Source of the DNA: an uncultured Eubacterium sp.
Lineage (GTDB): Bacteria > Bacillota > Clostridia > Lachnospirales > Lachnospiraceae
Assembly: GCA_947088865.1 (NCBI GenBank)
Contig: CAMUHY010000006.1
Coordinates: 1-64,000 of the forward strand
Reading direction: 5' to 3'
DNA: 64,000 nt
Shown here: positions 1-64,000 of the stretch, in pieces
How the letters are laid out: the number at the start of each line of letters is the position of its first letter
Numbering within the stretch: position 1 is the stretch's first letter
Program-made: the position numbers and the translations under genes
The notes under the pieces: model-generated
Database searches by the model: none
What the model saw: the letters and a program-made list of their open reading frames with translations, nothing else
Told to the model about the DNA's origin: nothing

Positions 1-20
1 GGTGATTTATTGATATTTTA

Positions 21-152
21 TGATTATTTTAATGACATTTCATTATCATTCTATTATTATTTTATGATTATTTTAATGATATTTCATTATCATTCTATTA
101 TTATTTTATGATTATTCTAATAGTATTTCATTATTATTCTATTATTATTTTA
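21..152. repeat. 44-bp tandem repeat, three copies
   Basis: Three AT-rich copies start at 21, 65 and 109, each beginning TGATTATT(T/C)TAAT. The first two copies contain the imperfect palindrome AATGAYATTTCATT; in the third it is eroded. The spacing is exactly 44 bp. Regular AT-rich repeats with internal dyads in a plasmid-like element are often iterons or centromere sites, but this array is about 17 kb from the ParMR genes, so its role is unknown. Confidence 0.75.
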
Positions 153-228
153 ATGAAATAATATTTTTTATTATTTTCTGTTTTTTTTAAAGAATTTAAT
201 AACCTATTTTTTTCAAAAAACAGGTACA

Positions 229-258
229 AAAAAAGCCGATTTACTAAATCGGCTTTTC
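229..258 (-). terminator. Rho-independent terminator after the 270-620 gene
   Basis: AAAAGCCGATTTA...TAAATCGGCTTTT forms a near-perfect stem; on the minus strand it is followed by a T run. It sits 12 bp past the stop codon of the preceding minus-strand gene. Confidence 0.85.
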
Positions 259-269
259 AAAGTTTGTTT

Positions 270-620
270 TTATACACTCAATATTTCTTTTTTCTTTACT
301 TGTGATAGCATTGAATTTGCTACAATATCCCCTTGTTTTCTCAAATACATATTAGCTAAATTTACTACATCATTACTTGGAATAATATATTTATTACTAT
401 TCCACAATATTTTACCTTCATTACTTATATCAAATACAACAAATCTATATGGATTAATTCCACATTTCAATGCTAAATCTATAATAATTTTCCTCTCATT
501 TTGTTCAGGAGGAAATGAAAATTCTGATAAACATTTTTTCAATGAAAGCTCATAATCTAGTATAGTAACTATACCAATATATATATTATTTATCATCTGA
601 TGAAATATACATTTTTTCAT
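270..620 (-). CDS. Unknown 116-aa protein, possible toxin partner of the Panacea gene
   Basis: I do not recognise a family. The ATG at 620 is chosen over an in-frame TTG at 635 because GGGAGG lies just upstream of it. The protein is soluble, lacks a signal peptide and has a central stretch around NERKIIIDLALKCG followed by a predicted beta-rich part (YRFVVFDI). It lies 97 bp downstream of a Panacea-domain gene on the same strand and ends at a clear terminator, so the two look like one transcript. Panacea domains are known antitoxin modules that pair with many unrelated toxins, which makes this the natural toxin candidate. That role is an inference from position only. Confidence 0.6.
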   Translation of the reverse strand: MKKCIFHQMINNIYIGIVTILDYELSLKKCLSEFSFPPEQNERKIIIDLALKCGINPYRFVVFDISNEGKILWNSNKYIIPSNDVVNLANMYLRKQGDIVANSMLSQVKKKEILSV

Positions 621-717
621 TAATATTCCTCCCAACTCAATATATTATTAAAATAACTTATAATATTCATCTACCATTTTTAACATTTATTTTTATACAT
701 TTAATATTCTTATGCCT

Positions 718-1140
718 TTACCCTTTACTCTTTATTAATTCTTGTGGGATAACCTCATGTTCTCCCAAACCATTTTTATAAATTAAGTTCCATGCTTTGC
801 CTTGACAACATATATCACTTCCCATATCCCACAGATTTAATAATCTTTTCTTTTCTACAATTGGATTCATTATCTTTAAATCCTCTTGCTTTATATTAAC
901 TATATACTTCATTCTAATTGGCAAAGCTCCAAAACCACAATATTGTTTATATACTTCTGGAACAGCTACTCCAAACTGCCACGCTTCTATACTTTCTAAA
1001 AACGCTATGCTTCCACATTGTAGAAACTCTCGTTGAATATAATAAAGAATATTTTGTAATTGTAAGTTAGAAATAGGATATTTCTCACTTGTACATTTAT
1101 TAATAACATATTTTGCTATATCCAGCGCAGAATTTATCAT
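718..1140 (-). CDS. Panacea-domain (DUF4065, SocA/GepA-like) protein, probable antitoxin
   Basis: The 140-aa protein shows the family pattern: ALDIAKYVINKC at the N-terminus, ISNLQLQNILYYIQ, then IEAWQFGVAVPEVYKQY and FGALPI. Panacea (DUF4065) proteins include GepA and the SocA proteolytic adaptor and are widespread antitoxins in PanAT modules. Start ATG 1140 has an AAGGAAG ribosome site close upstream. The downstream neighbour on the same strand (270-620) is an unrecognised small protein, matching a two-gene toxin-antitoxin layout. Family assignment is confident; the antitoxin role is inferred from family and context. Confidence 0.85.
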   Translation of the reverse strand: MINSALDIAKYVINKCTSEKYPISNLQLQNILYYIQREFLQCGSIAFLESIEAWQFGVAVPEVYKQYCGFGALPIRMKYIVNIKQEDLKIMNPIVEKKRLLNLWDMGSDICCQGKAWNLIYKNGLGEHEVIPQELIKSKG

Positions 1141-1254
1141 ACTTCCTTCTTTCTCAGCTAATAATAATATATTTTTTATTATATTTAACGTCTATTTTAT
1201 CAACTGCTTTTCTATTATGTATAACATTATATCAAATTTTTGCATATCAACAAC

Positions 1255-1510
1255 AAAAAAACTCTAACCAACTATAAATTGATTAGAGTTTTTTGTAATT
1301 TAAAAAGAAGTAAAGTAAAATTAAAAAAAGGACTTTCCTATAAAATAAGGATATTTATTACTACATCCTTATTATATGTAAATCACAATCTATATTCAAT
1401 AAATTCCATATAAAATATATAACTATTCTATTATAAAAACATATTCTTTTTATATGCTTTTAAAAACTAAAATGCTTTAACCAATATATATTTATTGATT
1501 AAAGCATTTA
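1255..1510. other. Three consecutive hairpins in the 1141-1973 intergenic region
   Basis: The 833-bp gap holds no convincing gene. It contains three stems: AAAACTCTAA/TTAGAGTTTT (1256-1294, flanked by A and T runs, terminator-like on both strands), AATAAGGAT/ATCCTTATT (1344-1373) and AAATGCTTTAA/TTAAAGCATTT (1470-1509). The first and third share TAACCAA...TTGATTA next to the loop. A plus-strand promoter-like TTGACT-N16-TATAAT is at 1863-1890. About 1700-1800 is less AT-rich than its surroundings and looks like a gene remnant that I cannot name. Confidence 0.45.
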
Positions 1511-1973
1511 GCCTCCCTTAAATTCCAAATTTTCAATCGAGATGTAAAGAATTATGAGGTATAAAAATTATGAATTACTACTTTTTCATTATATCAAATA
1601 TTTTTTTACTTTTCAAGTAAAATATATAATTTATTTTTTTTATTTTTTTTATTTTTTCAATATAAAAACAATTTACATATTTTATATATTTATCAATGCA
1701 AAATTTGAGCCTAGCATTGTACATTACCCACTCAACGACAATGCCAAGCTCGTCCATAATCGAAGAAGCCCTATTGAGCAAGATAAATATTCAGATTACC
1801 CTTAACCAAATATTCTCCTTACTCTTGGCATAATATAGTAATAGAATAAAACACTGGAAAACTTGACTTAAAAACCATATGTTTTATAATTCTACTACTT
1901 TTTGTATTATATCTCTATATTCTATTATTTTCAAGTAAAATGTTTAATTTTTTAGAAATTTTAGGAATAACAC

Positions 1974-2447
1974 TTAATCTTTCATTCGGATATTATCAAA
2001 GTCAATAAATTCAAGACCTTCTGCTACTCTTTCTGGATAAAAAATACCTATCCAAAAATTCTGAGAGTAAGCTCTATATTTCGCTAAGTTCTGATTCCAT
2101 GCTTGCACTTCGTCCACATACTCTTTATTAACAAATCCAAATTCATCACGGATAGCCTCTGTTTGCGCTTTGTATACAAGACCATTATATACTTGTTCAT
2201 TAACAGCTTTCTTTCCGTCAGCGCTGATTTGCTGGCAAATAATAAAAATTAACATCAATGCAGCAATTACTCCACTAATCCCAGCAGTCCAAATGCCAAT
2301 ATAATAAATGATTTCGCCGACTTCATCAAAAAATATTGAACTCGCACTATTACTTTGTTTCTTTCTATGCTTTGCTTCAATCCAAAAAGCAAAAAGTACA
2401 AAAGCAAGTCCTAAAAATATTAAAATTATAAAAAGCCAAAATAACAT
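1974..2447 (-). CDS. Small membrane protein, last gene of the dockerin cargo operon
   Basis: The 157-aa protein has a membrane helix at residues 1-23 and a second at about 47-70, then a soluble C-terminal part rich in charged residues with ARG-type aromatic stretches. No family is recognised. The ribosome site AAAGGAG lies 7 bases before the ATG. The gene begins 12 bp after the stop of the giant repeat protein (2460-6191), so they are surely cotranscribed. It may anchor or assist its secreted neighbours; that is inference. Confidence 0.75.
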   Translation of the reverse strand: MLFWLFIILIFLGLAFVLFAFWIEAKHRKKQSNSASSIFFDEVGEIIYYIGIWTAGISGVIAALMLIFIICQQISADGKKAVNEQVYNGLVYKAQTEAIRDEFGFVNKEYVDEVQAWNQNLAKYRAYSQNFWIGIFYPERVAEGLEFIDFDNIRMKD

Positions 2448-2459
2448 TTTTAATCTCCT

Positions 2460-5400
2460 TTAATACACAGGTACATGCCCTTTTTCGTTCTCTGGAATAT
2501 ACATACCCGATGTTACCCTTATTCTTGTTCGTATTCTTGAGAAATCGTACTTTTCAATTTTAAAATTTAGGTTTCTTACATCAACTGTTTCATGGGACGT
2601 TCCTACATTTCTGTACAATTTTACTTTCACATAAGAAGCATATCCTGGTCGTTCTTCAGGTACAGTAAATTGTACATTATCGGTATAAGTGTCATTTTCG
2701 TGTGCATTTTCTATTTCGGTCACAATATTAGGGATTCTATCGTCAACAAATTCATACTCAATTCTATCAACATGTCCCTCTATATCCGTTTGGATAAATC
2801 CTGTCATATCTCCATATACTCTTGGATACTCGTTTCTGTCTGTCCAATATACTAATGCATCCGACGTTCCTGCCATTACATAACTTTTATTTAATCGCCA
2901 AAGTTTTGCTTGCCATATAAGCGGTTCACCACATATCAACTCAAAAACCTTTGTTGTAGTGTTTCCTGCTTGGTCTATAATCTCCAGCGTGTAATAATTA
3001 TCCCCATCAGGATTTGCCTTAAACGAATTAGCAAGTATACCATAACAGTTGCCCTCCTCATTAACGATGTCCACTGAAAGGGTATCATCCGTTACTATAT
3101 TTTCAAAATTAACTTCAGTTCCTCTATACAAATTGATTGCTTTTAGACCGGAACCACCCTCATCTTTACAATTAAAAGAAATATTCGTTCCATCAAACGG
3201 ACATATGTAGCTGTCCTGTATATCGCCCTCTGGCTCTGTAATATCTGTCCAACGGGCATATAACGTTTTTATAACAACCTCTGGATAAAGGGTTTCCTCT
3301 GTCCATTGTTCGCCATCAGAAACCCTTGTTGTATACCAACCATCGAACCTAGCACCCTTTAATGTTGGAACAGGCAACTCTCCTAGCGGCTGCATATAAG
3401 TGACTTCCTTTTCTGTTGTTTCTAAGGTTAAATCACTATATAAACTATATTCCAATTTATTACCATCAAAATATAGCTTATATCTATTTGGCGTAGCATT
3501 AGCTGTTAATACTACATTGTAAGCTGGCATATAAAACATATAATCTTTTTTATATGCTTGCATTGTGCCTGTCCATTGATACCATGTGTAACCGTCTTTT
3601 ATTTCTGCATCAATAGAAACCACTTCACCATATTTATATCGTCCTGCGCCGCTTGTGCTTTCAATACCAGTACCACATATTAAATGTAAACCTCCGTTGC
3701 CATCATCTTCACCAACATCATACTCATTTCTTGTATAGTAGTAATTAACAATCGTACTTCCATCACCTTTTATTTTCACTTCTATTTCAGATGGAGAAGT
3801 AAAACCTATGTAATGTTTTATAGATGGTGTTATCAACTCATCAACAACACCTGTTAGTGTTTCTGTGTCTGATAGACTATAATTATCTTCATCATGCACC
3901 AACGAATCCGTATAATCTTTTGTTCCATCATAGTATAACTTTTGCTTCCAATGATTCACGACATATTTAATATTATTTATTGGTGTCCATTGGGCATACA
4001 TTGTAATAGTGCTGCCATTAACATCTGTAAGATTAATAACATTAATTGCTCCCTTATTGGAACTATCTCCATAAACTTTATTGTTCCATTTCCAACCAGT
4101 GAACGTATATCCATCTAATGTAAAACCATTTTCAGATAATTTACTGGATACATCATAAACGTGGTAACTATCTGGTGTTTCTCCACCCTCTGCACTAAGT
4201 GAGCCAGCTGGCGTATTTCTATTATAAGTAACAGTATATTTGATAGGTTCCCAGCTTTCGTCATTATCTCCTTTACCCATTGTTACCGTAAGAATAGTAT
4301 TTGCATATCCCATTTTGAACGTCTTTGACATATTATTTTTATCTGTCAAAAAGCTTCCTTTATCCATTGGTGTCATAATCCATTTTTTAAAGATATAACC
4401 CACCCTTGACGGATTTGGAATATTCATTTCCTCTTCATATCGTAATGTATAAGAGCGATTTTCTGTACTGCCATTCCAAGTACTTCCATCTGGTTTTACA
4501 GTTAAAATATAACTATTTCTTGTATAATAATAATCTACTACCGTAGAACCATCACTTTTAATGGTGACTTCAATTCCTGATGGGGCAGTAAACCCATTAT
4601 AGTTTTTTCGTTCAGGAGTTACTTTACTTCCTGTAACGCCTGTCAATACTTCTGTATCCGATAAACTATAATTATCCTCATCATACACCAATGAATTGGT
4701 ATAATCTTTTGTGCCATCATGGTACAATTTTTGTTTCCAATGGTTCACGGTATATTGAACATTGGAAGCTGGAGACCATTGAGCATACAAGGTTGTATTA
4801 GCGGTAAAATAATTATAATCGGCTTCTGAACTCCAGTTGCCCTTAGCGTCAATAATTTGCTTCCCTGAAGAAGTCGTAAAACCATTAAAAACAAATCCTT
4901 CTTTGTCTGCCGTCACCTTAATGGTTGGGACAAGAGAACACATGTTTAAATATGGGGTATTTCCATAAATATCATAGTATTTAATATATGTATTTCCCAG
5001 TAACTCCGCATTGGATGCACTGGTTGGCACAGCCCATTGAACACCTTTTTCTTGAAGTATGTAATTACTAACAATGCTATCGTTTGATACTTCGCCATAT
5101 ACAGGACTACTTATAACACCAGAATACTTTAAAGTGCCTCCATTGGTGTCAAAAGTAATTTTATACAATGGTTGCCACTTGGCAGTAATGGTTACGTCAC
5201 TATCAAAGTAATCATAATCCACTTGTAATTGTCCTTTTTCGTCAATTATCTGGACATCGTTATAATAGTAGCCTAAAAAAACATTATTCTCTTTTTCTGC
5301 AGTAACGTCCAATTTTGGATATTTTACAGAGTCATCGAGATAAAATACCTTTTTATCCGATAAAGCATGTACTTTTGTCCAAAATGCTTTATAATCGTCG

Positions 5401-6191
5401 TCCCAAAACTTTTTATCTAGTACATAGCCCCATTGATGGCTCTTGCACTCAACAAGATAATTATCCTCTTTTGACATTTGAGACTTGGCAGTACCAGCAT
5501 ATTTAATTGTTCCACCATTAGGGTCAAGATTTATCTTACATACAGGATATTCTTCCTGAGTGAGATAAATTTTACAATGGTGGTTCTCTCCATCATTTAT
5601 GCCCCATGCTGTCATACCAACATTATTTGTATCAATAGAGAATGAAAAGGTACTCTGGTCAAGCTGCTTTTCATTCAAGTTAGAATTATCTGCATCTTGG
5701 CTTGTATCATCAGACTTAATACTAGCATTCCAATAATATCCTTTTTCAAGATTCGTGCTTACAACTAATGGAAGCCTTGCATAAATAACACCTGGTGCTT
5801 CAATTGGTTTATCAAAATAATCTTTTTCTACCCAATATTGGGCAGTAGTCCCCTTGTTGCCATTCTCGTCAACTAGCTGAACTTCATATATATTTTGAAT
5901 TTGATTAATACCTAAAAAAGCATGATTATATTCTTTATAGTAACCTTCTATAAACATTTCTATCTTTTTCTTATGGTTGACATTAGTATCATAGCCATTT
6001 GCTACTTTACACTTAATTTTTACCCATTCTTGCACTTCTTCTTTTTCAAAACATAAGAAAAAATGTCCTGAACTTTTATCATAGCATAGGTTTGGGTCAG
6101 ATGAATAAGCATAAGCCATAATACTTGCACTTATTATACATGCTAACATTGTTATTACTACTATTAGTTTTCCGCTAATTCTTTTTTTCAT
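2460..6191 (-). CDS. Giant secreted InlB B-repeat / MucBP-like repeat protein
   Basis: This 1243-aa protein starts with a Sec signal peptide (about residues 1-28). Most of the rest is made of Listeria-Bacteroides (InlB B, Flg_new) repeats, recognisable by ITFDTNGGT beginnings and endings such as ITAKWQP, LYAQWSP, MYAQWTP and LYARWTD. Two long related blocks beginning with VNHWKQKLY and ending in YYYTRN resemble MucBP domains and are highly similar to each other. The C-terminal third is different, perhaps Ig-like. No LPXTG motif, sorting signal or S-layer domain is seen, so attachment to the cell is unclear. Such repeats usually occur in adhesins or surface stalks. The ribosome site AAGGAG precedes the ATG. 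It follows the dockerin gene by 51 bp. Confidence 0.85.
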   Translation of the reverse strand: MKKRISGKLIVVITMLACIISASIMAYAYSSDPNLCYDKSSGHFFLCFEKEEVQEWVKIKCKVANGYDTNVNHKKKIEMFIEGYYKEYNHAFLGINQIQNIYEVQLVDENGNKGTTAQYWVEKDYFDKPIEAPGVIYARLPLVVSTNLEKGYYWNASIKSDDTSQDADNSNLNEKQLDQSTFSFSIDTNNVGMTAWGINDGENHHCKIYLTQEEYPVCKINLDPNGGTIKYAGTAKSQMSKEDNYLVECKSHQWGYVLDKKFWDDDYKAFWTKVHALSDKKVFYLDDSVKYPKLDVTAEKENNVFLGYYYNDVQIIDEKGQLQVDYDYFDSDVTITAKWQPLYKITFDTNGGTLKYSGVISSPVYGEVSNDSIVSNYILQEKGVQWAVPTSASNAELLGNTYIKYYDIYGNTPYLNMCSLVPTIKVTADKEGFVFNGFTTSSGKQIIDAKGNWSSEADYNYFTANTTLYAQWSPASNVQYTVNHWKQKLYHDGTKDYTNSLVYDEDNYSLSDTEVLTGVTGSKVTPERKNYNGFTAPSGIEVTIKSDGSTVVDYYYTRNSYILTVKPDGSTWNGSTENRSYTLRYEEEMNIPNPSRVGYIFKKWIMTPMDKGSFLTDKNNMSKTFKMGYANTILTVTMGKGDNDESWEPIKYTVTYNRNTPAGSLSAEGGETPDSYHVYDVSSKLSENGFTLDGYTFTGWKWNNKVYGDSSNKGAINVINLTDVNGSTITMYAQWTPINNIKYVVNHWKQKLYYDGTKDYTDSLVHDEDNYSLSDTETLTGVVDELITPSIKHYIGFTSPSEIEVKIKGDGSTIVNYYYTRNEYDVGEDDGNGGLHLICGTGIESTSGAGRYKYGEVVSIDAEIKDGYTWYQWTGTMQAYKKDYMFYMPAYNVVLTANATPNRYKLYFDGNKLEYSLYSDLTLETTEKEVTYMQPLGELPVPTLKGARFDGWYTTRVSDGEQWTEETLYPEVVIKTLYARWTDITEPEGDIQDSYICPFDGTNISFNCKDEGGSGLKAINLYRGTEVNFENIVTDDTLSVDIVNEEGNCYGILANSFKANPDGDNYYTLEIIDQAGNTTTKVFELICGEPLIWQAKLWRLNKSYVMAGTSDALVYWTDRNEYPRVYGDMTGFIQTDIEGHVDRIEYEFVDDRIPNIVTEIENAHENDTYTDNVQFTVPEERPGYASYVKVKLYRNVGTSHETVDVRNLNFKIEKYDFSRIRTRIRVTSGMYIPENEKGHVPVY

Positions 6192-6242
6192 AAAATCTCC
6201 TTTTTCAAGGAGATGAGATTTTTTGTTTATATATCTATATTT

Positions 6243-7151
6243 TTAATTGCTTCCCCATACACAACCATACTTTTCAGCGGTGATACGTTTCATTTCTTCT
6301 TTTGACACAAGTAAAATAACATTATCATTATTCCAATCACCTTTTTTAACGCCAACACTTATAGCAGATATTATATCACTATATAATACACTTCCATCTT
6401 CCATTGTAGTTATTATAAAGTTAAATGAAGCAGCTTCTGCAGAATCTTCACAAGCATCCTCACGATATGGAATACCGCAAGCTACATTTAGTACGTCTCT
6501 TCTGCGATTACTATATCTAACATCTTTTTCTTCTTTTTCTGCTTTGTCAGCACTATCATCAGGTGTTGTATACCAATCTTTAAATGCGTTAAATTCTGCT
6601 GTAAGATAGGTTGTTATGATTTCTGCCCTTGACATACTCTTTTTAAGTCCTAATTCTCTTATAACCTGATTAGTTGCTTTTTCTCTATCTGTTGGTTGCA
6701 TATATGCAGGGTCATGAGGATAAACAAAATAATCGTCCTCATTGTCTGGAATAGATGGCGTTTCTGGAGTAGTTTCTTCAGGTGTTGTTGGTTCTGGAGC
6801 AGTTGGCTGTTGAGGAACACCCAGCTCCACATTCATACCTGCAAGATGTCTCATAAGAAGTACTGCATCGGTTGTATTAATCTTTCCATCAAGATTAACA
6901 TCACTTGCAGTCATATCTATTTTAACGGTCATACCGGCAAGATGTTTTTTAAGTGTGACCCCATCACCAACATTAATAGAACCATCGCCATTTATATCAC
7001 CATATTTAATTGTAATCTCGTCTCCTTGAGTATTTATATCTAAATTTGCAGCATTTACGTTCTTTGTATTGCCTAATGTAAATACACTTGTAAGTGCTGT
7101 GATAGCTGCAAGTGTCACAGGCACCATTTTTTTAAGATTTCTTTTTAACAT
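6243..7151 (-). CDS. Secreted protein with N-terminal type I dockerin and unknown C-terminal domain
   Basis: A signal peptide (about residues 1-35) is followed by a complete type I dockerin: two calcium-loop/helix segments, GDINGDGSINVGDGVTLKKHL (near 51-71) and DVNLDGKINTTDAVLLMRHL (near 84-103). A Pro/Thr/Glu linker follows (about 113-140), then a 160-residue domain I cannot name. Dockerins bind cohesins on scaffoldins or cell surfaces, so this protein should dock its C-terminal domain to an extracellular complex. N-terminal dockerins are less common than C-terminal ones. It is the first gene of a three-gene operon with the ribosome site AGGAGG. Being on a mobile element, it is cargo for a host that has its own dockerin protein (53828-57907). 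Confidence 0.85.
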   Translation of the reverse strand: MLKRNLKKMVPVTLAAITALTSVFTLGNTKNVNAANLDINTQGDEITIKYGDINGDGSINVGDGVTLKKHLAGMTVKIDMTASDVNLDGKINTTDAVLLMRHLAGMNVELGVPQQPTAPEPTTPEETTPETPSIPDNEDDYFVYPHDPAYMQPTDREKATNQVIRELGLKKSMSRAEIITTYLTAEFNAFKDWYTTPDDSADKAEKEEKDVRYSNRRRDVLNVACGIPYREDACEDSAEAASFNFIITTMEDGSVLYSDIISAISVGVKKGDWNNDNVILLVSKEEMKRITAEKYGCVWGSN

Positions 7152-7515
7152 AATAATTATCCTCCTCTGTCCATATCACTAACCCCTTTCTTACAAGTTT
7201 TATTTTTACTTGTGTTCTTAGGTTAATAATACCTTTTTTAAAATTGTTTTTGTTTTCAATACGACACTACTTTTATTTTTTTCTGTCAAAAATGCAAATA
7301 ATGTCTTTTTTTACTTCTTTTTCATATTATATCATAATCATGTACAAAAGTAAATACTTTTTATTTATTTTTTTAATTTTTAGTATTAATTATTAGAATA
7401 GTGTTTTACAAAAAACAAAGCAGCTATCAGGAAAGAATCCTTTTAGCTGCTTTTAACTTTTTTATTTACTGTCTACTCATATAAATAGGAACAACATAAT
7501 ACTCCTACCTTATAC
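7152..7515 (-). promoter_or_regulatory. Upstream region of the dockerin operon, part of a duplicated intergenic cassette
   Basis: No gene is seen. The stretch around 7215-7300 (containing CAATACGACACTACTTTTA) resembles 9620-9700 (CAAATACGACACTATTTTTA), and the terminator hairpin at 7417-7453 resembles the one at 9759-9801. The promoter of the dockerin operon should be here, but no clear -35/-10 pair stands out. Confidence 0.5.
7417..7453 (-). terminator. Terminator after the 7516-7938 gene
   Basis: AAAGCAGCTA/TAGCTGCTTT with an inner AGGA/TCCT step; on the minus strand it is followed by TTTGTTTTTTG. The same hairpin design recurs at 9759-9801. Confidence 0.8.
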
Positions 7516-7938
7516 TTAATCATCTTCATAATGTTGAGGTTTAAATAATCGAATAAATGTACGTACAATTACAACAATATCCTTAATTATGCAAACAATA
7601 GCTGCAATTATAATGACTAGACCAAATATGCCCCCTGCTATTTGATAAGGTAAAAAATAAGTTAAAAGATAAAATGGTGCTGAAATAACTAACAATGGAA
7701 TAAAAAGCATAAAGCAAAGTGAAAACACAGTCATTATAAGACCATTTTTACCCAAATAAGCAATAAAAGAAAAACCATTTTCATGAAAACACCACATATA
7801 ATAGGTTATTACTCCATACATCAAAGAAAAGTATCCAACTACCTCCAATATGGAACTTGGCTCTTCTTTATATAAATATAAATAGTATGCTGCTACCCCT
7901 GAAAGCGTAGTTTTAATAATTATTCCAATCAGTTTCAT
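7516..7938 (-). CDS. Four-helix membrane protein of unknown function
   Basis: The 140-aa protein is mostly hydrophobic, with helices near residues 3-20, 28-50, 66-88 and 96-117, and ends in a charged tail (RLFKPQHYEDD). No family is recognised. A GGAAGG ribosome site precedes the ATG. It stands alone, ended by the hairpin at 7417-7453 and with a long non-coding stretch upstream that contains the type I toxin module. Its base composition matches the rest of the element. Confidence 0.65.
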   Translation of the reverse strand: MKLIGIIIKTTLSGVAAYYLYLYKEEPSSILEVVGYFSLMYGVITYYMWCFHENGFSFIAYLGKNGLIMTVFSLCFMLFIPLLVISAPFYLLTYFLPYQIAGGIFGLVIIIAAIVCIIKDIVVIVRTFIRLFKPQHYEDD

Positions 7939-8064
7939 TTGTTTTTAACCTTCCAATCTTAAGTATTTTACAATTTCTTTATTTATCCTTTTAAATAAAC
8001 AGATTCATTGTAACAATCTTAAAATATATAGTCAACAAATTATTTATACAAATTATAACTTTCA

Positions 8065-8120
8065 TCTTATTTTTTACTGAATGGCACAGACTGCTTTATA
8101 TTTATAAATTTTAAACCTAC
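8065..8120 (-). pseudogene. Remnant resembling the 3' end of the TOPRIM gene
   Basis: The segment TTTCATCTT...ACTGCTTTATATTTATAAATTTTAAAC closely follows 8571-8640, the last codons of the TOPRIM gene (TTTCATCTTG...ACTGCTTTAGGCTTATAAACTTTCAAAC). It suggests an old duplication of that gene of which only the tail remains. The rest of 7939-8170 shows nothing. Confidence 0.45.
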
Positions 8121-8170
8121 CTTGCTTTCAAGTTATTCTTATGTTCTTACACTCTTCAATAAAATTTTTC

Positions 8171-8199
8171 TTGAATCCAACAATTAGATATGTTATATT
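8171..8199 (+). promoter_or_regulatory. Promoter of the antisense antitoxin RNA
   Basis: TTGAAT (8171-8176), 17-bp spacer, TATATT (8194-8199). It points toward the toxin gene on the opposite strand, and the predicted RNA begins near ATGGGAAAGCC. Confidence 0.6.
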
Positions 8200-8204
8200 A
8201 AATA

Positions 8205-8314
8205 CATGAAATGGGAAAGCCATAAAGCGGCTCTATCCTCCAAAATAAAGTTAATTACTTAACGTATTATAACGTCAGTCGTCAACTACTGGGAATAGTT
8301 GGCGGCTACTTTTT
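8205..8314 (+). ncRNA. Antisense antitoxin RNA of a type I toxin-antitoxin module
   Basis: The predicted RNA starts about 6 bases after the -10 box and is complementary to the 3' part of the toxin mRNA. It can end at a stem AGTCGTCAACTA/TAGTTGGCGGCT (8277-8307, with G-U pairs) followed by five T. A second plus-strand terminator, GCCCTCC/GGAGGGC plus six T (8401-8433), lies beyond the toxin start, so a longer RNA covering the whole toxin gene is also possible. Its 5' region (TGGGAAAGCCATAAAGC) resembles the 5' region of the toxin mRNA (TGGGAAACCATAGAGCC). Confidence 0.55.
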
Positions 8315-8394
8315 CCCTTGAAGATTGTGTAACACAAACTTACAAGGGCAACAATGAAGATACCAGTCTGAATTAGCTCTGAATATGTAATCAT
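8275..8394 (-). CDS. Type I toxin, short holin-like membrane peptide
   Basis: The 39-codon gene encodes one membrane helix (GIFIVALVSLCYTIF, residues 11-25) followed by KGK and a polar tail. This is the pattern of Firmicutes holin-like/TxpA-type type I toxins, which damage the membrane. The ribosome site GGAGGG is 7 bases before the ATG and lies in a hairpin GCCCTCC/GGAGGGC that would hide it in the mRNA, as is usual for such toxins. The antisense RNA on the opposite strand overlaps its 3' end. The toxin promoter is at 8493-8521. Confidence 0.75.
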   Translation of the reverse strand: MITYSELIQTGIFIVALVSLCYTIFKGKSSRQLFPVVDD

Positions 8395-8400
8395 TGCATC

Positions 8401-8433
8401 GCCCTCCTTTGTATTAATCTGGAGGGCTTTTTT
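8401..8433. promoter_or_regulatory. Hairpin hiding the toxin ribosome site; also a plus-strand terminator
   Basis: GCCCTCC (8401-8407) and GGAGGGC (8421-8427) are perfect complements with a 13-base loop. On the minus strand the second arm in the mRNA is the toxin's Shine-Dalgarno sequence. On the plus strand the stem is followed by six T, making a textbook terminator. Confidence 0.7.
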
Positions 8434-8492
8434 ATACTCTCCGAAAAAAAGAAGGTAAAGCCGCCTATGGCTCTATGGTTTCCCACATTGGT

Positions 8493-8521
8493 AATATAGC
8501 ATATATTCTATTATTGAGCAA
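8493..8521 (-). promoter_or_regulatory. Promoter of the type I toxin mRNA
   Basis: On the minus strand TTGCTC (8521-8516), 17-bp spacer, TATATT (8498-8493). The -10 box and the first transcribed bases mirror those of the antitoxin RNA. Confidence 0.55.
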
Positions 8522-8573
8522 TATGCTTTTACTCTCTAACATATATACTCTAACTTATAAATTACATACATTT

Positions 8574-9584
8574 TCATCTTGCCTTTTGCCTAACGGAACT
8601 GCCTAAAGCATAGACTGCTTTAGGCTTATAAACTTTCAAACATTTTAATACATCGTTATAATCTTTACAGCACCCATTATATGATGGCGCACTTTTATCA
8701 TAAACATTATATCCTGCCTCTTTATATTTTTTTAACAATCCATCTTGTTGTTTATCTTCTTTGCCATATAAAGCTTGATGTGCTGGTATATCATTATCTA
8801 AACGAAATACAATATTTTTAATATGCTTCTGTTCATTTAAAAATGTGATTAATGGACTGTCATCAAGCATTCCTAGTGCAATTTTATTACTTTCATAGTC
8901 TCCAGTTATATCAATATAACTCATCATATCAATAACTGCTTCAAAAACCATAAGTGTATCACTTTTAATATGAACAATATTTACTCCATATTTTTTATTA
9001 CTTCCTGAAACATCTCCTTTAAATACTCTTCCATATGCATCTCCTGTTCCTCGTTTAAATGCGTACTGAATATTCCCTTCACTATCTTTTCCTAGAAAAA
9101 CCATATTATGGTGCTGTTTATCTTCATACAAGATTTTAAGTTCATTAACAAAATAATCAATCACATCATAGGACAATCCCCTTTGTTTCATAAGATACGC
9201 ATAAGCAATACGGTAACTATCTGCCTTTTCTGGTAAAACCATTGTTTTATCCAGCTTATCTTGGGATGGTTTTTGAGTACATTGTTTTTCTCTTGTATCA
9301 AATGAATGAACCCCTCCAAAATCAAGCAATTTATGCACGGCGTCTGGAACATCCGTAGCATTACCAAATTCCAGCATAAAATCAATGGTGCTGCCACCGT
9401 TTTTAGTTCCGTGTCCACTCCATCTATACCAAGTCTTATCATTATATATCCTTATAGAATCCATTTCTACTAAAGTATAACAATTTCCTACTCTTTTAAC
9501 TGTATATCCCATAGCCTGTGCTAATGATGTTAAGCTAATACTCTTTGCAACTTCTAACTGTTCATTATCATAATTAAGCGCCAT
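8574..9584 (-). CDS. DUF3991/TOPRIM-domain protein of conjugative elements
   Basis: The 336-aa protein begins with a DUF3991-like part (GYTVKRVGNCYTLVEMDSIR and WYRWSGHGTKNGGSTIDF) and continues into a TOPRIM-like nucleotidyl-transfer fold. There MVFEAVIDMMSY holds the conserved acidic residue and VFRLDNDIPAH the second acidic motif. Such proteins resemble the catalytic core of DnaG-type primases and are regular residents of ICEs and plasmids, probably priming or processing transferred DNA. Ribosome site GGAGGT. It lies downstream of the PcfJ-like gene but behind its terminator, so it has its own promoter within the duplicated cassette. Confidence 0.8.
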   Translation of the reverse strand: MALNYDNEQLEVAKSISLTSLAQAMGYTVKRVGNCYTLVEMDSIRIYNDKTWYRWSGHGTKNGGSTIDFMLEFGNATDVPDAVHKLLDFGGVHSFDTREKQCTQKPSQDKLDKTMVLPEKADSYRIAYAYLMKQRGLSYDVIDYFVNELKILYEDKQHHNMVFLGKDSEGNIQYAFKRGTGDAYGRVFKGDVSGSNKKYGVNIVHIKSDTLMVFEAVIDMMSYIDITGDYESNKIALGMLDDSPLITFLNEQKHIKNIVFRLDNDIPAHQALYGKEDKQQDGLLKKYKEAGYNVYDKSAPSYNGCCKDYNDVLKCLKVYKPKAVYALGSSVRQKAR

Positions 9585-9619
9585 TTTGATACCTCCATTA
9601 ATATTTAATTTTTACTTAA

Positions 9620-9805
9620 AATTAATGATACTGGTTTTAAAAATACTTTTTGTATCAAATACGACACTATTTTTACTTTTTTACTGCACAAAATGATAAT
9701 TACTTAAAAATTAATAACAGTTTTTGTTTTACAGCATTAATTGCAAGAATATTGCATAAAAAAGCAACTATTAGGAAATTTTATCCTTTTAGTTGCTTTT
9801 TATGT
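9620..9805. repeat. Second copy of the duplicated terminator/promoter cassette
   Basis: This intergenic region resembles 7215-7460: first CAAATACGACACTATTTTTACTTTTTT (here split by the strand's 5' region), then ATTAATTGCAAGAATA, then the hairpin AAGCAACTA/TAGTTGCTT with an inner AGGA/TCCT. Copy one has CAATACGACACTACTTTTA, ATTAATTATTAGAATA and AAGCAGCTA/TAGCTGCTT in the same order. Confidence 0.6.
9759..9801 (-). terminator. Terminator after the PcfJ-like gene
   Basis: AAAAAGCAACTA/TAGTTGCTTTTT, 12-bp perfect stem; on the minus strand it ends in a T run. It starts 16 bp past the stop at 9817. Confidence 0.85.
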
Positions 9806-9816
9806 AATAGTTTCAT

Positions 9817-11958
9817 TTAGTCTACGTAATTTTCTGCTAATAAATCTTTTAACCATTTATTTAAACTTGAACAATTTATTTTATCACATTGCCCTTGTAC
9901 TTGATTTACTATATATCTGCCATTTTCATAATTAAATTCAATGGTATATCTCTTAGAAACTCCTTCTTTATTAAATTTTCCTTTTCTATCTATATAAGAA
10001 TATATTGCACATTTATCTTCTGTAATTTTGTTGGCATAACTCCAAACACAATGATGTTGCAATTTTGTTTCTAAAATCAATCTTTTTCTTGTTTTAATCC
10101 ATTCAAAACCTTCTGGAAGTATCTTTTCTAAATCTTTAAATATTGTATTTTTAGGAATTTTAACAATCCCTGTTTCTTTTCCATAATCCGTAGTAATATT
10201 AACCAAATCATGTTTATTCTTTAACTCATTTATTGTTTTTATATTTAATTTTATCTTTATTTTTCTCTGTAAACACATATTTACATAGTCTTGTACGTCT
10301 TGTATAATGAGGTTTTTATCTTCATCTTTTAACATGCCTGTTTCTACACACATCAATTCTTGTTCTGTTTCTACATCTAATTTTATTGATTTGCAAATAA
10401 TATTTATAAGAAAATTTTTCACTTTACTTTTAAATCTTCCTTTTATATCTTCTGTCAATAATGTAGTATCTCTTGTATTAAGAAGTATCTGCTTTCCTTT
10501 TTCATCTACATAAGGTACTGATTTAATTATCATATAAGCAAGATTAATATTAATTTTGTTCCATTGGATTTTGAGATTATTAGCAGCTTTATATTGATTC
10601 ATAATTAATTCACTTCTATTATGAAAATTTCCCAATTCATTTATATTTAATGGAACAAGACAATTACCATTCAATATGTCCTTTCTAATATCTTTAAATA
10701 TATAATTACTTTTTTCATATATATCCCATATAATATTAAATATATTTACATCTTTTTCATATTGATTCAGTAATTTCATACATCCAATAAAATCACTAAC
10801 AGGCATTGGATATATTTTTTTATTTTTAAAATGTTGATTTTTAATATATATATAACCATTTGGCATTATAACAACACTTTTTTTTACAATACATCCCCCA
10901 ATATTAATCCTACCATTAAGAATTTCTAAATTACTATAAAGATACATATCAATATTAATATAATTTTGATTAATTATAATAGTATATTGCAAGGTATTGA
11001 ACTTATATGCTCTTAAATCCTTTCCTAATTGAATTGATGTTTTTAATAAAAGATTTGCTTTTTCTTCATCCTCATAAATTTTTTTACTAAAAACTTTATA
11101 GCTATTTTCACGTTCAAAAGGAAATACATTATAGAACTGTTTTAATATAGGATTATTATTAACATATATTTTTTCCATATATGTATGCAATGCATCTAAA
11201 TTATATATATTATTATCATCTATAAATTGTCTATAATTAATATTGATTTCCAATATGTTGATATTTAAAGCTATCTCTATAATATTTTTTATTATAGTAT
11301 TGGATTCATTCTCTTCATTACATTCTGATAGAACCCATATAAGAGAATCTTCCTGTCTTTTACTAAATTCTTGTAAAAATAAAGGTGTTTTAAATAAAGA
11401 ATATATACTTGCATTTCCACAAGAATATATATAATAAAAAGGTGATTCTTTTTTCGCCTTTGACAGTTCTTTCTCAAATATATTCTCTAACATATTTAAA
11501 AGTTTTTTAACATCGGATTGTAAAAGTTTGGGGGTTGCTTTAATAAATAGACAATAATAATTTAATATTGTGCGAAAACTATAATAATTTTGATGTTGAT
11601 TATCAGCAACCACCTTTTCAAGCAATTTATATGTATTATTAAAATCTACAAGGAACTGTTTTTCTTGCATATCAATAAATTTATTTTTATATGGAAGTAA
11701 ATAGAACAGTAATTTATCAAATTTTAACTGATAAGAAGTTGTCGTTTTTACTAAAGCTTTCAAATCAAGACAACTATTTATTTCGCTTATCACCTCATTT
11801 TCATTGTTAAAATCAGAGTGCTTAAAATGCCACATATAGTTATATACACTCTCTAATTCACTTATCGTTAAATCTTCCCTTAATAATATATTTACAAAAG
11901 ATTCCGACAGATTTAACTTTTTTGCTTTTTCTAGTATACTTTTTTGCCCTTTTCTCAT
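9817..11958 (-). CDS. PcfJ-like protein
   Basis: This 713-aa protein ends with the PcfJ domain, named after a gene in the conjugation region of enterococcal plasmid pCF10. The visible signature is LILETKLQHHCVWSYANKI, then AIYSYIDR, YTIEFNY and YIVNQVQGQCDKIN (about residues 600-700). The long N-terminal part is helical and not recognised. The molecular role of PcfJ is not known. Its ATG overlaps the stop of an 8-codon leader ORF (11955-11981) by ATGA, which would couple its translation. Confidence 0.8.
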   Translation of the reverse strand: MRKGQKSILEKAKKLNLSESFVNILLREDLTISELESVYNYMWHFKHSDFNNENEVISEINSCLDLKALVKTTTSYQLKFDKLLFYLLPYKNKFIDMQEKQFLVDFNNTYKLLEKVVADNQHQNYYSFRTILNYYCLFIKATPKLLQSDVKKLLNMLENIFEKELSKAKKESPFYYIYSCGNASIYSLFKTPLFLQEFSKRQEDSLIWVLSECNEENESNTIIKNIIEIALNINILEININYRQFIDDNNIYNLDALHTYMEKIYVNNNPILKQFYNVFPFERENSYKVFSKKIYEDEEKANLLLKTSIQLGKDLRAYKFNTLQYTIIINQNYINIDMYLYSNLEILNGRINIGGCIVKKSVVIMPNGYIYIKNQHFKNKKIYPMPVSDFIGCMKLLNQYEKDVNIFNIIWDIYEKSNYIFKDIRKDILNGNCLVPLNINELGNFHNRSELIMNQYKAANNLKIQWNKININLAYMIIKSVPYVDEKGKQILLNTRDTTLLTEDIKGRFKSKVKNFLINIICKSIKLDVETEQELMCVETGMLKDEDKNLIIQDVQDYVNMCLQRKIKIKLNIKTINELKNKHDLVNITTDYGKETGIVKIPKNTIFKDLEKILPEGFEWIKTRKRLILETKLQHHCVWSYANKITEDKCAIYSYIDRKGKFNKEGVSKRYTIEFNYENGRYIVNQVQGQCDKINCSSLNKWLKDLLAENYVD

Positions 11959-11981
11959 ATAATCTTTATTTGCTCACGCAT
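11955..11981 (-). CDS. Possible 8-residue leader ORF coupled to the PcfJ-like gene
   Basis: AAAGGTG lies just upstream of an ATG that encodes MREQIKII and then stops with TGA overlapping the ATG of the next gene. The PcfJ-like gene has no good ribosome site at the right distance of its own, so reinitiation from this leader is plausible. Confidence 0.4.
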   Translation of the reverse strand: MREQIKII

Positions 11982-12089
11982 ACACCTTTCTAAATATTCA
12001 TTTCTTTTATTCGATGATTTAATAAATTCTTAACTCCCATCTGCAACTTATCCATTACCACTATATACACCTATAATTTACTCTTATTT

Positions 12090-12620
12090 TTAATTGCTTA
12101 ATAATTGCTTTTCTAAATCCTCTTCAGTATAGTTTCTTTGATGAAAATTATTAAAATTATTTACTTTCTTTGATACTTTTGGCTTTTCCACTGTATAATT
12201 ATCATCAAGATAATCTACATAACCACCATTGAAAAAGGTGCTTCCATTCTGATAATGAAGATAGTCTACACTATTTACATATTGGTTATAACGTATAATT
12301 GTTCATTCCAATTGCTCAAAGCCTATTTCCAACAGCTTTAACTTTTGTGCTTCAGACACTTGTCCTTTTCCGCGTTTTGATGGATAGAGTTTCCACACTC
12401 TCTCAAATAGTTCATTTGCTGCATCTGCTTTGGCTTTGCACATAGTATTATTATATACTTTACTCTTCTCTTCTTTACTCTATGTATTTCTGACGGAATT
12501 AATTGAATTTCTGCCACCAGAAATAGAATTAATAACTACATTTTCACCTGCATATATGAAAAGATGCTTTTTTCAAATCTTTAACTTCTCACCTGGACCC
12601 GTGTTCTGGTATTTCTTCTT
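12090..12620 (-). pseudogene. Degenerate phage replisome-organizer gene (C-terminal part)
   Basis: The minus strand reads AANELFERVWKLYPSKRGKG, QKLKLLEIGFEQLE, a TGA stop at 12303-12305, then SVDYLHYQNGSTFFNGGYVD and a last part NNFNNFHQRNYTEEDLEKQL. This is the recurring C-terminal region of phage replisome-organizer/DnaD-type replication proteins. Further in-frame stops occur upstream (TAG near 12481 and TGA near 12573). The rest of 11959-12944 carries only fragments such as YYCEWNHGIVTACARKWFEW (about 12730-12790) and no intact gene. Confidence 0.7.
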
Positions 12621-12944
12621 TATCCATCTTGGACATAAGAACACCCTACTTTTTAAAAGTTCTTCTGAAAAAACATTTTCCTTGATACAAGCTCACACAA
12701 TTTTACTAATTACTATCGCCACTCAAACCACTTTCTGGCACAAGCAGTAACAATACCATGATTCCATTCACAATAGTAACCGTTCTGTCTATCAATTATT
12801 TATACAGATTGACAACTACCGCAAACTCTTCATCCATATTCAGCTTGTATAAGTTAAACCCTATCATACATGAGATAATTTCTTTTAAAATAATTTAATT
12901 CTACCTTTTTTATTTGGTCTATCTATCCCTCCTCTTTTATTCTT

Positions 12945-13661
12945 TCAACTTTTTATAAAATCAAATAAGCTCATTTGTGCTATTTCAGCCTTGTATCGCT
13001 TCATTGACAAATCATACATATATCTATCTTTTTCAAAAGCTACAAAAGGCAGCCTTGCTTCATGATATGCTATTAAACTACTGGCACTACCTGTATGTGT
13101 ATCCAGTATTTTCCAGCCGTTTTTTATGTATTTCCAAATAATCCAGCGATAAAGGTTGACTGGCTTTTGTGTTGGGTGGATACGTTTCTCATTGAGTTTT
13201 TTATTACCTTGCTGCACTGTGCCTTCAGTAATAGATTTTCCCTGAAACATTCCTCGCCACATGTAACGGAATATATCAACTCGGTTATTTAATGAGTTAT
13301 ATGCTATTTCTGCATCGGATTGGTCGCTGCCATCGTTACATTTATCCCAAATTATCCGACCACCAACAAGCGGATAATCAAAGTAATTTACACCAAAAAT
13401 TATTTGATGTTTAGAAACTCTTAGCAGTTCATCAAAATATTCTTTTCCTGCTGGTTCATTATCCCAACCTCGATTTTTGTATTGACCACCTGGAACATAT
13501 ATCTTATTACCATTCTTTTGCTTAGCATATCCATTGCGATTACGCCCTCCATGCTCTTTTAAACCATAGTTGGGGTCACATACAGCTATATCAAAATACT
13601 TATCAGGAAATTCTTTCATTCCTATCATACAATCAAGATTGTAATATCCAAAATTAAGCAT
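12945..13661 (-). CDS. DNA N4/N6-methyltransferase, phage type
   Basis: The 238-aa protein shows the beta-class order of motifs: catalytic motif IV (DPNYGLKEHGG, about residue 30) near the N-terminus and the S-adenosylmethionine motif I (ILDTHTGSASSLIA) near the C-terminus, with HPTQKPVNLY between them as is typical of this class. The catalytic motif is DPNY instead of the usual DPPY. It probably methylates an amino group of adenine or cytosine in the element's DNA, likely to evade restriction. Ribosome site AGGAAAG. No restriction enzyme is adjacent, so it looks like an orphan methylase. Confidence 0.85.
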   Translation of the reverse strand: MLNFGYYNLDCMIGMKEFPDKYFDIAVCDPNYGLKEHGGRNRNGYAKQKNGNKIYVPGGQYKNRGWDNEPAGKEYFDELLRVSKHQIIFGVNYFDYPLVGGRIIWDKCNDGSDQSDAEIAYNSLNNRVDIFRYMWRGMFQGKSITEGTVQQGNKKLNEKRIHPTQKPVNLYRWIIWKYIKNGWKILDTHTGSASSLIAYHEARLPFVAFEKDRYMYDLSMKRYKAEIAQMSLFDFIKS

Positions 13662-13704
13662 TTTTATCTTTCCTATTTTTCTTGTACTTATAATTTAACA
13701 CCGT

Positions 13705-14127
13705 TTATTTTTTATTTCCTTCTAAAAATTTTTTATGAATATAATTTGTAATTTCCATAGGTTCTATAGCTTTACCACATTTAGGGCAAATGGGCAGCAT
13801 CCCACTTTGATATTGCTTGTCCACTTCCTTAATTGCTTTATTTTTTATTCGTCTACGGTATTCCTTATCTGCTAATTCGCCATAAATTTTGCATTTTTCA
13901 AGTGCTTTTTGCTGATATTCTTCATATTCATCCATGTGTTGACAAAGGGCGATAAGGGCTTCAAAAGTATCTAATATAGCGCCGCAATCCATACAAGTCA
14001 CAATCCGATTTACTGTATCAATCTCGTAATGTGGTGGATTACACTTACAAATCTTCTCTCTTCCTTTATTAATATTGAAAAGTGTAAATGATAAAACATT
14101 GTCCTTTTCTTTAATAATGTCACTCAT
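13705..14127 (-). CDS. Small protein with two zinc-binding cysteine clusters
   Basis: This 140-aa protein has an N-terminal cluster (CKCNPPHYE...CMDCG, about residues 23-48), a helical middle part, and a zinc-ribbon knuckle CPKCGKAIEP near residue 115. No named family is recognised; such proteins are common in phage and ICE accessory blocks. Ribosome site GGAGG. It sits between a DNA methyltransferase and other small phage-type genes, probably in one transcript. Confidence 0.7.
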   Translation of the reverse strand: MSDIIKEKDNVLSFTLFNINKGREKICKCNPPHYEIDTVNRIVTCMDCGAILDTFEALIALCQHMDEYEEYQQKALEKCKIYGELADKEYRRRIKNKAIKEVDKQYQSGMLPICPKCGKAIEPMEITNYIHKKFLEGNKK

Positions 14128-14144
14128 TTAAAATACCTCCATTT

Positions 14145-14411
14145 TTATACGATAAAAATAATAAATTCCTTTGGAATCAAATGAACGGTTCCATCTTCAT
14201 ATTCTATCAAGCCACATACTTTTGTTTTTAGAAAATTCTCATCAGAATTTCCATCAACCCACCTATGAAATATCCCATTATAAGATTTGGCTTCTAATAC
14301 ATCTTTTAATATTTTGTGTCCCCCTACGAATATGTCATACATAAACAATTTTGGTATTTCTATTTTGCAAGGTCTTAATAATTCCTTCGCCTGTTCACTA
14401 ACCATGCTCAT
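14145..14411 (-). CDS. Small phage-type protein of unknown function
   Basis: The ATG at 14411 is chosen because GGGAGG lies 8 bases upstream; an in-frame GTG at 14456 lacks a ribosome site. The 88-aa product includes KVCGLIEYEDGTVHLIPKEF, a short beta-rich pattern often seen in element-borne proteins. No family is recognised. It is packed between two zinc-ribbon genes with 13- and 17-bp gaps. Confidence 0.6.
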   Translation of the reverse strand: MSMVSEQAKELLRPCKIEIPKLFMYDIFVGGHKILKDVLEAKSYNGIFHRWVDGNSDENFLKTKVCGLIEYEDGTVHLIPKEFIIFIV

Positions 14412-14469
14412 TTTATCAATCCTCCCTATGACTTGATTTACTCCATATTTGTCCACATTTTATTTACTT

Positions 14470-14865
14470 TTAATTGTTGTTACTGCTATTATTGATAGCA
14501 TGATTTGCTCCTTCCTCTCCAAACAACTGAACAGCTTGCCCGCAATTTGGGCAATAGCTATATTTATTATAATAATCAATTTTATGCTCTTGCCCACAAT
14601 TTGGGCATTTGTACATATCGTAAATTAAATTTATCCCATCATCAGGTGTTGTCCAAACTTTTGGTTTTCTTCTCTTCTGCCTTTCCCTTGCCTCCCGACA
14701 TTCCTCAACTGTACCGATTGCTCGGTATTGCTGGATTTCCTCAAGAGCATTAACAGCTGTATCTATTGCAGGTTTTAATTTTCTCCAAACCACATCATCA
14801 CATTTTGTTGTTCCAATACTTGTATGTCTATCTGTCAATACTTCAATCGCTTCATTATCTGTCAT
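14470..14865 (-). CDS. Small phage-type zinc-ribbon protein
   Basis: The 131-aa protein has a helical N-terminus (AVNALEEIQQYRAIGTVEE) that is frequent in Clostridia phage and ICE proteins. Its C-terminal zinc ribbon is made of CPNCGQEH and CPNCGQAV (about residues 88-110). Function unknown. Ribosome site GGAGGG. Same transcript as its neighbours. Confidence 0.7.
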   Translation of the reverse strand: MTDNEAIEVLTDRHTSIGTTKCDDVVWRKLKPAIDTAVNALEEIQQYRAIGTVEECREARERQKRRKPKVWTTPDDGINLIYDMYKCPNCGQEHKIDYYNKYSYCPNCGQAVQLFGEEGANHAINNSSNNN

Positions 14866-14892
14866 TCCAAACCCTCCAATTTTTCTAATCTT

Positions 14893-15565
14893 TTAAGTTA
14901 ATTTTTTCTTAATCTCAATAAAATCAAATATCGTCATCTGCCTATCTTCCCACATAAATTGCTCTTCTTTGTCGTGTATACTTGTTTGTGTAAGCGTGTT
15001 CCATTTATTTCCTATCAAATTAGGCGTATTTTCTAGTTCCAACAGCTTATTCCATAAATCCCTATGATTATTTCTTAAATGCCGCAATTCACAATCCCTT
15101 GCGTTCGGGCAAAACCAGCAGCCACCTCTTTTTGCAAAATCATACACTGGGGATAACAAATCACACTTCCTGCACAAATCAAATGCCATCTGCTCCGTAT
15201 ATCCATACTTTTGCAGTAATGATATTTGATTTGCACTTCTTACAACTCTATCAAGCCTTATTGGTTCGTCAACCGCAATTCCTATGTATTGAGTAAATTC
15301 TTCTCCAAAACTTTTCAAAAACCGCTTTATTGGAAGAACCTTTACACTTCGGTTAATTTGACATTTTCCAGCCATAGGAAACCCTGTTATCATACCAGTA
15401 CCAACCCTCTTGCCTTTTTTTGGTTGCCTTAAAAATATATCCATATAAGTTAAATCAGCATGAAGTATCTTTTTTATATCCCCAACTTTCAAATAATGGA
15501 ATACATTTATTTCTAACAAAGTTGATATGCTCTGGTAGTTCTCCGCTAATATTCTTATCGAACAT
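14893..15565 (-). pseudogene. Broken PAPS-reductase-family gene (N-terminus lost, one frameshift)
   Basis: The coding sequence is recognisable as a phage-type PAPS reductase/PP-loop protein: ISGELPEHINFVRNKCIP, then DLTYMDIFL, GFPMAGKCQINRSVKVLPI, YIGIAVDEPIRLDRV and a cysteine cluster GGCWFCPNARDCELRHL. The first part (15455-15565) and the second (from about 15477 down) are in different frames; the shift lies in a run of six A at 15470-15475. The ATP-binding SGGKDS loop that should begin the protein is missing, and the remaining 5' end overlaps the neighbouring radical-SAM-like gene. The gene is almost surely non-functional. Confidence 0.8.
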
Positions 15566-16511
15566 AACCTCTGAAAAGATGATTAAACCGTTGCAAATGC
15601 CTCAATCTATGTCCTTGTGGTATACTATCTTTGTTGTAGAGCATAACATAAGGGTTATATCCCATATCACGTATAGTGTAAACTCTTTCTAAATCCTGCT
15701 CAAATGTCGTATTGAAATTGCAAAGTATATAAACCGCCATTTTCGTATAATGCCAACTTGTCAATTTTGCAAACATCTTAAATTTTGGTATAATTTTTTC
15801 TTTATCCTCATACCTGTCCCATGCAAAATGAACTTGCTTTATTTTCATCTTTTTTAACATTTCTATCTTTTCTTCTGTCATCATACGAATGTCTAAACCT
15901 TGTGAAAAATCAATCCATGCCTTACTGTCAATAAGCTGTTGAAACAGTAGCTTCCAATCCTTGCAAGCGGTTATATTGGGGTCAAGCAGGACAATATTTT
16001 TCTGTCCTCTCCAAAAGGTATTTAGTTCTGCAACTTTATGTGAACAAAAACCTTCTTTCATACTCACATGACAATAATCATGCGTATTTTTCTTATATGA
16101 ATTATTAATGTCATATCCATATGGACAGCCCCTTGTTAGAAAGCCATAAGCCGTATTTTTGACTTCTGGTATCTTGTCATAGTAAATTTCATAGTCTGGA
16201 TATATCGTTTCTATTTCTTGCGGCAGTAAAATGTCTTTTTCTACATCGTAAACTTCTTTCCCGTCCTTTAAATGAATACAGTAACCACTACCGCCCTTAT
16301 GTATCTCTTTTGCATTAACATAGTAAGAATAATCTGGCGTAAAACTGAATATCTTTGACATATACACCTTATCAAATGGTTCACCTATGCTATGAAATAA
16401 TGGTTCATACCATTCAACAGTATCTTTTTGTTGTTTATGCCATGCCGACAACTTCATAAGCGATAAATTTGGAAAATTATGTCCATCAACGTCTATTAAA
16501 GCTATTTTCAA
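15555..16511 (-). CDS. Phage/ICE radical-SAM-like protein with a disrupted cysteine cluster
   Basis: The 318-aa protein matches a radical-SAM-like family of ICEs and phages: MKIALIDVDGHNFPNLSLMK at the start, FSFTPDYSYYVNA, VLLDPNITACKDWKLLFQQL and DFSQGLDIRMMTEEK, and YNPYVMLYNKD at the end. The cluster region reads TRGCPYGYDI...HDYCHVSMKEG. From memory the usual form is close to CPRGCDFCHV, so the second cysteine is Tyr and about 12 residues are inserted before the third. Such a protein should not bind a 4Fe-4S cluster. The inserted DNA forms an imperfect palindrome. Start TTG 16511 has AAGGAG 8 bases upstream. The C-terminus (HLFRGYVR) may be cut short by the deletion that truncated the next gene. 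Confidence 0.7.
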   Translation of the reverse strand: MKIALIDVDGHNFPNLSLMKLSAWHKQQKDTVEWYEPLFHSIGEPFDKVYMSKIFSFTPDYSYYVNAKEIHKGGSGYCIHLKDGKEVYDVEKDILLPQEIETIYPDYEIYYDKIPEVKNTAYGFLTRGCPYGYDINNSYKKNTHDYCHVSMKEGFCSHKVAELNTFWRGQKNIVLLDPNITACKDWKLLFQQLIDSKAWIDFSQGLDIRMMTEEKIEMLKKMKIKQVHFAWDRYEDKEKIIPKFKMFAKLTSWHYTKMAVYILCNFNTTFEQDLERVYTIRDMGYNPYVMLYNKDSIPQGHRLRHLQRFNHLFRGYVR

Positions 16512-17037
16512 GCAGCTACTCCTTTAAATTCCTTTATTTTTCTTTCCACAACAACAATTGTATCATTATGTTGACCACCATGTGCTACAAGCAAAATTTC
16601 AATTTGTTCAAAACCATATTTTTCACCAATGCCGTTACTATTCCAACCGCAGGAAATAACAATACCATTTAGTCGGACAATTCTTGAAATTTGTACTTTT
16701 TGTTTGCTCCAGTATGAACTTTGTGTTGTTTCTCTATTGACTGTCATTCCTAATTTTTTGTAACTTTCACTAACTTGTCGTGGAGAAAATGGCGGGTCAT
16801 ATAATACAGTATCAATAGAATTACTCTCAAACATTTTAAGAAAATCAAATGCATCCATATGTTTGTATCATAGTACGGGTCTAAATCATTTGTAATCGCT
16901 GCAATTCTACTGTTGTTTGCAAAAGGGTCAATAATGATTCCATAAGCGTATTTTTCAATTATTCTTTTTATTGGTTTTATAGTAAACGTATTTTTATTTG
17001 GCATAGCCCGTGTTTTATTAGTAATAATTTTAATCAA
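16508..17037 (-). pseudogene. Frameshifted phage-type DNA methyltransferase
   Basis: The 5' part (17037 to about 16860) reads MPNKNTFTIKPIKRIIEKY, IIDPFANNSRIAAITNDLDP. The 3' part (16858-16508) is in another frame: MDAFDFLKMFESNSIDTVLY, the catalytic DPPFSPRQVSESYKKLG, and VISCGWNSNGIGEKYG. Both parts belong to one known type of element-borne adenine methylase, and the shift lies near 16850-16865. The 3' part alone keeps motif IV but lacks the binding region. The frameshift could be a sequencing error, but its two neighbours are damaged too. Confidence 0.75.
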
Positions 17038-17047
17038 CCTCCTTAAT

Positions 17048-17311
17048 TTATTCTTCCCAAATCATAGGATTTCCTTCTTCATCTACAAGTACAGTATATA
17101 TACCTCTACTAAACCGAGTAGTACCAACTGTATACATTACTTTTGTTTCTTTATGATAAACTATTTTACTTGTAGATGTTGTTTCTACACATACAAATGG
17201 ACTATCTCTGTCTGAATATTGTTCATAAAATCGAAGTGCTACACACATTACAATAATAAGTATGATAACTAAAATAGTAATTTTTACCATATCCCAAGTC
17301 ACTGAAGTCAT
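17048..17311 (-). CDS. Small membrane-anchored protein, perhaps DUF6440-like
   Basis: The 87-aa protein has one N-terminal membrane helix (residues 9-27) and a small beta-rich domain (KIVYHKETKVMYTVG, GIYTVLVDEEGNPMIWE). The domain resembles the small DUF6440-type proteins common in Firmicutes elements; this is a resemblance from memory. Ribosome site AGGAGG. It is between the partition genes and the phage-type block. Confidence 0.6.
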   Translation of the reverse strand: MTSVTWDMVKITILVIILIIVMCVALRFYEQYSDRDSPFVCVETTSTSKIVYHKETKVMYTVGTTRFSRGIYTVLVDEEGNPMIWEE

Positions 17312-17323
17312 TATTATCCTCCT

Positions 17324-17788
17324 CTATTTATACATTCCTTTGATTATAGCTTGTAATCTTTTTTCCTTTTCCTGTTCATTGCTTATTTTTTTTGTTGTCT
17401 CATTATTTACTTGCCCTTGTTCATGTTCTACTACTTTAGCTTGCTGATTTTGACTTTTTTGACTTACTTCTTCATCAGCAGCAAATTCTATTTGATTATC
17501 TTTTGTTACTTCTATATTCTTAGACATTGTTATATTTTTATCTGTATTAACTTCTTTTAAAACTTGTCCCTTTTGAAATTGGACACTTTCTGATATAGGT
17601 GCATCCAAATTAAAATTATCTATTACACTTTTAGCCATCAGTGTCATAATAGCCTCTTTTTTAGAGCAGCCATTTTGTATTAATTCATTTAACCTATCTA
17701 ACACAGCTTTTTCAAAAGGATTTGTTATTTTTAAAGAAAAAGAAAAAGTGTACACACCATTACTATCTGATTTATTAATTTTACTCAT
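17324..17788 (-). CDS. ParR-like partition adaptor protein
   Basis: The 154-aa protein is encoded 20 bp downstream of the ParM gene, the position of ParR in type II partition operons. Its N-terminal half (about residues 8-58) is compact with a helix pattern (FEKAVLDRLNELIQNGCSK), and the C-terminal half is polar and disordered, ending in KRLQAIIKGMYK. ParR proteins bind centromere repeats with an N-terminal ribbon-helix-helix and the actin filament with the C-terminal tail, which fits. The similarity is in layout and position rather than a clear sequence signature. Ribosome site AAAGGA. Confidence 0.65.
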   Translation of the reverse strand: MSKINKSDSNGVYTFSFSLKITNPFEKAVLDRLNELIQNGCSKKEAIMTLMAKSVIDNFNLDAPISESVQFQKGQVLKEVNTDKNITMSKNIEVTKDNQIEFAADEEVSQKSQNQQAKVVEHEQGQVNNETTKKISNEQEKEKRLQAIIKGMYK

Positions 17789-17808
17789 ATATTATTTTTC
17801 CTTTATAT

Positions 17809-18747
17809 TTATTTGGAAAGCAAATCATATATCATCTCATAACCTTTTACATTAGCTTTTATATCCGTTATAAACTCTGTTGTTGCAAGATTATAACGAC
17901 CAAAGTTCTTAATAATGCTGGCTCCTCCACCCACAAATATAATTGGTGTTATATCTACATTAATTCTAAATTCTTTAAGCCTATTAAATATCATTTCACA
18001 ATAATTCATCAGCTTGCCCTGCACCAATTTTTCATACTTGTTTTGTGGAGTTTCTTTTGCATTTTTATTTATCATACAATTGATTATAAAATCTTCTGGT
18101 ATAGATTCATACAATTGTGTTTCTGCCGCTTCTTGTATTGAATTTACTAACCAAATTGCGCCTCTCTGGTCTATTTTAGAGTTTGCATGGTCAATTTCTC
18201 CTTTATTAACGGGGATTATATCAACGGTTCCTCCTCCAATATCACATACCACTACAGTTCTATCTAAGTATTCTAGCTTTTCTAATGTTAAAAGTGCTGC
18301 ATATCCCTGTGTAAACACTTTGCAGTCTTTAAAATAAATATGATATTTTATTCCCTCATATGTAAAATATACCTCTGAACGTTTCATTATATATTTTTTG
18401 AAAGATTTTTTTTGCGCTTCAAACCATCGTTGTGGCAATCCAACAGCAATATTTATTCTTGCTCCATCTGCTCCATCCAGACCTCTACACTTTAATTCTT
18501 TAGCAATTGCAATTAATGTAAGTATATAAAAGTTATCATTTGATATTTTGTTAGCACTATCTATATAATTTACATCCTCACCATTTTCTGTATATACATT
18601 ACCATTTATTTGTAAAATTCCTTTCTTATCATCTGGCAATACCTTAAGCAGGCTTAATTTTGTTGGGAACACAGAATTTAGGGTTTTTACATTTTTATAC
18701 CCATGATCCACTCCTATCAAAATTTCAGAGAAATCGTTTTTTTCCAT
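17809..18747 (-). CDS. parM: ParM/StbA-type actin-like partition ATPase
   Basis: The 312-aa protein has the actin-fold motifs in order: phosphate-1 IGVDHGYKNVKT (about residue 11), phosphate-2 VVVCDIGGGTVDIIPV (about 165) and adenosine motif IIFVGGGASIIKN (about 272). The length fits ParM/Alp proteins. It would form filaments that push element copies apart before cell division, together with the adaptor encoded next. Ribosome site GAGGT. It lies 31 bp downstream of the RepA-type gene, so replication and partition share a transcript. No obvious centromere is upstream of the operon, except for repeats inside the rep gene. Confidence 0.85.
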   Translation of the reverse strand: MEKNDFSEILIGVDHGYKNVKTLNSVFPTKLSLLKVLPDDKKGILQINGNVYTENGEDVNYIDSANKISNDNFYILTLIAIAKELKCRGLDGADGARINIAVGLPQRWFEAQKKSFKKYIMKRSEVYFTYEGIKYHIYFKDCKVFTQGYAALLTLEKLEYLDRTVVVCDIGGGTVDIIPVNKGEIDHANSKIDQRGAIWLVNSIQEAAETQLYESIPEDFIINCMINKNAKETPQNKYEKLVQGKLMNYCEMIFNRLKEFRINVDITPIIFVGGGASIIKNFGRYNLATTEFITDIKANVKGYEMIYDLLSK

Positions 18748-18778
18748 TTTTCTTTACCTCTATTCTTTTATTTTTATA

Positions 18779-19909
18779 TTAATATCTAAATGTATTTACA
18801 TCATTGGCATAACAATGATGTAATGTGCAAGGTGCATTATAAAGTGTTGTAATCATATAAGACCGTATATTGTGTATCTTTTCTTGAGCATTCTTTATTG
18901 TAGATATAACATGCTGTATATGTCCTGGTTCTAATTGTAAAAAACGAGTTACAACTAATTCATGGGAATAATATACTCCTCCAATTTGTATACTTTTATA
19001 ATCTGCACTTATAACATCACATATTAGGTTATAAATTTCTTTAAAATATTCTCCATCAGGGTCTTGTATATATGTGTCATACTCAATATTTTCACGAATT
19101 ATTTGTATATATTTAGCAGCCTTTTCTACCTCATCTTCATTATCTGTATTATTTTGACACAAAACACTATCCATTACATCATTTTTAAATATTTTTTCTT
19201 GACATTCATTCTTTTTAGTATATGTATTTGATAAACTTCCAGAATTTTTTTCCTGATTTTCTTTTTTTACATTTGATGTTATTTCTTTTAATTGTATTTT
19301 CTCTTGATTGATAGGATGGATAGAATTATTAATATCAGTATTATTTATATTAGTATTATTAGTATGTATTTTTCCCATCTTTTGAGATGTGTTATTTTCA
19401 TGTCCAGAGATGTGTTTTTCCCATGTCTGGACATTTAAATTTTGCATTTCTGAAAATTCAATATTTTCATGGTCATCTTTTATAAAAACATTATTTTGCT
19501 CTTTCTTTTCGTTTACCTGATTATTATTTACCTCCTCTATTTCTAAAGTTATAAAATTTTTTACATAAATAATGTCTGGCTTACCCAAACCTCTTTTATG
19601 TCGTTCTATTAAGCCTATTCCTTTTTTACTGTCTAATTCTGCTAGAATTTTTGCGCATTTGTTATTAGAACAATTCATATCCTGCATAATTTGCTCTGCT
19701 GTATAGATAATGTACACTCTATTTTCTTTATCCAACCAGTGATTGCTCATTGATAAGGACATTCTATCAAGCATAAGCCCATAAAGTAACTTGGCATCGT
19801 TGCTTAAATATTTAAACCGCTCATCAGTAATCAACACCTTTGGCATTCGATAGAAGGAAAATTGTTCAGCTTCTACACCATAGTAATAATCTGCGTTGAT
19901 ATTCCTCAT
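18779..19909 (-). CDS. repA: RepA_N-type replication initiator
   Basis: The 376-aa protein begins like RepA_N initiators: FYRMPKVLITDERFKYLSND, AKLLYGLMLDRMSLS, ENRVYIIYTAEQIMQDMNCS, then LAELDSKKGIGLIERHKRGLGKPDIIYV. The middle (about residues 155-215) is low-complexity and encoded by DNA repeats, as in this family where the origin lies within the gene. A C-terminal domain follows (about 260-376, DUF6017-like) ending with ISTIKNAQEKIHNIRSYMITTLYN. Such initiators drive theta replication of Firmicutes plasmids and occur in ICEs. Ribosome site AGAGGAA. Confidence 0.85.
   Translation of the reverse strand: MRNINADYYYGVEAEQFSFYRMPKVLITDERFKYLSNDAKLLYGLMLDRMSLSMSNHWLDKENRVYIIYTAEQIMQDMNCSNNKCAKILAELDSKKGIGLIERHKRGLGKPDIIYVKNFITLEIEEVNNNQVNEKKEQNNVFIKDDHENIEFSEMQNLNVQTWEKHISGHENNTSQKMGKIHTNNTNINNTDINNSIHPINQEKIQLKEITSNVKKENQEKNSGSLSNTYTKKNECQEKIFKNDVMDSVLCQNNTDNEDEVEKAAKYIQIIRENIEYDTYIQDPDGEYFKEIYNLICDVISADYKSIQIGGVYYSHELVVTRFLQLEPGHIQHVISTIKNAQEKIHNIRSYMITTLYNAPCTLHHCYANDVNTFRY
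19326..19432. repeat. Repeats inside repA, candidate replication origin
   Basis: Two exact-spaced 15-bp repeats (AATATCAGTATTATT at 19331 and TATATTAGTATTATT at 19346) plus a partial one lie next to a perfect dyad TGTCCAGA/TCTGGACA (near 19400-19432). The motif TTTTTCCCAT occurs twice beside GAGATGTGT. RepA_N initiators bind repeats located in the middle of their own gene, which is where these sit. Confidence 0.6.
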
Positions 19910-20210
19910 TTAATTCCTCTTTTCTACTTATTTTTTATTAATACTTTTTTATCCTCCTTTCAGAGCGGCAGCACCAACCGCTCTATTTTCTTATATTACT
20001 TGTGTGATATATTTTCCTTACGAAACCAAAAAGTTAAATGCAAAATAAAACTTATTTATGGTTACTTAGTGCTATTTTCTTCAATGATACAATCAATCAT
20101 TATTCCAATATTTACGGACTCTAACTCCTTAGAAAGTACTTCATCTAATTCTTTTGCATGATTGATTCCATATAGCTAATTATCTACCTTGTATTATTAA
20201 ATTACTTACT
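19910..20210 (-). other. Leader region of repA
   Basis: The 300-bp gap holds a hairpin AGAGCGG/CCGCTCT (19970-19992) placed just before a GGAGG on the minus strand but with no start codon nearby, and an open frame without a start (about 20060-20165, ELDEVLSKELESVNIGIMID) that looks like a gene remnant. The hairpin may take part in control of repA expression. No other gene is seen. Confidence 0.4.
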
Positions 20211-20411
20211 TCATGTATTGCTTGTTTTAACTTTCACATAATAATCCTTACAATATTTTAAAATGCTGGGAGAGAATAAAACATCTTCTGCTATTCCCGT
20301 TCTTCCGCTATCCGTTATTTTAAAAATAACGCCAATACCCATTTTTAATTGCCCTCTTAGACAATCATATACGTGTATTTCTTTAATTACTCTATATTCT
20401 CCATCTTCCAT
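20211..20411 (-). CDS. Small unknown protein
   Basis: The 66-aa frame encodes a beta-rich sequence (YRVIKEIHVYDCLRG, MGIGVIFKITDSGRTGIAED) and begins with an ATG preceded by the weak ribosome site AAAGAAAG. It follows the tyrosine recombinase gene by 38 bp on the same strand. The amino-acid composition looks coding but I recognise no family. Confidence 0.5.
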   Translation of the reverse strand: MEDGEYRVIKEIHVYDCLRGQLKMGIGVIFKITDSGRTGIAEDVLFSPSILKYCKDYYVKVKTSNT

Positions 20412-20449
20412 AACTTTCTTTTCATTTCTTTAAAAATACAATACAAACA

Positions 20450-21370
20450 CTATATATGAAAATTTTTTCTTGGATGTTTGGTTGTTAATATATCACGCTG
20501 CTTTGACATCGCTACATGAGTATATATTTGTGTAACATTAATAGAACTGTGTCCCAACATTTCTTGAATATAACGAATATCAACATCTGCTTCTAAAAGA
20601 CTTGTTGCAAAAGTATGACGAAACATATGAGGTGTAATATGGAAATCAATTGCTGCAATAGAGGAGTATTTATTAATCATTCTTCTTACTACTTGGTCTG
20701 ATAATTTTTGTCCATCTTGATTTACAAAAAAATATCCACACTTCTCAATTTCTATGGCATATCCTTTTTTATATTCTTTCAATGTTTTTATAACATCCTC
20801 ATTTCCTATTTGTATTCGTCTTTCTTTAGAGCCTTTTCCATATACCAAGACCGTTTGGTCAAATAAATCAATATCATTTTTTCTTAAGGAACATAACTCA
20901 GAAATTCGTAATCCAGTAGCAAATAGAAGTTCAATAACGGCTGCATCTCGCAGTGCATTTCTTTTTTGATAAATTGTTTTTGCTTCTTTTCGCTGCTTGT
21001 ATATAGTTAGTAAAAAAGTTTCTACTATATAAAGAGGGATTGTTTTTGGAAGAATAACAGGTTCTCTAATTTTTACTCTTACTCTATCAAAAGGATTTTT
21101 TTCAAGATATTCCTTATACTCCAAATAACTAAAAAATGCTTTTATGGAAGCAATTTTTCTTTTAACTGTTTTAGGTTTATACTCTTTATTTAATGTAGTA
21201 ATATACTTTTCTAACATATCCGTAGTAATATCTGATACATTTATTATTGTACTTTGTTGTAAAAATTGCCTTAAATCAATTCGATATGCTTTTAAAGACT
21301 TATTATCTAACTTTTTTTGATATTGACAATATTCAAGATAATCACCTATTTGCTTGTCCAAATTACTCAT
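20450..21370 (-). CDS. Tyrosine recombinase of the XerC/XerD type
   Basis: The 306-aa protein has the SAM-like core-binding domain (about residues 5-90) and the catalytic domain with ATGLRISELCSL (Arg), a Lys in VYGKGSKERRIQI, HMFRHTFATSL (His and Arg), LGHSSINVTQIYTHV (His and the Tyr nucleophile). The family resolves plasmid dimers or integrates DNA. Start ATG 21370 is chosen because AAGGAAA lies about 10 bases upstream; the earlier ATG (21388) overlaps that ribosome site. It is the third gene of a small operon behind the XRE control region. As the element also has a serine integrase, dimer resolution is the more likely role. Confidence 0.85.
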   Translation of the reverse strand: MSNLDKQIGDYLEYCQYQKKLDNKSLKAYRIDLRQFLQQSTIINVSDITTDMLEKYITTLNKEYKPKTVKRKIASIKAFFSYLEYKEYLEKNPFDRVRVKIREPVILPKTIPLYIVETFLLTIYKQRKEAKTIYQKRNALRDAAVIELLFATGLRISELCSLRKNDIDLFDQTVLVYGKGSKERRIQIGNEDVIKTLKEYKKGYAIEIEKCGYFFVNQDGQKLSDQVVRRMINKYSSIAAIDFHITPHMFRHTFATSLLEADVDIRYIQEMLGHSSINVTQIYTHVAMSKQRDILTTKHPRKNFHI

Positions 21371-21396
21371 AATAAAATTTTCCTTCATTTTTTATA

Positions 21397-21546
21397 TTAA
21401 CTATCCATTTTTTGCTTTTCTTTTAGTTCTGAATTATCTTCCATTGTTACAGTTACTGTAATATCTGCGTTTTCTCGCCGAGAAAGAATTTTCGCCAACG
21501 TTTTATAAAATAATTCAACGTCAAATTTTCCATGTATTTCTACCAT
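21397..21546 (-). CDS. 49-aa conserved companion of the recombinase
   Basis: The frame encodes MVEIHGKFDVELFYKTLAKI, then a beta-rich ITVTVTMED and a charged tail. The ribosome site GGAGAG is 7 bases before the ATG, and the gene lies 26 bp upstream of the recombinase. Small genes of this kind often sit next to recombinases in Lachnospiraceae elements; function unknown. Confidence 0.65.
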   Translation of the reverse strand: MVEIHGKFDVELFYKTLAKILSRRENADITVTVTMEDNSELKEKQKMDS

Positions 21547-21587
21547 TATTAATCTCTCCTTGCTTTTTACTATTTAGCAACTTTAAC

Positions 21588-21734
21588 TTAATCTTTATTA
21601 TTGTTTTTTTCTTGTAATTCAACTTTAACAGCCATTCCCTCGCCGAAACCAAGCAGATAATTTTTGCTATTTTCAGAAAGTTTTGGAATAATCAATGCAA
21701 ATGTTTCAATAATCCTTTTTTCTTTCTCTGACAT
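21588..21734 (-). CDS. 48-aa conserved protein at the head of the recombinase operon
   Basis: The frame encodes MSEKEKRIIETFALIIPKLS followed by a YLLGFGEGMAV motif, a pattern I associate with small element proteins next to XRE repressors. The ribosome site AAGGGGTGA is well placed. It is the first gene of the minus-strand operon, diverging from the XRE repressor, and its promoter overlaps the repeat array at 21768-21845. Confidence 0.65.
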   Translation of the reverse strand: MSEKEKRIIETFALIIPKLSENSKNYLLGFGEGMAVKVELQEKNNNKD

Positions 21735-21767
21735 AAAATCACCCCTTTCTGCAGATTATGTGCTTAT

Positions 21768-21845
21768 GTTGCTATCATAAGTGTTTTTGTTGCATTTGTC
21801 AATGCTTTTTTTGTGTATCTGTTGCATTTTGTGACTATGTTGCAT
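21768..21845. promoter_or_regulatory. Four TGTTGCAT-type repeats, probable operators of the XRE repressor
   Basis: TGTTGCWW copies occur at 21768, 21788, 21820 and 21838, all in the same orientation. They lie between the two divergent genes, next to the repressor promoter, the usual place for operators. Confidence 0.6.
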
Positions 21846-21851
21846 TTTTTA

Positions 21852-21879
21852 TTGACATTAATTTTTTTTATTATATAAT
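21852..21879 (+). promoter_or_regulatory. Promoter of the XRE repressor gene
   Basis: TTGACA (21852-21857), 16-bp spacer, TATAAT (21874-21879), directly downstream of the operator-like repeats. Confidence 0.7.
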
Positions 21880-21906
21880 TGAAATCAACAAGGAGGTGAT
21901 AGTAAA

Positions 21907-22422
21907 GTGAAAAATCGAATCAAAGAAATCAGAAAAAAGCTTGACTTAACCCAACAAGAATTTGCTGATAGATTAGGAATTAAAAGAGGCGGCATCGCAA
22001 ATTACGAAATCGGAAGAAATGAACCTGCGGATTTAGTAATCTCTCTTATCTGCCGTGAATTTAATGTTAATGAAACATGGTTAAGAACTGGTATGGGGGA
22101 TATGTTCTTACCCACTGACCGCAATGCTGATATTGCCAAATTAACAAAACGCCTATTGAATGAGGAAAGCGACTCTTTTAAAAACAGGTTTGTTTCTATG
22201 TTGGCAAATCTGACTGTTGAAGAATGGGAACTTTTAGAACGAAAAGCAAAAGAATTATGTGGAATGGATAATGAAATGGAAAATAAGTTTACTGCTTCTA
22301 CAAAAAAAGAGAGAAAAGCTATGTATAATCCTGCAACACAGATACCAGATACTCCTGAAGAATTAGAAGCATTATATCCACCTATTGATATTAAAGATGC
22401 CTCTAAATTTGATGCTGGATAA
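21907..22422 (+). CDS. XRE-family phage-type repressor
   Basis: The 171-aa protein has an N-terminal helix-turn-helix of the Cro/CI type (IKEIRKKLDLTQQEFADRLG, then RGGIANYEIGRNEPAD) and WLRTGMGDMF, frequent just after this domain in prophage repressors. The C-terminal half has no recognised domain. The GTG start at 21907 follows AAGGAGG at a good distance. It likely represses the divergent operon (21734 leftward) and itself through the repeats at 21768-21845. Confidence 0.85.
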   Translation: MKNRIKEIRKKLDLTQQEFADRLGIKRGGIANYEIGRNEPADLVISLICREFNVNETWLRTGMGDMFLPTDRNADIAKLTKRLLNEESDSFKNRFVSMLANLTVEEWELLERKAKELCGMDNEMENKFTASTKKERKAMYNPATQIPDTPEELEALYPPIDIKDASKFDAG

Positions 22423-22436
22423 ATCACGCCCAGCAT
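22412..22436 (+). terminator. Weak terminator at the end of the XRE gene
   Basis: ATGCTGG/CCAGCAT stem overlapping the stop codon, followed by TTTAATTATTT. The T run is imperfect. Confidence 0.5.
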
Positions 22437-22838
22437 TTAATTATTTAAAAATTATTATTTGTATGTTTCCAGAAAAATTTAAATTATAATATATTACATT
22501 ACTTTTATGATAAACTATAGCATATACTTCATTATTAAAATACTTTATATATCTTTTATTCACACTGTCCTCTCCCTTATTAACTGATAAGCTGGACGCA
22601 TATGAATTATATTTTTTATTATCATAGAATGTTATTTGTAATTGTTATTACAAATTGTTGTTTATTTTTACTTTTTGTATTTTTAAATAATAAATCAAGA
22701 TATTTTTATCTAAAAATTGTACTTTTATTAATACATGTATACTTTATATTTAATATTAATTTATAAAAATGTACTTTATATTTTTTAAGTAACATTAATA
22801 AATTTACTAAAAATATATAAAATTTTAAAAGAGGAATT
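22437..22838. other. AT-rich intergenic region before the serine recombinase
   Basis: No gene is seen in these 400 bp. Near its end are two copies of ACTTTATATTT (about 22738 and 22771) and the ribosome site GAGGAATT just before the recombinase ATG. No convincing promoter consensus. Confidence 0.4.
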
Positions 22839-24224
22839 ATGAAGAAAAAAACAAACGATATTACCCTTATTAGAGCTGCTTTGTATGTACGTGTATCTGC
22901 GGAAGAGCAAAAAATTAAAGGATTATCACTAGAAGCGCAGCAAGAGCGATTAGAAACATATGCAAAAGAACATGGTTGGATAATTCAAGGAATATATATC
23001 GATGCTGCTAAAACAGCAAGAAAAAATTTAAACAAACGAACAGAATTTCAAAAAATGTTAGAAGCTGTAAAAAATGATGAAGTTGATATATTACTATTCT
23101 GTCGTCTTGACCGTTGGTTTCGTTCTGTTTCTGATTATTATAAAATAATGGAAATTTTAGAAAAACATAACTGCGAGTGGAAAACAACGGACGAAGAATA
23201 TGACTCTTCTACAGCAAATGGACGTCTATACATCAATGTAAAATTATCTATTGCACAAAATGAGGCTGATATTTGTGGCGAACGAATAGACGTAGTTTTT
23301 GACAGCAAAATAGCGCATGGAACTGTCATTTCCGGTTCATGTCCTTTTGGCTTCCAAATAAACAAAGAAAAAAGACTTGAAATTATACCAGAAGCTGCCC
23401 TTATTGTGCAAGATGCTTTTAATTATTTTGAAAGTGGCGTTAGTCAACTTTCGACTGTGAAATATATCAGAGAAAAATATGGTATAAATTGGTGCATAGG
23501 TACATTTCGCCGCATGTTGCATGAAAAACTATACACAGGTATTTATGAACGTGGTGGACGATATAATAGTAATTTCTGTCCACCAATTATTAGTAAAGAA
23601 CAATTTGACCGAGTGCAAATTCTCCTAAAAAAAAATGCTCGACATGCTCCCTCTGGAAGAATATATATCTTTACTTCTATCTTAAAATGCGCTGAATGCC
23701 AGCATAATATGGTTGGACGTATGTCTTACAAAAAACAGCCAATATATTATTACCGCTGTAATCAACATTTTCATCGCGGGCAGTGTAACCATAAAAAAGA
23801 AATTCGTGAAGATTATATAGAGACATGGCTTTTTAATAATCTTGAAACAGAATTTAAAAAAGCTAAAATGAATTGGGAAATAACATCAGCAAAGCATGAG
23901 CGTCAATATTCAACTTTTAGCAGAGATAAGACAGGTTTAAAACGAAAGCTGACAAAATTAAAGGAATTATATGTAAATGACTTAATTGACATTGAAACTT
24001 ACAAGAAAGATTATCAAATATATACTGCTGCACTTAAGCAGCTTCCAGAACCTGTAATAGAAACCCCACCAAACTTTTCTGCTTTAGAACAATTATTAAA
24101 AAAAGATTTTAAGAATATTTATAATACATTATCTCGTGAAGAAAAACGCACACTATGGCGGACTGTAATAAATGAAATCCAAGTAGACAGCGAAAACAAC
24201 ATCACGAGTATTTCTTTTGGGTAA
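22839..24224 (+). CDS. Large serine recombinase (element integrase)
   Basis: The 461-aa protein has a resolvase catalytic domain with AALYVRVSAEEQKIKG (Ser nucleophile near residue 20) and ILLFCRLDRWFRS. It continues with a recombinase domain (PFGFQINKEKRLEIIPE, FRRMLHEKLYTGIY) and a zinc ribbon with CAECQHN and a second cysteine pair in YYRCNQHFHRGQC, then a coiled-coil-rich C-terminus. These enzymes carry out directional attP x attB integration without host factors. The stop codon lies inside the border palindrome, so the gene marks the right end of the element and is the likely integrase. It is one of two plus-strand genes in the element. Confidence 0.9.
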   Translation: MKKKTNDITLIRAALYVRVSAEEQKIKGLSLEAQQERLETYAKEHGWIIQGIYIDAAKTARKNLNKRTEFQKMLEAVKNDEVDILLFCRLDRWFRSVSDYYKIMEILEKHNCEWKTTDEEYDSSTANGRLYINVKLSIAQNEADICGERIDVVFDSKIAHGTVISGSCPFGFQINKEKRLEIIPEAALIVQDAFNYFESGVSQLSTVKYIREKYGINWCIGTFRRMLHEKLYTGIYERGGRYNSNFCPPIISKEQFDRVQILLKKNARHAPSGRIYIFTSILKCAECQHNMVGRMSYKKQPIYYYRCNQHFHRGQCNHKKEIREDYIETWLFNNLETEFKKAKMNWEITSAKHERQYSTFSRDKTGLKRKLTKLKELYVNDLIDIETYKKDYQIYTAALKQLPEPVIETPPNFSALEQLLKKDFKNIYNTLSREEKRTLWRTVINEIQVDSENNITSISFG

Positions 24225-24247
24225 TGTTGTACTAATGTAACATTACC
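24220..24247. other. Element border, imperfect 28-bp palindrome (att site)
   Basis: GGTAATGTT and AACATTACC are perfect complements around a 10-base centre. The left arm belongs to the recombinase gene end, and just beyond the right arm the host ABC ATPase is in frame (GDEPTGN). Serine recombinases act on short att sites with such dyads. The exact crossover dinucleotide cannot be fixed without the other end. Confidence 0.7.
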
Positions 24248-24769
24248 CGTTGGCTCATCTCCAAAAATAAGTTTTGGATTGTTTATCATGGCTCGTGCAA
24301 TAGCTGCTCTCTGAGCTTCTCCTCCAGAGACCTGCGAGGGTAAATGATTTTTCACACCATCTATATTCATTTGCCGCAGCCATTTTATTGTCTTTTCTTG
24401 AATATTTTGAATATCTTTTGCCCCACTGGCATACCCTGCCACCGCAATATTTTCAAATAAAGTCAAATTACTTACCAAGTGCATCTGCTGAAAAATAAAG
24501 CCAAATTCTTTTGCACGAAGTACTGCTTGCTCTTTTTCTGAAAGATTGCAGATTTTTTGCCCTTTAAAAATCACTTCACCGTTCGTTATGCTGTCCATTC
24601 CACTCAGTGCATAGAGCAATGTTGATTTTCCTGCCCCTGAAGCACCCATAATCACTGTAAAATCGCCCTCATAAATGTCTATTGTCACGAATTTTAATAT
24701 TGGTATTTCCTCACTGCCTTGATAAAACGATTTGCAGACATGATTGGCTTTTAATATTACATTTTTCAT
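24248..24769 (-). pseudogene. ABC-transporter ATPase (LolD/MacB type) cut by the element
   Basis: The remaining 5' part has Walker A (GASGAGKSTLLYALSG), Q-loop (FGFIFQQMHLVSN), signature (VSGGEAQRAAIARAMI) and Walker B (KLIFGDEPTGN). It then runs into element DNA, where a foreign tail (VTLVQHYPKE...) continues to 24119. The switch-region His and the C-terminal part are lost, so the product cannot be an active ATPase. The start ATG 24769 follows GGAG; an ATG 12 bases earlier overlaps the ribosome site. FtsX-like permeases usually follow such genes; here that partner would lie left of the element, outside the window. Confidence 0.85.
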
Positions 24770-24872
24770 TCTAATCTCCATTCCGAAGCATTACATAGAA
24801 ATCCTATTTATGATGCTTCAACACAAATAGGTAACAAACTTGTTTGTAAAAAAGAAATGTATCAACATTTTT

Positions 24873-26225
24873 TCAATTTGCTTCGGTCACAATTAACCGT
24901 TTTTTTCCTGTATGGATATCAGGCAAAATCTCATCAACAAACCGCACATAAAACTGTACATAAGAAAGTTTTTTCTCCTCTAAAATTTGTTTCATTTGTT
25001 GTAATATTTCCTTTTTTATTTTACTTTGTGAAGCTGTTTTAGAAACTTCTGCAAGCATCTCAAAAGAGTCTTTTCCAATCTGTAAAAATTGATAATCTTT
25101 TAGCCCTTCAACACAAAATCCTTCAATTGCTAATGGATGTAGAAATTCACTATTTCCATTTCCGTTGTCAAACCACAAAATATCTTCATTTCTTCCAAGC
25201 AATCCTACTGCCCTTGTAAATGGATATGTACTAGTCTGGTCTGCTTTTTGTAAAGTTAGGCTATCTGTAAGACGATAGCGAATTAATGGCTGTGCAAAAT
25301 TATAAAGACAGGTCAAATACATATCGCCTTTATATACTTCAATTACATTCATATCATCAAATAAAATCATTCCTTCTTTTGGATTGCTCTCCACGCCAAG
25401 CGCAAGCGATTCACTTGCTCCATAAAAATTGATTACTTCCGCGCAAAAAACAGTTTCTAAATACTGTCTCAAACTTGCTCCAAGCGGTTCGCCGCAAGAA
25501 ATCACACGAAAAATATCCAACCGAATATCGCCTTTTTCGACAAGCTCTCCAAGTATCTTGACAGCAGACGGATAGCCAATAATTACATTGGGACGAAATT
25601 CCTTAATTTGTCGAATCCACTCAACAAGAGGAGTTTTAATATCCAAATATAAAGAATGCGCATGGATTCCATCAATACCGTCTCCCACTGCCATTGCTCC
25701 GCCATAGCGTCCATCTGTGGCAGCAATATAGACAATACGCGCGCCTTTTAAAAGCAATTTTAATATTTGCGGCATAGACATATTCCAGAGGGCAGCGCGG
25801 ATAATGCCTAACAACATCGTATTCCATGCGCTTTCATCATATATAAAATAACCAGGTTTACCTGTACTGCCTGACGAATGGACTACATGATATTTTCCTT
25901 TAAATGGTCTGCGGTCTGTCTTTTCCTGCAAATCAAAACGACGAAGCTCCTCTTGCTTTAAATCGGAAACGGTAACAATCGCATCAAAATTTTTTAAAAG
26001 CTGTGTTTTATCAATCGTAGGGAATAAAGAAAGCGGCGTATTGGCAATATTTTCTTGATTAATTCCTGCCTTTTTAAACATTTCATGATAATATGCAGAA
26101 TGATTATAGGAATATCTAAGTATTTCACGCAGTTTTCTTTCTTGCAATTCTCTGATTTGAGCAGGCGTTTTTTTCGTATTATTTTTTATTTTATATAGTT
26201 TATATAATAATTTTAAATAATTCAT
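24873..26225 (-). CDS. PaaK-like adenylate-forming enzyme (phenylacetate-CoA ligase family)
   Basis: The 450-aa protein has the family's ATP motif VVHSSGSTGKPGYFIYDES (about residue 122) and the second adenylation region FYGASESLALGVES, then LTCLYNFAQPLIRYRLTDSL and GRNEDILWF. Its length matches the phenylacetate-CoA ligase/CapK-like group, which activates carboxylic acids as adenylates and often transfers them to CoA or another acceptor. It lies between a lipoprotein hydrolase and an ABC ATPase on the same strand (gaps about 100 bp). Substrate unknown. Ribosome site GAAGGA. Confidence 0.8.
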   Translation of the reverse strand: MNYLKLLYKLYKIKNNTKKTPAQIRELQERKLREILRYSYNHSAYYHEMFKKAGINQENIANTPLSLFPTIDKTQLLKNFDAIVTVSDLKQEELRRFDLQEKTDRRPFKGKYHVVHSSGSTGKPGYFIYDESAWNTMLLGIIRAALWNMSMPQILKLLLKGARIVYIAATDGRYGGAMAVGDGIDGIHAHSLYLDIKTPLVEWIRQIKEFRPNVIIGYPSAVKILGELVEKGDIRLDIFRVISCGEPLGASLRQYLETVFCAEVINFYGASESLALGVESNPKEGMILFDDMNVIEVYKGDMYLTCLYNFAQPLIRYRLTDSLTLQKADQTSTYPFTRAVGLLGRNEDILWFDNGNGNSEFLHPLAIEGFCVEGLKDYQFLQIGKDSFEMLAEVSKTASQSKIKKEILQQMKQILEEKKLSYVQFYVRFVDEILPDIHTGKKRLIVTEAN

Positions 26226-26323
26226 AATATTTTTTCCTTCTTTTCGTGTTATTGGGTGCGGTAAAAAAATAAAAATTTGTAATAAATATTATCTAATTTT
26301 TCAACTACACCAATTAGTCTTTT

Positions 26324-27418
26324 CTATTTTAAATAAAACAGATACTGTTTTTGATAATCTTCCCGATGGTAATAATGTACTTCACCTGTGCTTTGATTAA
26401 ATACAATACTCCATTCTGTTGACTCAAATTCGCCAAAATTTTTTTTACTGACACGATTTAAAGCATCGCGAACATGCTCCATATTCATTGTTTTATTATC
26501 TGATAGGCATTCTATTAAAATATCATAACGTTGATGGGATTGTTGCGTGCCAATACCATTTTTTTCACCTTCTGCAAGATAAAAATTAGTAACAACAGGT
26601 GTTTGTGTCACAATCATTTCATTGTTGATATACTCTACAACCACACTGTTGCCATTTGTATCAGCCAACGCTAAATGCATCATATATCCCATTGAAGCGT
26701 GCATATCATATTGTTTTAGCAACCCAACGGCTTCCTCAACATTTGCCGCCTTATCAAGAAGTAATCGAATTGCTGTTGTTGTCGTAATATCTGGTTTATC
26801 TGTGTTTTGTGAAATCGTTGCCGAATCCTGAATCATATTGACAGAAACAACAAGACCTTTTTCATTCATGCCATCAAGAGGTGCATACAGACAACAAAGC
26901 GCTTGCATTTGGTCTGGAATATCTGATAATGAAATACCACTCATAGAAATAAAATCCATATTTACTGTTGAAATGGAAGCATATCCATTGATAGGTTTGG
27001 ATTGTACAATCATGGCATTGCATGTATTCCAGTCAAAATTTCTGCCAAACAGTACATTGCCTTTTTCATCTTTTACTGAAATCGTACTGCATCCAAAAGG
27101 CATCCCCTCAAAATTAATTGTATTTGTGCCAGATAACATATTTTGTGTTAAAAATTGGGCTACCTGCGCATCCGATGTGGCACCGCCATTTGCAAGAAAT
27201 CTATCAAAACCATAATCCCCTTCATATTTCACACCAGACAACCCTTCTTCAAATTCTATTATTTTCGATGTAAGTATCATTTCATTGTTATACATATCTT
27301 GCTTTTGATTTTCTTGAATTTCTGTATTTATTTCTTTCTTATTTGTATTATTTTGACTGCACCCAACCATCGCAAATATAAATATCAATAATAAACTAAT
27401 ACATATCATCCTTTTCAT
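26324..27418 (-). CDS. Lipoprotein Ntn-hydrolase of the choloylglycine hydrolase/penicillin acylase type
   Basis: A lipoprotein signal ends with VGC at Cys20. The catalytic domain begins near Cys110 (PFGCSTISVKDEKGNVLFG) with Arg126 and Asp129 in GRNFDW, the N-terminal-nucleophile pattern of linear amide C-N hydrolases such as bile-salt hydrolase and penicillin V acylase. Other family signs are TVNMDFISMSG, LDGMNEKGLVVSVNM and a late NRVSKKN. Mature members often expose the Cys after cleavage; here about 90 residues lie between the lipid anchor and the Cys, which is unusual. It should hydrolyse amides at the cell surface. Upstream of the PaaK-like gene. Confidence 0.8.
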   Translation of the reverse strand: MKRMICISLLLIFIFAMVGCSQNNTNKKEINTEIQENQKQDMYNNEMILTSKIIEFEEGLSGVKYEGDYGFDRFLANGGATSDAQVAQFLTQNMLSGTNTINFEGMPFGCSTISVKDEKGNVLFGRNFDWNTCNAMIVQSKPINGYASISTVNMDFISMSGISLSDIPDQMQALCCLYAPLDGMNEKGLVVSVNMIQDSATISQNTDKPDITTTTAIRLLLDKAANVEEAVGLLKQYDMHASMGYMMHLALADTNGNSVVVEYINNEMIVTQTPVVTNFYLAEGEKNGIGTQQSHQRYDILIECLSDNKTMNMEHVRDALNRVSKKNFGEFESTEWSIVFNQSTGEVHYYHREDYQKQYLFYLK

Positions 27419-27542
27419 TAAATCCCTCCTCCATCTCCATATTTTTTATATATCTAATTTATCAAGTTACTTTATAGATAACAAATACTTATATTACATA
27501 TTCTACTATGCCTAATAACTATATTTTTTATTATCTTTTGCC

Positions 27543-27590
27543 AAAAAAAACAGCAGCTTTGATAATGTTTTCAAAACTGCTGTTTTTTTC
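27543..27590. terminator. Bidirectional terminator
   Basis: AAAAACAGCAG/CTGCTGTTTTT stem flanked by A and T runs; ends the minus-strand gene 27724-28590. The rest of 27419-27723 is AT-rich with no gene seen. Confidence 0.85.
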
Positions 27591-27723
27591 TATAAAATTT
27601 TTCATTATTATAATTATATAATATATAGCTATATAATACTGCTTACTTATAATCTTATTGCAACTGTGTGGCATTTTAAATATAAAATATATTTTTTATA
27701 TAAATTCTATATATTATTCCCTA

Positions 27724-28590
27724 CTATTTTTTATTAGCATAATAATCCCAAATGCCATTAAGCGTATTTCTTTCAAACGATGAAAGCTCTAAATTTAAAC
27801 GAAAATGATTCAAACTTCCTGTTTTATTCTTTAAAAGCTCGCTGTTTTCCTCATTGATTGCCGATATAAACGCACGATAAGCTTGTTTTTTTATACCTGT
27901 ATTTTGATTTTGTGTTGTAGGAGCTTTCATTTCTTTCCCGCTAGAATGATATGTTATCTGTACTTTAAAATCTTTTAATTCACTCCAAATTTGCGTTGAT
28001 GTTGCCATAAACTGACTATGTGTTTTATAAGCTTTATCCAACATTTCTAATTCTTTTTCTTTTGTCAATTCTTGTGTGCTTCCATCTTCTGCAACATAAT
28101 ATTCTTTTTGTCTATCCGATGCTGCATATTTTTCTTCAATGCGGTCTTTCATCAACTGATATGTTGACGCCATTTTATTTACATAACTATCAAAGGTATC
28201 ACTCCTTGTTCCTTCTTCTTTTTCAAATCTTGCTTTCAATGCATCAACACTTTTTTGCAAGTAATCTCTTGTAACAAAATCATCGGAGACCGAACCTCCT
28301 CCTAATTCCGACATAATCTTTTCAAAATCATTCATTATACCAGAATAACCTGAACTTAAAGAAGGCAAATTTTTGATATCTGCCAACTTCTGCGTTTTTA
28401 TTGCAGACATCTTTTCTTTCAAAGCACGACGACCTTCTTCCGAAATCAATATAGCAGCATCTTGTTGTTGATTTGCAGACGTTTTTTTATTTGTTTGATG
28501 TAAACGCTGTCTTACTGCATTCGTATCTATTTTATATGATGATACCTTTCCCCCATTATTATAATTTGTATAATTATTAAAAGAATACAT
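27724..28590 (-). CDS. Unknown conserved-looking soluble protein
   Basis: The 288-aa protein begins with an Asn/Tyr-rich stretch, then AILISEEGRRALKEKMS (about residue 47), a motif I associate with a group of uncharacterised Firmicutes proteins. It is largely helical, with coiled-coil-like segments near residues 105-200. No signal peptide, no named domain. It is monocistronic, with a strong terminator downstream and a divergent LysR gene upstream. Confidence 0.55.
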   Translation of the reverse strand: MYSFNNYTNYNNGGKVSSYKIDTNAVRQRLHQTNKKTSANQQQDAAILISEEGRRALKEKMSAIKTQKLADIKNLPSLSSGYSGIMNDFEKIMSELGGGSVSDDFVTRDYLQKSVDALKARFEKEEGTRSDTFDSYVNKMASTYQLMKDRIEEKYAASDRQKEYYVAEDGSTQELTKEKELEMLDKAYKTHSQFMATSTQIWSELKDFKVQITYHSSGKEMKAPTTQNQNTGIKKQAYRAFISAINEENSELLKNKTGSLNHFRLNLELSSFERNTLNGIWDYYANKK

Positions 28591-28830
28591 CTATATGTCC
28601 TCCTATTGATAATTTCTAATTTTAAAATCTCTTATTTTTTATGCTTTTATATTAAATCATATCTATTTATCTTATCGACAATTCACATAAACGTTTCATA
28701 TATTTAGCGCCAACTGCCCATTTTAGAACGTAAGATTATCTTATTCTTGCTGATTTTATCCGATAAGTGTATAATAAAACTTATTATTTATTTGTTTCAA
28801 AATGTTACAAATAAAATTCGGGGGGAATTA

Positions 28831-28886
28831 GTGTGAAAAATAAATTTTTCACACCACAATTTGTGTCTGCGCGTTGCTTGACACAA
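28831..28886. promoter_or_regulatory. Two dyads upstream of the LysR gene
   Basis: A perfect 24-bp palindrome GTGTGAAAAAT-AA-ATTTTTCACAC (28831-28854) is followed by TTGTGTC-N12-GACACAA (28861-28886). Both lie in the divergent region between an unknown gene and the LysR gene, where LysR regulators commonly bind. Confidence 0.65.
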
Positions 28887-28927
28887 AGTTGTTTATGCGC
28901 AAAAAGCAGCGCAGAAATGAGGATTTT

Positions 28928-29821
28928 ATGGAATTAAGAGTTTTACAATATTTTCTTGCAGTGACACGAGAACAGAGTATATCAGGAGCTGCTGAATCAT
29001 TACATCTATCTCAGCCAACTCTTTCTAGACAGCTAAAAGAGATGGAAGAAGAACTAGGCAAACAGCTTATGATTCGTGGAAATCGACGGATTACATTAAC
29101 GGAAGAAGGTATGATTTTAAGAAAACGAGCGGAAGAAATCATGGAACTTGTCAAAAAGGCTGAAAATGAAATTTCTTTGTCTGATGATGTAATTGCAGGA
29201 GATATTACGGTTGGCGCTGGTGAAACCGATGGGATTCGCTTTTTAGCAAAAGCGGTAAAAGCCCTTCAAAAAAATTATCCGCTTATTCATCTGCATATTG
29301 TCAGCGGTGATAAAGCTACGGTGACTGAAAATTTAGATAGAGGACTGATTGATTTTGGTCTTATTTTTGGAAGCATTGACACTTCAAAATACGAATATAT
29401 AAAAATGCCTTATAAAGATACTTGGGGCGTTATTATGCGCAACGATGCCCCTCTTGCCGAAAAAGAAAAAATAACTGCTGAGGATTTATTAGATAAGCCT
29501 CTTATTATTTCTCGTCAAGCATTTCACAACTCTGATTTTCGCGAGTTTTTTCCATGCAGTCAAGATAAACTAAATATCGTTGCAACCTATAATCTTTTAT
29601 TTAATGGCTCTATCATGGTTGATGAAGGTCTTGGATATGCCATTAGTTTTGATAAACTTATCAATGTTTCAGGTGACAGTCCTTTATGTTTTCGCCCTCT
29701 TGAACCCAAACTTGAAGCCAGTATGAGTATTATTTGGAAAAAATATCAAATCTTTACAAAAGCAACCGAACGATTTTTAGAAAAATTGCAGGAAATTATT
29801 GAATTTTACCCAATCAAATGA
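28928..29821 (+). CDS. LysR-family transcriptional regulator
   Basis: The 297-aa protein has the LysR N-terminal winged helix-turn-helix (LRVLQYFLAVTREQSISGAA, LHLSQPTLSRQLKEMEEELG) and a C-terminal substrate-binding-type domain (about residues 90-295). The ATG at 28928 is chosen over upstream in-frame starts because GAGGATTTT lies just before it. LysR regulators usually control a divergent or nearby gene; here the divergent gene (27724-28590) is separated by two dyads. Effector unknown. Confidence 0.85.
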   Translation: MELRVLQYFLAVTREQSISGAAESLHLSQPTLSRQLKEMEEELGKQLMIRGNRRITLTEEGMILRKRAEEIMELVKKAENEISLSDDVIAGDITVGAGETDGIRFLAKAVKALQKNYPLIHLHIVSGDKATVTENLDRGLIDFGLIFGSIDTSKYEYIKMPYKDTWGVIMRNDAPLAEKEKITAEDLLDKPLIISRQAFHNSDFREFFPCSQDKLNIVATYNLLFNGSIMVDEGLGYAISFDKLINVSGDSPLCFRPLEPKLEASMSIIWKKYQIFTKATERFLEKLQEIIEFYPIK

Positions 29822-29899
29822 GGGAGGATTTTCTCTGCTTGTGTGCAAAACACATGTTGTATAAACAATATTTTCATCTATATATCCCTGCGCATAAAA

Positions 29900-29930
29900 A
29901 AATGTCATCACATTTGTTGTGATGACATTT
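29900..29930 (-). terminator. Terminator of rpsU
   Basis: AAATGTCATCACA/TGTGATGACATTT, 13-bp perfect stem followed on the minus strand by a T run; 13 bp past the rpsU stop codon. Confidence 0.9.
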
Positions 29931-29942
29931 AAAAGTAACATA

Positions 29943-30119
29943 TTAATTGAATTTACGTTTTCTAGCAGCTTCAGACTTTTTCTTACGTCTAACGCTTGGT
30001 TTTTCGTAATGCTCTCTTTTACGAATTTCCTGCTGAATGCCCGCCTTTGCGCAATTTCTCTTAAATCTTCTCAATGCGCTATCCAGAGATTCATTCTCTT
30101 TAACGATGACATTTGACAT
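29943..30119 (-). CDS. rpsU: Ribosomal protein bS21
   Basis: The 58-aa protein is a full bS21: [20 protein letters not shown], then [20 protein letters not shown] and a basic tail ending in RKRKFN. bS21 helps base pairing of the 16S 3' end with mRNA ribosome sites. A GAAGGGTGG site lies upstream, and a strong hairpin terminator follows, so the gene is monocistronic here. Confidence 0.97.
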
Positions 30120-30341
30120 ATCTGCTCATAACCACCCTTCTGTAGCAAATTGTGCTTGGGCAATACGTAATTAGGGTATTAACTAATCGCACAATAGACA
30201 TTATATCATATTATATCCAATAGTCAACCAAAAAATACAAAAAAAAACCAATTTTCCTAATAGCTTAGCCATACAGACAAGTATAAGTCAAATTATTTTC
30301 TATTTTAGATGCTTGTTTGTCCATATTTGTATTTAAAACAC

Positions 30342-30554
30342 TTAATATTCTTTAGAAATATCTGAAATATCATATATTTCCATAAACCTATCAAGGTCTT
30401 CTTTATTGCGAATAAGTACCACTTCTTCAAATTTGCCTGTGTGGATATTTTTAAAACCAGCTATCTGCTCGCCATTACATATACTGCATCGCAATATTGG
30501 CTTAAAATTTTCTTTGTCATATCTTTTCTTTTTTACTGCCTTTTTTCCAAACAT
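30342..30554 (-). CDS. Small conserved cysteine-pair protein
   Basis: The start ATG at 30554 is preceded by GAGGGG; an upstream in-frame start lacks a site. The 70-aa protein reads MFGKKAVKKKRYDKE, LRCSICNGEQIAGFKNIHTG and FEEVVLIRNKEDLDRFM. I recall closely similar short Firmicutes proteins of unknown role with this CSICxGEQVAGFK core; the name is uncertain. The single Cys pair may bind a metal or act in redox chemistry. It is the last gene behind the SPFH operon with a 106-bp gap, so membership in that operon is uncertain. Confidence 0.65.
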   Translation of the reverse strand: MFGKKAVKKKRYDKENFKPILRCSICNGEQIAGFKNIHTGKFEEVVLIRNKEDLDRFMEIYDISDISKEY

Positions 30555-30660
30555 AAAACCCCTCTTTATTTCTTGTTTTATTTTAAATAACAATATAAAA
30601 TTTTTTAATCTACTATCTTATTTTAAATATCAAAGTGACTTACTTGACTACCTTTTATAT

Positions 30661-31356
30661 TTAATGCTCCTTATTTAATTTACATAATCTATTACGTTCT
30701 GTCAATGTGATACTTATTTTTTTACACATTATTTTTATATTTTCTACGTCTGAATTTATAACACATTGTTGCAGTTCATCAACCATAATATGAAGTTCAT
30801 TTTCTATATCAACTAGACAATCATTACTCACAGGGTCACTATACTTAAAAGCTTCACTTAGTTCAAATAAAACTTTTTTTGCTTCTACATTCTCCATTTG
30901 TGCTATTAAAGAATATACTTTTGAACGTAATTCCTGAATACATTGAATATTACTATCGTGTTTTCTATCTTGTCGTTCAATTTCATCTCTTGCAGCATCA
31001 GCCCCTATAACTCCTATAAAAGCAGCGCAAAACATAAAAACAAATACAATAACTACAACCCATATTGGTATATATTGTGCCAGCACAATGGCAATAAGAC
31101 TAAGCAGCAATTGTGTAATCATATAAATGATTCCAATTTTCGCTATTGGAAATCCATAAAATTTACTTTTGACATGAATCCTGCCATAAAAAGCTATTTT
31201 TAACACATATGCCTGTACAGCTACTGAAATCACCCCAAACAAATACGATACCCAAAACACCTTATTTTTAGGTAATGGTATAATAAAAACTATTACAGAA
31301 AATGCTATTATAACAGCTGCTAATGCCGCTAATGCTCTTTTCGAGTTTTTAGTCAT
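30661..31356 (-). CDS. Four-helix membrane protein of the SPFH operon
   Basis: The 231-aa protein has four membrane helices (about residues 7-25, 34-52, 70-90 and 96-117) and a soluble helical C-terminal domain (about 120-231). The ATG at 31356 is 2 bases past the stop of the SPFH gene and the ribosome site AGGAG is inside that gene, so translation is probably coupled. No family is recognised. In Bacillus subtilis the SPFH protein YdjI works with two membrane proteins (YdjG/YdjH); a similar scaffold role is possible but only inferred. Confidence 0.7.
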   Translation of the reverse strand: MTKNSKRALAALAAVIIAFSVIVFIIPLPKNKVFWVSYLFGVISVAVQAYVLKIAFYGRIHVKSKFYGFPIAKIGIIYMITQLLLSLIAIVLAQYIPIWVVVIVFVFMFCAAFIGVIGADAARDEIERQDRKHDSNIQCIQELRSKVYSLIAQMENVEAKKVLFELSEAFKYSDPVSNDCLVDIENELHIMVDELQQCVINSDVENIKIMCKKISITLTERNRLCKLNKEH

Positions 31357-31358
31357 AT

Positions 31359-33134
31359 TTATTCTCCTCTCTTTCTGCCACAATTACTGCAAAAATTTCC
31401 TACAATACCTCTATTTCCACAAGTACAATCCCATACATTTTGCGTTGTCTGTTCTGGTCTTTTTAAACCGCACATATTGCAAAAATTTCCTATAATTCCT
31501 CTATTTCCACAGGTACAATCCCATGTATCCTGCATTTCTGATTCTGTTTTTTTTGAACCGCACATACTGCAAAAATTTCCTACAATGCCTTTATTTCCAC
31601 ATACACAATTCCAAGATTGCTGTATTGTATCGGATACATTTTGTCCCGTTTGCAATAAACTGCCCATAACTGGAGACATTGCATCTTTAGTTATATTAAC
31701 CATGCCGCCCATTGCTCCTAATCCTATTCCTAAACTTGCAATATCGCCGAACACAGAGCCTCCCATATTTTGTGTTCCTCCAGTCAGACCATTTTTCATA
31801 GCCTCCATTCCAACTTGTCGTGCTGTTTCTTGTTGATATGAATAGCCTTTCATCTTCATTTCGGTAGCTTCTGCTTCCGCTTGCATCTTATAGGCTTCTG
31901 CTTGCGCCTGTGCCTTTAATCTCAATGCTTGTGCATCACCTTGTGCTTCAATAATTTTCATTTGTGCCGCTGTCTGTGCCTCAACAGCTTTTCTCTGTTG
32001 CGCTGCTTCTGCCTCACTCTTTCTAATCTGTTCTTGACGAACAAACAAATATTGCTCTGCATATTGTTCTTTCATCTTTCTAAAATTAGGGTCATCATCT
32101 GGAGTCAACACTCTGCTTATAAAAAACTCTGTTATCTCTAAGCCATAATCTAATAAATACACATTTAATTTTTCTTTTAATGCGTTTGAAAGTTCTATGA
32201 TTCTTTCATCAATTTCTAAAATATTAATATTATTTTCCTTAATTGCTTGAGCTAGATAGGACTTCACTTGAGCCATAATCATTGCACGAAAATATCCCTT
32301 TCCGTTTGTTCCAATTAACTGACTCTGATTAAGATTACTTGTTGTACCAACAAGCTTTGTCAACAATTTTCTGGAATTGACAATATGAATATTAAATTCA
32401 CCACTTGCCCCTATCTCAATATATAAACCTGAAGCTGAATCAAATAAACGAACCTTTGAGTCTGTTCCCCATTTAACAGCCATAACTGTGGCAAGATTAA
32501 TATAGTAAATCTCTGAATGAAACGTACTCTCTGTATCCGTTGGCAATGGATATATTCTTTCTAATAATGGTAATTGTTGTGTTTCTAACGTATACCTACC
32601 AGCGCCAAATGTATCTAGTGCTTGACCATTTTTAAAAAATATAGCTTCCTGACTTTCATGGACAATCAACTGCGAACCATAATTAAAATCTTCAACTGGA
32701 TGCTTCCAGACCAATGTATCTGCATCCCCTTCATATTTTATTATGCTAGCCAAGCCATCACGTTTAATTTTTTTGCTCATTACCCTTTCGGTAACACTAT
32801 TTTCATAATCGCACACTGGACATATATATTTTTCTATACCTTTTTGAACAAATAACTGAACACCACATTGAATACATGATATTTCTTCTACTTTTGTCCT
32901 ATCGGTATATAAATTAACAGGTTCCCTGCATACAGGACAAAGTGCTTTATCTCCTTTCGTCTGGTCAAATACAACATTATTGCCGCAATGTTCACATACT
33001 CTACTTGTCAATTTATCTGTTTTTATATTTATTATATTTCCACATACACAATTAATTTTTTTACTTGCAAAAAATCCTGTTTTTCCTTCTGCGAATTTTC
33101 CACAGCTAGGACATTCTATTATAAATTTTGACAT
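31359..33134 (-). CDS. SPFH (band 7)-domain protein with zinc ribbons at both ends
   Basis: The 591-aa protein begins with zinc ribbons (CPSCGK, VCGN, CEHCG, CPVCRE, CIQCG, CPVCDYEN; residues 1-110). An SPFH domain of the YdjI/virion-core type follows (about 125-360; SIIKYEGDADTLVWKHP, SQEAIFFKNGQALDTFGAGR). Then comes a long alpha-helical stretch rich in Ala, Gln and Glu (about 365-440), a Gly-rich part, and three C-terminal zinc ribbons of the form WxCxCGN(K/R)GIxGNFCxxCG. Members form membrane scaffolds and respond to envelope stress. Start ATG 33134 follows GGAGG. Flanked by an RHH protein and a TIR protein gene upstream and a membrane protein downstream. Confidence 0.85.
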   Translation of the reverse strand: MSKFIIECPSCGKFAEGKTGFFASKKINCVCGNIINIKTDKLTSRVCEHCGNNVVFDQTKGDKALCPVCREPVNLYTDRTKVEEISCIQCGVQLFVQKGIEKYICPVCDYENSVTERVMSKKIKRDGLASIIKYEGDADTLVWKHPVEDFNYGSQLIVHESQEAIFFKNGQALDTFGAGRYTLETQQLPLLERIYPLPTDTESTFHSEIYYINLATVMAVKWGTDSKVRLFDSASGLYIEIGASGEFNIHIVNSRKLLTKLVGTTSNLNQSQLIGTNGKGYFRAMIMAQVKSYLAQAIKENNINILEIDERIIELSNALKEKLNVYLLDYGLEITEFFISRVLTPDDDPNFRKMKEQYAEQYLFVRQEQIRKSEAEAAQQRKAVEAQTAAQMKIIEAQGDAQALRLKAQAQAEAYKMQAEAEATEMKMKGYSYQQETARQVGMEAMKNGLTGGTQNMGGSVFGDIASLGIGLGAMGGMVNITKDAMSPVMGSLLQTGQNVSDTIQQSWNCVCGNKGIVGNFCSMCGSKKTESEMQDTWDCTCGNRGIIGNFCNMCGLKRPEQTTQNVWDCTCGNRGIVGNFCSNCGRKRGE

Positions 33135-33158
33135 TATAACAACCTCCATAACCGTATA

Positions 33159-33353
33159 TTACCGTTTTTCAATAATTTCTGTATTCTTAAGTGCATAATC
33201 TAAAAACATTGTAATAATTTCATTTCTTGTTCTGCCAGACTCTCTTGCCACACAATCTATATCTTGTAACATATCTTTTGGAATTCTGGCAGATACAACC
33301 ACAGACTCTTCTTTATATTTTTTTATTTCAATCTTTAATGGTTCTGTCATCAC
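33159..33353 (-). CDS. Ribbon-helix-helix (Arc/CopG) protein, likely operon regulator
   Basis: The 64-aa protein is a compact RHH fold: VVVSARIPKDMLQDIDCVAR and SGRTRNEIITMFLDYALK. Such proteins bind operator DNA as dimers. The GTG start (or the following ATG) has AAGGAG upstream. It lies between the TIR gene (32 bp after it) and the SPFH gene (24 bp before it), so it probably autoregulates the operon. Confidence 0.8.
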   Translation of the reverse strand: MMTEPLKIEIKKYKEESVVVSARIPKDMLQDIDCVARESGRTRNEIITMFLDYALKNTEIIEKR

Positions 33354-33385
33354 ATTATGCTCCTTAATTAAGTTTTATACAAAGA

Positions 33386-35395
33386 CTATTTAAGTCGATT
33401 CAATTCAGCGTCTATTTGCTTAAATCTAGCTTTATAATTTGCTTTTTTAGATAAATATACAATTGAATTCATATTCTCAATTTCAACTTGTAACTTTGTT
33501 CTCTCAACAATCAATTCTGATTTTCTATCTTTAATTTGTTTGATTTTTCTTTCTATCTCAAATATTTTTTTTAAACTATCTGAATATCCATTTAGAGAAC
33601 TAAACATTTCTTTGAGATTATTATAATCGGTTTCTGATATTGCTTTTTCTAATTGACTACACGCTTTTTGATACCCTAGCGTATATTTTTCATATTTAAT
33701 ATTTTCATACTTTGACATTAATTCTTGTTTTAACTGTAAACAATTCTGATAATCACCAATTTTATCCATCAATTTCAAACATTCTTGGCAGCCTTCTTCG
33801 GTATTTGTATCCACATCTTTTAATATTTTTAGCAGTTGATTATAATCATCTTTTCGCTTATTTTCTCGTTTGTTCTTAACTTCAATTATTTTTGCTTTTG
33901 CCTCCTCAATTTTCTTCATAAATAAATTCTTATGTTTTTCTACATTTTCATGTATTATATTACTTTCAATATGGTTAAAAATAGATTTTTCAATTGTTTC
34001 AACAATTTGTTTATCTTCATCATCAGCAAATGAAACTGCTCTTCTCCACAATTTATTTCCTTTAAGAAATTTCTGTTCTTCTTTTAATTGTCTATTCCAA
34101 TCATCTACTTTTGTTTTATATTTATATGTTTCTGGCATCATGGAAATAATTTCTTGTTCTTCAAAATACAATGGAACTTTATAATTTTCAACCAACTCTT
34201 TTTTATCGACCAATTCAAACCAATTAATTTCATATTTTGTATCCGATGCAGTCATATGTTCACTATTTCTTTTTTTAATAAATTCATTGGCATTGACACA
34301 GCGATTTTGTGCTAAAAATTCATATAAATATGCTTTTGCATTTTCAGGGTCAAGAGCCAATGTTTGTTCTGCAAATTTAGTGGCAACTTCCCACTCCCTA
34401 TCTGCAAGCTCTAACTGCGCTCTTTTTAACGCTGAATTTATCTGATTATCTGTATCATTTGACTGAACAGCTATTTTTTCATTATTCGTTTCTTCACTGG
34501 AAGCATTAACAACTTTTTTAATACCTCGAATTAAATCTTGTATAAAACCAATTTTACTCATATCATAAGACTGCAATATAGACAATGCTTCTGGCATATC
34601 ATATGGATCCATTTCTCTATAACAAGGCAGCAGTAATTTATTTCTATCCTTCTTCATAAGGGCAAGATACCTGCTCCATTCATTTTTTACCCAGACAGCA
34701 TTTAAATATTCTGCACTCGTACCAATAACAATCATTACTTTGGCTGAATTTAAGGCAGCAAATATATACGGCTCATATTCTGCACCAGCTTTATCTTCCA
34801 GTGTTATTCGCGCAAAAAATACGCGATAGCCTTCGTCTGTAAGTTGATAATATATATCTTGAGCATATGTACTATCTTTTGTTCTATTACCTTGTGAATC
34901 GGATTCCTTATAACAAATAAATATATCAAATGGTTGCTCATTTTGTGATGTTGCAAGGATTCCTTTTTGTACTTCTGCAATTTTTGCCGCATCCTTTTGA
35001 TATTGTCTTTTTGTCAATCCATCGGAATACTCTAATGCAGCAAGATAATCAACATCTTCTAAAAAATTATCAAAACTTGCTCTATGACATGTTGGTATCC
35101 AGTCAAATGTTGTAGGGTCTTCAACATATTCAATACCAAAACGACAGAGCGCACAGCACCAATGAGCCTCTGCATCCTGTTCATTTTCTCTAACAATATG
35201 CTCATAAAGCGCTAATGCCTTATCAAATTCTCCTATTCTTCTAAAATGATTACCTCTGTTAAACGATGCGGCTCTCTGTTCATCATCTACTTTTGGAAAA
35301 GTAAGGGTATTACCACAATATTCACATGTACCAAAAGTTTTATCCTCTAAAACTTCAATATCTCCGCCACACATTTTACATTTAAAAATTGCCAT
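33386..35395 (-). CDS. Zinc-ribbon/TPR/TIR-domain protein
   Basis: The 669-aa protein has an N-terminal zinc ribbon (CKMCGGD...CEYCG, residues 6-27), TPR-like helices (about 40-150), a TIR domain (about 155-290; FDIFICYKESDSQGNRTKDS, GYRVFFARITLEDKAGAEYE, AVWVKNEWSRYL) and a long helical C-terminal part with further TPR- and coiled-coil-like helices. The Glu in the WxxxE motif (residue 239), the catalytic position in NAD-cleaving TIR domains, is kept. Bacterial TIR domains often act as NADases in antiphage defence. Ribosome site AAGAG. It heads an operon with RHH, SPFH and membrane genes. Confidence 0.85.
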   Translation of the reverse strand: MAIFKCKMCGGDIEVLEDKTFGTCEYCGNTLTFPKVDDEQRAASFNRGNHFRRIGEFDKALALYEHIVRENEQDAEAHWCCALCRFGIEYVEDPTTFDWIPTCHRASFDNFLEDVDYLAALEYSDGLTKRQYQKDAAKIAEVQKGILATSQNEQPFDIFICYKESDSQGNRTKDSTYAQDIYYQLTDEGYRVFFARITLEDKAGAEYEPYIFAALNSAKVMIVIGTSAEYLNAVWVKNEWSRYLALMKKDRNKLLLPCYREMDPYDMPEALSILQSYDMSKIGFIQDLIRGIKKVVNASSEETNNEKIAVQSNDTDNQINSALKRAQLELADREWEVATKFAEQTLALDPENAKAYLYEFLAQNRCVNANEFIKKRNSEHMTASDTKYEINWFELVDKKELVENYKVPLYFEEQEIISMMPETYKYKTKVDDWNRQLKEEQKFLKGNKLWRRAVSFADDEDKQIVETIEKSIFNHIESNIIHENVEKHKNLFMKKIEEAKAKIIEVKNKRENKRKDDYNQLLKILKDVDTNTEEGCQECLKLMDKIGDYQNCLQLKQELMSKYENIKYEKYTLGYQKACSQLEKAISETDYNNLKEMFSSLNGYSDSLKKIFEIERKIKQIKDRKSELIVERTKLQVEIENMNSIVYLSKKANYKARFKQIDAELNRLK

Positions 35396-35517
35396 TTTAA
35401 TCTCTTCATCCCTTCTGTTAAAAATCGTTCAATACGAAATAAAATGTATTATGTAAACTATTGTATTACAAAAGTATTATTAACGCAATCACTAATCTTA
35501 TAACTTTGCACAAATAC

Positions 35518-35613
35518 AGGCTGCCGCAAAATGATTCTCCCACACAAGATAACAATACCAATAAAACTATATGATACTTCATCTTGCACAAAAACTTCAT
35601 CTTGCGACAGCCT
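35518..35613. repeat. Long inverted repeat downstream of alaS
   Basis: AGGCTGCCGCAAAATGA (35518-35534) and TCATCTTGCGACAGCCT (35597-35613) pair over 17 bases with 2 mismatches; the 12-mer ACTTCATCTTGC occurs twice inside (35576, 35594), 18 bp apart. The hairpin loop would be long and the T run is weak, so it may be an alternative terminator for alaS or a small mobile repeat. The rest of 35396-35645 shows nothing. Confidence 0.55.
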
Positions 35614-35645
35614 TTGCATACGCTTTTTATATCATTTTTTACTGC

Positions 35646-38285
35646 TTACAGCATTCCTTCCAACACACCAGCAGCCTTTTCTAATAATTCATCCGCTTTG
35701 GCTGGATTTTTTCCGCCAGCCTGAGCCATATTCGGACGTCCGCCGCCGCCGCCGCCAACAATTGGCGCAACTGCCTTTATCAGATTGCCGCAGTGAGCGC
35801 CTTTGGCAATCGCATCGTCGGTTGCCATTGCAATCATATTGACTTTATCGCTTCCCTGAACACTGACAATCAATACAACGCCGCTGCCAATTTGATTTTT
35901 CAGCTTATCTCCAAGATTGCGAAGCTCATTCATATCTACATTTTCTACTTTTGTCGCAATAAAGGAAACGCCCTTGATATCAGCTACATTTTGTGTGACA
36001 TCACCCAACGCGTTATTGGCAAGCTCTGCTTTTAATTTTTCATTCTCACTAGACAATGCTTTTATCTCATCATTCATCGCTTGTATTCTTCTGACAAGCT
36101 GTGAACTTTCAGTTTTAGCTGCTTTTGCCGCATCGTTTAACGCTTTTTCAAGCTCTGCATAATAATGGATAACGCCCATGTCTGTCAATGCTTCTATTCT
36201 TCTAACACCAGCCGCAACACCGGACTCTGAAACAATCTTAAACAATCTTATAGCTGCTGTATTAGAAACATGTGTGCCGCCGCAAAATTCTTTTGAGAAA
36301 TCACTCATTGATACGACACGCACCGTCTCGCCGTATTTTTCCCCAAAAAGAGCCATCGCGCCTGTTTTCTTTGCATCTTCAATAGACATAATATCGGTGA
36401 CAACAGGAATTGCCTGTGCAATCTTTTCATTGACGATTGCCTCAACCCTTGCAAGCTCCTCGTCGGTCATACTCTGAAAATGCGTAAAGTCAAAACGCAA
36501 TCGTTCAGGGCTGACAAACGAACCTTTTTGCTCAACATGGCTTCCAAGCACCGTCCTCAATGCCTTTTGAAGCAAATGCGTTGCACTGTGATTTTTACAT
36601 GTATCCATTCTTGCAGGTTCATCTACCAAAAGCTGTACAATATCGCCTGTCTTTATCATGCCTTTTGTCATAATACCGACATGTCCAATTTTTCCGCCTT
36701 TTAATTTGATAGTCGTCTCAACACTAAATTCACCCTCTGTCGTCTTTATCAGACCTGTATCGCCTTCCTGACCGCCCATCGTAGCATAAAACGGCGTCTC
36801 GTCAACAATAATCGTTCCTCTGATTCCCTCTGAGAGCGCCTCAACAACCTCATCCTGTGTTGTCAGCACTGATACCTTAGAAGAAGATTGAAATGTATCA
36901 TATCCTACAAACGCACTTGTAATTGCTGGATTAATCTTATCATAAACCGTTGCATCGGCTCCCATATAATTTGTCGTTTTTCTGGCATCATGCGCTTTTT
37001 TGCGCTGCTCATCCATCGACTTTTTAAAGCCCTCTTCATCAACCGTAATATTTTTTTCACTAAGAATTTCCTTTGTCAAATCCAACGGGAAACCATACGT
37101 ATCATAGAGTTTAAACGCTTCATCACCAGATAAAACGGTGCTTCCTTCCGCTTTTATACGCTCTTCCATATCCGCTAAAATCGTTAGTCCTTGGTCGATG
37201 GTCTTATTAAATTTATCTTCTTCTTCAGACAATACTTTAAGAATAAAATCCTTTTTTTCTTCCAATTCTGGATAACCATCTTTAGAGCCTTCAATTACCG
37301 TCTCACAAAGCTTTGATAAGAACTTATCCTTAATTCCCAAAATGCGTCCATGTCTGGCTGCTCTTCGCAGTAACCTTCTAAGCACATATCCTCTGCCTTC
37401 ATTGGACGGCATAATACCATCGCTCACCATAAATGTAACGGAACGAATATGGTCTGTTATAAGACGGATTGAAACGTCTTTTTGTTCGTCTTCCTTGTAA
37501 GTTACGCCAGCCATCTCACAAACCTTATCACGTAGCGTCTGTACTGTATCTACATCAAATATAGAGTCGACATCCTGAACAACAACCGCAAGTCGCTCTA
37601 ATCCCATACCTGTATCAATATTCTTTTGCTCAAGCTCGGTATAATGACCTTTGCCATCGTTATTAAACTGTGTAAATACATTGTTCCATACCTCCATGTA
37701 TCTATCACAGTCACACCCTACTGTACAGCCTGGTTTGCCACAGCCATATTGCTCTCCTCTATCGTAATATATCTCCGAACAAGGTCCGCATGGACCAGCG
37801 CCATGCTCCCAAAAATTATCTTCTTTCCCAAAACGGAAAATTCGTTCAGGAGCAATGCCAATCTCTTTATTCCATATTTCAAACGCTTCATCATCATCTT
37901 CATATACGGAAGGATATAATCTGTTGGCATCCAGTCCCACATACTCTGTTAAAAATTCCCAAGACCAGTGAATTGCCTCTCTCTTAAAATAATCGCCAAA
38001 AGAAAAATTGCCCAACATTTCAAAAAATGTACCATGTCTGGCTGTCTTTCCTACATTCTCAATATCTCCTGTTCGGATACACTTCTGACAAGTTGTCACT
38101 CTGCGCTTTGGCGGTATCTCCTGCCCTGTAAAATATGGCTTTAGCGGTGCCATACCTGAGTTAATAAGCAACAAACTGTTATCACCATGTGGAACAAGCG
38201 AAAAACTTTTCATCTTAAGGTGTTCCTTACTCTCAAAGAAATCAAGAAATAATCTTCTCAACTCGTTTACGCCTCTGTACTGCAC
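35646..38285 (-). CDS. alaS: Alanine-tRNA ligase
   Basis: The 879-aa protein has the class II catalytic domain (ELRRLFLDFFESKEHLK, NSGMAPLKPYFTGQEIPPKR, FFEMLGNFSFGDYFK), the editing domain with zinc-binding HSATHLLQKAL and FCGGTHVSNT, and a Gly-rich C-Ala domain ending near GGGGGGRPNMAQAGGK. It attaches alanine to tRNA-Ala and removes misacylated serine or glycine. The start is GTG (38285) with a modest AGGA upstream. No T-box leader is visible in the 90 bp before it. Full length for the family. Confidence 0.97.
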   Translation of the reverse strand: MQYRGVNELRRLFLDFFESKEHLKMKSFSLVPHGDNSLLLINSGMAPLKPYFTGQEIPPKRRVTTCQKCIRTGDIENVGKTARHGTFFEMLGNFSFGDYFKREAIHWSWEFLTEYVGLDANRLYPSVYEDDDEAFEIWNKEIGIAPERIFRFGKEDNFWEHGAGPCGPCSEIYYDRGEQYGCGKPGCTVGCDCDRYMEVWNNVFTQFNNDGKGHYTELEQKNIDTGMGLERLAVVVQDVDSIFDVDTVQTLRDKVCEMAGVTYKEDEQKDVSIRLITDHIRSVTFMVSDGIMPSNEGRGYVLRRLLRRAARHGRILGIKDKFLSKLCETVIEGSKDGYPELEEKKDFILKVLSEEEDKFNKTIDQGLTILADMEERIKAEGSTVLSGDEAFKLYDTYGFPLDLTKEILSEKNITVDEEGFKKSMDEQRKKAHDARKTTNYMGADATVYDKINPAITSAFVGYDTFQSSSKVSVLTTQDEVVEALSEGIRGTIIVDETPFYATMGGQEGDTGLIKTTEGEFSVETTIKLKGGKIGHVGIMTKGMIKTGDIVQLLVDEPARMDTCKNHSATHLLQKALRTVLGSHVEQKGSFVSPERLRFDFTHFQSMTDEELARVEAIVNEKIAQAIPVVTDIMSIEDAKKTGAMALFGEKYGETVRVVSMSDFSKEFCGGTHVSNTAAIRLFKIVSESGVAAGVRRIEALTDMGVIHYYAELEKALNDAAKAAKTESSQLVRRIQAMNDEIKALSSENEKLKAELANNALGDVTQNVADIKGVSFIATKVENVDMNELRNLGDKLKNQIGSGVVLIVSVQGSDKVNMIAMATDDAIAKGAHCGNLIKAVAPIVGGGGGGRPNMAQAGGKNPAKADELLEKAAGVLEGML

Positions 38286-38375
38286 GTTTTTAATCCTGCT
38301 ACTAAAAATATATTTTTATAACACTATATTTTTAATAGATTTTCCTTTCTTTTTAATATTTCACCTTATATTGAA

Positions 38376-38552
38376 TTACTTATCATTTCCTTGTGTTGCA
38401 ATGGCATTTGTCTGTGTTGCTGCCTTTTTTGCATCCTTTGCTTTCCTTAACTTGCCGCCGGCAACAACTGCCACTGCAAGAAGCAATAACATCACAATAA
38501 ATTTAACAGCCTCAAATACCACTTCACCAAAAAAACCGATTGATAACAACAT
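38376..38552 (-). CDS. 58-aa single-helix membrane protein
   Basis: The frame MLLSIGFFGEVVFEAVKFIV continues as a hydrophobic helix (residues 8-32) followed by GGKLRKAKDAKKAA and a polar tail. A strong GAGGTG ribosome site is 7 bases before the ATG. Similar short membrane proteins with a basic patch after the helix are common in Lachnospiraceae. It lies between the MutS-like gene and alaS. Function unknown. Confidence 0.7.
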   Translation of the reverse strand: MLLSIGFFGEVVFEAVKFIVMLLLLAVAVVAGGKLRKAKDAKKAATQTNAIATQGNDK

Positions 38553-38612
38553 GTATCTTTCACCTCTTTTTACTCTAAATTTATTCTATCTTTTAATTTA
38601 CTAGGTATTGTA

Positions 38613-40301
38613 TCACTTCCATACACCTTTTTCAAGAAATTCCCTTGCTCGGTCTTCTGCTTTTGCAATAATTTTCTTATCATAGCCAATAATATTTAAC
38701 AATTTAATCGCATTTCTTGTCACGGCTGGTCCACTGTGCAGCCTAAAATTAAATTGTACATCATTTTCTGTCACTTCTTCTTGAAAATGATAATTATCAT
38801 AACAATGTTTTAAAATAGACGTAAGCTCAATATCATGCGTAGCGGCAAAACACAATACATTTTTGCCATTTAAACTCTGTAAAATTTCAGAGGACGCCGC
38901 AATTCGCTCTACGGTATTTGTTCCGCGCAGTACCTCGTCAACAAAACACAGTACTGGTTTGGTATCCTTTGTATCAATCGCATCTAAAATTCGCTTGAGA
39001 GCCTTAATCTCAACAATATAATAACTGTCATTGTTGCCTAAATCATCCCGAAGCGACATTGACGAGTAAATTCGATACATTGGCGCACGGTATCCTTTTG
39101 ATAAGCTTGTATAAATAGCCTGCGACAACAACGCATTGATGGCAACCGTCTTTAAAAATGTTGATTTTCCTGATGCATTCGACCCTGTAAGCAGCACATG
39201 TCTGCTTGCCTGAATGGAATTGGCAACTGGCTCGTTAATCAATGGGTGGTAAAGTTGGGTTGCCTCATATGCAATCCCTTCAAATTTAGGTTTGCTCCAA
39301 TATGGAAGCTGTCTTCTAAACGAAGCGACACAGATAGCTGCCTCTAAAAAGCCCAATCTATCCATCAACTGAAAAATTTGTTTATCTTTGTTGTTTAATT
39401 TTTTGACAATATTATTAAATGTTATCAAATCCAGATGACTTAACATTCGGATATAATCCATCAGCATCTCCGTCAATGAGCCTGTGACATTGGCGCTTGT
39501 AAGCAGACTTGAATTGCTGACAACACTTGCAAATTCTTTTGCTATCTGTCTAAAATCATCATTGTAGCGTTCCAGTTCTGGAATATTAAACTTTGCTAAA
39601 TTATCTGCTGTGGAAACCATCTTAACAACTTGTTTAATACAAACAAAATATGGCTCAACTTTTGCCTTACACTGATAATAAGATATCACCATAATACTAA
39701 TCGTTAGTATAACGGCGGCTGTTCCCACTAAGGCATTGACCGTAAATCCTACCACAAATGAAATCACCAATACAACCAGCAAAATATAATGAAGCAAATT
39801 ACTGCCCGATTTTAATTCCATCACTAAACTAATATAATCACTAATGGATATGCCTTTTACAAATCCCATATTGACATATTCTTTTTGAAAGGACTTTCTT
39901 TCTTTTTCGTGCTTATCAAAATAATCTGCCACGCGGTCAAACTCATTTAACTTTTCTTTACTGTTAAACGGCATACGGAGCATCTTATAAAGATACTCTC
40001 TTCCAATGGATGAATTGGTAATATCCATCTTTGAAAAAACGGCGTTCATATCCAAATCATTCCATGTAATATCATCAATCACATCCGTTTCATCACACTG
40101 TATCGTGCCATCACAACAATCTTCATAATAGTGTGTGATAATCTCAAACTCATCTTTAGATAACTTTTTTGTTCCAGCCTTCCCCCAGCTTTTTGTCAAT
40201 CGCTCATCAATCTTTTTCTTTGCATTACGCTTACTGTCAATGCTTACATAAATTGCTATCACAATAAAAGCAGCAAATATTACAATCCATTTTATGTCCA
40301 T
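38613..40301 (-). CDS. Membrane-anchored MutS-like ATPase
   Basis: The 562-aa protein starts with a membrane helix (residues 4-22) and has another hydrophobic pair near 170-215. The C-terminal third is the MutS family ATPase: Walker A LLTGSNASGKSTFLKTVAIN, SMSLRDDLGNNDSYYIVEIK, Walker B VLCFVDEVLRGTNTVER and CFAATHDIEL. The mismatch-recognition domains of MutS are absent, and a MutS-core-like lever precedes the ATPase. Such membrane MutS relatives are uncharacterised and probably not in mismatch repair. Its ATG overlaps the deoD stop by one base (TAATG), so it is translationally coupled. Confidence 0.8.
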   Translation of the reverse strand: MDIKWIVIFAAFIVIAIYVSIDSKRNAKKKIDERLTKSWGKAGTKKLSKDEFEIITHYYEDCCDGTIQCDETDVIDDITWNDLDMNAVFSKMDITNSSIGREYLYKMLRMPFNSKEKLNEFDRVADYFDKHEKERKSFQKEYVNMGFVKGISISDYISLVMELKSGSNLLHYILLVVLVISFVVGFTVNALVGTAAVILTISIMVISYYQCKAKVEPYFVCIKQVVKMVSTADNLAKFNIPELERYNDDFRQIAKEFASVVSNSSLLTSANVTGSLTEMLMDYIRMLSHLDLITFNNIVKKLNNKDKQIFQLMDRLGFLEAAICVASFRRQLPYWSKPKFEGIAYEATQLYHPLINEPVANSIQASRHVLLTGSNASGKSTFLKTVAINALLSQAIYTSLSKGYRAPMYRIYSSMSLRDDLGNNDSYYIVEIKALKRILDAIDTKDTKPVLCFVDEVLRGTNTVERIAASSEILQSLNGKNVLCFAATHDIELTSILKHCYDNYHFQEEVTENDVQFNFRLHSGPAVTRNAIKLLNIIGYDKKIIAKAEDRAREFLEKGVWK

Positions 40302-41017
40302 TAATCACTCACCTTTACAGCTGTCTCTAACGCAATTTTTATCATTTCATTGAAGCCCATCTGTCTCTCCTGTGCTGATAATTCTTCTATCTTGTAGAGA
40401 TGGTCGCTGATAGTTGCTATACATAAAGCCTTTTTGCCAAACCTTGCCGCATTCATATACAATCCAGCCGCCTCCATCTCAACCGCCAAAACCCCCATTG
40501 TTTTCCAACGGTCATTAAAGGATGGATTGGCATTATAAAATACATCGGAGGACAATACATTGCCAACTTTAACATGCACGCCCACTTTTCTTGCACATAA
40601 AACAGCCGTCTCTAACAAATCAAAATCCGCAATTGGCGCAAAAAGACCGTCCAGCTGATACTGCGATGCATAATTGGAATTGGTACATGCTCCCTGTGCG
40701 ACCACCACATCTTTTAGAGCAATGTCATCTGCAAGTCCGCCAGCAGACCCAATTCTTATAATCTGCTCAACGCCGTAACTATTGTAAAGCTCATAGCTGT
40801 ATATACCCATTGAAGGTATCCCCATGCCGCTGCCCATAACCGATAATCTTGTCCCATTATAAATGCCTGTAAAACCATACATATTACGGACTTCATTAAA
40901 ACAGTTCACATCGGTCAAAAAATTTTCGGCAATATATTTTGCACGAAGCGGGTCGCCTGGCATAAGAACAGTCTTCGCAATTTCTCCCATCGTTGCACTA
41001 TTATGCGGTGTTGCCAT
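40301..41017 (-). CDS. deoD: Purine-nucleoside phosphorylase (DeoD type)
   Basis: The 238-aa protein matches trimeric/hexameric DeoD: TVLMPGDPLRAKYIAENFL at the N-terminus, FTGIYNGTRLSVMGSGMGIP, RIGSAGGL, and the purine-binding VLAVEMEAAGLYMNAA with the following SDHLY. It cleaves purine nucleosides with phosphate to base and ribose-1-phosphate. Ribosome site GAGGAGG. It lies 16 bp behind apt, so the two form a purine-salvage pair, with a MutS-like ATPase attached downstream. Confidence 0.95.
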   Translation of the reverse strand: MATPHNSATMGEIAKTVLMPGDPLRAKYIAENFLTDVNCFNEVRNMYGFTGIYNGTRLSVMGSGMGIPSMGIYSYELYNSYGVEQIIRIGSAGGLADDIALKDVVVAQGACTNSNYASQYQLDGLFAPIADFDLLETAVLCARKVGVHVKVGNVLSSDVFYNANPSFNDRWKTMGVLAVEMEAAGLYMNAARFGKKALCIATISDHLYKIEELSAQERQMGFNEMIKIALETAVKVSD

Positions 41018-41033
41018 ACAATCGCCTCCTCAC

Positions 41034-41558
41034 TTAATTTCCATCATACTGAATCAGTGCATCCACATCATATCCTTGTAATTTATCTCTTCCTTTTAAT
41101 CCCTTTAATTCAATAAGAAATACAATTTTTACGACTTCTCCGCCCAATTTTTCAATCAGCTTAATAATGGCTTCTGTCGTTCCGCCTGTTGCAATCAAAT
41201 CATCAACAATCACTACTTTTTGTCCCGGCAAAATCGCATCTTTATGAAGCTCAATGGTAGCAGCGCCATACTCTAAATCATATTCTTGAGAAATTGTTTC
41301 ACATGGCAGTTTTCCTTTTTTTCGCACAGGTACAAAAGCCTTATGTTTTTTGTATGCAATTGGAACGCCAAATATAAACCCTCTTGATTCTGGTCCCACT
41401 ACAATATCATAATCCACATCGCCAATCAATTCGTCCATGCCGTCAACAGCAAGCCTTAACCCCTCTGCATCCTGCAAAACCGTTGTTATATCTCGAAATA
41501 TAATGCCTTCCTCTGGAAAATCAGGAATACTTCTTACGTAATCTTCAATTTTTTTCAT
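41034..41558 (-). CDS. apt: Adenine phosphoribosyltransferase
   Basis: The 174-aa protein has IRSIPDFPEEGIIFRDIT-like start, VGPESRGFIFGVPIAY, PVRKKGKLPCETISQEYDLE and the PRPP loop VVIVDDLIATGGTTEA. It converts adenine plus PRPP to AMP. Start ATG 41558 follows GGAGG at a longer distance (about 12 bases); an upstream in-frame start has no site. First gene of the apt-deoD-MutS-like operon. Confidence 0.96.
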   Translation of the reverse strand: MKKIEDYVRSIPDFPEEGIIFRDITTVLQDAEGLRLAVDGMDELIGDVDYDIVVGPESRGFIFGVPIAYKKHKAFVPVRKKGKLPCETISQEYDLEYGAATIELHKDAILPGQKVVIVDDLIATGGTTEAIIKLIEKLGGEVVKIVFLIELKGLKGRDKLQGYDVDALIQYDGN

Positions 41559-41654
41559 TATGTTGTTTACCTCCAAACTTTTTACATGAAAATACAATAG
41601 CTTTGTTATATCATCTTTTCCCTATAAAACTGCTGTTAATCCTATATTTGCAGC

Positions 41655-41690
41655 AGTTTTTAAAAAAATGCCACAGCTTTGCTGTGGCTA
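41655..41690 (-). terminator. Terminator of the spoIVA gene
   Basis: GCCACAGC/GCTGTGGC perfect stem with a 3-base loop, followed on the minus strand by seven T; it starts about 20 bp past the spoIVA stop codon. Confidence 0.9.
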
Positions 41691-41710
41691 TTGTAGCACA
41701 TTTTTACATT

Positions 41711-43189
41711 TTATACAATAAGACAAACCAATCCACTGTTATCGTTCATCACCTTTTCCAATGTAGAAGTAATTTTCTCCATATTTTCACCCGTTATATT
41801 TTTGGTTTTCTCTCTTATGCCATCGCTTACAATTTGTTCAACCGTCTTTCCAAATATATTGACATCCCAAATTCCCTGTGGATTATCTTTTGTGTTGCCT
41901 TTGATATATTCCACCAAATCATCCGCTTGCAGCTTACTTCCAACAATTGGCGCTATCTCCACATTAATATTTGTCTTTAACATATTGATAGAAGGCACTT
42001 GCGCTTTTATCTTCACGCCATATTTATTGCCATTTTTAAAGCATACTGGCTCATCAAGCGTAATATTTTCTTTAATTGGCTTTACCATGCCAAATCCGCT
42101 TAAATTCACCTCAGACAGTGCTTCTTTTACGGAGTCAAACTCATTCTTTTTCTCTGACAAACTCCGAATAATACTAATCAATTCATATTCATTATGAATT
42201 TCTGTATTGGTAAGCTCACTCAATATATCATAGTAAACACCTGGCGACATTACAAACGTGACTTCTACCTTGCCGTTTGCGAGATTGACACTGCTTAAAT
42301 TTACACTGTCAATCGCTTCTTTTAATTCGGTAATATCATTCATGCTCTCTCTTGTGTCTTTCATATAGGTAAAACTATCCAATATATCCAAAGCTGTCGT
42401 GCATAAACTTTTTTTTAACCAATGCTCTGAAGACAATATTTCTACCCATTTCGGCGCGCAAAAATCAATTTCTTTAATTGGAAATTCCAACAAAACCTGC
42501 TCTAATATATGATTGATATCTTCTTTTTTCAACTGGTCACAGTTAATTGGCAGTACCGATACCCCATAATTTTTGCTCATACTTTCTGCCAGCTCTTTTG
42601 TCTCTGCGGAATGTGGCTTTGCGCTGTTTAACAAAACAACAAATGGCTTGCCTAATGTCTTTAACTCTTTAATCGTTCTGCTCTCTGGCTCGATATACGC
42701 CTCGCGCGCAATATCTGTAAAAGAGCCATCCGTAGTGACAACAACGCCGATTGTAGAATGTTCTCCAATAACCTTTTTCGTACCTATTTCTGCCGCTTTT
42801 GTAAATGGTATGGCATCTTCACTCCAAGGCGTTTTAACCATGCGCTCCTTCTCGTTTTCATACAGTCCCAGCGCGCCATTGACCATAAATCCTACACAGT
42901 CAATCAAGCGAACTTTGATATCTGCCCCGTCAAATGGACAGATAACAGGCGCTTCGCCTGGTATAAATTTCGGTTCGGTTGTAGTTATAGTATTGCCCGC
43001 ACCACTCATTGGCAATTCATCAATCGTGCGTTTTCTTACATTTTCATCTTCAATACCAGGAATTACGGCTAAATCCATAAATCGCTTGATAAATGTTGAC
43101 TTTCCCGTCCGGACAGGTCCAACGATGCCTATGTAAATTTCTCCATTGGTACGTTTTTGAATATCTGTATAAATATCAAACTCACCCAT
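41711..43189 (-). CDS. spoIVA: Stage IV sporulation protein A (spore coat ATPase)
   Basis: The 492-aa protein matches SpoIVA in length and sequence: FDIYTDIQKRTNGEIYIGIV, Walker A GPVRTGKSTFIKRFM and TEPKFIPGEAPV, with the AVNSAK-type LLNSAKPHSAETK and a C-terminal coil with SNDNSGLVCLIV-like end. SpoIVA uses ATP to polymerise into the base layer of the spore coat. Start ATG 43189 is set by AGGAGG upstream, giving the family length; a longer frame is unlikely. Its presence shows that the organism is a spore former. A small gene lies directly upstream. Confidence 0.97.
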   Translation of the reverse strand: MGEFDIYTDIQKRTNGEIYIGIVGPVRTGKSTFIKRFMDLAVIPGIEDENVRKRTIDELPMSGAGNTITTTEPKFIPGEAPVICPFDGADIKVRLIDCVGFMVNGALGLYENEKERMVKTPWSEDAIPFTKAAEIGTKKVIGEHSTIGVVVTTDGSFTDIAREAYIEPESRTIKELKTLGKPFVVLLNSAKPHSAETKELAESMSKNYGVSVLPINCDQLKKEDINHILEQVLLEFPIKEIDFCAPKWVEILSSEHWLKKSLCTTALDILDSFTYMKDTRESMNDITELKEAIDSVNLSSVNLANGKVEVTFVMSPGVYYDILSELTNTEIHNEYELISIIRSLSEKKNEFDSVKEALSEVNLSGFGMVKPIKENITLDEPVCFKNGNKYGVKIKAQVPSINMLKTNINVEIAPIVGSKLQADDLVEYIKGNTKDNPQGIWDVNIFGKTVEQIVSDGIREKTKNITGENMEKITSTLEKVMNDNSGLVCLIV

Positions 43190-43242
43190 TAAAAAAATCC
43201 TCCTGAATATACTGGTAAATGTATATGCAGAAGGGGTTTCAA

Positions 43243-43473
43243 TCATTCATTAAAAGTTGCAATTACATAATATCCTCGACTGGTTTCGCCAATTTCTTTG
43301 ATAATTCCTGTCTTTGACTTTAATCGGTCTGGCGTGGCGTAATTACCTGACATGGCGACTGCTGGCTCAATAGTATAATAAAAGCTGCTTGGCAATCTGC
43401 CTTCTGTAATCTCCACTTCTTGCCCTACTTCGACAAGACCAGGTCTGCTCATTGTAAACTCCATATCCCTCAT
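43243..43473 (-). CDS. Small unknown protein upstream of spoIVA
   Basis: The 76-aa protein (MSRPGLVEVGQEVEITEGRL, ATPDRLKSKTGIIKEIGETS, YYVIATFNE) looks like a small beta-barrel. GGGAG lies before the ATG at 43473. It sits between recG and spoIVA, 53 bp ahead of the latter. Its sequence has the look of a small SH3-like domain. Function unknown; position suggests a role in sporulation or simply cotranscription. Confidence 0.6.
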   Translation of the reverse strand: MRDMEFTMSRPGLVEVGQEVEITEGRLPSSFYYTIEPAVAMSGNYATPDRLKSKTGIIKEIGETSRGYYVIATFNE

Positions 43474-43501
43474 AAAAATCTCCCATTGTTGTGCTGCTTT
43501 T

Positions 43502-45562
43502 TTATAAATTTATCTTCTCTAAACATTTAATTGTATAACTATGTACTTTTTCTGCCAATATCGCATTTTCTGGCTTTGCAAGCATATCTTTTTCCATCAC
43601 CATATCAGCAGCATCCGCCGCCGCTTTCAACATCGTTGCATCGGTATAAATATCGGCAAGACCTAAATCCAACTCACCGCTTTGCCGCACGCCAAAAAAA
43701 TCACCTGGTCCTCGAAGTTTTAAGTCTTCTTCCGCAATCTTAAAACCATCATTCGTTTTATTTAGTATTTCAAGTCTTTTCATATTTTTGCTAGACTTAT
43801 TTCCCGCCACAAAAATACAGTACGATTGATGCGCGCCTCTGCCTACTCTTCCCCGCAACTGATGAAGCTGTGCAAGCCCAAAACGGTCTGCATTCTCAAC
43901 CATCATCACCGTTGCATTGGGAACATTGACACCAACCTCAACAACTGTGGTTGATACTAAAATATGAATAGCGCCATCTGAAAACCGCTGCATCACATCA
44001 TTTTTTTGTGCAGGTTTCATTTTTCCATGAAGAATCGCTATAACAATTTCTGAAGGCATCTCCTGTTTTAATTGATTGGCATAATCAACTACATTTTCAG
44101 CTTCTATGGACTCGCTCTCCTCTACCATTGGACATATAATATACGCTTGACGCCCAAGTGCAACCTGTTTTTTAATAAATTCATATGCGTTTGGTCGATA
44201 TGATGTATCCACCACACAATTTTTAATGGGAATACGATTTGCAGGAAGCTCATCAATAATGGAAATATCAAGGTCACCATAAATAATAATCGCTAATGTT
44301 CTAGGAATCGGTGTAGCGCTCATAACAAGCACATGCGGTTCTTTTCCTTTATCTGAAAAATCTTTTCGCTGATTAACGCCAAATCGATGCTGTTCATCGG
44401 TAATGACTAATGCTAAATCCTTATACACCACTTTTTCCTGAATCAATGCGTGGGTTCCAATGATAATATTGGTCTGTCCTACTGCAATCTTTTCATATTC
44501 GTTCTTTTTGGCGCTTGCAGTCATTGAACCTGTCAGCAAAGAAACTTGAATATCGATGCCATATTGATTAAACATCGCTGTAATCGATTCAAAATGCTGT
44601 TTTGCCAAAACTTCCGTCGGCGCCATAAGCGCACCTTGCTTTCCTGAATACACCGTATTTAAAAGAGCCAGCACAGCAATAATCGTTTTTCCTGAGCCAA
44701 CATCGCCCTGAATCAGTCTGCTCATTAACTTATCGCTCGCCATATTCTCTCGAATCTCAAGCCATGTATGATGCTGTGCATTGGTCAACTGATACGGCAA
44801 TTTCTCAATCAATGCGTCAGTCCTTGAATCATTGGGTATTACATGTCCATTTGGACGTCTGGCATTGCTGGTTTTTAAACTTCTGACAGCAAGTACAAAG
44901 ATAAAAAATTCCTCAAAGGCAAGCCTTTTCCTTGCCTGTATATAATCTTCCATAGATTTTGGAAAATGGATATTTACAACAGCAAAATTATGTTCCGCCA
45001 ACTTATTTTGAATGCGTACTTCTCTTGGTATATACTCCATTTCCAAGTTTGTATCAAACAATTCAATAGCCTGTTTAACCGCTTTTGTAACTGTTTTATT
45101 CGACAATCCTTTTGTGAGCGGGTAAACAGGCTGCATAACTCCTTTTATTTCATTATATTGTGCAACGGTATAGATTTGTGGCTGTTCTAAAATTTTTTGA
45201 CTATTTTTTATAACTACTCTGCCTCGAAATATATACCGCATTCCCTGCCTTAACGATGATTTTAGATAGGGCATATTGTACCATACACATTTTATTCCCT
45301 CTCCTTTTTCATCACGGACTACGGTGCTGATAATGGATAATTTTCCACTGTCATACACATCTATCTTTCTTGCAATAATACCATATACTGCGGCAACACT
45401 AGCCTCATAGTCCGTCGTCAACTCATGGACAAGTACAGGTTCTTCATACACATCATAATCTCTTGGATACCATTTTAAAAGGTCTTGCGTCGTATATATG
45501 CCAAGCTTTGCAAACAATTCTGCTGTTTTTGTTCCAATTCCTTTTAATGTTGTAATATTCAT
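43502..45562 (-). CDS. recG: ATP-dependent DNA helicase RecG
   Basis: The 686-aa protein has the N-terminal wedge (MNITTLKGIGTKTAELFAKL) and helicase motifs: Walker A LIQGDVGSGKTIIAVLALL, DEQHRFGVNQRK (DEXH-type), MSATPIPRTLAI, HGKMKPAQKNDVM, TTVVEVGVNVPNATVM and QLRGRVGRGAHQSYC. RecG remodels stalled forks. No clear ribosome site before the ATG; it may be coupled to or read with upstream genes. Full family length. Confidence 0.96.
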   Translation of the reverse strand: MNITTLKGIGTKTAELFAKLGIYTTQDLLKWYPRDYDVYEEPVLVHELTTDYEASVAAVYGIIARKIDVYDSGKLSIISTVVRDEKGEGIKCVWYNMPYLKSSLRQGMRYIFRGRVVIKNSQKILEQPQIYTVAQYNEIKGVMQPVYPLTKGLSNKTVTKAVKQAIELFDTNLEMEYIPREVRIQNKLAEHNFAVVNIHFPKSMEDYIQARKRLAFEEFFIFVLAVRSLKTSNARRPNGHVIPNDSRTDALIEKLPYQLTNAQHHTWLEIRENMASDKLMSRLIQGDVGSGKTIIAVLALLNTVYSGKQGALMAPTEVLAKQHFESITAMFNQYGIDIQVSLLTGSMTASAKKNEYEKIAVGQTNIIIGTHALIQEKVVYKDLALVITDEQHRFGVNQRKDFSDKGKEPHVLVMSATPIPRTLAIIIYGDLDISIIDELPANRIPIKNCVVDTSYRPNAYEFIKKQVALGRQAYIICPMVEESESIEAENVVDYANQLKQEMPSEIVIAILHGKMKPAQKNDVMQRFSDGAIHILVSTTVVEVGVNVPNATVMMVENADRFGLAQLHQLRGRVGRGAHQSYCIFVAGNKSSKNMKRLEILNKTNDGFKIAEEDLKLRGPGDFFGVRQSGELDLGLADIYTDATMLKAAADAADMVMEKDMLAKPENAILAEKVHSYTIKCLEKINL

Positions 45563-45622
45563 TTTTTTTAAGTTTTATTATTTTTTAATTTATTGTTCTA
45601 TTTTAACGATATTATTTTTCTA

Positions 45623-47320
45623 TCACTCTACGGAAACCAGATAATAATATACTGGCTGACCGCCCATTTGAAGCTCTATATCCAAATCTGGATATTTTTC
45701 TTCTATCATAGAAACGACCGATTCTGCCTGTGCCTTTGTAATATCTTCTCCATAATAGACACTGACAAGCTCTGCCTCTTTATTGCTCTCTAACATTTTT
45801 TCTAACATATCAATCAGTGTCGCATCAATCTCTTTGCCGACTGTGATAAGTCCTACATCACCTAGTCCCATAATATCGCCATTTTTAATTTCTTTTCCCT
45901 CAATGGTGGTATCACGCACGGCATAAGTCAATTGTCCTGTGGCAACAGATTTCAGTGCATCCAACATAAAGGACTCATTATCCTTAGAACTTCTTGATTC
46001 CTCAAAATTAATCATAGCCGATATTCCTTGAGGAACAGTCTTTGAAGGAATAACTATCAACTTTTTATCATCAACAATGGAAGCAGCCTGTTGTGCCGCC
46101 AAAATAATATTTTTATTATTTGGAAGAACATAGATAACCTCCGCGTGAATTTTATCTGCTGCATTGAGAAAATCTTGCGTGCTTGGATTCATGGTTTGAC
46201 CGCCTTCAATCACTTGGTCTACACCAAGCCCCTTAAAGATATCGGCAAGACCGCTGCCTGCTGCAATCGTTATAAATCCATATTTTTTATTTGGCATTTT
46301 TGATGATTCATTCTTTTTTTGAGCTTCTGCTGCAATAGCGGCCTGCATCTCAGACTGTGCAACAACCTTTTGATTATGCTCCTCACGCATATTATCAACC
46401 TTCATTTTTGTAAGCTGACCGTATTCAAGCGCCTTCTCAAACGCCTGACCTGGATGGTTGGTATGCACATGCACTTTAACAATATCATCTAAAGACACAC
46501 AGACAATGGAATCACCAATCGATGACAAATAATCTTTAAAAGCGTTTTCCGTCTCCTCGCTAAATTCTTTTTCCAGCATAATAATAAATTCTGTACAATA
46601 ACCAAACTTAATGTCTACATCATCTATTGCTGCTTTATTTCCTAATACATAAACGGAACTATCTGATTTCGACTGCTGGTCGGATATATTGAAATCTGTA
46701 ACTTTGCCAGTCAATGCATCATACATGCCTCGCAAAATAACAACAAGCCCCTGTCCGCCTGAATCGACAACGCCAGCTTCCTTAAGAACTGGAAGCATAT
46801 CTGGTGTTTTTTTAAGCACAGCCTCCGCATGTTCAATAATGGCAAGCAATGCCTCCTCCATATTATCGGTATCTGCCGCCAATTCAGCAGCTTTTTCGGA
46901 TATTCCTTTTGCCACTGTAAGAATCGTACCCTCTTTTGGTTTCATAACAGCTTTATATGCCGTCTCGGTTGCACGCTGCGTAGCTGCTGCAATGGCCTCA
47001 ACCGTAATACAACGGCAATTGGTCATCTCTTTTGTGAAGCCTCTTAATAACTGCGATAAAATAACGCCCGAATTTCCTCTTGCTCCCCTTAGAGAACCAC
47101 CTGAAATTGCTTTCGCTAAATTTTCCATTGTAGGATTCGCAATTGCGCTCACTTCTTTTGCCGCCGACATAATTGTCATTGTCATATTCGTACCTGTATC
47201 GCCATCTGGAACAGGAAATACATTCAAATCATTAATCCACTCTTTTTTTGATTCAAGATTCTTAGCACCTGCTAAAAACATCTTTTGTACAAGTGCTGCA
47301 TCTATTGTATTAATCGCCAC
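45623..47320 (-). CDS. fakA: DAK2-domain fatty acid kinase (FakA/YloV-like)
   Basis: The 565-aa protein starts with the DAK2 domain: LNVFPVPDGDTGTNMTMTIM holds the Mg-binding aspartates, followed by GARGNSGVILSQLLRGF and PVLKEAGVVDSGGQGLVVIL. The C-terminal part (about residues 240-565) matches FakA in length. FakA phosphorylates fatty acids bound to FakB for use in phospholipids. GTG start with GGAGGATATT. It follows an Asp23/YloU-type gene, the same order as yloU-yloV in Bacillus. Confidence 0.9.
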   Translation of the reverse strand: MAINTIDAALVQKMFLAGAKNLESKKEWINDLNVFPVPDGDTGTNMTMTIMSAAKEVSAIANPTMENLAKAISGGSLRGARGNSGVILSQLLRGFTKEMTNCRCITVEAIAAATQRATETAYKAVMKPKEGTILTVAKGISEKAAELAADTDNMEEALLAIIEHAEAVLKKTPDMLPVLKEAGVVDSGGQGLVVILRGMYDALTGKVTDFNISDQQSKSDSSVYVLGNKAAIDDVDIKFGYCTEFIIMLEKEFSEETENAFKDYLSSIGDSIVCVSLDDIVKVHVHTNHPGQAFEKALEYGQLTKMKVDNMREEHNQKVVAQSEMQAAIAAEAQKKNESSKMPNKKYGFITIAAGSGLADIFKGLGVDQVIEGGQTMNPSTQDFLNAADKIHAEVIYVLPNNKNIILAAQQAASIVDDKKLIVIPSKTVPQGISAMINFEESRSSKDNESFMLDALKSVATGQLTYAVRDTTIEGKEIKNGDIMGLGDVGLITVGKEIDATLIDMLEKMLESNKEAELVSVYYGEDITKAQAESVVSMIEEKYPDLDIELQMGGQPVYYYLVSVE

Positions 47321-47373
47321 AATATCCTCCTTATTTGCCAGATAATATATTATATAAATAGGATTATATAATA

Positions 47374-47733
47374 TTAATCGATTACTCGAACACCCTCCAC
47401 AAATATATTAACCTTCTTAATTTCTAATCCTGTAAACTCATTTACTTTGTATTTAACATTGTCTATAAGATTATCTGCCACTGTCATAATGCTGACCCCA
47501 TAAGATACAATCACATGAAAGTCAATTGATATCCTGTTACTGTCATCTATATCTACACGTACACCTCTTGTAAGGCTATCGCCTTTCAAAATCTTTACTA
47601 ACCCATCCTTCATGCTCACAGCCGCCATACCCACAATGCCAAAACATTCTATTGCAGCTGTGCCGGCATAGCGGGCAATCACTTCGGAATCAATAGATAT
47701 TGTGCCTAATTCGCTGCTTAAATATCCCTTCAT
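47374..47733 (-). CDS. Asp23/Gls24-family protein (YloU-like)
   Basis: The 119-aa protein has the family core LGTISIDSEVIARYAGTAAI, ECFGIVGMA, and the C-terminal VNIFVEGVRVID. Start ATG 47733 is set by GGAGGG upstream; a longer frame lacks a site. Asp23-family proteins localise to the membrane and are linked to envelope stress. Same order as the yloU-yloV pair, just before the DAK2 gene. Confidence 0.9.
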   Translation of the reverse strand: MKGYLSSELGTISIDSEVIARYAGTAAIECFGIVGMAAVSMKDGLVKILKGDSLTRGVRVDIDDSNRISIDFHVIVSYGVSIMTVADNLIDNVKYKVNEFTGLEIKKVNIFVEGVRVID

Positions 47734-47924
47734 TAAAAAGACCCTCCATTTATTCTCACAGACAAGAAACCATATAAATGTATTTTTAAAAATCACATAC
47801 TTCAATCAACCTTTTTCGTCAATATTTATTATCCTTTTTTTACATTTTGGCAACTGCTGCAAGGATTTTGCATTTCACGTATCATCGCGAAACATTACAT
47901 TTTTATATTATACTCCAAATTTTA

Positions 47925-47965
47925 CAAAAAATCAAGGCAGACTGTCAATGACAACCTGCCCCTTC
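47925..47965 (-). terminator. Terminator of rpmB
   Basis: GGCAGgtTGTC/GACAgtCTGCC stem with an internal loop, then TTGATTTTTTG on the minus strand, about 40 bp past the rpmB stop codon. Confidence 0.75.
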
Positions 47966-47994
47966 ATAAAAAATTCTTTACTTTCCGGTCTGTT

Positions 47995-48180
47995 TTATGC
48001 ACGTTCTACAAGTCCAGAACGCATACAAGATGTACATACATACATTTTCTTTGCTCCGCCGTTTGTCTTAACTTTGATAGACTTTACATTAGAACTCCAC
48101 TTCTTGTTTGTTCTTCTATGAGAATGGCTCACAGCGATACCAAAGTGAGCGCCTTTTCCACAAATTGCACATTTTGCCAT
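47995..48180 (-). CDS. rpmB: Ribosomal protein bL28
   Basis: The 61-aa protein MAKCAICGKGAHFGIAVSHS continues to NGGAKKMYVCTSCMRSGLVE. The two Cys pairs (CAIC and CTSC) mark the zinc-binding form of bL28. Ribosome site AAGGAGG. It is alone between an ABC locus and the Asp23 gene. Confidence 0.96.
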   Translation of the reverse strand: MAKCAICGKGAHFGIAVSHSHRRTNKKWSSNVKSIKVKTNGGAKKMYVCTSCMRSGLVERA

Positions 48181-48261
48181 GATTACACCTCCTTATTCAT
48201 TGGACATTTTGTCACAACTTTGGATATTGTATCAAAATGTGGCAATAAATGCAAGAACTTT

Positions 48262-48906
48262 TCATAAATTCTCTATATGTCCAACAATTTTCCCCTCTGC
48301 AATTTCATAAATCTCATCTGCCAAAAAATTCAGCTCTTCTGTATCATGACACGCAAGTATAATTAATTTTCCCTCATCGCGCAAATTCTGTAAAATTTCA
48401 CGTATCATCGCTGCCCCAGCCTCATCAAGCGCATTAATCGGCTCATCTAAAATCACAATATCGGGTCTTTCCATAATCGCCTCAGCAATTCCTAATCGCT
48501 GCTTCATTCCCAGTGAGTACTTTTTAAATGTCCTCTTATCATCAGGGTCTAATCCAACCATCTCTAATGTATTCCTAATTTCTTCATCCCCAATACGTTT
48601 TTGAATCGATGCCAAAACCTGCAGATTCTTCATTCCTGTATAATTTGATATAAATGAAGGATTTTCAATAAGTACACCTATGCTTTCTGGAAATGAAATA
48701 TCTTTTCCCAGCATTTTACCATCAATCTCAACCGTTCCACTTGTTGGTGTTATTAAACCACAAATGGCACGCATAAGCATTGTTTTGCCTGAACCATTTT
48801 TACCTTTAAGACCATAAATTCTGCCACTTTCCAATTCCATATTGACATCATCTAATATTACTGCTTTTTTAATTTTCTTTGAAAGATGCGTTATTTTAAT
48901 TTTCAT
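48262..48906 (-). CDS. ABC-transporter ATPase of the DUF2712-like locus
   Basis: The 214-aa protein has Walker A KGKNGSGKTMLMRAICG, signature YSLGMKQRLGIAEAIMER, Walker B DIVILDEPINALDE and the switch His in LACHDTEEL. It resembles ATPases of the bacitracin- and lantibiotic-immunity type. It ends a minus-strand operon of two TM permease-like proteins, two single-anchor proteins, another permease and a small secreted protein. Ribosome site GGAGG. Confidence 0.9.
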   Translation of the reverse strand: MKIKITHLSKKIKKAVILDDVNMELESGRIYGLKGKNGSGKTMLMRAICGLITPTSGTVEIDGKMLGKDISFPESIGVLIENPSFISNYTGMKNLQVLASIQKRIGDEEIRNTLEMVGLDPDDKRTFKKYSLGMKQRLGIAEAIMERPDIVILDEPINALDEAGAAMIREILQNLRDEGKLIILACHDTEELNFLADEIYEIAEGKIVGHIENL

Positions 48907-48949
48907 CCTGTTTTCCTCCGTCTATATTGGTCTAATTCGTTTTATATCG

Positions 48950-49807
48950 CTATTCTTTGCTCAATATATCGCTTCTCCTAAAAATCATATACCCAGCTAT
49001 AATACTAACAGCCAATACACCTATACTATAAATAATCTGAGGCAACAATGGCAGCCCTGAAGGTAAATATAACTGGCTTCTTCGCACCATAGAAGCATTG
49101 CTCAAACACCAAATATTCATACTATATACCGACAATATTTCGATTGCAAATACAGCCACCATACCAAGCGTTGGCTGTGAAAAAATGGATACCACCATCT
49201 GAAAAATTGAAAGCACAGTCGACGTAAGAAGAGGCATTATAAACACAAATAAAATAATGGGCGTTTGGCTTCTATTCATTGGTGGTGTCTGTGAAAAAGC
49301 TTCAAAAATTTCATAATGAATCACCATCTCCAATGTTCCGCCTGATAATAAAGCAAATAACATAGCAATAATGCCTATCAGCAAATAAATGCTGAAAACA
49401 GAAACAAAAATCCATAAACATTTGCTAATCCACCATAATATTTTACTTTTGCTTAAAATCAAAACATTCAGTCCTACACCCTCTAAATCGCTTTTAGGAT
49501 AACTCATCACCAAAAAGGCACACATAAACTGCACTGCAATCCAAATATACGGAAATACAAATTTACCTTCCTTGTATGCTTTTTCTGTTACTTCGGTAAT
49601 ACCTTCCAATAAATAAAATATATAATCCAATACCCCCGCAATTGGCAAATCACCCTTTGTTCCCCGCCGCAACACGGAAACATCCAAATAAAATGTTGCC
49701 ATTAAAGAAAAGATTAAAAAAACACATATCATATATCGATATTTATTATGTTTTATCCCTCTGTATATATCATAAAATATAATATGTACGACTTTACCAA
49801 ATCTCAT
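48950..49807 (-). CDS. Multi-helix membrane protein, ABC permease candidate
   Basis: The 285-aa protein has about six hydrophobic helices (near residues 25-45, 90-110, 130-155, 190-215, 225-245 and 260-278) and no signal peptide. Its N-terminal IIFYDIYRGIKHNKYRYM precedes the first helix. It lies three bases behind the next gene upstream, indicating coupling. As the ATPase follows, it is probably a permease subunit. No named family recognised. Confidence 0.75.
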   Translation of the reverse strand: MRFGKVVHIIFYDIYRGIKHNKYRYMICVFLIFSLMATFYLDVSVLRRGTKGDLPIAGVLDYIFYLLEGITEVTEKAYKEGKFVFPYIWIAVQFMCAFLVMSYPKSDLEGVGLNVLILSKSKILWWISKCLWIFVSVFSIYLLIGIIAMLFALLSGGTLEMVIHYEIFEAFSQTPPMNRSQTPIILFVFIMPLLTSTVLSIFQMVVSIFSQPTLGMVAVFAIEILSVYSMNIWCLSNASMVRRSQLYLPSGLPLLPQIIYSIGVLAVSIIAGYMIFRRSDILSKE

Positions 49808-49810
49808 TTG

Positions 49811-50572
49811 CTATACCTCTTTGTCATAATATTCACGAAATGGTGCTATTAAAAATCCTACAATAAACAACACAATATTGATAACGATTACAATTCCAAT
49901 TTTTATAAAGCACTGTGACGGACTTGTAAAATTAGACAAATACAAATTTAATCTGCTGTAAAAACATGGAATAAATGAATCTGCACCAGATACAATCACC
50001 ATAAATACAATTGCTGCAGAAAAAGAACGTGTGATATTATTGACAAGCATTCCTAATAAAAATGTCATTAAAAAAAGCAGAGAAGTCATTGTCCATGAAA
50101 TAATAATAATCAAAACAGGAGGCATAGATACTACATAATCAACTCCTACGTTTAATAGTGTATATCGATAAAAACTTTGTCTACTTTCCCAATTATAAAA
50201 TCTTCCAAATATGCAATATCCATTAAGCAATGCAATTAAAGTCACCATAGCACCTACTGTAAAAGCTGAAATACAGCTGCATATTCCTTGTATAAACCAT
50301 AACCTTCTTTTTGTTTTATATTTCATCACAATTTTTGAATTGGAATCTGCCTGTATCGACTTCATATTAAAAACTCCAGCAGCTAAAGCAATCATTGCAA
50401 ATACTAGATGTTGGGTAACAACATATGCCATATCTAAGGCACATCCTTTACCTGCACTATTTTTGATAGTAAAAAAGTATCCGATTGAAAGAGCTATGGT
50501 GGTTAAAAGAACAAGTCCTATCCAAAAAATATTTTCTCCTTTTATATATCTGCGCTTTAATTCTGTACTCAT
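49811..50572 (-). CDS. Multi-helix membrane protein, ABC permease candidate
   Basis: The 253-aa protein has about six membrane helices and a cytosolic N-terminus (MSTELKRRYIKGENIFWIGL). The loop before helix three contains KYKTKRRLWFIQGI. No family is recognised with confidence. It lies 6 bp downstream of the single-anchor protein gene and 3 bp upstream of the next permease-like gene. Ribosome site AAGGAG. Confidence 0.75.
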   Translation of the reverse strand: MSTELKRRYIKGENIFWIGLVLLTTIALSIGYFFTIKNSAGKGCALDMAYVVTQHLVFAMIALAAGVFNMKSIQADSNSKIVMKYKTKRRLWFIQGICSCISAFTVGAMVTLIALLNGYCIFGRFYNWESRQSFYRYTLLNVGVDYVVSMPPVLIIIISWTMTSLLFLMTFLLGMLVNNITRSFSAAIVFMVIVSGADSFIPCFYSRLNLYLSNFTSPSQCFIKIGIVIVINIVLFIVGFLIAPFREYYDKEV

Positions 50573-50578
50573 TCACTA

Positions 50579-51145
50579 TCACTCCTTATCCAACTGCACA
50601 TATATAAGAGGGTTTAAACTGCATACCAAACGAATTTTCATCGTCTGAACTTCATCCAGTCTGCCTGAAGGAAATAGAATTGGATATATCGCAAAAGGAA
50701 AAGTAATCTCATAATCTTTGTTTAATTCAATTTGAGAAAATTTAAATTCTTTGTTGATAAGATAAAATAACTCTGATGAAATTCCCTGTCTAAAACTTCC
50801 TGAATCAAGGTTAAAATCAGCATATGGAAATCCTTTTGATTTATCTTTAAAATTCATTACACAATGCACCAGTATGGCATCTCCCATCTCAACTCCATTA
50901 TCTCTATGTGGTAATGTTAATATTTCTTTGTTTTCAGGATACCGTTTCTGCATATCACTGTTTGATACAATTTCATAATCTTTTACTGTAATACTGTATT
51001 TTTCTCTTACAATTTCCTCTCCTATATACATCGGCTTTTCATCTTCTAGTGCAAATGTTATATTGGTCTGCACAATACAAAATATAATAAATGCCACTGC
51101 CAAAATTCCTAGAATGACACCTATAACTTTTTTACTTTTAAACAT
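50579..51145 (-). CDS. Membrane-anchored extracytoplasmic protein
   Basis: The 188-aa protein has one N-terminal helix (residues 7-27) and an extracellular beta-rich domain (YSITVKDYEIVSN, ETIFPFAIYPILFP-like part). It has the same layout as the 236-aa protein at 52036-52746. No family is recognised; it may be DUF5028-like, from memory. Ribosome site AGAGGGGG. Possibly an immunity or accessory component of the ABC system. Confidence 0.65.
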   Translation of the reverse strand: MFKSKKVIGVILGILAVAFIIFCIVQTNITFALEDEKPMYIGEEIVREKYSITVKDYEIVSNSDMQKRYPENKEILTLPHRDNGVEMGDAILVHCVMNFKDKSKGFPYADFNLDSGSFRQGISSELFYLINKEFKFSQIELNKDYEITFPFAIYPILFPSGRLDEVQTMKIRLVCSLNPLIYVQLDKE

Positions 51146-51204
51146 GGGATAAAATTCCCCCTCTCACAAGCAATTATTCAATATTAAATACATGCAAAAC
51201 ATTT

Positions 51205-52023
51205 TTATAATATATCCTTTCTTTTACATCGTACTATATATGCAATAACTATCGCCACTACAAGTACAGTAAAGTCTAACAATATATAGCCTAAATTTTT
51301 TACTCTCATATGTACAACCTGCAAATATGTACGAATACTATCCCTGCCCACCATTGAGCATACAACGTATTGAAGAAAATAAATAATAAATGGGGATAGC
51401 GCCACCATATATTTATTATCTAATAAATCTGCAAATATATATGCAATACAATTTATCAACCCAAATCCAATAAAATCTATAATAAGCAAAACTATAACAA
51501 ATAATAGAGGATTATAAAAAAATAAATCACCAAATACTTCCAATTTACTAAATGGATACTGACCTGTAGCAGCAACAGGGTGTATTGCTGGCAGTATCAT
51601 TGCTGTAACAATAAAGGAACATAACAATGGCAGTGTGGCAATACAACCCCCACTAATAAATTGTGTAATTAATTTAGATAAATAATATTTTTTCTTCTCA
51701 ATTTTAGTAACAATATTGTTCATATAATGATTTTTTACATCAGTATAAATGCTCATGGAATAGGGCAATGCGGCAAGCAATGGAATGATAAAATGATATA
51801 TCATGCTAGGCGCTCTTAAATTAATCTCCATCCACTGCAAATATAATCCCGGACACTGATAATTATAATTGCTTTCACTTAACCAATATTCTATATTTCT
51901 ACGAAATGGCAGCACATTCTGCCACATATCCATTAATACAATCAATAATGTAATACTAGCTGAAATATAAAACCATTTATTTTTAAAGGCTCTTTCAAGC
52001 TCTATTTTCATTAATGCTTTCAT
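51205..52023 (-). CDS. ABC-2-type permease
   Basis: The 272-aa protein has six membrane helices (near residues 17-35, 75-97, 128-150, 175-200, 210-228 and 245-265). The N-terminal KIELERAFKNKWFYISASIT is typical of ABC-2 permeases, as is a large extracellular loop after the first helix. It probably forms the channel with the ATPase at 48262-48906, together with the other membrane proteins. Ribosome site GGAGG. Confidence 0.8.
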   Translation of the reverse strand: MKALMKIELERAFKNKWFYISASITLLIVLMDMWQNVLPFRRNIEYWLSESNYNYQCPGLYLQWMEINLRAPSMIYHFIIPLLAALPYSMSIYTDVKNHYMNNIVTKIEKKKYYLSKLITQFISGGCIATLPLLCSFIVTAMILPAIHPVAATGQYPFSKLEVFGDLFFYNPLLFVIVLLIIDFIGFGLINCIAYIFADLLDNKYMVALSPFIIYFLQYVVCSMVGRDSIRTYLQVVHMRVKNLGYILLDFTVLVVAIVIAYIVRCKRKDIL

Positions 52024-52035
52024 CTTAAACCTCCA

Positions 52036-52746
52036 TCATCTTGTTTCCTTTAGTAAAATATCTGGTTCATCTAGCTGTCTTGAGTCTTTATACATACTCA
52101 TATACATTGGACCAACTGTATATTGATCTTCCACTATATAATAAAGTATAATATGCACCGTTTCTCCTTGATTCATAGTCAATGTTCCATGTTTATCATT
52201 CATATCTCTGCCTATATATATTCTTCCACGGGGTTCTTCCATAACCCTGCCAAGCTCATTATCTATGTAAAATATCAAATAATGTGGATTAAAGTCCCTT
52301 ATTTTCCAATCCTTTTCATTCATACTTGTAACATCAAGTTCAATGGTTACATAATAATAGTCTTTTAAAAAATTCATAGCTGAATCCATACAATCTTTAT
52401 GTTTATCCTGTAATCCTTTCTGTGTTTCTATAACGGATAAATCAAAGTCCAACTCCCTTGAAATATGACAGTCTGTCGCCTTAATCTGCCATCGCCGACT
52501 ATTACTGACCGATTTACCCTCAAATATTTTTTCTGCAATATATGCTTCATTCATTTCCACAGTGGATACTGTATTGTTTTCATCCATAGATTTTGTGATA
52601 GTTTCCTTTTGATTGTCCTGCTTCTGTGTGATTTTTTCACTTTTAAATACTGCCTTTATATCATCTAAATATCCAACATTCCATGCAAAAATAACACCTA
52701 TAAGTAATAGGAATAGAAAGCCAATAGATATTACTTTTTTTTTCAT
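52036..52746 (-). CDS. Membrane-anchored extracytoplasmic protein
   Basis: The 236-aa protein has one N-terminal helix (residues 5-22), a polar stalk rich in Lys, Gln and Asn (about 30-65) and a C-terminal domain with beta-strand patterns (YYYVTIELDVTSMNEKDWKI, TLTMNQGETVHIILYYIVED). The layout and the last part resemble DUF4352-like extracellular domains. Start ATG 52746 is set by GGAGG; a longer frame lacks a site. It lies between a permease and the small secreted protein. Confidence 0.7.
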   Translation of the reverse strand: MKKKVISIGFLFLLLIGVIFAWNVGYLDDIKAVFKSEKITQKQDNQKETITKSMDENNTVSTVEMNEAYIAEKIFEGKSVSNSRRWQIKATDCHISRELDFDLSVIETQKGLQDKHKDCMDSAMNFLKDYYYVTIELDVTSMNEKDWKIRDFNPHYLIFYIDNELGRVMEEPRGRIYIGRDMNDKHGTLTMNQGETVHIILYYIVEDQYTVGPMYMSMYKDSRQLDEPDILLKETR

Positions 52747-52813
52747 TCTAACCTCCATCAATAATGGGGGATAGCTATAAATAAGCATCCCCCTCTCTTT
52801 AATTTATAAAGAT

Positions 52814-53260
52814 TTAGATACTATCAGGACTCCAAGCAAATTCAACGGTATATTGTGAAGCATAATCACTTTCACATTTCATAGCAGCATAATTATATCC
52901 GCTTTCCTTAACATAATTTGTCATATAATATGCTTGTCCTGGATATACACGATATGTTATAAGCTTAAAATTTTCATAATATGTTGTCCCACCATTTGCA
53001 TTTGCTCCTACCAATGCCGCCAAAAATGTACGGTCATTATCCGCCCAAATTCCTCGGATATAACCACTTGAAGCATCTTCCTTTTCTCTACCTATGGTAT
53101 AATCTACATAATCTCCTGAAACTTCATCAAAGGTCATGGTTGCGGTAGTGTCTGTATAATTATTTGCCCATGTAATCGTCATTCCTGTTGAAAACACCAA
53201 CGCCCCTGCTAATGCTCCCGCCAATGTTTTACTTAATATCTTCTTTATATTTAATCTCAT
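52814..53260 (-). CDS. Small secreted DUF2712-like protein, possible bacteriocin
   Basis: The 148-aa protein has a Sec signal peptide (about residues 1-32, cleavage near ITWA-NN). The mature part reads ATMTFDEVSGDYVDYTIGRE, SGYIRGIWADNDRTFLAALVG, TYRVYPGQAYYMTNYVKESG and ends FAWSPDSI. This matches my memory of DUF2712 proteins, small secreted beta-rich proteins with a WSPDS(V/I) end that occur beside ABC transporters in Firmicutes. The locus recalls lactococcin-972-type operons. Ribosome site AGAGGA. It is the first gene of the operon and is preceded by the structured leader. Confidence 0.65.
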   Translation of the reverse strand: MRLNIKKILSKTLAGALAGALVFSTGMTITWANNYTDTTATMTFDEVSGDYVDYTIGREKEDASSGYIRGIWADNDRTFLAALVGANANGGTTYYENFKLITYRVYPGQAYYMTNYVKESGYNYAAMKCESDYASQYTVEFAWSPDSI

Positions 53261-53348
53261 TGTAAATCCTCTTTTTTTATACTGTGTTTTTAAAACTTTT
53301 AGTTTACAATCAAATTACAACAAATCTAATTGCAGTAAATGATAATTA

Positions 53349-53506
53349 AGCGGATATTCGCAATCCGCTACGCTACTTGCTCATAACCTCATAGCTACTA
53401 TCGTAGCTTTTCAGTGGGAGCTTATATTCCCACTGAAACAAGCAAGTCCCCACCTCCCCACTTATGTCTTTGCAACATTGAAATGGGGGACTTTCTTGAT
53501 GAGGTT
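53349..53506 (-). promoter_or_regulatory. Strongly foldable leader region before the DUF2712-like gene
   Basis: Read on the minus strand, AACCTCAT (53506-53499) pairs with ATGAGGTT (53392-53385) and encloses three stems: AAGTCCCC/GGGGACTT with CAAG/CTTG (53498-53439), TCAGTGGGA/TCCCACTGA (53436-53411) and AGCTAC/GTAGCT (53408-53393). A further stem AGCGGAT/ATCCGCT (53369-53349) follows. An alternative pairing ACTTGCT/AGCAAGT (53447-53441 with 53381-53375) cannot form together with the first. This is the pattern of a switching leader. It is more GC-rich than its surroundings. It ends about 90 bp before the gene's ATG. No known riboswitch core was recognised. The remaining part of 53261-53827 is AT-rich and empty. 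Confidence 0.5.
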
Positions 53507-53727
53507 AAATAGCTATTTAATAATTAAAGTATATTACAACTTGATACATACGTCAATATATATATACATTTTGTTCAAGTCGCCCCATTTGTTATGATTA
53601 AATCAATACAAAAACTTAAACAAAAAATATTTCTTTATTATTTATTACAGCAGATTAAAATATAAACTTTTTTAAATAACTAGTAAATATATAAATGATA
53701 CATCACACAATAATACATAATATTTAA

Positions 53728-53749
53728 GGCAGAAGTACAAACTCCTGCC
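53728..53749 (-). terminator. Weak terminator after the GH95 gene
   Basis: GGCAG-A-AGT/ACT-C-CTGCC stem, followed on the minus strand by TTAAATATT; about 80 bp past the GH95 stop codon. The T run is poor. Confidence 0.5.
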
Positions 53750-53827
53750 CCAAACAAGTCTAGCTTTTGTTTCCAAAACAATCAGCTTTTTAACTATTTT
53801 ATTTTTAATAAATTTCATTGTAACAAA

Positions 53828-56800
53828 TTACTTGTTTAACGTATCAATATCAATCATTTGAGCCAAATGTTTTAAAAGAAGAACGGCATCCGTAACATTC
53901 ACATCTCCATTGCCATCAACATCTGCTGCCTTTTCATCTATATTGACAGCTATACCTGCCAAACGTTTTTTCAAAAGTACAGCATCGGTTACATCTCTCT
54001 TGCCATCTCCATTAAGGTCGCCACGTTTTACCGCTGCATTTTCAAATTTAATGACATATGTATACTCTACGGTATTGCTTTCTTCTCCGCCATCCGTTTT
54101 TGCATAAACCTTAACTACTGTTGTAACGGTTTTTCCTTCTTCTCCAAGTATATCAATCTTTTCTGTATACAATTTTGCTGTTGAAGAAGTCTTAGGGTCT
54201 GAACCGTCTGTTGTATAATAAATTTTTGCATTGGCATCCGAACAAATCAATTCTATCTGACGGTTTTGTGTATATTCACCCGATATGACACTGGCATATG
54301 GCGCGCTCACTTTGCCGCCATCACCCTCATAATTTGGATTTTTATACATATAAAACCCTGTTAAATCCTTAACATTTGCCATATATTTATCCGTCGTTGT
54401 ACCTACTGATGTAAATACTGCATAAAGGTCATGTTTTCCTGTTATATTATCTGGCAATTTCACTTCCATATCCAAAGGTGCATAAGAGGTTGCTGTGATA
54501 ATTCCGCTTGCAATTTCTGTGCCATCCTTACTATCCAGTCGAATAGACACTCTTTGCTCACCATTCTTTGCCTTGCGCGCTGCGGACAGCGATAACTTTG
54601 TTAAACCAGTTACATCACAATCTGGATATGCAAAACCTACGGAACCTACTGCTTTATCAATTGTTGTTGTGCCATTTGCGTTGTTGATTACATACCCTAC
54701 ATTGGTATTGCTGTTTTCCAATTTTGGAGCTTGTCCTCCTTCAGTATTAAAAAATCCTTTTACATTTGATACAGGAGATACCCATGTACCTTCTACATAT
54801 TCTGGCTCATTTTTTCCAAAAGAACTCAAAGTATACACTTCACCTGCTGTTCCATTAAATGTAATTGTATTTTCGCTGTCGTTTAATGTTGTTTTTATAA
54901 CATTTCCATTGGAATCAGAGACTATAACTTTTCCCATATACTCATTGCGAACATGAACTTCTCCATTAACAGAAGGTGCAATCGTTGCCTTTACAACTTT
55001 TCCATCTTCCCATGTACAGGCTACCTCTGCACCGCCTCTTGCCTTTAAACCAGAATATGAACCATTTTTCCATGTTGAAGGAATAGCTGGTATTAAATCA
55101 ATAGCATTGTCATGTGATTGAATTAACATTTCTGCAACACCTGCCGTTGCTCCATAATTACCATCTATCTGGAAATTTGGATGCTGGTCAAAAAGATTTG
55201 GTGATGTTCTTGTTGTAAACAACTGTTCTAACATCGAAGATGCTGCATTGCCGTCTAACGCTCTGGCATTGAGGGAAATTCTCCAAGCCAGTCCCCAGCC
55301 TTGTCCAGAGCCTGCACCTCTTGCCTTTACGGAATTGCAGTACGCTTCATATATCGCTTTTTCGTTGGCATCATCTGCATATGCACTTAAATGTGTTCCC
55401 GGATACATCTCCCAAAGCTGTGAACAATGACGATGTCCATTAGCATTAGAAGCACCATGTGCATATACGCCAATCTGTTCATCAGGATTGCTTGAAAATG
55501 GGTTTGTCACCTTCCAGTCACCAGGTTCACGTTTTGAAATATCAAATGTTACATCGCCTCTTGCCCACTCTTTAATAAGCCCCTGATTATCAATAAGGTT
55601 TGGCGCTATTTTGCCCTTCTCATCGGCAAGATAAGTAGATGGCATCTGCTCTTTAATCGTTGCAAGAAGCGCTGCATTTTCAGCTTCTTTTCCTAAAATT
55701 GCACTGGCTTTGCAAACCATATCATACAAGTTGCGAATCAACTGTGTATCCATTGCAGCGCCTGGCTGAACACCACCTTGTTCTGGCGAACAAGAAGCTG
55801 CTGTGACAAGATAGCCTGTCTTTTCATCAACCGTCACAAATTGCGTAAAAAACTTCGCTGAGCCGACCATATAAGGATAAACCTCTGCAAGATATTCTTT
55901 GTCATTATTAAATTGATAATACTGCCAAGCATGGTCTAAAAGCCATATACCGCCCGTAGGCCACAATCCAGCTGTTGCGTTATCAATAGGCTGTGTTCCT
56001 CTCCAAAGGTCAAAGTTGTGATGGGTTACCCAAGGGTCGCCCGCCTGATATGTATTATCCCCTCTATTATTATAGATGGCATACTGATTGGCAGCAGTGA
56101 TTGAACCCGATTGAGCCAGCTCATCAAACACATCAATTAAAGGCTTCTCACATTCTTCGGACAAACCTAATATATTGGCTGCCCAATAATTCATCTGTGT
56201 ATTAATATTAATGGTATATTTGCCCTTCCATGAAGCCGATAATGCGGCATTCCATTTGCCCGTAAGGTTGAGCGGCTGCGACTCATAAATATCAATATCC
56301 CCTGATGTAGAGCCATCTCTTGAACCGGATATCAACAGATATTTGCCATAGTTAAATTCAAGCACAGCCAACTGATTGTCACCTTCAGAATACGTTGTTG
56401 ACACGCCTGTTTTTTTCGCATCGGACATACTGTTTCCCGCACCGACCGTAAAGCCAGACTTGCCGTTTACATCTTTACGAATACGTTTTTCGGTAGGAAC
56501 ATCAGAAAAATCTTTTCCATCTACATTTTCAACAGAAAGTGATGATGCCTTAAACAATGGTGAAAAATCTTGTATATGTCTTTCTTTTATCTGATTATAA
56601 TTTTTTGCCTTGATATTATTGATATACACTGCACAATCTTTTGCTGGCTTTGTATTGTCAAGACTTAAGTAATCTACATAATTGGAAGCGCCTACCACAT
56701 AAATTGTAGCTTCCTTTCCGCCCTGAACCTGTACGGTTGTATTATCTTCTGATACTGAAAATGTGCCATCACCTTCCAGAAGCATATGTGCTTCAAATGA

Positions 56801-57907
56801 AATGGCATTAATTGTTGATGGAACATCCGAATTTTTATTGCCATCGGTGACAGAAGCGACTAATTTTACTTCTTTGTCACTAACTTTTTCATATTTAAAA
56901 TAGCCTTCATTATTGTGATATGTATGAAGCTGCGCACTAAAACTCAGTTCTTTATCGGATGAAACATGCGTAACAACCGCTTGGTCTGGATAACTTGCAA
57001 AGGTTTCTCTTGTAAAATGTGTATTATTGTAATCATAGTCAACAGTCACAATACCTTTTGTCATATCAAGACTTTTTGTATAATTTGTTGCCTTTTCATG
57101 TGTTTGATTAAAATCCAAATACACCTCAACAAATGACTTGTACGCGTGCTGTGAAGACGGACTTCCAAGAAATGTAGCTTCTACCATACGTTCCATAGAA
57201 TATCGCTGTTGTACCGCCTGCGCATCTTTTGCATTATTCACCTGAAGCGCCTGATACGAAATTGACATTTTTGAAAACTCTGGATATTTTGCACGGAAAG
57301 CCTCATCACCAACCAAAACATTGGCAGAGCCAATTGGTGCTGGCGAACCGTCCGCATTGGCGCCTCTATAATATTTCCAGCCATCCACTACGCTGCCGCT
57401 TGTCTGATTGGTTGTAGAAATTGTCTGTGCTTTCTTTGCCGCATCCATGCTTGTAATCGTATTTTTATTTTCATCTTGAATCGTACCATATGGCGAACCG
57501 TCCCAAATCGTGTCCTCATTAATCTGAATAACCTCTTTGTCAATGCCGCCTGCTATCATACCAGCCATTCTGCCATTGCCGACAGGATAACTGTATGTCC
57601 ATAAATACTCCGAATATGCCCAATCGTTTAATGTTTCCCCTGCTCTTGCATAAGGACTTTGATGACCACTGCTACTTTTCGATGAAGCATTTGGGTCTAC
57701 CTCTGCCATATTGTTGTATTTTGTCGTTGAATCTTCATCCAGCACCGTCTCCACACAAGTGTTTGTCCACATCGTGGTCTGAGGGTCAAACTTTTTTGCT
57801 TCGTCACTTGCCTTCACGCTCACCTGTGGCAAAACAAATGATGTTGCAGTTAATGAAACACAAGAAAAAAGGCAAAATGCCTTTTTTAATGTACTTGTTT
57901 TTTTCAT
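53828..57907 (-). CDS. Secreted GH95-type alpha-L-fucosidase with C-terminal dockerin
   Basis: The 1359-aa protein has a signal peptide (about residues 1-33). The GH95 catalytic part follows (about 85-960) with EYLWTYSYPVGNGRMAGMIA, QINEDTIWDG, INTQMNYWAANI, HHNFDLWRGTQP, GLWPTGGIWLLDHAWQYY and FQIDGNYGATAGVAEMLIQS, which holds the catalytic Asp. It then has a beta-sandwich region (about 960-1190), a chitobiase-like C-terminal module (KIYYTTDGSDPKTSSTAKLY) and a C-terminal type I dockerin with GDLNGDGKRDVTDAVLLKKR and DVDGNGDVNVTDAVLLLKH. The family releases alpha-1,2-linked fucose from mucin or milk glycans. Ribosome site GGAGG. The dockerin implies cohesin partners. Confidence 0.92.
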   Translation of the reverse strand: MKKTSTLKKAFCLFSCVSLTATSFVLPQVSVKASDEAKKFDPQTTMWTNTCVETVLDEDSTTKYNNMAEVDPNASSKSSSGHQSPYARAGETLNDWAYSEYLWTYSYPVGNGRMAGMIAGGIDKEVIQINEDTIWDGSPYGTIQDENKNTITSMDAAKKAQTISTTNQTSGSVVDGWKYYRGANADGSPAPIGSANVLVGDEAFRAKYPEFSKMSISYQALQVNNAKDAQAVQQRYSMERMVEATFLGSPSSQHAYKSFVEVYLDFNQTHEKATNYTKSLDMTKGIVTVDYDYNNTHFTRETFASYPDQAVVTHVSSDKELSFSAQLHTYHNNEGYFKYEKVSDKEVKLVASVTDGNKNSDVPSTINAISFEAHMLLEGDGTFSVSEDNTTVQVQGGKEATIYVVGASNYVDYLSLDNTKPAKDCAVYINNIKAKNYNQIKERHIQDFSPLFKASSLSVENVDGKDFSDVPTEKRIRKDVNGKSGFTVGAGNSMSDAKKTGVSTTYSEGDNQLAVLEFNYGKYLLISGSRDGSTSGDIDIYESQPLNLTGKWNAALSASWKGKYTININTQMNYWAANILGLSEECEKPLIDVFDELAQSGSITAANQYAIYNNRGDNTYQAGDPWVTHHNFDLWRGTQPIDNATAGLWPTGGIWLLDHAWQYYQFNNDKEYLAEVYPYMVGSAKFFTQFVTVDEKTGYLVTAASCSPEQGGVQPGAAMDTQLIRNLYDMVCKASAILGKEAENAALLATIKEQMPSTYLADEKGKIAPNLIDNQGLIKEWARGDVTFDISKREPGDWKVTNPFSSNPDEQIGVYAHGASNANGHRHCSQLWEMYPGTHLSAYADDANEKAIYEAYCNSVKARGAGSGQGWGLAWRISLNARALDGNAASSMLEQLFTTRTSPNLFDQHPNFQIDGNYGATAGVAEMLIQSHDNAIDLIPAIPSTWKNGSYSGLKARGGAEVACTWEDGKVVKATIAPSVNGEVHVRNEYMGKVIVSDSNGNVIKTTLNDSENTITFNGTAGEVYTLSSFGKNEPEYVEGTWVSPVSNVKGFFNTEGGQAPKLENSNTNVGYVINNANGTTTIDKAVGSVGFAYPDCDVTGLTKLSLSAARKAKNGEQRVSIRLDSKDGTEIASGIITATSYAPLDMEVKLPDNITGKHDLYAVFTSVGTTTDKYMANVKDLTGFYMYKNPNYEGDGGKVSAPYASVISGEYTQNRQIELICSDANAKIYYTTDGSDPKTSSTAKLYTEKIDILGEEGKTVTTVVKVYAKTDGGEESNTVEYTYVIKFENAAVKRGDLNGDGKRDVTDAVLLKKRLAGIAVNIDEKAADVDGNGDVNVTDAVLLLKHLAQMIDIDTLNK

Positions 57908-58112
57908 TTTTCCTCCGTTCTTTGCGCTTTTTGCACAATCTTTAATTTGTAATCCCCCTAATTTCCCTCATTTCATTGCATCATAATTTTTTGCTACATC
58001 TAACACCTCCATTTATACAAAAAAATTTATAATAAATATCTTTTTTAGAGACATTTATAATCCTATTATTATACTTCCTGCAACTGCATTTCTTGAATTT
58101 GCCGGTATGCTT
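57908..58112 (-). other. Upstream region of the GH95 gene
   Basis: AT-rich, no gene seen. GH95's ribosome site GGAGG is at the left edge. A long run AGGGGGATTACAAATTAAAG on the minus strand (about 57938-57958) could contain an operator or part of a promoter; no clear -35/-10 pair. Confidence 0.3.
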
Positions 58113-58259
58113 TCAACTTTTGCAAAACATATTAAATCCAACTACAATCAAAATGATAATTATGCACACACTTAAGAATATATCTTCCTGAAGCAGCAAT
58201 GCAATCACCATTCCAACAGCAATCCAAAACATAATAAAACCAAGCATTCTGCAACACAT
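58113..58259 (-). CDS. 48-aa two-helix membrane protein
   Basis: The frame MCCRMLGFIMFWIAVGMVIA continues with LLLQEDIFLSVCIIIILIVVG and ends NMFCKS. Two short helices are separated by a QED turn, with Cys residues at both ends. I recall similar small Lachnospiraceae proteins with Cys-rich ends. A GGCGGT site lies 6 bases before the ATG. It lies between gerW and the GH95 gene. Function unknown. Confidence 0.6.
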   Translation of the reverse strand: MCCRMLGFIMFWIAVGMVIALLLQEDIFLSVCIIIILIVVGFNMFCKS

Positions 58260-58342
58260 AATTACCGCCTGAATTTACCTTCTTTCCTATAATATATGCT
58301 GCTGCCTATAAATAATTACTGATTTATGCCTTTATAAACTAT

Positions 58343-58741
58343 TTATTCTACATTATTTGACATTTCATCAATAACTTCATCAATATCTGAATCTGTTTTT
58401 ACCTTTCCAAATTTGCCTGAAATTCTATCCACAATATCTGGAACCATATCAATCACTTTTGTTATGGTATCTTGATTTTTAATATTAACAAGCTTTGTCG
58501 CGCCATTTTGAATGACTAAAACAGCACTTGGTGAGATTTTTCCTGTCATCGCGCCGCCTGCATTATTTTTCTTTTCTCCAGCAAACGCACCTGCACCCAC
58601 GCCAAATGACACGTCAACTAAAGGAAGTATAATCGTATCATTTACAGTCACAGCATCGCCGACAACCGTCTTTGCTGATATAAATGAGTCCATTCCTTTA
58701 AAAAGTGATGCTACTGTTTGGTCAAAATTGTTCTCTGCCAT
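58343..58741 (-). CDS. gerW: GerW-family sporulation protein (YtfJ-like)
   Basis: The 132-aa protein has the family's core: VVGDAVTVNDTIILPLVDVS, FGVGAGAFAG, SPSAVLVIQNGATKLVNI. GerW (YtfJ) is a forespore protein needed for normal germination with L-alanine in Bacillus subtilis. Start ATG 58741 follows GGAGG; a longer frame lacks a site. A DUF2953-type gene precedes it, the same order as ytfI-ytfJ. Confidence 0.9.
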   Translation of the reverse strand: MAENNFDQTVASLFKGMDSFISAKTVVGDAVTVNDTIILPLVDVSFGVGAGAFAGEKKNNAGGAMTGKISPSAVLVIQNGATKLVNIKNQDTITKVIDMVPDIVDRISGKFGKVKTDSDIDEVIDEMSNNVE

Positions 58742-58764
58742 ATGAATCCTCCATTTATTCTTGC

Positions 58765-59775
58765 TCAACGTTTAATATATTTCCTAACCTGCTTATTCCT
58801 ATAAACCTTTAACGCTATGATTGCTATTGGAAAAAGCTGGATAGAACCCTTTATATAGATATTTCCTTCTATGATTTCCTGCTCAAAATCAGGATAAATC
58901 GTTATATTCTTACCGATAAAACCATACAGTGACGCTGCATACATCGCCGCTTTTCCTGTTGTCTCGGCATCTTTTAATCCAAAATGGATATAAGCTTCAA
59001 CCTTTTTAGGTTTTAGAATCGTTAAAAGTTTCTTTACCTGCACCCATAAAAAGGCAACCATCTCACGATTCTTAGGGTCATTTATCATATCGGAAATTTC
59101 TTTTGATTTTTTCGTTATCGTTTCTTTTGTCACTTTTATTTTTTGAATCAAAGCGATTATCTTTTGTATGATATCTATTATTTTATTCTTAATAATCAAA
59201 AAAATATTCTTTTTTATTTTTTCATGCTCTCTCACATCTTCTTCAAAAACACCTGTTTCAAATAAATGTTCTTCATATTCAATATTCTCTTGATTGATTT
59301 CTATATCAGACGTTTTCTTATCGGAATCCATCGCTTGATTCTTATAATCATTTTCCATTGCTGTTCTATCAATAGATTCTTCTGGCTTATCAAAGAATAT
59401 ATCCTCTTCATGGAATGGATGTTCCTCTTCATCAAACACTGAATGTTCTTTCTTTTTACGGCGTTTTTTGGTATCTTTTTTTTCTATATGTTCTTCATCA
59501 TTAGAATCCTTTTTTGATGATTTTAAATTAAAAAAAAGTATTTTTATGCGAATATTCAATCCTTCTTCCAGATTAAACAAACATTTTATTCGCAATAAAT
59601 GGAACAGCCATGTCACTTTTGCCTGTATTATAGGAATGCCATCCTTATATTGTGCCTTTGCGGTATATCGGATAGGCACAAAAAGTACTGCTGCAACGGT
59701 TAGAATTATAAGCCCCAGTAATACAGCTATTATTATTCCAATTATTTTTAATATCAATAGCACTACATGAAGCAT
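58765..59775 (-). CDS. DUF2953-type membrane protein (YtfI-like)
   Basis: The 336-aa protein has an N-terminal helix (residues 5-30) followed by FVPIRYTAKAQYKDGIPIIQ and KVTWLFHLLRIKCLFNLEEG, the DUF2953 pattern. The middle (about 90-190) is a highly charged low-complexity region. The C-terminal half resumes with family-like sequence (HFGLKDAETTGKAAMYAASL, TIYPDFEQEIIEGNIYIKGS). It directly precedes gerW, as in other spore formers. Probably linked to sporulation; its activity is unknown. Ribosome site AAGGAG. Confidence 0.85.
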   Translation of the reverse strand: MLHVVLLILKIIGIIIAVLLGLIILTVAAVLFVPIRYTAKAQYKDGIPIIQAKVTWLFHLLRIKCLFNLEEGLNIRIKILFFNLKSSKKDSNDEEHIEKKDTKKRRKKKEHSVFDEEEHPFHEEDIFFDKPEESIDRTAMENDYKNQAMDSDKKTSDIEINQENIEYEEHLFETGVFEEDVREHEKIKKNIFLIIKNKIIDIIQKIIALIQKIKVTKETITKKSKEISDMINDPKNREMVAFLWVQVKKLLTILKPKKVEAYIHFGLKDAETTGKAAMYAASLYGFIGKNITIYPDFEQEIIEGNIYIKGSIQLFPIAIIALKVYRNKQVRKYIKR

Positions 59776-59790
59776 TGTCTCTCCTTACAT

Positions 59791-60129
59791 TTACATTCTT
59801 TTTTCATTTCCAAAATGCAGATATTTCGGAATATCAAACCCTTTGGTCGCCTGATAAACTTCATCAATAATTGTTCGTACAACCTCTAAAGCTTCCTCTT
59901 TGCCTTTTGCAATTCCAACAACATAAATGGTATCTTGCACCTTTTTATTTTTAAAATAAGGCTGTTTTAAAAAATCAGCCGACATAATATCAAGCAAATT
60001 TTCTTTATTGGAAGGCAGCATAATAAGAAAAGTATCAAATGTCAACCGACTTTTTGCTATTTTGCCAAATATTTTATATTTTACTTTTCTTGCATTTTCT
60101 CCATAATAAAGCTTTTTATACCACTTCAT
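59791..60129 (-). CDS. Conserved unknown small protein
   Basis: The 112-aa protein begins MKWYKKLYYGENARKVKYKI and continues as a mixed alpha/beta domain (FDTFLIMLPSNKENLLDIMS, YVVGIAKGKEEALEVVRTII). No named family; such proteins occur next to lysA in Lachnospiraceae genomes by my recollection. Ribosome site GGAAGG. It lies 3 bp behind a longer unknown gene. Confidence 0.65.
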   Translation of the reverse strand: MKWYKKLYYGENARKVKYKIFGKIAKSRLTFDTFLIMLPSNKENLLDIMSADFLKQPYFKNKKVQDTIYVVGIAKGKEEALEVVRTIIDEVYQATKGFDIPKYLHFGNEKRM

Positions 60130-60132
60130 AGA

Positions 60133-61650
60133 CTAGCCTTCCATTATTGATTTTAAGATTTCTACCGCAGCCATCTGCTCTGCCTCATCACTACATTGTA
60201 TCAACGACATATTAATATAATGTTGTATCTCATTGGTGTTGTTAAACAAAACGGGAAGTTGTGAAAATACGGCTGCCATAACCGCTCTTTTCACGGGCTG
60301 TCCTAAATTCTTAAACGATTTTTGCATATCGTCAATCAGACGTTCACAAACCGTATCTGCATAAGAATTATCAGGTATTTCCATATACGACGCATCGCTG
60401 CCTAACATGACAAAATCACTGCCTGACTGAAGCTTTGTAACCATTTTTAACGATTGAAAAAGCGCATTTACACCAAATGTATCCAGTTTATCCTTATACA
60501 TATCCCAAGCATCATCTAACACATACTCATTTTTCTGGGTAATCGACAAAATATTTTCTTGAACACCCTCAAAGGCAATAAATTTATCTGCTATTTTTTC
60601 AAACGATTCACGATTATAAGAATTATTATTAGATACAGTTCCATCTAGTGAACCAAAGCATTGATTATTGATGCTTCCTATTATCTCTTTGGCAAGAACG
60701 GTCTGCGTTGTACTTCCAATTGAATAGTCTTGCATAAGTGCTGCTGTATATAAATCATTAATTAACTGTGCCAAAAGCACCATATTATCCGACAAATGAT
60801 TTATTTTTTCAATGCCTAGCTTTAATTCTTTATCCAACGTATCATACATTGTGGCATCGATTGTTTTATAATCCGTCTTTACCAGTATATCCATTATTTT
60901 CTTATATTCATCAAAATCATGTTCGTTTATTGCCTTGCTTTCTGTCTGCTTTTTAGAAACGGAAAGCATGGCTGTACTTCTAATCGAATAATCAAAGTCG
61001 TCAATGGTGCCTTTTTGCGCTCCATGATACAATGAAAAGGCTTCTCTTACATAAGAAAAAAAACGCTCTTTCGACAGTCTCATAGGAAGCTGCCCAACCA
61101 ATTCTGCAATCTTACTGTTTACTACAACATTGTCTTTTTCTGAAAAAATATAATGGATTAAATCATTGGTAAGATACGTATTATAGTATTCTTTGTCAAA
61201 CGAATAGTCTTTGTTGTCTTTAAATCGATATTCCACTCGATTCAACACATATTCATATATTCTTAACTGGTCAATAACCGAAACTATAATGCCCATAATA
61301 TCCATAACATCTTGACGCATCACTTTTAATTGTTCGATATCCATTTGATTATCCAGATAATTTCGGATAAATAAATGAAAACGATGATATAGATTATTAC
61401 ATAAATCATGGTTGTATCTCTTTTTGTCCACTGCATCAAAATGTATATCACAAGCTGTATAATAATTCATAGAAAGCTTGACTAAACTTAACGCATGATA
61501 CAAAGAAGCCATACTTCTGCCATATTTTTCAAGATTACTATTCAAATTTTGCCCTTTACTTATCTTAGAAGAAATTGCATCTAAATCTCTCATACATTTA
61601 ACCAATACTGCTGCTAAACAACGGTATCGTCCTCCTTTAAGTTTCGCCAT
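60133..61650 (-). CDS. Conserved unknown 505-aa protein
   Basis: The protein is soluble and largely helical, with no signal peptide, and contains conserved-looking stretches (MASLYHALSLVKLSMNYYTA, FSYVREAFSLYHGAQKGTID, MYDTLDKELKLGIEKINHLS). No family is recognised. Its ATG overlaps the end of lysA by 14 bases and lacks its own ribosome site, so it is translated by coupling. The operon lysA, this gene, the 112-aa gene, DUF2953 and gerW may be one transcript. Confidence 0.65.
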   Translation of the reverse strand: MAKLKGGRYRCLAAVLVKCMRDLDAISSKISKGQNLNSNLEKYGRSMASLYHALSLVKLSMNYYTACDIHFDAVDKKRYNHDLCNNLYHRFHLFIRNYLDNQMDIEQLKVMRQDVMDIMGIIVSVIDQLRIYEYVLNRVEYRFKDNKDYSFDKEYYNTYLTNDLIHYIFSEKDNVVVNSKIAELVGQLPMRLSKERFFSYVREAFSLYHGAQKGTIDDFDYSIRSTAMLSVSKKQTESKAINEHDFDEYKKIMDILVKTDYKTIDATMYDTLDKELKLGIEKINHLSDNMVLLAQLINDLYTAALMQDYSIGSTTQTVLAKEIIGSINNQCFGSLDGTVSNNNSYNRESFEKIADKFIAFEGVQENILSITQKNEYVLDDAWDMYKDKLDTFGVNALFQSLKMVTKLQSGSDFVMLGSDASYMEIPDNSYADTVCERLIDDMQKSFKNLGQPVKRAVMAAVFSQLPVLFNNTNEIQHYINMSLIQCSDEAEQMAAVEILKSIMEG

Positions 61651-62923
61651 TCAGTTTGTCAAAAATATCACAAAAATCAAATGTTGCAAAGTAATCCTTT
61701 GGCGTTTCTGCCCTGCGAATCATCTGCACGCTTCCGTCTTTCTTCAACAACAATTCAGCCGATTTAAGCTTTCCATTATAATTATAGCCCATCGAAAAAC
61801 CGTGCGCTCCTGTATCATGAATAATCAAATAATCTCCCATGTCAATCTTAGGAAGTTCTCTGTCAACCGCAAATTTATCATTATTTTCACACAACGAACC
61901 CACAACATCATAAACATGGTCGCATGGCTCATCTTCCTTGCCCGCCACTGTAATATGATGATAGGCTTTATAGATAGCTGGTCTCATAAGATGGACGGCA
62001 CAGGCATCGACCCCTATATATTCTTTATGAATATGCTTTTCATTGATAGCCTTTGTAACCAGACAGCCAAAAGGTCCTAACATATAACGACCAAGCTCTG
62101 TATAGATGGCAATATCATTCATTCCCAAAGGTGTTAAGACTTCGTCATATACTCTGTGTACATTTTCACCGATAACAGCAATATCATTTGCTTTTTGTTC
62201 TGGTTTATAAGGAATACCAATACCGCCTGAAAGATTGATAAAACGGATATCGGCTCCTGTTTTCTCAAAAAGTTCTACTGCCAATTCAAACAATATCTTA
62301 GCAAGCGTTGGATAATATTCATTGGTTACGGTATTGCTGGCTAAAAAGGAATGAATGCCAAAATGTTTTACACCCTTTGATTTTAAAATCTTAAACGCTT
62401 CTATAATCTGCTCATGGGTCATGCCATACTTGGCATCGCCCGGATTATCCATAACGGATGTTCCAAGTTTAAAATATCCGCCTGGATTGTATCGGCAGCT
62501 TATCGTATCTGGCAACGAACCACCTAATGCCCGCTCTAAAACTTCAATATGTGTAATATCATCAAGATTGATAATCGCGCCTACTTTGTTGGCATACTGG
62601 AATTCTTCTATCGGTGTATCATTGGAAGAAAACATCATTTCCTGTGGCTTATAATCCAACGCATGTCCCATCATCAGCTCCGTCATAGAAGCACAGTCCA
62701 CACCACATCCATACTCTTTTAATATTTTTAATATAAATGGGTTTGGTGTTGCCTTAATAGCAAAATATTCTCTATATCCTTTATTCCATGAAAATGCTTC
62801 CTTCAGACGCAAAACATTGTCAATAATTCCTTGTTCGTCATAGAGGTGATAAGGGGTAGGATAGGTCTTATCAATCTCTTGTAATTGCTCTAACGTCACA
62901 AATGTCTTCTTTTTGTCCATCAT
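61637..62923 (-). CDS. lysA: Diaminopimelate decarboxylase
   Basis: The 428-aa protein is a PLP-dependent decarboxylase of the fold-III type: Lys57 in YFAIKATPNP binds PLP, GCGVDCASMTEL and LGTSVMDNPGDAKYG follow, the PLP phosphate loop is INLSGGIGIPY, and GSLCENND supplies the active-site Cys. HDTGAHGFSMGYNYN lies near the end. It makes lysine from meso-diaminopimelate. The MM start has GAGGT upstream. In arginine/ornithine relatives the CEXXD-type motif differs, so lysA is the better call. Confidence 0.9.
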   Translation of the reverse strand: MMDKKKTFVTLEQLQEIDKTYPTPYHLYDEQGIIDNVLRLKEAFSWNKGYREYFAIKATPNPFILKILKEYGCGVDCASMTELMMGHALDYKPQEMMFSSNDTPIEEFQYANKVGAIINLDDITHIEVLERALGGSLPDTISCRYNPGGYFKLGTSVMDNPGDAKYGMTHEQIIEAFKILKSKGVKHFGIHSFLASNTVTNEYYPTLAKILFELAVELFEKTGADIRFINLSGGIGIPYKPEQKANDIAVIGENVHRVYDEVLTPLGMNDIAIYTELGRYMLGPFGCLVTKAINEKHIHKEYIGVDACAVHLMRPAIYKAYHHITVAGKEDEPCDHVYDVVGSLCENNDKFAVDRELPKIDMGDYLIIHDTGAHGFSMGYNYNGKLKSAELLLKKDGSVQMIRRAETPKDYFATFDFCDIFDKLNGET

Positions 62924-62994
62924 TCAACCTCATTTCTGTTCTTTTACATATCTTAACAAATCGTAGCCCACATGCCTTATTTTGTCAAGAAATA

Positions 62995-63384
62995 TTATTG
63001 CAGCATATCTTCCAAAAATTTAGCGGCATCACGGACACAATCTTCACAGCTTCTAAGCATAACGCCTGTATCAATACCTTTTAACGTCTTGCAAGTCACG
63101 GTCTGATTGCTCTGTTTAAAATTGTTTACAATGTATTTTGCTGCCTGCATGGCTTTGCCGCGTCCTGCTTCTTTGTTGGCAAGCCCAACTACTGTACAGG
63201 CTCCTGTAATTGCCCCGCAAGTTCCCTCTAGCGTTCCGCCTATGCCTGTTCCTAAAGATTGTGTGATTGCAGCCATTGTAGCCTCGTCTAAACCTGCATA
63301 ATCACAATACGTACAGGCTACTGCCTGCGCACAATTCATTCCTTTTTTCTTTTTATCAACTGCCAGTTCTACTCTTGAATCCAT
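62995..63384 (-). CDS. C_GCAxxG_C_C-family protein
   Basis: The 129-aa protein has the family's cysteines: GMNCAQAVACTYCDYAG, then GGTLEGTCGAITGACTVVGL and RSCEDCVRDAAK. The family name describes this pattern, in which the cysteines probably bind a metal or cluster or carry redox chemistry. Start ATG 63384 follows GAGGATTGAG; an ATG 12 bases upstream overlaps the ribosome site. Role unknown. Confidence 0.9.
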   Translation of the reverse strand: MDSRVELAVDKKKKGMNCAQAVACTYCDYAGLDEATMAAITQSLGTGIGGTLEGTCGAITGACTVVGLANKEAGRGKAMQAAKYIVNNFKQSNQTVTCKTLKGIDTGVMLRSCEDCVRDAAKFLEDMLQ

Positions 63385-63523
63385 CTCAATCCTCATTTCT
63401 TTTTATATCTTTTACTTATTCACCTTTTTGCACGGTTCTAAATCCATTCCATTATACTAAAACCTCCCTGCATTTTCAATGAAATACCAATAAAGTCCTA
63501 AATGGAATTTATAACTTCTTACA

Positions 63524-63582
63524 AAAAAACAGATATATTCCAGTTGAAATTCACCTTTCACGCTGAAATATATCTGTTTTTT
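63524..63582 (-). terminator. Terminator of the leucine-rich-repeat gene
   Basis: AAAAAACAGATATATT/AATATATCTGTTTTTT, a perfect 16-bp stem with A and T runs, about 15 bp past the stop codon at 63597. Confidence 0.9.
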
Positions 63583-63596
63583 ATGCACAACCATAC

Positions 63597-63914
63597 TTAT
63601 TGCATATTAGGACAGCCCACAAATGCCGTAGCCTCCACTTCCACATTGTCTGAATAGTCTACTTTTCTTAAATTGGTGCAGTCCGCAAATGCTTTTGTAC
63701 CTATTTTTTTAAGTGAATTTGGACAAACAACTTCCTGAAGATTGGTACAGTTTTCAAATGCGTGATTTCCTATCTCCTCCACACCTTCCGGCAATTCTAC
63801 TTTAATGATATCGTTTCTTTCTGCAAATAAATCCTCTGTTATTTTTGTAAAGTCACTCATATCAATCTCTTTAAATGTCTTGTTGTATAAATATACTTTT
63901 ATTCGGTCTTTCAT
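63597..63914 (-). CDS. Leucine-rich-repeat (BspA-like) protein
   Basis: The 105-aa protein has two or three BspA-type repeats: VELPEGVEEIGNHAFENCTN, VVCPNSLKKIGTKAFADCTN and VDYSDNVEVEATAFVGCPNM. It has no signal peptide. Members are surface proteins in other bacteria, but this short cytosolic form is probably a protein-binding module. GGAGGGG ribosome site. It follows a partly visible gene by 13 bp. Confidence 0.8.
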   Translation of the reverse strand: MKDRIKVYLYNKTFKEIDMSDFTKITEDLFAERNDIIKVELPEGVEEIGNHAFENCTNLQEVVCPNSLKKIGTKAFADCTNLRKVDYSDNVEVEATAFVGCPNMQ

Positions 63915-63927
63915 ATCACCCCTCCAT

Positions 63928-64000
63928 TCATAATTCTTTAATTTTTGAAATCAGTGAATTGACAAGTGAAGCCTGTGCCTCATATAAATCATATGGACTG
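63928..64000 (-). CDS. 3' end of a gene cut by the window edge
   Basis: The minus strand reads in frame SPYDLYEAQASLVNSLISKI and KEL before a TGA at 63928-63930. It ends 13 bp before the leucine-rich-repeat gene, so it is probably the preceding gene of that operon. Too short to name. Confidence 0.5.
   Translation of the reverse strand, partial: SPYDLYEAQASLVNSLISKIKEL

Follow-up and report, generated by a model that had tools for sequence, protein, structure and literature searches.

An inserted operon joining a TIR protein to an SPFH protein in an uncultured Eubacterium: a candidate cell-protection or antiviral system

Introduction

Plant TIR-NLRs combine a TIR with a hypervariable recognition part and are encoded in gene clusters. 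In bacteria, to our knowledge, SPFH proteins have no settled link to immunity, and we know of no SPFH protein or zinc-ribbon head that is part of Thoeris. Among described SPFH proteins, YdjI of Bacillus subtilis needs YdjG and YdjH to reach the membrane, according to the available part of PMC8581546, and operons combining Band-7 proteins with zinc ribbons are discussed as assembly platforms in the available part of PMC11237479. The B. subtilis pspA-ydjGHI operon, as described in these excerpts (PMC8581546, PMC11237479), encodes an SPFH protein with a C-terminal zinc ribbon beside recruiting membrane proteins, along with a zinc-ribbon partner. TIR products are able to activate membrane effectors, as stated in an excerpt of PMC12847820.

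The operon described here lies in a 64,000-nucleotide stretch of DNA (the window; positions 1 to 64,000 of contig CAMUHY010000006.1, assembly GCA_947088865.1) from an uncultured Eubacterium sp. of the Lachnospiraceae. It shares with pspA-ydjGHI an SPFH protein with C-terminal zinc ribbons beside a membrane protein, but has a TIR protein in the partner's place and six zinc ribbons in the SPFH protein, half of them N-terminal; unlike in pspA-ydjGHI, none of the seven proteins scanned from the window matches PspA. As in Thoeris, the TIR protein has a catalytic-type glutamate and is probably an NAD-using enzyme, whereas no ThsA-type partner is recognizable by sequence (Pfam) and the TIR protein has no PADLOC match at E values up to 1. 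No Argonaute match, as would be expected for SPARTA (TIR-APAZ/short pAgo), occurs among the same seven proteins. The nearest TIR folds include those of the plant TIR-NLRs L6 and RUN1, but Pfam found no NTPase switch domain; the role of gathering TIRs may fall to a membrane SPFH platform. A type II toxin–antitoxin system would have an antitoxin constantly paired with a toxin, whereas the small ribbon-helix-helix (RHH)-like protein of this operon occurs in only 12 of 76 related loci. Judged by the sequence features tested, the gene set belongs with neither SPARTA nor Psp operons nor toxin–antitoxin pairs, nor, with less certainty as to a ThsA-type partner, with Thoeris.

An initial reading of the window from its letters alone (the sequence-only reading) knew of no described system with exactly this set, and we likewise found no published account in the open-licence literature. 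No link between SPFH proteins and immunity occurs among the literature matches listed. PMC7159879 contains SPFH solely in its reference list. The text of PMC13239085, on oak phages, contains the words SPFH and TIR. As far as searched, the parts are of known kinds except for the membrane protein, and the combination and the head–tail array described below are new within that literature.

Results

Operon architecture and insertion

The sequence-only reading proposed a four-gene set within 30342–35395. The set is real: all four genes are on the minus strand, separated in transcription order (TIR protein, 64-amino acid protein, SPFH protein, membrane protein) by 32, 27, and 2 bp. The cassette proper occupies 30661–35395 of that range.

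33386..35395, minus strand: TIR protein, 669 amino acids, with zinc ribbon (residues 6–27), TPR, TIR, and helical tail
33159..33353, minus strand: ribbon-helix-helix-like small protein, 64 amino acids (weak Arc/RHH_1 matches; 12 of 76 loci)
31359..33131, minus strand: SPFH (Band_7_1) protein, 590 amino acids (Pfam E 1.1e-36; tree)
30661..31356, minus strand: membrane protein, 231 amino acids, without accepted family
30211..35645, no strand: approximate limits of the inserted stretch, flanked by alaS and rpsU (neighbors in congeners; promoter region of rpsU retained)

Homologues of a 70-amino acid ORF at 30342–30554 occur in 11 of 41 genomes, counting that of the window, but this ORF has no match among those of 106 loci, of which 30 are short, and was therefore left out of the set. 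Promoter-like matches in the region are no commoner than in shuffled sequence (31 vs 30.1), and terminator-like matches are about equal (4 vs 2.5), so that cotranscription of the four genes rests on their spacing. The top terminator-like site lies after rpsU and the top promoter-like site before it.

In this species the cassette is inserted. Both genes were readable in 19 other genomes of the genus (L148 and L158–L175; rpsU is partial at a contig end in two), of which 18 have alaS and rpsU adjoining within about 300 bp, and in G268 they are separated by ~1.4 kb; the contig of G260 ends after alaS, and G269 has no alaS match. The window has the four-gene operon and the 70-amino acid ORF at this position, with the rpsU promoter region retained. 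Distribution in the genus is patchy: counting the window's genome, 5 of 22 have the TIR protein. The order in G262 is RHH–SPFH–membrane–TIR, and the TIR protein of G250, G256, and G265 is more distant (31–37% identity), without SPFH in the stretch read, which for G265 is a contig of 6.9 kb. The gene set is found in gut and rumen bacteria. Searched against mobile-element records, the TIR-protein head gave no match in 50,697 phage and 72,556 plasmid records. Recent transfer from the locus with the nearest head (L032, 81–88% amino acid identity) was considered and rejected, the DNA identity being just ~67%.

TIR protein

As the sequence-only reading had it, the TIR is fused to a zinc ribbon and a TPR (residues 47–78), and the catalytic-type glutamate is kept.

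35315..35380, minus strand: N-terminal zinc ribbon (CKMC...CEYC; paired cysteines, 59-protein alignment)
34496..34936, minus strand: TIR domain (residues 154–300)
34679..34681, minus strand: codon of Glu239, the catalytic-type glutamate in WVKNE (alignments)
33389..34495, minus strand: variable tail (residues 301–669), helical in the model, partly at low confidence

Pfam detects TIR_2 at residues 158–280 (E 3e-13). In an alignment of 59 TIR proteins, C24 and C27 of the zinc ribbon are invariant, C6 and C9 nearly so, and Glu239 is invariant; among 146 proteins, Glu239 is kept in 142, the remainder being two gaps, one V, and one D. Trp235 is, like Glu239, kept almost throughout the aligned proteins. 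Glu239 aligns with the glutamate of WCLME in the TIR chain of a flax resistance protein, which we take to be catalytic. By structure comparison, the predicted TIR fold is nearest to the TIRs of SPARTA, plant NLRs (L6 and RUN1), and SARM1, the best 50 matches listed being TIR chains, and these nearest structures presumably include NAD-cleaving TIRs. Foldseek alone, run on the model of the whole protein, gave no match at E ≤0.001 (best 2.3e-3), and a profile of the full-length protein, searched against PDB sequences, found TPR proteins and designed helical ones. A TIR fold, here predicted, and a conserved catalytic-type glutamate are both features of catalytic TIR domains, and the window TIR is a probable NAD-consuming enzyme.

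SPFH, membrane, and RHH-like proteins

The SPFH protein matches PF13421 (Band_7_1) at 126.9 bits against a cut-off of 24 (E 1.1e-36). Its zinc ribbons, initially put at five or more, number exactly six, all paired, with three at each end.

32811..33113, minus strand: the three zinc ribbons at the N-terminal end of the SPFH protein (paired Cys motifs)
31380..31607, minus strand: the three zinc ribbons at its C-terminal end (paired Cys motifs)

Its one PADLOC match is weak (HEC-08, E 0.002) and falls over the zinc ribbons.

The membrane protein has about four hydrophobic helices by eye (three stretches computed), followed by a domain with YSDPVS and ERNxxCK motifs. It has no accepted family in Pfam, NCBIfam, or PADLOC, and a scan of 41 members of its family gave none either. 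Pfam found no macro or SLOG domain in the window proteins or in the membrane protein family.

For the 64-amino acid protein, Arc and RHH Pfam matches are below the curated cut-offs (E 0.0035 and 0.0046). The gene postulated for a small DNA-binding partner is present, but it is not a constant member: found by profile in just 12 of 76 loci, it is not a core part of the set. The protein is probably a regulator of the operon, acting as a repressor.

Linkage of TIR and SPFH genes

We surveyed TIR gene neighborhoods in two samples. The family sample, an even draw of 250 genomes, was searched at E 1e-20 (TIR), 1e-10 (SPFH), and 1e-6 (membrane protein), giving matches to the TIR protein in 20 genomes, to some related SPFH protein in 91, and to the membrane protein in 16, ten of which were TIR genomes. 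Of the 20 TIR genomes, 14 have the SPFH gene next to the TIR gene in the same orientation, including G248, where a contig end cuts the TIR gene and it was read from its tail. The SPFH gene is not beside the TIR gene in four (G116, G073, G198, and G097, in which the TIR gene is 1.7 kb from a contig end), and contigs were too short in two (G163 and G089). The class sample of 291 genomes, with both proteins sought at E 1e-30, had TIR matches in 16 genomes in ten families and SPFH matches in 34. Here the SPFH gene shares contig and strand with the TIR gene and lies no more than 6 kb from it in 13 of 16 TIR genomes, is not near it in two (G198 and G370), and lies, like the TIR gene, at a contig end in G372. 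Three TIR genomes (G000, G180, and G198) are common to both draws, and the 33 distinct TIR genomes comprise 25 with linkage, five without, and three undecided.

At these frequencies, adjacency of TIR and SPFH genes is more than chance, and so is the TIR–SPFH–membrane set. The two genes, which the sequence-only reading had placed in one system, are therefore mostly together rather than apart. The SPFH protein is not strictly needed by the TIR protein, since the latter occurs without an adjoining SPFH gene in five of the 33 genomes and also in G250 and G256.

In a pattern-based search of GTDB genomes, the best 80 of 167 relatives gave 76 loci; by clusters, an SPFH gene is present in 53, the membrane gene in 50, and the RHH gene in 12. 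Where at least 3.5 kb is free on both sides (34 loci), an SPFH gene lies within 6 kb in the same orientation in 27 and the membrane gene in 23. Median gaps are of operon size: 4 bp from SPFH to membrane gene (n=67), 25 bp from membrane to TIR gene (n=32), 14 bp from TIR to SPFH gene (n=19), and 11 bp from RHH to SPFH gene (n=8).

SPFH phylogeny

In a maximum-likelihood tree of 87 SPFH proteins, 67 of them TIR-linked, two clades are supported, one with 32 rows and the other with 39, and 66 of these 71 rows are TIR-linked. The linkage label changes five times on the tree versus 18.2 times when shuffled (0 of 500 shuffles as low), a clustering that near-copies (L089/L097) favor. The clade rows without a TIR link are L107 and L113, in which another zinc ribbon–TPR protein replaces the TIR protein, L115 and L116, which are at contig ends, and L122 (G116). 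Outside the two clades, 15 of 16 rows have no TIR gene alongside. Some long-branch rows are unsure in placement, by a warning of the program.

In the family sample, the membrane protein is beside an SPFH protein with no TIR found in six of its 16 genomes, and SPFH–membrane pairs without TIR have various other zinc-ribbon partners. Together with the 20 of 34 SPFH genomes of the class sample that lack a TIR match, these pairs indicate that the SPFH platform is probably both more general and older than its TIR partner.

Constant heads and variable tails

The tail of the window TIR protein has no recognized sensing domain, and its best match among 135 other proteins is at 28% identity (L031). Pfam was run on 59 TIR proteins, namely the window's and 58 of 73 eligible ones, with 15 left out. 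All 59 have TIR_2, and among the best 25 of 40 families matched, the tails have DUF6273 (22 proteins), RCC1 (9), LRR_5 (2), FGE-sulfatase (1), and List_Bact (1). Both List_Bact repeats and LRR_5 are also present in a protein of L080, one of the 15 left out.

One to five TIR genes are present per locus, nearly always with a single SPFH–membrane pair. In 70 same-locus TIR pairs, the first 360 residues have a mean identity of 65% and the remainder 32%; head identity exceeds tail identity by more than 10 points in 68 of the 70, and heads are up to 97% alike. Tail classes are mixed within one operon, DUF6273 occurring in one of three TIR proteins of L131 and RCC1 in one of four of L096. At the DNA level, five of 12 hand-picked pairs with similar heads show a sharp loss of identity where the TIR ends (for example, from 97% to 49% in L130 4346/10905 and from 81% to 54% in L096 5961/8001), and the others a more gradual one. 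Third codon positions are more alike in heads than in tails in 13 of 15 pairs with heads at least 85% alike; in the remaining two, which are from L081, the tails are the more alike. Common ancestry is thus more recent for the heads than for the tails, or the heads have undergone gene conversion. One SPFH–membrane pair with several like-headed, unlike-tailed TIR genes looks like a receptor array. TIR-head and SPFH identities are loosely correlated (0.36), which may simply mirror the degree of head conservation.

Two sources of tail diversity were considered and rejected. Shuffling of tails between heads finds no example among 8,711 cross-locus pairs, none of which has a tail at least 5 points more alike than the head, and the tails are therefore better described as hypervariable than as exchanged. 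Because DUF6273 is part of the target proteins of diversity-generating retroelements in Faecalibacterium phages (PMC11792537, in its available part), the surroundings of TIR genes were searched for template repeats and for motifs of a reverse transcriptase. Outside the TIR genes, repeats occur in L032 and L048 only, with no A-bias among the matches listed, the other repeats being TIR paralogues; a crude scan of sampled loci gave no clear reverse-transcriptase motif.

Discussion

The gene set is plausibly a cell-protection or antiviral system. The reading we favor, at just short of an even chance, is that the operon encodes a membrane-docked TIR effector-receptor system on an SPFH platform, triggered through the tail or the membrane. 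By analogy with YdjI, the multi-helix membrane protein would hold the SPFH protein at the membrane, where it would serve as a scaffold on which the TIR protein docks through its zinc ribbon and TPR. The trigger might be the tail itself or a change in the scaffold upon membrane perturbation. Other TIRs are activated by clustering, and clustering on an SPFH lattice could gather these TIRs, which from their predicted fold and conserved glutamate would consume NAD, leading to NAD loss or an ADPR-type signal and to a growth stop of the damaged or phage-infected cell. The RHH-like protein would repress the operon.

Unlike tails on constant heads are expected if the tails sense different things. Hypervariable tails with binding folds suggest that the targets recognized are diverse or change, and this in turn would favor defence over a housekeeping stress response. 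Counting against this reading are flanks that are not clearly richer in defence genes than random controls, the lack of a match to the head in the phage and plasmid records searched, the SPFH–membrane pairs with non-TIR partners, and the TIR genes that do not adjoin an SPFH gene. A broader and somewhat less probable proposal is an innate-immune receptor array in which constant-head TIR NADases with diversified tails (DUF6273, RCC1 propeller, LRR, FGE-like, and TPR) share one SPFH raft, as a prokaryotic counterpart of clustered TIR-NLR repertoires without the NTPase switch.

The strongest rival, which we consider unlikely, is an envelope stress role, with the SPFH and membrane proteins repairing or stiffening the membrane as YdjI, YdjG, and YdjH do with PspA, and the TIR protein being a regulator with no part in phage defence. 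The C-terminal zinc ribbons parallel those of the B. subtilis protein (PMC8581546 and PMC11237479, in their available parts), and the zinc-ribbon partners of other SPFH–membrane pairs are not TIR proteins. The defence-island signal is also not clear: 75 PADLOC models, 25 of them listed, matched over 140 flank proteins (of 147 candidates) versus 22 over 140 random proteins (the first seven usable genes of 20 arbitrary 15-kb stretches), with many models matching one protein. Among the best 25 of 135 Pfam families in the flank proteins are three integrases and three resolvases. However, PspA has no match in the scanned window proteins, and the patchy distribution, insertion, and multiple copies of the TIR genes, together with their hypervariable tails, are more in keeping with recognition of changing targets than with a housekeeping stress response.

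Two-step signaling as in type II Thoeris, which we regard as quite improbable, would have the TIR make an ADPR-type messenger and the membrane protein act as a membrane-perturbing effector, the SPFH protein only gathering. The membrane gene directly follows the SPFH gene in 67 cases at the short median gap given above, its product has the conserved YSDPVS and ERNxxCK domain, and membrane effectors can respond to TIR products (PMC12847820, in its available part). Against this, Pfam found neither a macro nor a SLOG domain, and the membrane protein also occurs beside SPFH proteins where no TIR was found. That the TIR is a non-enzymatic adaptor assembling a membrane complex is very unlikely: many TIRs are scaffolds, and TPR and zinc ribbons are binding parts, but Trp235 and Glu239 are retained almost without exception, and the nearest structures include TIRs that we take to cleave NAD.

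The membrane protein brings up a protein family without an accepted match in Pfam, NCBIfam, or PADLOC. If the membrane-docked effector-receptor reading is true, an SPFH scaffold tied to catalytic-type TIRs in a widespread operon would constitute a membrane platform for TIR activation, and the set of TIR proteins with constant heads and hypervariable tails would be a directly testable bacterial receptor repertoire.

Insertion site of the TIR-SPFH cassette

Beside the TIR-SPFH cassette, between alaS and rpsU, is a small open reading frame.

30342-30554, 70-amino acid protein with a CxxC pair, no family

Homologues of this protein occur at other places in 11 of 41 genomes, including the window's own, and it probably arrived with the same insertion as the cassette. 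In the window, a convergent LysR gene lies downstream of rpsU (29943-30119 and 28874-29821 for the pair of genes). The congener locus L148 has other genes after rpsU, and hence the two loci differ on this side as well. In one other congener (L173, genome G268), alaS and rpsU are spaced ~1.4 kb apart, a gap suggesting that insertions may recur at this junction.

Other features of the window

9817-11958, PcfJ-like protein (Pfam, 2.3e-6)
53828-57907, dockerin-bearing GH95 glycosidase

The stretch holding the PcfJ-like gene is low in GC (0.23-0.30) and may be a mobile element. The dockerin domain is a hint that the organism has a cellulosome.

TIR and SPFH loci in other genomes

TIR cassettes (L071 and L091), and TIRs with no SPFH gene nearby (L049 and L056), occur in genomes labelled Lentisphaerae/Lentisphaeria, which may reflect cross-phylum transfer or mis-binned contigs. 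The SPFH-membrane protein gene pair also has other neighbors.

L126:6459-7259, ADP-ribosyl-glycohydrolase-like gene (sub-threshold TIGR02662 match, 2.2e-12)
L125:11101-15690, zinc-ribbon Ser/Thr kinase with List_Bact repeats

At L126, the pair lacks a TIR and is followed by the glycohydrolase-like gene. At L125, it is located downstream of the kinase, with an integrase-like fragment, identified by eye, between them. This kinase is possibly an alternative output domain.
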